The notes under the pieces are model-generated. The model had not been told where the DNA came from. It searched no databases and saw only the letters and a program-made list of their open reading frames with translations. From a virus: 21,713 nucleotides of DNA. Each line of letters begins with the position of its first letter. The stretch's first letter is position 1. The translations under genes and the position numbers were made by a program. The stretch is taken from positions 1-21,713 of the IMG/VR virus record IMGVR_UViG_3300044726_000029. One strand, given 5' to 3'. This document shows, piece by piece, positions 1-21,713 of the stretch.

Positions 1-200
1 TTGTCTTCCTCGGAGAGAGCCGCGACGTCCACCTGCGACAGGCCCTTCTTGATTGACCCCAGCACGTAGGCCACCTCGGGGTTGCTGTACAGGTGCTGCA
101 TTACTCGCTGCAGGCCCTGGTCCAACGAGTTGGCCGACGAGCCCCCCAAGCCCTCCACTGGTGGGGAGAGACTCCCCTGCTGCGAGGGGCCGCTCGACAT
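1..200 (-). CDS. Second coding frame at the left edge (new gene start or frameshifted continuation)
   Basis: From ATG 200 another frame encodes MSSGPSQQG, then a helical-looking stretch with NSLDQGLQRVMQHLYSNPEV and AYVLGSIKKGLSQVDVAALSEED, and runs off the left edge. By hand count about 88% of its third codon positions are G or C, against about 43% for the frame of the large gene over the same bases. This frame is therefore the coding one here. No ribosome site precedes ATG 200. An in-frame ATG at 305 has GGAG six bases upstream, but the intervening residues are Pro/Arg-rich and their codon bias is weak. It may be the continuation of the large gene after a +1 frame change at or near AAACCCCC (215-208), or a separate overlapping gene. 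Confidence 0.5.
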   Translation of the reverse strand, partial: MSSGPSQQGSLSPPVEGLGGSSANSLDQGLQRVMQHLYSNPEVAYVLGSIKKGLSQVDVAALSEED

Positions 201-2478
201 GAGTGAAGGGGGTTTCGTTGGTGATCCCGGCGGGCCTGCCCCGCGACCGGCGAGCGGTGAGCGGGCTGGCGGGGGTGGTGGTTGCGGACGGCGCAGTAGG
301 GGCATCGGTGACTCCAGCTTCAAGGTCAGCCATCACCTTCTGAGCAGCCTCAGACGCGACGACTTTCGGGATCTCGGCGAGCGGCACACCCGGCAATACA
401 GCCTCAAGTGCTGCTTGCGCTCGGGCGCGGGTGTTACGCTCCTTTGGGATGCTGCGCGAGATCGCCAGTAGCGCTTGCGCGAGAGGTTCTGCTCCTGCTT
501 GAGGCGACGATGCCAGCCCGTCAACTGCGTCAGCAATGAACGCTTGTCGATCATTGGGCCGCGTCCCGATTAGATCCTGCACAATCGCGCGTTGCTCGTC
601 GCTGACCAACTGGACGCCACGATCCGCCATCCACGACAGCAGGTTCTCTTCGTTGGTCATGCGCGCATCGAGATCCACCGGCTGTTCGGTGGCGAAATAC
701 GCAAGCCGCAGATCCTCCAGCTGCTCCGGCGTGCCAACACCCGGCACTCCACCAAGCAACGGCGGATTACCACGCCCTGGCGGAAGCACCGTGAGCAGCC
801 GCCCGTCACGAATGCGAAGCTCGGCACTGTCGACGGCCTGCGCGGGCTGCAGCGTGATCTCTTCGATGGGGCCAGCGAAGCCTGCGGGACCCGCGCCCAC
901 CTCCATACCGCCCGGGGGTGGGGGTTCATCCGGTGGCGTGATGTCGATGTTCTCTACGCCACGCGCCAGCCTCGCCTGATCGCGTGCAAGGTCGGGATCG
1001 CGCGGAGGTAGAATGTCAGCCGCGCCGGGTACGTCAGTGATCTCGATCGTCTCGCCAGCTTCGGGGATATCGATCGCACTGCGCCGAAGAAACGTATCTC
1101 GTGCCGCAATGTTCTCCGGCGTTGGAAGAAACGCGACGCCCTCGGAGCCCACCATCAACGTCGGATTGGGTGGAGGTGGGGGTTCTTCAGGCAGCGTCGA
1201 TGCCGCGAGATCCGCATCAGTAAAATCGTCTGGGCCTTCCTCTACAGGTGGTGTCTCCCCCGGCAACACTTGCCGCTGCTGCGGCAACAGCGAGCCGATC
1301 AATACATTCGCACCACCCGGGCCAAGCTCGCCGAACGCTTCGCCTACGATGTCACGGTAATTAAGTTGATCACCCGCCGCTACCTGCGACAGCGCTTCGC
1401 CACCCGCACCACCCACTGTCTCGCCAGCAAGCCCCGCACCCGCGAACCCCGTCGCACGACCACGGCTCCCCGCACGCGCAGCTTGCGCAGCGTACTTGCC
1501 CATGCCCAGCGAGAACGCAGACACCGCAGCATCCGCTGCACCCACCGTCAGACCCTTGGCCAGCGCTGCGTTACGGAGTTCGTTGTAAACCTCCGGGTCG
1601 TTAATCATCGCGCGCACGGCGTTCGTATCGCGCGGATCGATGCCGCGCGCCTGCGCAGCACTAGCTACACGTTCAAGGATCTGCGAACCTACCTCGACCG
1701 ACGCTGACCCCGCGCCGATACCCGCCACGCCACCAACGAGCGCACCCAGCGGACCAGCGAGCGCACCAGCACCCGCGCCACCAACGCCGCCAATCAAGCT
1801 CGGATACGACTGTGCAAACTGCTCCGCGAGGAAATTGAGCGCGCCTTCCTTCTCATCCCACGCAGCACCGGCGTACGCCTTGACTGCATCCCACAGCCCC
1901 GCCTGTGCTTCCGGCGTGCTGATCGCTTGCTGGAACCGTTGCAGCGGTGCGTTCGGACGTTGGCCCGTAGCCTGCTCGGTGACGAGCTTGGCGATGTCAT
2001 CAAGATCACCCGCGATGAGATTGCCCGTCGCCTGCTCCGCACGTGTGCCGCCCTTAACCCCGCCCGTTATCGAATCCCAGATGTTGCCGATGAATCCATT
2101 GTCGACAGCGGGAGCCTGCACCAACTGCGAGAATTGCTGAAGCTCTTGCCGGATCTCGTCGTCGCCGTACCCCATGTCACGCAGCTGCGTAGGCAATGCA
2201 ACCGTGAGGTACTCGTCATACGCCTCGTGAGGCTTGAGCTTGCCAGAAACGATGCCTTGATACGTCGGCCAGTCGACGAACTGCTCGGGATCGAGATACG
2301 TTTGCTGCTGCGGCGGAGCGACAGGCTCTGGCTCGTAGCCATACGAATCGTACTGTGATGCACGGTTGGCATCCTGCCACGACAACATATCTTGGGCCGT
2401 GAGTCCACCTGCGGCGCGATATTCCTCGCCCCACAACGACGTCTCTTCGGGTATCAGATAGTCGCGCGGATCAGGCAT
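1..2478 (-). CDS. Very large internal virion / polyvalent-type protein (3' end outside window or altered near 200)
   Basis: The frame is open from ATG 2478 to the left edge with no stop. At least the first 759 residues read as a coherent protein. Residues 60-125 are helical (WPTYQGIVSGKLKPHEAY, EIRQELQQFSQLV). Residues 195-330 hold a recognisable block: an amphipathic lead, SYPSLIGG, a Gly/Ala-rich membrane-like segment (about 228-258), then VEVGSQILERVA, GIDPRDTNAVRAMINDPE and ALAKGLTVGAADAAVSAFSLG. This block is common in giant internal or polyvalent proteins of phages. The rest alternates Pro-rich acidic linkers (EEPPPPP, DEPPPPGG) with helical segments (NEENLLSWMADRGVQLVS, VQDLIGTRPNDRQAFIADAVDGL). 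It begins eight bases inside the transglycosylase gene, after AGGGA. Codon use in this frame deteriorates after about 200. Likely an ejected protein; function unknown. Confidence 0.65.
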   Translation of the reverse strand, partial: MPDPRDYLIPEETSLWGEEYRAAGGLTAQDMLSWQDANRASQYDSYGYEPEPVAPPQQQTYLDPEQFVDWPTYQGIVSGKLKPHEAYDEYLTVALPTQLRDMGYGDDEIRQELQQFSQLVQAPAVDNGFIGNIWDSITGGVKGGTRAEQATGNLIAGDLDDIAKLVTEQATGQRPNAPLQRFQQAISTPEAQAGLWDAVKAYAGAAWDEKEGALNFLAEQFAQSYPSLIGGVGGAGAGALAGPLGALVGGVAGIGAGSASVEVGSQILERVASAAQARGIDPRDTNAVRAMINDPEVYNELRNAALAKGLTVGAADAAVSAFSLGMGKYAAQAARAGSRGRATGFAGAGLAGETVGGAGGEALSQVAAGDQLNYRDIVGEAFGELGPGGANVLIGSLLPQQRQVLPGETPPVEEGPDDFTDADLAASTLPEEPPPPPNPTLMVGSEGVAFLPTPENIAARDTFLRRSAIDIPEAGETIEITDVPGAADILPPRDPDLARDQARLARGVENIDITPPDEPPPPGGMEVGAGPAGFAGPIEEITLQPAQAVDSAELRIRDGRLLTVLPPGRGNPPLLGGVPGVGTPEQLEDLRLAYFATEQPVDLDARMTNEENLLSWMADRGVQLVSDEQRAIVQDLIGTRPNDRQAFIADAVDGLASSPQAGAEPLAQALLAISRSIPKERNTRARAQAALEAVLPGVPLAEIPKVVASEAAQKVMADLEAGVTDAPTAPSATTTPASPLTARRSRGRPAGITNETPFTHVERPLAAGESLPTSGGLGGLVGQLVGPGPAASNAAPVQQPRGGLRAGVNQEGPVAGGRRGSLRGRQ

Positions 2479-3265
2479 TCACGATGTCCCTGAACACTTC
2501 GTCGGTCATGCGTGCCAGATACTGATCGGTGTCGTCACTATTCGCTGTCTGCATCAACGGCATGTCGCCGCCCAACTCTTCGGGGATGCCCATGCTCACG
2601 CCGCCACCCACCAGCAACGGGTTGTCGTTGAACCCGCCACCACCACCTATCATCAACGGGTTGTCTTCGAACCCAGCGGGGATGCCGAAGATGTCACCAC
2701 CCGCACTCGCTCCGTGCATGAACGGAGAATCTTCGCTACGCGGTGCTGAAAGAATCAGCCCCGGAATGTCAAACGGCGCACCACCACCCATCGGGGCCGA
2801 CACATCGGTGCCCCCGCTAATCTCGTTCATCTTGGCGAGGATCTTGTTGCCATACACGCCAGTCGATGTGCCAAGCTCGTCCTTGGCATTCGGATTCGTG
2901 ACTCCGCCGGGACCACCCAGATACGCCTGCGCCATCTTGCGATAGTCACCAGCGTACCGATCACGAAGCTCCGCCATCTGCCGCAGTGCAAGATCGAGAT
3001 GTGTGTCGGGATCGTCGACATTCACCGATCCCAGCTTGTGCTTGCGGATGAGATCGGCAACCGTGTCGTCTTCCAGCTGGAATGGGCCACGCACGATCGT
3101 GCGATCGCGCTTACGCTTCACCGAACGCGCACGCATTGCATTGGGGTCGTTACCGTCCGACGACTCGACGGAGTACACCGCTTCCACGAACGCGGGATCG
3201 ATACCGTACGACTCCGCCGCTTGACGAAGTTCCTCTCGTGAGTAAGGGCGGAAGGTGCTAGGCAC
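2471..3265 (-). CDS. SLT-type lytic transglycosylase, virion-associated
   Basis: A 264-residue protein that would cleave the glycan chains of peptidoglycan, letting the phage tail or ejected proteins cross the wall. Residues about 8-122 match a soluble-lytic-transglycosylase domain. AVYSVESSDGNDPNAM contains the catalytic Glu (E34) in the usual VES context, GPFQL (60-64) corresponds to the G.MQ.. motif with Phe in place of Met, and MAQAYLGGPGGV (111-122) to the AYN.G motif. The loop between the first two motifs is basic (RSVKRKRDR). The C-terminal half (about 135-264) is Gly-rich with a repeated DNPLMIGGG / DNPLLVGGG unit, unlike a free endolysin. The GTG start is favoured by its ribosome site. 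The last eight bases overlap the next gene. Virion location is inferred from its position. Confidence 0.78.
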   Translation of the reverse strand: MPSTFRPYSREELRQAAESYGIDPAFVEAVYSVESSDGNDPNAMRARSVKRKRDRTIVRGPFQLEDDTVADLIRKHKLGSVNVDDPDTHLDLALRQMAELRDRYAGDYRKMAQAYLGGPGGVTNPNAKDELGTSTGVYGNKILAKMNEISGGTDVSAPMGGGAPFDIPGLILSAPRSEDSPFMHGASAGGDIFGIPAGFEDNPLMIGGGGGFNDNPLLVGGGVSMGIPEELGGDMPLMQTANSDDTDQYLARMTDEVFRDIVNA

Positions 3266-4655
3266 GTCCGACTCCAAACGCCTGCAACATAGCGATCACC
3301 TGATTGATGTCCATGCCACCAAGCTGCGGTGCGCCTGTATCACCAAGCCCCTCGTTAAACGACGGTGGAGGATTTTTCGAACCGCCACCGTACATCCAGT
3401 CAGGGAGCACCTGCACAGGGGGCGGCTGCGATGGCGCAGAGTACGGAGCCGGAGGACGATTGCCACCGCCCCATCCCGGTTCTGAACCGGGGCCTGATTC
3501 CCCCATCCCCGCAGCACGCCGCGCAATACTGCCGGGAGCAAACCGTGGAGCAGTTACTCGCCCGCCACCACCAGACCCAGCCATCGGCTCCCCAGTAATG
3601 GGGTTCATCATCATCCACGGTGCGTTGCCGCCACCCTGCGGACGCCCGCTATACGCTGCACTCCCTGGCGTACCACCACCACGGATGACAGAGTTCAACG
3701 ATTGGAGGTTGCGGTTAAAGAGCGCTTTAAGCTGCGCCACTTCGGCGCGCTTCTCCTCGATACGCGCCAAGTGCGCAGCCTTCGCCGCATCCTCCATCAT
3801 AGTAGTGTCAGCCCGCTCAAGCGTGCGAAGATCGGTAGCCGCACGATTCGCCTCTTGGTTGATCCGTACACCCTCGCTATTCAGGTGGTTGAATACCTGC
3901 TTCGGATCGATCCTCCCTTCCTGCATCGCTTTCATCATCTGTGCATTGGCCGCCTGGATCGCAATCATCTCCTTGATACCGCGATCCTCCGCACCCGCCA
4001 CGCCGCCCGTGCCTGCGAGCCGGTCATACAGCTTCGTCATCTGATCCCCCGGCACTGGTGTCATCTCGCCGTTGGAGTCGATCACGACGACCGTGCCATC
4101 TGACATACGCTTCACGGTGGCCCCAGGGTCCTTCTGGCGCACGAACTGCTGTAGGTGCTCCAGCGCAGCCTGCTCGTTGAGATTGCGGTTCTCGATGCCG
4201 GGGATACCCATCTTGTCGTACGCCGTGGTAGCTGCCGATGGGTCATACATCGACATCGCTTCAGCGAGCCACTCGCGATACTCCGGCGTTCCCGGCGTCC
4301 ACCCCGTCTCCTTCAACCCCTGCTGGAACGCGCCCTCGGGATCGGAGAGATACTGCGCGAGCGCAAGCTGCTGTTGCTGCCCGTAGATGTCGCGCTCGCC
4401 CGATGCGATCTTCTGCCGGTACCCGGTATCCTCGGCACCGATCTTGTTGCCGTAGTAGCCATAATCGGTGCCACCCTCACGCGCGTACTGCATGAGTTCC
4501 AGATCACGGTTGCCGATCTCGGAGCGATCGTTGGCGAGATCCTTGCTGCGAATACCCTCCCACGTGCTGAACGGAGCCATGCCCGCGTCGATACCCTTGA
4601 CGACGCCCGAAAGCCCGCCACTGATCCCTGTAAGCCAGTCGTCCCAGTCAGCCAT
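3258..4655 (-). CDS. Putative internal virion protein, helical, with Gly/Pro-rich tail
   Basis: A 465-residue protein. Residues 1-325 are mostly helical, with GISGGLSGVVKGIDAGMA at the N-terminus and long Ala/Glu/Gln-rich helices at about 222-325 (IKEMIAIQAANAQMMKAMQEG, DAAKAAHLARIEEKRAEVAQLKALF in part). The rest is Gly/Pro-rich and contains NPITGEPMAG (351-360) and GPGSEPGWGG (388-397), shared with the upstream gene. AGGAG six bases before the ATG overlaps the upstream stop. The final seven bases or so overlap the ribosome-binding region and start of the transglycosylase gene. A structural core or ejection protein is likely by position and composition. No named family is recognised. Confidence 0.58.
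   Translation of the reverse strand: MADWDDWLTGISGGLSGVVKGIDAGMAPFSTWEGIRSKDLANDRSEIGNRDLELMQYAREGGTDYGYYGNKIGAEDTGYRQKIASGERDIYGQQQQLALAQYLSDPEGAFQQGLKETGWTPGTPEYREWLAEAMSMYDPSAATTAYDKMGIPGIENRNLNEQAALEHLQQFVRQKDPGATVKRMSDGTVVVIDSNGEMTPVPGDQMTKLYDRLAGTGGVAGAEDRGIKEMIAIQAANAQMMKAMQEGRIDPKQVFNHLNSEGVRINQEANRAATDLRTLERADTTMMEDAAKAAHLARIEEKRAEVAQLKALFNRNLQSLNSVIRGGGTPGSAAYSGRPQGGGNAPWMMMNPITGEPMAGSGGGGRVTAPRFAPGSIARRAAGMGESGPGSEPGWGGGNRPPAPYSAPSQPPPVQVLPDWMYGGGSKNPPPSFNEGLGDTGAPQLGGMDINQVIAMLQAFGVGRA
3272..3275 (-). promoter_or_regulatory. Shine-Dalgarno GGAG favouring GTG 3265
   Basis: GGAG is six bases before GTG 3265. The alternative TTG at 3277 would place this site within the gene and has no clear site of its own. 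Confidence 0.5.
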
Positions 4656-4664
4656 CGTCGTCTC

Positions 4665-5834
4665 CTACCACCCACCAACACCGAACGGATCACTCATATC
4701 CCAGACGTTGCCCGCATCGGGATACCAATAGTTGTCATCGCCCCACCAACCCGCGCCACCACCATCGCTCCACCAATCGTTACCGCCACCATTAGCCCAC
4801 CAATCACTCTCACCACCCCACCCCGGCTCCGTACCGGGGCCATAGTCGGTGAACGGTTCCTCACCCCCAGCCAGATACGCAGGAGGCCCCACCAATTCAT
4901 CAGTGCGGGTGTAGTCGCCCCATATGTCCTGCGTGGGGCCATAGCCACCCGCCATCGGCATACCCGTGATGGGATTGAACGCCAGCCCGCCATCGGTAGG
5001 TGACACACCCTGATTGACCAATATCTCTGCAGCGCGGGGATCGAGAACTTCCCCGAACGTCTCTTGGAATTTGTTCCCCACCCACTTGATCAACCCGTCA
5101 TTCATCAGGCTGTTCATGCCGCCCTTGCCAATGAGCAACGGCAGGATCGACGATAGCCCGCCCATGATCTGCTGCCACTTCGCTGCTTGGCTCGGATTCG
5201 CAGTAGGCGGAATGACGCGCGCTGCAGCAGGGATACGTTGCTGGCTCGTACCACCTCGTTGGTTCGTCGGCTGGCGCGCACTACTTCCCGGCCCACCACC
5301 GCCACCACCCGTGCCACCACGTGACGTCGGCCCACTGCCCTGCACCATGCCAAGCGCGTTCTGCACCGGGATGTTGAGCCCACGGGCCAACGCCATCGCA
5401 CGCGCCAGTGCTTCATCCTCAACGAAGCTCGACAGCTGCGGCGCACCGTACTGCGCAAGCTCGCGGTCACGGCGATTCAGCGACGCATCGAACTTGCCCT
5501 GGATCATGCGCGCGAGCTTGCGCTGGTCGTCAGTAAGATTCGACTCGCTGTCGATCCCGTACAACGTATTGAGCGGAGATCCGGCGAACGCAGCAGGCCC
5601 CGGCGGAGTTACAGGTGCAGGCGTATCGGCCATTGGCTGCCGATACATATACGACGAGCCGTCGGGGGGGATCGTGGGGTTGGGTACGCCAAAATCAGGG
5701 ATGCGCCCACCTCGATTCATATCCCCCGTCGCAGGCGGCCCAGAAAACGGTGCGCCCCAGCCAGCCGGGGGCGGTGCCGCACGCGTGCGGGTATCTGGGG
5801 GTAGATCACCGAAGCCGTACGGATCACGCGCCAT
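4665..5834 (-). CDS. Putative virion protein with Trp/Gly-rich C-terminus
   Basis: A 389-residue protein with a Pro-rich N-terminus (DPYGFGDLPPDT), a helical region at about 98-165 (TDDQRKLARMIQGKFD, DEALARAMALARGLN), a Gly/Ser-rich linker at about 169-185, and a second helical region with a hydrophobic segment (IMGGLSSILPLLIGKGG) at about 220-260. The C-terminal 60 residues are highly Trp/Gly/Asp-rich, with DWW and GWW repeats. NPITGMPMAG (287-296) and GPGTEPGWGG (332-341) occur again, in the same order, in the next gene. AGAGG precedes the ATG by about five bases. I do not recognise a family. An internal virion role is inferred from the neighbours. Confidence 0.55.
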   Translation of the reverse strand: MARDPYGFGDLPPDTRTRAAPPPAGWGAPFSGPPATGDMNRGGRIPDFGVPNPTIPPDGSSYMYRQPMADTPAPVTPPGPAAFAGSPLNTLYGIDSESNLTDDQRKLARMIQGKFDASLNRRDRELAQYGAPQLSSFVEDEALARAMALARGLNIPVQNALGMVQGSGPTSRGGTGGGGGGPGSSARQPTNQRGGTSQQRIPAAARVIPPTANPSQAAKWQQIMGGLSSILPLLIGKGGMNSLMNDGLIKWVGNKFQETFGEVLDPRAAEILVNQGVSPTDGGLAFNPITGMPMAGGYGPTQDIWGDYTRTDELVGPPAYLAGGEEPFTDYGPGTEPGWGGESDWWANGGGNDWWSDGGGAGWWGDDNYWYPDAGNVWDMSDPFGVGGW

Positions 5835-5842
5835 GTCTGCCT

Positions 5843-7021
5843 CTACGAAAATCGATACGGGTCATCAGCGAATTGGGTCGCTACCAATTTCGAGTCACCG
5901 CTGTTCGGCTTCATCGCCGAACCACCAGAATTGAACGCCGTCGGGTCAAACCCATACGAGTCGTAGCCGCCCTTGCGCGCCTGCGGGGTAGTCGTCCCCA
6001 TCGCTTGCGGCATACCGAACGGATCGCCCATCACCTGATTGCGCGCGAGCGGCATCGGTGCACCATACGGGTTCGAGCGCGGTGCTGGCGGTGCCCCGGC
6101 AGGAGCCACAGGCGGGCGTACAGGAGGGCCGGAGCCTGCGGGGTTGGGGTTGGTAGGGGGAGAGAAGCCAGACGCGATCGAACCGCCCGTACGCGGAGCC
6201 TTACTCAGCAGGTTCGACCACCACGTAGGCGCACCACCGCCCGCAATGTTGGCTGCGTTCAACCCCGCCGCACCACCTGTCACCGCAGCGGTGCCACCCA
6301 CGCCTGCCCCGATCCCTGCACCGGCAAGCGCAGCACCCAGCGCAGGCCCGCCCATCGAGATCGCAGCTGCAATGTACGGAGCCCACTTGTGCAGCCCCTC
6401 GTTGTTGCCGTGATTCACGTTGCGCGGATCGGTGACCCAGCCATAGACCGGGTCGTAATACTTCATCTCGGGGTTGATCAGCCGATCACCCGTTTCGTTG
6501 GTCGGGTACATCCAGCCCAGCGGACCTGCGGCCTGCGGCATCGTGCGCGGATCGAAATCGAGCCGGTGCCCTACTCCTCCGGTACCACCCTCGCCGCCAT
6601 ATAGGTCCTGCGTCGACCACCGTGCATTGGGGTCGTACTTCTGGATCGCGGAGAGGATCTGATCGCCGCCGTATAGGTCGTACAACTCCTGCGGGATCGT
6701 CGACTGCCCACCGAACTGATACGAGCGCAACCACGCAGCAAGCGGTGCCGGGATGTTGGGGTCGCCTGCCCACGGAGGAGCACCTTCGTATGGCGGAGTA
6801 ACAGCGCCAGGGGGCGGCACGTCGGGCACCCGGGTGCCTGCATCAGGGGGTGCCACCGGATCTGTCGGCAAGCGCGTGTTCGGAGCCGGGACGTAAGGCG
6901 AGTCCGGTGGCGGAGCGCCACGTCCGCGATCATCCGGCGCAGGGAATGGTCCTTCGTTCGGTGGCCGCGTGAACGTGCCCTCGCTGAACATCTGGCTAAG
7001 CCAATCGCCCATTTCAGACAT
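5843..7021 (-). CDS. Putative internal/ejected virion protein, Pro-rich with a Gly-rich hydrophobic segment
   Basis: A 392-residue protein with no recognised enzyme domain. Residues about 15-95 are Pro-rich and disordered. Residues about 95-215 form a folded-looking region (AAWLRSYQFGG, LYDLYGGDQILSAIQKYDP, GPLGWMYPTN). Residues about 214-263 are a hydrophobic, Gly/Ala-rich stretch (AAAISMGGPALGAALAGAG.. GAGVGG) that could insert into a membrane. The C-terminal third is again Pro/Gly-rich with DPFG and SYGFDP motifs. Podoviruses often encode such proteins in the capsid interior and eject them into the host envelope, and the position next to a transglycosylase fits that. The role is inferred. 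Start chosen at the ATGA overlap; an ATG at 7036 is the alternative. Confidence 0.55.
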   Translation of the reverse strand: MSEMGDWLSQMFSEGTFTRPPNEGPFPAPDDRGRGAPPPDSPYVPAPNTRLPTDPVAPPDAGTRVPDVPPPGAVTPPYEGAPPWAGDPNIPAPLAAWLRSYQFGGQSTIPQELYDLYGGDQILSAIQKYDPNARWSTQDLYGGEGGTGGVGHRLDFDPRTMPQAAGPLGWMYPTNETGDRLINPEMKYYDPVYGWVTDPRNVNHGNNEGLHKWAPYIAAAISMGGPALGAALAGAGIGAGVGGTAAVTGGAAGLNAANIAGGGAPTWWSNLLSKAPRTGGSIASGFSPPTNPNPAGSGPPVRPPVAPAGAPPAPRSNPYGAPMPLARNQVMGDPFGMPQAMGTTTPQARKGGYDSYGFDPTAFNSGGSAMKPNSGDSKLVATQFADDPYRFS

Positions 7022-7254
7022 CACGGCTCCTGCCAAACGCTACGTGCTTGTTCCTCGGTGATGATCCCCAGCTTGATCAGCATGTTCAACGACACCGTGC
7101 GCCGCTTCCAGCCGCTCTCATCGACCGCCGTGCCGGTACGGATGCCGTTGCTGATCTCGACGTTCTCCTTGAGCGCAGCCAGCGCCTTGCGCACATTCTG
7201 ATCAACAGCGTGCGGGACTGCCGGGATACCGGGGCGCTTCATCTCGTTAGCCAT
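7021..7254 (-). CDS. Small conserved-type tail-module protein
   Basis: A 77-residue protein with AVDQNVRKALAALKENVEISNGIRTG and, near the end, RRTVSLNMLIKLGIITEEQARSV. Small proteins with an ALKENVE.. .G core and a LNML..LG.I C-terminus are frequently encoded just after the nozzle gene in podoviruses. I recognise the type but know of no assigned function. The start at 7254 overlaps the upstream TGA (ATGA), and its own stop overlaps the next start in the same way, so all three genes are probably translationally coupled. Confidence 0.62.
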   Translation of the reverse strand: MANEMKRPGIPAVPHAVDQNVRKALAALKENVEISNGIRTGTAVDESGWKRRTVSLNMLIKLGIITEEQARSVWQEP

Positions 7255-8903
7255 CACTCGCCCTCCGTCAGTTCTTGCATCGACGTCGCGCAATGGATCT
7301 CCTGCACATCGGCTTCGCCCTCAATCTCCACCATCCAGTCGAGCCGAGAGAGCAGCGCGGGGAGCCGGAACGGAGCGCTGCTAGTGACATTCTTCTCGAA
7401 CACCACCACGTTGCACGCACCATCGAGCAGCCGGAACGTGCACGTGCGCTCCGCCGTGCAACGCAAGATGACCTTCGCCGCTGCGAACGACACGTTGTAA
7501 GGGAACACGAACTGCTTGGACCGCCAGATGTACGGCTCGAATCCCGTGCCTGCATCCCACTCGTACAGCGTTGTCACGGTCAGGTTCGAGCGCACGTAAT
7601 GCATGCGCACGTCGGGACCAGCGTAGATCGCCGGGGAGTAGAACGGGATCGTCGTCAACAGCGCGTTCTCGAACGACCCTGTCGTGCGGTCGTTGATATC
7701 GAAGATGAACCCCGCGCCATTCTCGTTGGGGTCCGACGTCTGGCGATCACCCCGGAAGAAGCCATAGTAATACCCATCGAACACGGTGCCGTGCATCGTA
7801 TCCGGATGCCACGTCTTCCAGTCATCCTCGTCGAGGATGTCCTTGGTCACCAGCTGCACGCCACCGGAGCCAACGAACGCGAGCCCGCCCAGCGCTGAGT
7901 AGTACACCCCACGATCACCCGTTGCAATCGAGCGTTTTGACACGCACGGATACACATCAGGCACACGATCCACCGACAGGTTCTCCGGGTCCATGCCATC
8001 GACCAGATACGTCGGTCCCTCGGTGAACACTGCGACGGTGGTACCGAACACGCCCAGCCCCACGATCGGATAATCGAAATACTTCACGTACGCAGGGGGC
8101 CACGCGTGCGGCTGATACGGCACCGAGAACGCCACCTTGTTCTCAAAGAAACCCGCAAGCCAACCGTTCGGTGTGCCTACCAACCCGATCATGCGCGAGT
8201 CGGGTGGGTAGTAATACTGCGACACCAGCTGCTCGTTGCCTTCGATGTCTTCGTTCGTGGCAGAGTCAGGCCACGTGCCCGTGAACTGCGGAAGCTCCTT
8301 GACGAAGATGAACGGCCCGCCGTTGCTGCGGTAGATACGCACGCGCGACACGTTGGGTCCCGGCAACGACGCCGAGAAGTCCACCGTAGCCACCACGCCA
8401 TCCTGCACGATGATCACATCCGATGGCGGCGACGGCACGCTCTCTTCGTTGAACACCGTGACGAAGGTGTACACATACGTGCGCGCTTCCGACGGCGATC
8501 CTGGCGTCGTGGTCGTAATGATCGGCGGGTACGCAGGCGCACGCACGCCGAGAGGGAACGCGCTCGACGGAGTCGGTGCCTCGCTTTTCGCCTGCACCTG
8601 ATCGATGACCTTGGGTACCCCGTCTCCCGTGTAATACACGCGCCCCAGCGGCGCATCGGGAGTGAACCCAAGGACTACATCGACGTCGGTCTTCCACGCA
8701 AGCCAGCCCTCGGCCACGTGGAAGATGGTACGCACCGGAGCCACCGGCATATCGTCAGGAAGTGCCTTGCCATTACGGAACGGGTGCACCTCGCCTGACC
8801 ACAGCTTGGTGCTCTCCGCGATCGTAGCCGCAGACAAGGGGAGCAGCCTCGGCGAGCGCCGAGGTGCGATACCCCCCATGTTCTGCAGTCGAACGCTCGG
8901 CAT
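7254..8903 (-). CDS. Tail nozzle / tail-hub protein (tubular-B-like)
   Basis: A 549-residue protein proposed to form the distal tube of the short tail. It is beta-rich throughout. A key stretch is TYVYTFVTVFNEESVPSPPSDV (mid first half), a signature I associate with podovirus nozzle proteins of the T7 gp12 / P22 gp10 type, followed by SRVRIYRSN and later WLAGFFENKVAFSVPYQPHAWPPAY, GLGVFGTTVAVFTEGPTYLVDG and a VYYSALGGLAFVGSGGVQLVTKD blade-like repeat. The start at 8903 (MPSVRLQNMGG) is chosen because it lies one base past the upstream stop. An ATG at 9014 would create a 110-base overlap with Arg/Ser-rich non-coding-looking sequence. The stop overlaps the next start as ATGA. Confidence 0.75.
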   Translation of the reverse strand: MPSVRLQNMGGIAPRRSPRLLPLSAATIAESTKLWSGEVHPFRNGKALPDDMPVAPVRTIFHVAEGWLAWKTDVDVVLGFTPDAPLGRVYYTGDGVPKVIDQVQAKSEAPTPSSAFPLGVRAPAYPPIITTTTPGSPSEARTYVYTFVTVFNEESVPSPPSDVIIVQDGVVATVDFSASLPGPNVSRVRIYRSNGGPFIFVKELPQFTGTWPDSATNEDIEGNEQLVSQYYYPPDSRMIGLVGTPNGWLAGFFENKVAFSVPYQPHAWPPAYVKYFDYPIVGLGVFGTTVAVFTEGPTYLVDGMDPENLSVDRVPDVYPCVSKRSIATGDRGVYYSALGGLAFVGSGGVQLVTKDILDEDDWKTWHPDTMHGTVFDGYYYGFFRGDRQTSDPNENGAGFIFDINDRTTGSFENALLTTIPFYSPAIYAGPDVRMHYVRSNLTVTTLYEWDAGTGFEPYIWRSKQFVFPYNVSFAAAKVILRCTAERTCTFRLLDGACNVVVFEKNVTSSAPFRLPALLSRLDWMVEIEGEADVQEIHCATSMQELTEGE

Positions 8904-8904
8904 G

Positions 8905-10017
8905 TTACGGGCCGACGCCAGCTTCCACGACGTGGAACGCGTACGACACCTGCTGTATGTGGAAGTTAGGCCACGTTGGGCCCGCGCCCTTGCGCGAGTA
9001 CAAGAGGTTGCCATCGAAGTACGTGCCAGCAGGCCACGTCAGCACGCCCGTCGTCGCGCTGATCGTGATGTCAGGGTTAAAGTCCGGGTCGACAGCGAAT
9101 CCGTTGCCGTACAACGACGAGTCGTAGCTGTTGGAGATCACCAGCGCCATCACCGCATCGGGCACGGGGTCGCTGCCGAAGTCGCCCTTCACCGAAATGC
9201 TCACCTCCATCGCCGCGTCTTCCAGCAACGTCGTGCGGGGGGAACCGCCATGAATCTGCGTCTGCAGAATCGTGTTCGCTGCAACGCCGTTGGGGTACGT
9301 ACGGTAGCGATCGGTGACCGTGATCGCGCCAAGTTCGATCTGCGAGTCGGAGGGAAGGATGTAGAGATCGGTGCCCAGTGCAGACCGCACCCAGTACTCC
9401 TCGGTGTTGTTCTGCCCGCTCGCCACCGTCATCCACGCGCTGCCCGTCCAGTACCACAGATTGCCCGTGTCGAGATCGACGTAGTACGACACGACGTTGT
9501 CGGGCGTGCCTGACGGATCACCGCTGCCCGCCAGCGTGCCATAGCGCGGGTTGCCGATCTCGATCCAGCTGGTGCCATTCCAGTACCAGAACTGCCGCTG
9601 CAGGTACCAAATCGCGTAGATGACGTTGGGGGGCGGCGGCACAACGGGGGGCGAATCTACCTCGATCGTATTCGGCGGCAGGATCGACGAATCGAACAGG
9701 TCGATGAAGATCTGGTTGATGTACGCGTACATCTGCGCCACGTTCCACGCCACCTTCACGCACGCACCAGCAGGAAACGCCTTCGCGGTGGTGCCGTCCT
9801 GCGCACGCTCCACGGTGATCGTGTCATTGACGATCACGCCCGTGTTGGTGAACTTCACGATCTCGACAGACTGACCGTCTTCGATGGTGAGGTACACGTA
9901 GTTGCCGGTACCGATAGCGAAATATGCGCCACCCCCCGTCGCCAACGGCAGCTGCAGCGAGCTAGGCGTGATCGCCGAACGCAGCGTCGTACGGGCAAAG
10001 TTCGGAATAACGATCAT
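8905..10017 (-). CDS. Fibre-like minor tail protein with common N-terminal phage domain
   Basis: A 370-residue protein. Residues 1-95 form a domain with ITPSSLQLPLATGGGAYF, YVYLTIEDGQSVEIVKFTNTG and ITVERAQDGTTAKAFPAGACV. This pattern (a DGTTA turn after a beta hairpin) is widespread in phage tail fibre N-termini and minor tail proteins. A Pro-rich linker (residues about 122-130) is followed by a twofold repeat, WYWNGTSW at 144-151 and WYWTGSAW at 188-195. A beta-rich C-terminal half follows. It probably attaches to the tail and may be a fibre base or receptor-binding component. AGGAG six bases before the ATG overlaps the upstream stop. Only one base separates its TAA from the next ATG. Confidence 0.62.
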   Translation of the reverse strand: MIVIPNFARTTLRSAITPSSLQLPLATGGGAYFAIGTGNYVYLTIEDGQSVEIVKFTNTGVIVNDTITVERAQDGTTAKAFPAGACVKVAWNVAQMYAYINQIFIDLFDSSILPPNTIEVDSPPVVPPPPNVIYAIWYLQRQFWYWNGTSWIEIGNPRYGTLAGSGDPSGTPDNVVSYYVDLDTGNLWYWTGSAWMTVASGQNNTEEYWVRSALGTDLYILPSDSQIELGAITVTDRYRTYPNGVAANTILQTQIHGGSPRTTLLEDAAMEVSISVKGDFGSDPVPDAVMALVISNSYDSSLYGNGFAVDPDFNPDITISATTGVLTWPAGTYFDGNLLYSRKGAGPTWPNFHIQQVSYAFHVVEAGVGP

Positions 10018-10026
10018 TACTTTCTC

Positions 10027-10713
10027 CTAGATGTCGCCGACGATGCCATCGCCGGTAATGTGGAACGGTGGTTGGCAGGCAAGGTTACAGTTCTCCAACG
10101 GCTCCGGTACCACCGGGTCCGTCGTCTCGAAATAGGGTGCAGGCAGCCCGCACTCCGACGACGGGACCGACTCGCACGCAACGCCACCAACGACTCCCTC
10201 GCCGACGGTGTCCAGCATGCTGCATTCGCCCGCGCCGCACGTCTCGGTAGCCATCTCGTTGTAGAACGAATCGACGATGATCGAGCAACGCGGAATGCGG
10301 AATTTAACTGAGAAGCAGTAGTCGCAGTCGATGTACACGTCACCGACGTACAGCCCTGGGCACGCCTCGTTGAACTCCGAATCCCAGTAGAACCCAAGGA
10401 ACCCGTCAGCAGTACGCTGGAACGCGTTGTAGCACCCGATCACCGTCTCGCACCCGCGCAGACGGATCTCGATGTAGATGTGCATGCGCGTAGGATCGAC
10501 TTGCGCCGGGAAGTACACGCTCGACAGCATGCGAATGAACGTCTTACGCACGTTGGGCGTGATCTCGACGTAGTCCTTCGTCGCGTACCGGCGATGGCGT
10601 CCACAGCACGCGCCGCAGTAGGGCACGCACCACGCTGCATCCGACGTCGGCCCCGGCTGCAGCAGCGGGGGCACGAAGCAATTAATCGTCTCGCAGGGTT
10701 GGCAGTGGCTCAT
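10027..10713 (-). CDS. Cysteine-rich virion-region protein, unknown function
   Basis: A 228-residue protein with 19 cysteines (about 8%), spread along its length and often close together: CQPCETINC at residues 4-12, CVPYCGACCGRH near 29-40, CDYC and C...C pairs later. The middle third is beta-like with YVEITPNVRKTFIRML and RMHIYIEIRLRGCE, and SVKFRIPRCSIIVDSFY. I do not recognise the family. Two ATGs are adjacent; 10713 is preferred because AGGA is seven bases upstream of it and only four from 10716. The stop overlaps the ribosome site of the next gene. It is encoded between the connector and the tail fibre/nozzle, so a virion role is likely. Metal binding or disulfide cross-linking are both possible. 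Confidence 0.6.
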   Translation of the reverse strand: MSHCQPCETINCFVPPLLQPGPTSDAAWCVPYCGACCGRHRRYATKDYVEITPNVRKTFIRMLSSVYFPAQVDPTRMHIYIEIRLRGCETVIGCYNAFQRTADGFLGFYWDSEFNEACPGLYVGDVYIDCDYCFSVKFRIPRCSIIVDSFYNEMATETCGAGECSMLDTVGEGVVGGVACESVPSSECGLPAPYFETTDPVVPEPLENCNLACQPPFHITGDGIVGDI

Positions 10714-10722
10714 CATCGCTTC

Positions 10723-11331
10723 CTAAAAATACGAACCACGCATCAGCAGCGGACCAGTCGTGCGTTCGAGCACCCGCTTGTTCTTCGCCCGCGTAACCCC
10801 CGCCTCGTACAGGTTGAAGCAGCGGTTAGCCAGCCCTTGGTTGGTGTACTCCTGCTTCGGCTGCTGCAGGAGCCGCGACGCTGCACCCCACGCGATCGTC
10901 TCACCAAACTCCTGATACAGGATGTCGGGAAACTCACAACACTCCAGCAACGGCGCGAGCCACAAATGCAGCTTGACCCACGTCTCGCACACGGGGTACG
11001 GCACTGGGTTGAACCACACCGTACGATCGTCGGGGATCGAAATATTCCAGCCGCCGCATGCGCACGTACGCGATGCGATCGACGTCTTGTATTTCGTCTT
11101 GTCGAGTTCCACCATGTCGATCGCCACGAGCCGTGTCTGCTCGGGTACGTCGATGGGGTAGTCAGGCACGCCGGTCTGCAGCGTGAACTCCGCCTCGTGC
11201 TTCCACACACCCGCACGTTCGGAGAGATCGATGATGGTCTGCTGAACCGATAGCTCGGCATCAGCTTGGGCGGCGGTAAACGCGCCCTTGACACGTGTAA
11301 GCGCTACGAAATCATTGACTGGGCGCGCCAC
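10723..11331 (-). CDS. Second head-tail connector / tail adaptor protein
   Basis: A 202-residue protein that begins at GTG inside the preceding gene. The N-terminal part is helical (DFVALTRVKGAFTAAQADAEL, QQTIIDLSERAGVWKHEAEF) and is followed by LQTGVPDYPIDVPEQTRLVAID, a beta-type segment. The second half carries SIPDDRTVWFNPVP, then helices (YQEFGETIAWGAASRLLQQP, NRCFNLYEAGVTRAKNK). This helix-beta-helix plan, with a final long helix, resembles the gatekeeper or tubular-A class of short-tailed phage connectors. It has six cysteines, more than usual. Adjacent genes support a neck role. Exact family is uncertain. Confidence 0.62.
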   Translation of the reverse strand: MARPVNDFVALTRVKGAFTAAQADAELSVQQTIIDLSERAGVWKHEAEFTLQTGVPDYPIDVPEQTRLVAIDMVELDKTKYKTSIASRTCACGGWNISIPDDRTVWFNPVPYPVCETWVKLHLWLAPLLECCEFPDILYQEFGETIAWGAASRLLQQPKQEYTNQGLANRCFNLYEAGVTRAKNKRVLERTTGPLLMRGSYF

Positions 11332-12013
11332 TCATTGTCTCCCGGGTCTTCGCTGCGACAGGCACTGCATCCTTGTCGCGCGGTGGCAAGCCGAGAAACT
11401 GATAGAACGCCTTGTAGTGCGCCTGCGACTTCTGGAACGAGTCGGACGACTCGCTGTCGCGTGCGAACGCACGGTATAGCATCCACTCCAACAACGCCGA
11501 ACGGTACGTCTCCGGGGTCGTGTTGGCCATGACGACTGCATCCGTCTCGACCGTTATCACGTTCGGAGCGCGCCGCACCAGCGCCATCACCGCAGGCATA
11601 GGATTCACCGTGGGCGCAGGCGGATCGACGGAATAGAAGGTATCGTTCTCGGGGTGTACGGTATACGACCGAACCACATAGCCAACGCCATAGGCAGGCG
11701 TGCACGCAGATCGGCCAAGCGCACGGGCCGCAGTGAACGAACCCGCATTGACTGGTTCGCCTTCGGTGCCGTCGGGGAGGAGGTTGTACAACACGTCGAT
11801 CAACTCGGTAAACTCACCGGGCACCGTTTGTCGCGAGCCAGGAGCCAGCCGCAGAGGCTCGAACACGGTGAACAGCGTTGGCTTCAGCGCCGACATCACC
11901 GAGATTGCATCGGTCAGATACTCCGCGAGGTTCTCCTTCGTCCACCGCACATAGTCGAGATCGTTAAGCTCGATCGAGCACGCGTAGAAAAGGGAACTCG
12001 CGAGAAGTGCCAT
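11312..12013 (-). CDS. Head-tail adaptor (phage adaptor, DUF6682-like)
   Basis: A 233-residue protein likely to sit in the neck, on or near the portal ring. It begins with a helical N-terminus (ELNDLDYVRWTKENLAEYLTDA) and continues with a beta segment with LRLAPGSRQTVP. It ends in the helical signature LLEWMLYRAFARDSESSDSFQKSQAHYKAFYQFLG, of which the EW.LYRAF.RDSE core is typical of the phage adaptor family known as DUF6682. Its position after the capsid genes and before the tail proteins fits. Its last 20 bases overlap the start of the next gene. Domain assignment is from memory and should be confirmed by a profile search. Confidence 0.68.
   Translation of the reverse strand: MALLASSLFYACSIELNDLDYVRWTKENLAEYLTDAISVMSALKPTLFTVFEPLRLAPGSRQTVPGEFTELIDVLYNLLPDGTEGEPVNAGSFTAARALGRSACTPAYGVGYVVRSYTVHPENDTFYSVDPPAPTVNPMPAVMALVRRAPNVITVETDAVVMANTTPETYRSALLEWMLYRAFARDSESSDSFQKSQAHYKAFYQFLGLPPRDKDAVPVAAKTRETMSGAPSQ
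11339..11343 (-). promoter_or_regulatory. Shine-Dalgarno GGGAG for a GTG start
   Basis: GGGAG lies seven bases before GTG 11331, within the end of the upstream adaptor gene. It supports the unusual GTG start and a 20-base gene overlap. Confidence 0.55.
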
Positions 12014-12015
12014 GA

Positions 12016-12339
12016 TCAGGTCGGAAACCCCGTTGCGGGTTCGGCTGCCACCACCGGCTGCGGATTCTCCAGCGTTGCCAGCGCCGCTTCGAACTCCTGC
12101 GGACTGTAGTTCGTAAGCTCGCCCAGCGTGATGTTGAGCTTGCGCGCCAACTCCAGCCGTTCTTCCGGCGTGTACTTGAGCGGCGAGCGAAACACCGGCT
12201 TCGGCGACGCCGACACCTTCTCCGGCTTGGCGCAGTACTGCAACGTGCCGTTGGCCACAAGGTCATCCAGAAATGCGTTGTACGGATACACCTGCTTGCC
12301 ATCGGTCACATACTTGCCCACCTCGGTTGCCGTCTGCAT
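12016..12339 (-). CDS. Small head/neck-region protein, unknown function
   Basis: A 107-residue protein. The N-terminal half has a compact segment with KYVTDGKQVYPYNAFLDDLVANGTLQYC. The C-terminal half has a helix pair (KYTPEERLELARKLN, LTNYSPQEFEAALATLE) and an Ala/Pro tail. I do not recognise a family. The first gene after the terminator, it has a very good ribosome site and ends two bases before the next ATG. That places it in the neck/tail gene block. A longer form starting at TTG 12369 would run through the terminator hairpin and is unlikely. Confidence 0.6.
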   Translation of the reverse strand: MQTATEVGKYVTDGKQVYPYNAFLDDLVANGTLQYCAKPEKVSASPKPVFRSPLKYTPEERLELARKLNITLGELTNYSPQEFEAALATLENPQPVVAAEPATGFPT

Positions 12340-12344
12340 TACCA

Positions 12345-12350
12345 CTCCTT
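12345..12350 (-). promoter_or_regulatory. Shine-Dalgarno AAGGAG that sets the start at 12339
   Basis: AAGGAG with a five-base spacer before ATG 12339. It shows that this ATG, and not the in-frame TTG at 12369 inside the terminator stem, is the start of the following gene. Confidence 0.75.
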
Positions 12351-12356
12351 GGTCGT

Positions 12357-12389
12357 AGAAAGACGGCAAGGGCCGAAGCCCCCGCCGCC
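12357..12389 (-). terminator. Rho-independent terminator with UUCG tetraloop
   Basis: On the minus strand a 12-base arm (GGCGGCGGGGGC) pairs fully with GCCCTTGCCGTC across a TTCG loop, counting three G-U pairs. The loop-closing pair is C-G, the especially stable cUUCGg form. TTTCT follows immediately, a short U-tract, so termination may be partial. It sits between the capsid-associated gene and the next small gene, closing the unit that begins at the promoter candidate near 15586. Confidence 0.8.
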
Positions 12390-12415
12390 TAAAGGTACAT
12401 CACCCACTTACTCGG

Positions 12416-13030
12416 TTACGCGTTGCCGTTGAAATCGTACGAGCCCCAGTCGACCACCTCGGCTTGCACGATCACGAACAGATCCGACAGTGCGTTACCG
12501 GATGCCGGAACCGCCGTGACTTCCAACGACACATACGAATGCACCAACAGCGACGAGTCGACCCGCGTGCTGAAGAAGATGCCTTCCGTCGCGCCGATCG
12601 CGTTCACCGCCAACGGCGAGTTTGACGCTGCCGTAAGAGCGATCGACGACTCCGCCGGGGAACCCGGGCAAATGTCGGTACGACGCAACGCCGTCATCAC
12701 GAGCCCGGTCTTGGGGACCACGACGTTGACTTCGACGAACTCCAGACGGCTGTAGGGCGTGATCGCGATGAGGTTGAGGAAATCCCCCACCTCGACGTCC
12801 GTGTCGTTGCCCAGCAGGTTCTGGTACCAGCAGTAGTCCTTCTGGTCCGGATTGGAGTCCAGCCCACCGAACGGGACGCGCGGTGAGAAGTTCAGCTGGC
12901 GGACGATGGCGTAGTCGCGCGAACGCTGGTGGTCCGCGTACCCCTCGACATCGCAAGGGGTGTTCGACGGCATCATCAGGTTGTTGCTGTTGCCGCCCTG
13001 CCCACCCATGAACAGGTTGTATTCAGCCAT
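12416..13030 (-). CDS. Probable capsid decoration or minor head protein
   Basis: A 204-residue protein directly after the major capsid gene, with GAAGGAAC upstream of the ATG. The N-terminus is Gly/Asn-rich (MAEYNLFMGGQGGNSNNLMM). The rest is predicted beta-rich, with DVEVGDFLNLIAITPYSRLEFVEV, PKTGLVMTAL and SSLLVHSYVSLEVTAVP. The size, beta content and position next to the capsid gene suit a head-stabilising or decoration protein. I do not recognise a specific family, so this assignment rests on context. The gene is followed at once by a strong hairpin terminator, consistent with it being the last gene of the capsid transcription unit. Confidence 0.6.
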   Translation of the reverse strand: MAEYNLFMGGQGGNSNNLMMPSNTPCDVEGYADHQRSRDYAIVRQLNFSPRVPFGGLDSNPDQKDYCWYQNLLGNDTDVEVGDFLNLIAITPYSRLEFVEVNVVVPKTGLVMTALRRTDICPGSPAESSIALTAASNSPLAVNAIGATEGIFFSTRVDSSLLVHSYVSLEVTAVPASGNALSDLFVIVQAEVVDWGSYDFNGNA

Positions 13031-13060
13031 GATTCAATGTTCCTTCTGTGAAGTGGTGGG

Positions 13061-14011
13061 TTAGCCGAACGTGACGTAGCCGCCCGCAAGACCTTCCGCC
13101 TGGATGACCTTGGAGCCGTACACGGTCATGCCTTGCAGGTAGATATCCCACGAGTCCTTGTCATTGTCGATGATCCGCGTCTCCTCGATCTGCATCGCGA
13201 ACGCGGTGGCACCACGCCAGCCTGCGACGATCTCGTAGACGACATCCGAACCGTCCGTCGTGCTGAAGACGTTGTGCGAGATGTACACGTCGAATCCCGC
13301 GATCTTGGCCGGGATCTTGCCATTGAGGATGGCGTTCGACGCGACTTCGCAGCACGCACCCGCGAGCCCCGCATTATTCGCCAGCATCGGCGAATTGAGC
13401 AGGATCGGCAGCGCGACGTCGGGGAGCACGATGAACAGGTCTTCCATCGGCAGGCACTGCTCGCGCAGCACGCCAGCCACCTGGGTGAGGAACTGCCAGA
13501 TGTTGTCCGACGTGAGTTCGACCGGCGCGCCAACTTCGCCGAGGTTGTACGACTGGGTGCGCACACCCGCCGTTGCACCCTTGTTGGTCGGGTCCGCTTC
13601 GACGTACATCTTGGCGAGCAGTTCCTGATCGATCGCCTCGCCGATGTTGTACGACGCCGACTTCAGCAGCGCGGTCTGCCACGAGTCCCAGTTGCAGATC
13701 TGCTTGACGTCGACCTTGGCGATCTTGACCGAGAACTCCAGTTCCTTGTCGACGACCATTGTGATCGGGCAGGTGTCGATCGTATCGTGCTTGATCGTGC
13801 TGTCCTTCTGGCCGCGACGCACGCGTACGCGCGGGGACCGGAAGAACGTGATCTGGTCGCCACACTTGTTGAGTTCGCCGGAGTACTCCGTCGTGGTGAT
13901 ATCCGCGTAAGTCGATGAGCAGTAGAACTGCTCGACCAACTTCGACGAGAACATCGGGGGGATGAGGGAACCCGAATATTGCGGGTACCCAGATGCAGCA
14001 GGAAGTGCCAT
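13061..14011 (-). CDS. Major capsid protein (HK97-type fold, podovirus family)
   Basis: A 316-residue capsid protein placed directly after the scaffold, with AAGGAG nine bases before the ATG. The N-terminal arm region contains FRSPRVRVRRGQKD followed by a helical stretch with DSWQTALLKSASYNIGEAIDQELLAKMY, fitting the E-loop and spine helix. The middle has LTSDNIWQFLTQVAGVLREQ and FIVLPDVALPILLNSPML, typical of the A/P-domain of phage capsid proteins. The C-terminus has WRGATAFAMQIEETRIID and GMTVYGSKVIQAEGLAGGYVTFG, the usual closing strand with a YG...V..E motif. These are family features recognised by eye. Seven cysteines (including CC near residue 225) is more than I would expect for a cytoplasmically assembled shell. 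No N-terminal prohead protease site can be identified. Confidence 0.87.
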   Translation of the reverse strand: MALPAASGYPQYSGSLIPPMFSSKLVEQFYCSSTYADITTTEYSGELNKCGDQITFFRSPRVRVRRGQKDSTIKHDTIDTCPITMVVDKELEFSVKIAKVDVKQICNWDSWQTALLKSASYNIGEAIDQELLAKMYVEADPTNKGATAGVRTQSYNLGEVGAPVELTSDNIWQFLTQVAGVLREQCLPMEDLFIVLPDVALPILLNSPMLANNAGLAGACCEVASNAILNGKIPAKIAGFDVYISHNVFSTTDGSDVVYEIVAGWRGATAFAMQIEETRIIDNDKDSWDIYLQGMTVYGSKVIQAEGLAGGYVTFG

Positions 14012-14031
14012 GGTTGGATGCTCCTTGGAGG

Positions 14032-15087
14032 TTACCGAAGTTCTGTATCCATATCGACGTTACCCGCTTGGAGCGCCTGCTCCCAGCGAGCCCGGTACGC
14101 ATCCCAGTCCTGCTTCGACATCGTCTTCGACGTCATGGCCCGAAGGTTCGCCTTATATTCCGACGCCTTCATCTTGGGCACAGCGGGGGTAAGGGGTGCA
14201 TCGGCGGCTGACTTTGCAGGGACCGCCAGAGAATCCAACGTTGGCTTTGCTTCCGCGTCGTAGAACGCGCCCAGGATGGCACGGATACCGTCAGCATTGT
14301 TCTGCTCTCGATACACCTGCAGGAGATTACCCAGCCGATACCCACGCCCGGTGTCACGCTTCAAGTAATCCTGCCACTTGGGCGTTTGGCGTACGGATTC
14401 GAAATTGGGAAAGTGCGGCAGGATCTCGGAGCGAAGGAACTGATCTTCGCGCTGACGGGCGGTGTTGAAATCCGCCACTTTCGCCGACTTCTCCAATTGG
14501 GGAATCTTTGCGTCGATGTCCTTGACGCGACCCAGCAACCCTTCCATGTGCTTCATCTGCGCAGCCAGCGGACGAAGCGCCGCAGCCATGCGTTGTTGCA
14601 CGATACGTTCCACGAAGTTCTGCGAGTCCGCACCAAACTGCTCGATCTGTTCCTTGGTGGGGCCTGCATCATCCAGCTTCGTCACCACCTCCTCGACTTG
14701 CGACTTGGTGCCACTGGCTCGCGCCTCAGCAAGTTCGCGTTCGAGTTGCTGGTTCTTTTCCGAAATCGTAGTGACGGTTGATTCGAGGAACGCCCGGTTC
14801 TGGTTGATAAGGTCGAAGCGTTGCTTCAGTTCCTCAACCTCCGTCGCCGTAGCGGATACGCGCCCACCCTGAGTAGAGAGTTCTTGCTTGAGTCGCTCGT
14901 TCTCAGCGCGAAGCGTCGCCGCGTCGTCGATCGGTGCAGGTGCCAGAGGAGGAGCCGCCACAGGGGCTTGCGAAACGGGCGGCGCGGTGAAGGCCGGTGG
15001 CGGTCCGTTCGGATCGATACCTTGCTCACGAAGCGCTGCTTCATCACGTTGGTTCCGCTCTCGCACTGCTTGGGGAACTGCTGCCAT
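14032..15087 (-). CDS. Capsid scaffolding protein
   Basis: A 351-residue protein that would guide capsid protein polymerisation and then leave the procapsid. Residues 25-55 are Pro/Ala-rich. Residues about 57-125 are a strong coiled coil (ATLRAENERLKQEL, VEELKQRF, KNQQLERELAEA). A further helical region follows (QMKHMEGLLGRVKDIDAKIPQLEK). The segment LRSEILPHFPNFESVRQTP..WQDYLKRD occupies the position seen in many podovirus scaffolds. The C-terminus is basic and helical (KMKASEYKANLRAMTSKTM...WDAYRARWEQ), as expected for the capsid-binding end. AGGAG lies about ten bases before the ATG. It ends 20 bases before the major capsid gene, the classical scaffold-capsid order. No protease domain is visible in it or nearby. 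Confidence 0.82.
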   Translation of the reverse strand: MAAVPQAVRERNQRDEAALREQGIDPNGPPPAFTAPPVSQAPVAAPPLAPAPIDDAATLRAENERLKQELSTQGGRVSATATEVEELKQRFDLINQNRAFLESTVTTISEKNQQLERELAEARASGTKSQVEEVVTKLDDAGPTKEQIEQFGADSQNFVERIVQQRMAAALRPLAAQMKHMEGLLGRVKDIDAKIPQLEKSAKVADFNTARQREDQFLRSEILPHFPNFESVRQTPKWQDYLKRDTGRGYRLGNLLQVYREQNNADGIRAILGAFYDAEAKPTLDSLAVPAKSAADAPLTPAVPKMKASEYKANLRAMTSKTMSKQDWDAYRARWEQALQAGNVDMDTELR

Positions 15088-15138
15088 GTTTGGATCTCTC
15101 CTGACCGGGGCCTAAGTTGGTACCCGGAACTCGATGAA

Positions 15139-15342
15139 CTACGGTTTCCAAGCCTTCAGCAAAATGTCGAGTGCCTGCGCCTTGCCCTGCAGCACGCGCA
15201 CACTAGTCGCATCCTGCTCGAACGTCAGCCGCTTGCCTGTGTCGACCATCGCCTGCTGAAGGTACCCAAGGAACATCTGCCCCTCGGGACGAGATGCGAG
15301 ACGTTTGATCGCCTCTAGCTCGTCACCGCTGGGAGAGTTCAT
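15139..15342 (-). CDS. Small helical protein upstream of scaffold, unknown function
   Basis: A 67-residue protein that looks entirely helical: DELEAIKRLASRPEGQMFLGYLQQAMVD, then a TFEQDATSVRVLQGKAQALDILLKAW stretch (each quoted in part by key residues). Small proteins with an LQGKAQALD-like C-terminal helix are often encoded between portal and scaffold in podoviruses. I recognise the type but not a named function. The ATG is three bases after the upstream TAA. A 51-base gap containing a good ribosome site separates it from the scaffold gene. Confidence 0.6.
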   Translation of the reverse strand: MNSPSGDELEAIKRLASRPEGQMFLGYLQQAMVDTGKRLTFEQDATSVRVLQGKAQALDILLKAWKP

Positions 15343-15345
15343 TCG

Positions 15346-15501
15346 TTACGCCCGCTTCCCGCAGCAGCCACTCGCCGAGGTGGGGCGCGAGATGCCAGCT
15401 TTCGGTTTCGGCACAGACAGCTTGCCCAGCGGACGCGACGTCTTCACGACCGAGGGTTTGGGTAGCATGTGCGCGGGTTTGGTACCAAGGCCGAACGCCA
15501 T
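15346..15501 (-). CDS. Small basic protein, unknown function
   Basis: A 51-residue protein of low complexity, rich in Lys, Pro and Ser, ending in CCGKRA. I do not recognise it. The ATG at 15501 (MAFGLG) is preferred because AAGGCGGTGA lies just upstream. An in-frame GTG at 15531 would add ten residues but has no clear ribosome site. It is the first gene after the promoter candidate and lies three bases before the next start. Its place ahead of the scaffold suggests a head-assembly or minor virion role, but this is context only. Confidence 0.5.
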   Translation of the reverse strand: MAFGLGTKPAHMLPKPSVVKTSRPLGKLSVPKPKAGISRPTSASGCCGKRA

Positions 15502-15557
15502 GAAATCACCGCCTTTCTGGTATGAATCCACCCCGGCGACGCCAGGGGGGCCGCGTC

Positions 15558-15586
15558 ATTGTGGGTAGTCAAATACAGTATGTCAA
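15558..15586 (-). promoter_or_regulatory. Sigma70-like promoter upstream of the capsid gene cluster
   Basis: On the minus strand, TTGACA (15586-15581, a perfect -35 box) is followed after exactly 17 bases by CACAAT (15563-15558, four of six matches to TATAAT). It lies in the widest gap of the window (15502-15614), between the last fibre gene and the first small gene of the capsid cluster. The position would allow extra expression of scaffold and capsid protein. The start site would fall near 15551. No experimental support; similar hexamer pairs can occur by chance, but the spacing and location are favourable. Confidence 0.5.
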
Positions 15587-15614
15587 GGCCCAAACAGCAC
15601 TAGCCCTTGCGCTC

Positions 15615-16700
15615 TCAGGGGAGCGCCAGCACCTTCGCTCGGGCCTGCACGTAACCCAGGGTGGCCGTGACCGGGGTGATGCCAGGGCTATGCTCGAACC
15701 GCGCCAGCAGCTGCATGGTGTCAGGAGGGACGTTGATAACCGGAGTACCAGTAGCGTCAGGCACCGACGTGTCCAAGCGACGCACGCGGTATGTGATGTC
15801 TGCACCGTTACCAGGACAGGTAAGTGTGAAACGCACGTACGTCCCGTTAGTTTTGGGGAAGTTCGAGCCCAAATCGATCTTGTTGGCACTGGCCGGAGTC
15901 ACACTTCCCGCGTGAAAAATCTGCAGGTTAGTGTCAGTGGAATCTGCAGCCAACGTGAATATGCCGACACGCGCTGACGGCTCGCTAGCGCCCATCCCCT
16001 GCTGCCCAAACATGAGCCCCAGCAGCAGCTTCAGCGTCGATGGTACAGATACAAGAGCGAAGTCAATGTAGATCTCGAACCCGCCCTGCCCTGTAGTGCT
16101 ACCCCCGCCCCGCCAGAACACCTTGTTGCTGAGTCCGGTGAGATTGAACGTTATCTCGTTGTTAGGGCCGATCGGGCTGATAACCGCAACATACCCACGA
16201 CTGCCCAGCGCAGACCCAGCACTCGCAGCAACGATATCGACCGACGTAATCCCTGCGATAAACCCAGCATGATTACCGAAATTCCATGACGTGTAGCCCA
16301 TAAGGCCACCGTCCCAGATGTCGCGCCCGTCGCCGCCCGTACCCGCCGCACCTGTCGCACCTGTCGCACCTGTCGCACCTGTCGCGCCCGTAGCACCAGT
16401 GACTGGAGATCCTGCCCCTGTAGGGCCAGTGGCACCCGTAGCACCAGTCGCACCCGTAGGACCCGTCGCAGTGGATGCAGCACCTGTAGGACCCGTCGCA
16501 CCCGTAGGACCTGTCGCACCTGTGTCACCACCATCGGGACCAGTAGGGCCTGTTGCACCCGTAAGACCCGTAGGACCCGTAGGACCTATGGCACCAGCAG
16601 TCGACGTTGGGCCAGTCGGTCCGGTGGGGCCAGTTACACCTGTAGCGCCTGTCGGGCCACCAACATCGCCACAATCATCGCGCCGCGTCGTAATAGGCAT
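15615..16700 (-). CDS. Collagen-like fibre protein (paralogue 2)
   Basis: A 361-residue protein with a short N-terminus ([14 protein letters not shown]), a collagen-like tract at residues about 14-123, and a C-terminal domain at about 128-361. That domain aligns by eye with the preceding gene: [44 protein letters not shown] and LGYVQA. The first cysteine-rich block of the paralogue is reduced here to one cysteine. The collagen tract contains a run of four exact 9-base repeats, which makes length variation by slippage possible. The ATG follows the upstream stop without any gap, so translation is probably coupled. This is the last gene of the fibre cassette. After its TGA comes a 113-base gap that holds a promoter candidate. 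Confidence 0.7.
16332..16661 (-). repeat. Collagen-like Gly-X-Y tract (paralogue 2)
   Basis: About 36 triplets, mostly GPT and GAT, with breaks at [18 protein letters not shown] and AGSPVT. It includes the exact 9-base tandem repeat at 16348-16383. Confidence 0.85.
16348..16383 (-). repeat. Exact 9-bp tandem repeat, four copies
   Basis: On the plus strand the unit gcacctgtc is repeated four times without change. It encodes part of a GAT-GAT-GAT run in the collagen tract. The neighbouring triplets use varied codons, so this segment is the most homogeneous and probably the youngest part of the tract. Gain or loss of a unit keeps the frame. Confidence 0.85.
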
Positions 16701-17828
16701 CTAGCCGACCGGCGCGAACCACGTGAACGCCTGCACATACCCCATCATTGCGTCAGCTGCAGTGGCACCATTGCCATGCCGCAGCCAGCAATTCATGAAC
16801 GTCGTAGTACTGGGGATGTTCGATGCAGGCGAGCTACCCGCATCAGTCACGCTGGCGTCGAGTCGATGCACGTTGTATGAGATCACCGCGCCATTGCCCA
16901 AGCACACGAACGACAGCCGCACGTAGACGCCAGTTGACTTGGGAAAGTTGCCACCAAGATCCGCCTTGGTACACGCGCCCGACGCGTCGTTGTACATGAT
17001 CTGCAGGTTCGCGTCACCCGAATCCGCGCCAAGGAAGATACAGTTGACATTCGCCGATGGCTCAAACGTTGCCCCTAGCGGGGGCGCTACGCCTGTCGCA
17101 AAAAGCCCGCAGGCAATCTTCATCGTCGACTGCGCCTGCACGATCGCAAGATCGATATCGAGTTCCCACACCCCGCGATCTACCGCATCCCCGCGCCACC
17201 ACATGGGGTTGAGCAGCGTATTGATCGCACCACCGGCATCGCTCTGAGATACCGCCCCCGTGGTGATCCGCATGTACCCGCTGTTCAACAGCGCGCTACC
17301 TGCGTCTGACGCGATCAGTGTGCCGCTCGGAAAATTCTGCAAAATACCGAAGTTAGCGCCTGCGTTCCACGTCGTATACCCAATCAACGAACCGTCCCAG
17401 AGAATCCCTGGTGAGCCCGTAGCACCCGTGGCACCCGTAACACCTGTCGGCCCGGTAGCACCCGTCGGACCCGGCACACCCGACGCGCCACCCGTCGGCC
17501 CAGTGGGGCCAGTGGCACCCGTCGCACCTGTAATCGTGGACGCAGCACCAGTAGGCCCGGTCGCACCTGTAGGACCAGTCGGGCCTGTGGGGCCGGTATC
17601 GCCACCACCCGGACCAGCAGCGCCCGTGGGGCCCGTTGCGCCCGTTGCGCCAGTAGGACCAGTGGGTCCCGGTATATCGGAGCCAGCGCCAGTGGGGCCC
17701 GTCGGCCCTGCAGGACCCGTGGGGCCCGTCGCACCAACAGGAGCTTGGCAGCACTCGCTGCATTCACCACACCCACCGCACAACGGAGAAGGCGGCGCGC
17801 AACTGGTTCGGCGTGTGTTGATGGCCAT
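16701..17828 (-). CDS. Collagen-like fibre protein with Cys-rich N-terminus (paralogue 1)
   Basis: A 375-residue protein. The N-terminus carries six cysteines within residues 10-27 (pattern [11 protein letters not shown] at 17-27), which could cross-link a trimer or bind metal. Residues about 32-141 are a collagen-like Gly-X-Y tract with short breaks. Residues about 143-375 are a globular C-terminal domain beginning [12 protein letters not shown] and containing [32 protein letters not shown] and a closing MMGYVQAF. Every one of these has a counterpart in the next gene, so the two are tandem paralogues. The start MAINTRR also resembles MPITTRR of the neighbour. The stop codon TAG abuts the next ATG directly. 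The likely role is a trimeric virion fibre with a receptor-binding or trimerising head, inferred from architecture only. Confidence 0.7.
17406..17735 (-). repeat. Collagen-like Gly-X-Y tract (paralogue 1)
   Basis: About 36 Gly-X-Y triplets with breaks at AGSDIP, AASTIT and GASGVP. Codons vary, so this is a protein-level repeat more than an exact DNA repeat. Confidence 0.85.
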
Positions 17829-17829
17829 G

Positions 17830-18618
17830 CTATTCGGTATCGAACACGTAGGCGTACACGAAGATGTCAGCCGTCAGCGTCGCCACCGCCACCGTCAGCG
17901 AGAAGTAGATCTCCGTCTCCTCGCGCACGTAGCCACCTTCCGTGGTCATCGTGCAGAAGATGTTCTCGTATGGATGCACCGCCGCGTACAGTTGCGACGC
18001 ATCCACCAGCGCATCGCCGGTCTTGTTCGCTTCGGTGTAGATGCCGCCCTGTGGCACTTCGTCATCGTTGCTGCGGTTGTTCACGATGATGCTGTGGATG
18101 AGGTACCGCGTCGCGAGTATCTCGATCGCCTGATCTGCCGTCGTCGACAAGCTCAAATCACGAAGCTCACCGACAAGCGCGACACCCCCGAACGGACCAG
18201 AGGGGCCTGTAGCACCAGTTGCTCCCGTTGCACCCGCTGCTGGCAGCGTAAGTGGAATGTCGGGGTCATGCGTCATCGTGCTCGGCATGCCTGTCACGAC
18301 TGCCGACGACCCGCCCACCGCTTTGCGGAACCGATACTTCCCCGGAACCTTGATCACAATGAGCACGTTGGTGATCGTCAGCTGCACCGGCACGTCGAAC
18401 AGGTAGAAGTCCGTGAAGTTCGTGCCATCCGGCGTCACCTGCAACGCAATTGCATCATCCCCTGCGAGCCCTGCAGCCCACACCACCATCGGCTGGTCGA
18501 CCACCACGAACACATTGGACTCGCTCGCACCGCTCCGCTGCGGAAAGAACCTCCACGCCGAGTCTGTGGTGTTCGGATTCGCTGCGGTGTACGGCTTGCT
18601 GATTGTGCTGATTGGCAT
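17830..18618 (-). CDS. Fibre-like protein with a short collagen-like linker
   Basis: This 262-residue protein has an N-terminal beta-type domain (residues about 30-125) with motifs [14 protein letters not shown] and THDPDIPLT. These correspond to [15 protein letters not shown] and THDPAVPMT in the 19410-21050 gene, so the two N-termini look homologous. Residues 129-142 are a vestigial collagen-like linker ([14 protein letters not shown]). The C-terminal domain (about 148-262) is different from that of any neighbour and contains [15 protein letters not shown] and [13 protein letters not shown]. The arrangement suggests an adaptor or short fibre that shares its attachment site with the long fibre. 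An AGGG sequence five bases before the ATG supports the start. The stop is one base from the next ATG. The precise function is unknown. Confidence 0.65.
18193..18234 (-). repeat. Short collagen-like linker
   Basis: Four to five Gly-X-Y triplets ([14 protein letters not shown]) between the N-terminal anchor-like domain and the C-terminal domain. It may be the remnant or seed of a longer tract. Confidence 0.7.
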
Positions 18619-18627
18619 GTGCGCCCT

Positions 18628-19409
18628 TCAACTCGTCGGGAACGGCCCAGTGGCCGGAGTGTAGTTAGCCGTATACCGCCCAACCCCCTTGGTATATCGG
18701 AAGTTGGCAAAGTAGATGCTCGCTATGGCGTTGGGGGAACGCGCGGCGAGGTTGATCGCTGTAGTACCACTTGCGTTGCCTGAGCCGCTGATGTTCGCCG
18801 ACGACCCCTGCAACACTCCGTCAATGAAGTAGTACGCGAGAACTCCACTGCGCACAACCGCGTGTTTGTGCCAAGCGTCGAGTGGCACTGAATTACTTCC
18901 AGTTCCTAAACTCGCATAGCTGGTTACTTCGGCACTAGCTCGGTAATTAGGAGAAGACTTGGATGGGATGTACCCCCACAACACGCGCCCCGACCCAGAA
19001 TGAAGAAACTCCCAAACCACCGCATTACCGGCGGTGCCGGTATCCCGCACCATCATCGACATTTCGAGGGTGAAATCCCCCTGCGGCATGTTGTAGATTG
19101 CGTTGGTCCCCGTATCCACCATATTGTCACGGGTCGTTGCCAGTGACGTCGCCTGCGACGCATACTCCGCGTAAGCATTCGATAGCGCGGGCGTGCCGGA
19201 GAACACCGCAAACGCGGGACCAGCGCCAGTCGTCGCCAAATTCGGAAACGTCGTCGCGCCGTTGGCACCATCGAACGTCGTCAGGTTGACCACGTTTCCA
19301 AAATATGGATCGGGTGGGGCACCCGTCGTCATCAACAGCGCTGCGTGCGGCGCAGCTTGTTGCTGTTGGTGTGGCGTCCATATACGACGCTGTTCAGGGA
19401 CGATCAGCA

Positions 19410-19410
<1 letters not shown>
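18628..19410 (-). CDS. LamG / concanavalin A-like jelly-roll appendage protein
   Basis: This 260-residue protein is probably a carbohydrate-binding virion protein. After a Gln/His-rich N-terminus (residues about 1-30), the sequence DPYFGNVVNLTTFDGANG..TTF opens a LamG-like jelly roll. It continues with QGDFTLEMSMMVRD, DAWHKHAVVRSG...YFIDG and closes with FANFRYTKGVGRYTANYTPATGPFP. This order, and especially the closing RYTKGVGRYTANYTP signature, matches the concanavalin A-like lectin/glucanase domains common in phage fibres. No glycosidase active site is evident, so binding is likelier than hydrolysis. The start shares one base with the upstream stop (TAATG), though only a weak GGGG purine run precedes it. 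It is the only one of the five appendage genes without a collagen tract. Confidence 0.78.

Positions 19411-21713
<2,303 letters not shown>

Follow-up and report, generated by a model that had tools for sequence, protein, structure and literature searches.

The left end of the viral contig analyzed here raises the question of how two overlapping frames of the same strand should be read, i.e., as one giant gene that changes frame or as two genes that share DNA. The window, which is the whole viral record of 21,713 bases, contains a podophage-like virion module with genes for an internal virion protein (phrog_511), a major head protein, tail fibres, and a transglycosylase, and its left end holds the 5' part of a giant virion gene (Table 1). 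A first-pass annotation had described an abrupt switch of coding frame in this gene near position 200 and had offered three readings: a sequencing indel in a C-run, a programmed +1 frameshift, and an unusually long gene overlap. Based on comparisons with related contigs, the giant gene very probably keeps its frame, and a separate small +1 gene with its own ATG at 305, the coordinate at which the flagged region had ended, lies inside it. Long overlap was therefore the closest of the three options, but with one gene nested inside the giant gene rather than two successive genes overlapping.

Coding signal at the left end of the window

Along the giant frame (minus strand, 2478 to 1), third-position G+C is 0.652 in codons 1 to 725, 0.80 in codons 726 to 760, and 0.44 in the last 66 codons, while the minimum for 66 codons inside codons 1 to 725 is 0.52. 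The drop described previously was thus reproduced, and the starting level of about 80% given for it applies to the 35 codons from 726 to 760 but not to the whole fragment (0.64). In agreement with the reported rise of another frame to about 88%, the +1 frame has a third-position G+C of 0.88 over 200 to 1, and, as also stated, neither the giant frame nor the +1 frame contains a stop codon over this stretch. Codon log-odds, for which 16 other window genes served as the training set, were calculated in 99-base steps; they are negative in the giant frame at every step from 333 down to 4 and positive in the +1 frame from 201 down. We considered a chimera at the contig end and set it aside; the synonymous codon choice of the +1 frame fits that of window genes (−1.55 compared to a mean of −1.54, SD 0.25, for 265 segments), though T-ending codons are scarcer in it (3% versus 20%). 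The C-run reported at the switch, AAACCCCCTTC, is present, and ACCCCC occurs 18 times in the window compared to 13.75 expected.

The putative nested gene has a start codon and a ribosome-binding-type motif ahead of it (Table 1), and it is located in a Pro/Ala/Gly-rich linker of the giant, ahead of the HExxH motif. Its stop codon is expected roughly 20 to 40 codons beyond the contig edge. The N terminus of the predicted protein is Pro/Arg-rich. In an AlphaFold2 model of the window peptide based on the single sequence (mean pLDDT 68.5; pTM 0.27), helices were predicted at residues 57 to 73 and 76 to 90 with no secondary structure before them, and pLDDT was 82 to 88 in blocks of residues 61 to 90.

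The window also contains three tail fibre genes (15615-17828 and 19410-21050, minus strand) with collagen-like family matches and tandem arrays of 9- to 84-nt units. The Gly/Ala-rich membrane-like domain of the giant is shared with the giants of ctfjg026 (phmmer E 5.6e-11) and, more weakly, D14S (domain E 0.00037), and it lies in the N-terminal part of all three proteins.

Table 1 Features of the window and nested ORFs of its two relatives
Feature	Positions	Strand	Basis or remark
Putative nested +1 gene, ATG at 305-303, 101 codons to contig edge	1..305	-	similar complete +1 ORFs in G004 and G005
GGAG, Shine-Dalgarno-like, 6 nt ahead of nested ATG	312..315	-	
Last upstream nested-frame stop, TGA	333..335	-	
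Conserved helical part of predicted nested protein, SNPEVAYVL motif	36..137	-	AlphaFold2 model; relatives z 8.0-14.9
ACCCCC run named in the first-pass annotation	208..213	-	candidate slip site in frameshift reading only
Giant virion gene, 5' 826 codons (large polyvalent, DarB-like)	1..2478	-	open frame; 3' side off contig
Gly/Ala-rich membrane-like domain of giant protein	1288..1797	-	phmmer
Upstream gene, SLT transglycosylase-like virion protein	2471..3277	-	PF01464, 33.8 bits
Nested +1 ORF of G004, complete, 122 aa	33362-32994		
Nested +1 ORF of G005 (L114), complete, 139 aa	26192-25773		

Two relatives carry a complete +1 ORF inside a continuing giant frame

Direct searches with the giant fragment identified no relative in viral contigs, phages, genome contigs, or plasmids, and the 66-residue +1 peptide identified none in viral contigs or phages. 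A 42-residue piece of the +1 peptide had one match at E values up to 10, which we attribute to chance, and matches of the +1 peptide to L029 and L085 were discarded as low-complexity. An alignment of internal virion proteins detected at least 80 distant loci, none with a relative of the giant or the +1 peptide among those listed; its close-clade version detected nothing in genome contigs, and scans with the transglycosylase, a g3258 alignment, and a membrane-domain alignment added no new contig. In one locus (L004, 5582-7335), the internal virion protein homolog is split over two frames, likely due to a sequencing or assembly indel. The relatives were reached through the major capsid protein, which is 91-98% identical in three related contigs and from which a capsid alignment led to 16 loci. 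Only this alignment led to G004 (60,656 bases) and G005 (51,605 bases), the two among 13 records searched in which the giant gene was reached.

The giant frame of the window aligns with that of G004 up to residue 817, across the overlap, and the G004 frame continues past the disputed stretch and reaches an HExxH motif (LHEYVHAA, identified by visual inspection). The window +1 peptide matches the same G004 DNA (44%, E 1.3e-6), where the +1 frame then ends at a stop. In G004, frame breaks occur at other places of the giant gene and in the transglycosylase gene, and G005 therefore represents the firmer case. The G005 giant forms one uninterrupted frame of 2392 codons, which includes an HExxH motif (LHEVTHAG) and encloses a complete +1 ORF; this argues against the described frame switch of the giant gene. 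The G005 giant contains LPD38 (PF18857, 58 bits compared to a cut-off of 27) and matches the DarB-like phrog_10089 and phrog_14770, and it is for this relative that the large polyvalent/DarB-like assignment holds, the window fragment alone having only weak profile matches (phrog_32588, E 2.1e-5). Thus, the ORFs of G004 and G005 are fully enclosed by a gene that uses a different frame of the same strand, while the copy of the window is truncated at the 3' end. The observation proposed beforehand as refuting the switch, a stop in the large frame just past the contig edge, has no counterpart in the relatives, in which the giant frame is open and the +1 frame stops instead.

The nested ATG is preceded by GGAG in the window, AAGGAGGT in G004, and GAGG in G005. 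In the window and G004, it is at the same giant-frame site, GVT[DN]A; the G005 ATG is tied to the others only by a short T-N-A and by the nested protein, as the giant frame is unalignable there. Among the sequences searched, this nested family has three members, and none was found in annotated phages. The G005 giant has a second +1 ORF in a Gly-rich linker (L114, ~26684-26400, minus strand; MLPINVLISAVMQAI..., 95 aa, AGGA before the ATG), which was not seen in the window.

The nested frame is conserved beyond the giant frame

To compare the two frames, similarity was expressed as the z of the local alignment score versus shuffles. For the pairs window-G004, window-G005, and G004-G005, z was 11.4, 7.0, and 10.0, respectively, in the nested frame and 8.7, 1.2, and −0.1 in the giant frame of the same DNA; the values of 1.2 and −0.1 support that only the nested frame is conserved in the two G005 pairs. 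Conservation of the nested protein beyond the host frame was found for these two pairs and for other nested families (see below). The helical part is conserved between relatives (z 8.0 to 14.9), and the N-terminal third is barely above shuffles (z 1.4 to 2.5; equaled by 51, 18, and 99 of 1,000 shuffles); the ATG at 305 is therefore supported only by its start codon and upstream motif. In the nested-frame alignments, differences increase in the order codon position 2, 1, 3 in all three pairs. For window-G004, this contrast is small (0.45, 0.43, and 0.53 at positions 1 to 3), and alignment on the nested frame favors the nested frame.

Out-of-frame ORFs in the giant genes of other phages

Scanning 123 long frames with a lax cut yielded 29 segments, of which 11 were kept as nested candidates; the other 18 (antisense frames, frame-start segments, tail fibre and portal genes, and the break in G004) were set aside. 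Six of 10 annotated giants contain +1 ORFs that outscore the host frame by codon score. These belong to family A (MTETQ...) in BcepIL02, CSP3, and DC1, family B (MNLN...) in SopranoGao, the only one of the annotated giants scanned with this family, and family C (MYQVP...) in Parlo and Skulduggery. No +1 ORF was called in the giants of Vibrio 252E42.2, Vibrio 1F273_PE002, ctfjg026, and D14S; in D14S, a 69-codon +1 segment passes at a scoring length of 40 codons (0.37) and fails at 50.

A tblastn search with family B returned 21 records from 12 phages with Klebsiella, Erwinia, Pseudomonas, Vibrio, Sinorhizobium, Ochrobactrum, Agrobacterium, and Microcystis as hosts. All 11 phages read (SJM3 was left out) contain family B: as a nested +1 ORF in a giant that is open over the stretch examined in 10 phages, and as an in-frame fusion in Sinorhizobium phage PBC5. 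In PBC5 (L124, 7955-8309), a change of the giant frame ~45 nt ahead of the nested ATG places the N-terminal half and the nested protein in one frame, as gp22; a sequencing error and a natural variant are both conceivable. Itty13 (L005) carries family B in an unannotated plus-strand frame (locus orientation). We note that this frame has 4112 codons (25580-37915, plus strand) and that the opposite strand has three long annotated CDS. In the phage records opened, no separate nested CDS is annotated.

Based on the order of Pfam matches, families A and B are located well after an N-terminal SLT domain and before an Eco57I-like methylase match (below cut-off in BcepIL02), and family C is located well after the SLT domain and before a helicase match. 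Conserved sequence starts at the ATG in families A to C, and in five family B phages, the third codon before the ATG is a nested-frame stop. Profile-to-profile comparison of families A to E and two single ORFs (21 pairs) gave near similarity only for A-B (E 0.00097, probability 22%), and we therefore claim no single origin. A match of family B to TnpV (PF14198) was rejected, as its 15.7 and 17.7 bits are below the Pfam cut-off of 27.

Further +1 ORFs were observed in long frames. L049 (16473), L039 (10515), and L024 (16816) have a common one (MENCNC.../MNHNSNC...) with AGGAG-like motifs before the ATG, and Parlo (L117, 25961), L045 (20777), and L087 (17881) have single candidates, those of Parlo and L045 without a Shine-Dalgarno-like motif. 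Three Lessievirus giants have a second +1 segment (codons 797-908 in CSP3 [L115]; ~900-1018 in L006 and L116) that outscores the host frame by codon score (0.56 to 1.38), but its translation is Arg- and Pro-rich.

Controls for the nested ORFs

We shuffled synonymous codons in 18 giants, 200 times each, and found that the observed +1 score was reached by none of the 200 shuffles in 16 giants. Two of these 16, 252E42.2 and D14S, had negative observed scores and were not called, leaving 14 giants called, while the scores of 1F273_PE002 and ctfjg026 were reached by 32 and 20 shuffles, respectively. The 14 of 18 does not represent a frequency because eight giants (six family B phages, Itty13, and G005) were chosen knowing of the nested ORF, and BcepIL02 and Skulduggery had already been found in the long-frame scan. 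For G005, the top segment in this test is its second nested ORF, not the ORF of the window's family. Among 37 non-giant genes, one (the BcepIL02 portal gene) passed the lax cut.

GGAG, GAGG, or AGGA precedes all 17 nested ATGs compared to 110 of 1,497 +1-frame ATGs in 19 giants, with the motif chosen after the starts had been seen, with related phages repeating sequence, and with PBC5 and POI1126 outside the 17. For seven further +1 candidates, a Shine-Dalgarno-like motif is present in five and absent in two. In nine of nine phage pairs, of which the three family A pairs have few differences, differences at giant codon position 1 exceed those at position 3 inside the overlap, and the reverse is true in the flanks. 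In the same nine pairs, the giant third position accounts for a smaller share of the differences within the overlap than in the flanks (0.15 versus 0.71 for SopranoGao-LASTA), and changes in the overlap are shifted to the nested third position. In all 45 family B pairs, the nested frame is more similar than the giant frame.

Alternative readings of the overlap

The programmed +1 frameshift proposed earlier is, in our opinion, an unlikely, minor rival of a separate nested gene. Slippage in the Pro-rich linker, e.g., at a CCC in a C-run, would generate a shorter form in which the N-terminal part of the giant is joined to the helical tail. C-runs of at least 5 bases are indeed present in the overlap in all three relatives (2, 3, and 3 runs), and the window run ACC CCC TTC aligns in the giant frame with GCC CCC ATT of G004; however, Pro-rich linkers carry C-runs anyway, and no matching run can be assigned in G005. 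The poorly conserved nested N terminus and the PBC5 fusion are also in agreement with a frameshift, but conservation of families A to C from the ATG, the stop closely ahead of it in five family B phages, and the Shine-Dalgarno-like motifs in the window, G004, and G005 argue for initiation at the ATG. Moreover, the 96 bases of the window starting with AAACCCCC showed no excess RNA folding (z −0.57 versus shuffles).

A sequencing or assembly indel that breaks one continuous protein would fit a site ~200 bases from the contig end and beside a homopolymer, and frame breaks do occur in related contigs (L004 and G004). Nevertheless, we consider an indel, including the C-run indel suggested originally, highly improbable: the same two open frames are found in three different contigs, and a stop closes the +1 frame of both G004 and G005 at a point beyond which the giant frame continues. 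Conservation of the nested frame without conservation of the giant frame in the G005 pairs makes both an indel and a tandem overlap unlikely. The same conservation argues against a by-product, in which base composition together with giant-frame conservation would account for the +1 ORF and no gene would exist; so does the codon score of the G005 ORF of the window's family, which is 0.70 over the host frame compared to a maximum of 0.38 in 200 synonymous shuffles. High-G+C DNA often contains long +1 ORFs, and the window-G004 pair combines high giant-frame similarity with a weak codon-position contrast; nonetheless, we regard a by-product as the least probable of these readings.

Implications and comparison with known systems

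If the +1 ORF is a separate gene, some ribosomes would start internally at the nested ATG on the giant mRNA, and others would read the giant frame straight through. The product would comprise ~120 to 140 residues with a Pro/Arg-rich N terminus predicted to be unstructured and a helical C-terminal part. We infer internal initiation and translation of the nested ORF, and our best guess is that each nested product is a small helical protein with its own initiation site and perhaps a partner of the giant. That they act with the giant ejected protein, e.g., as a chaperone, packaging partner, or inhibitor, is conceivable but doubtful. Tentatively, and as a speculation of only slightly better standing, DarB-like giants of many podophages, with hosts from Klebsiella to Microcystis, may repeatedly carry an out-of-frame gene in a linker before the methylase, helicase, or HExxH part, with independent families serving the giant in enzyme silencing or packaging and needing the same message.

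Should the nested products be real, every giant ejected protein may have a companion from the same message. This would provide a handle on how proteins of 2400 to 4700 residues are kept inactive, packaged, or injected, and the recurrence would offer natural replicates for the origin of new genes by overprinting in linkers. Because ORFs enclosed by larger genes tend to be discarded during gene calling, a conserved protein can be missed in sequenced phages, e.g., BcepIL02 and LASTA.

DarB-like and large polyvalent proteins are the subject of Iyer et al. (2017; PMC5512222). The giant host gene is grouped with these proteins by LPD38 in the G005 giant and by the SLT, helicase, and methylase matches of the annotated giants. 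The available portions of that article mention no out-of-frame gene inside large polyvalent proteins and use "nested" of a hairpin only, and the available portions of PMC9144972 contain nothing on a nested gene in giants. While nested genes are of a known kind, we found neither a nested gene within DarB-like giants nor the repeated presence of such genes in their linkers described in the accessible part of the openly licensed literature.

Programmed frameshift products that use two frames of one gene are known for dnaX and prfB. The locus described here would similarly use two frames within one gene, but the nested ORF has its own ATG and a Shine-Dalgarno-like motif, and a candidate slip site aligns only between the window and G004. 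Nested (overprinted) viral genes are known as well, such as Rz1 inside Rz and E inside D of phiX174. The ORFs described here resemble these in that a complete small, putative out-of-frame gene with its own start lies inside another gene. They differ in that the host is a polyvalent virion gene of 2400 to 4700 codons and in that several nested families, mutually without detectable similarity, are located in its linkers.
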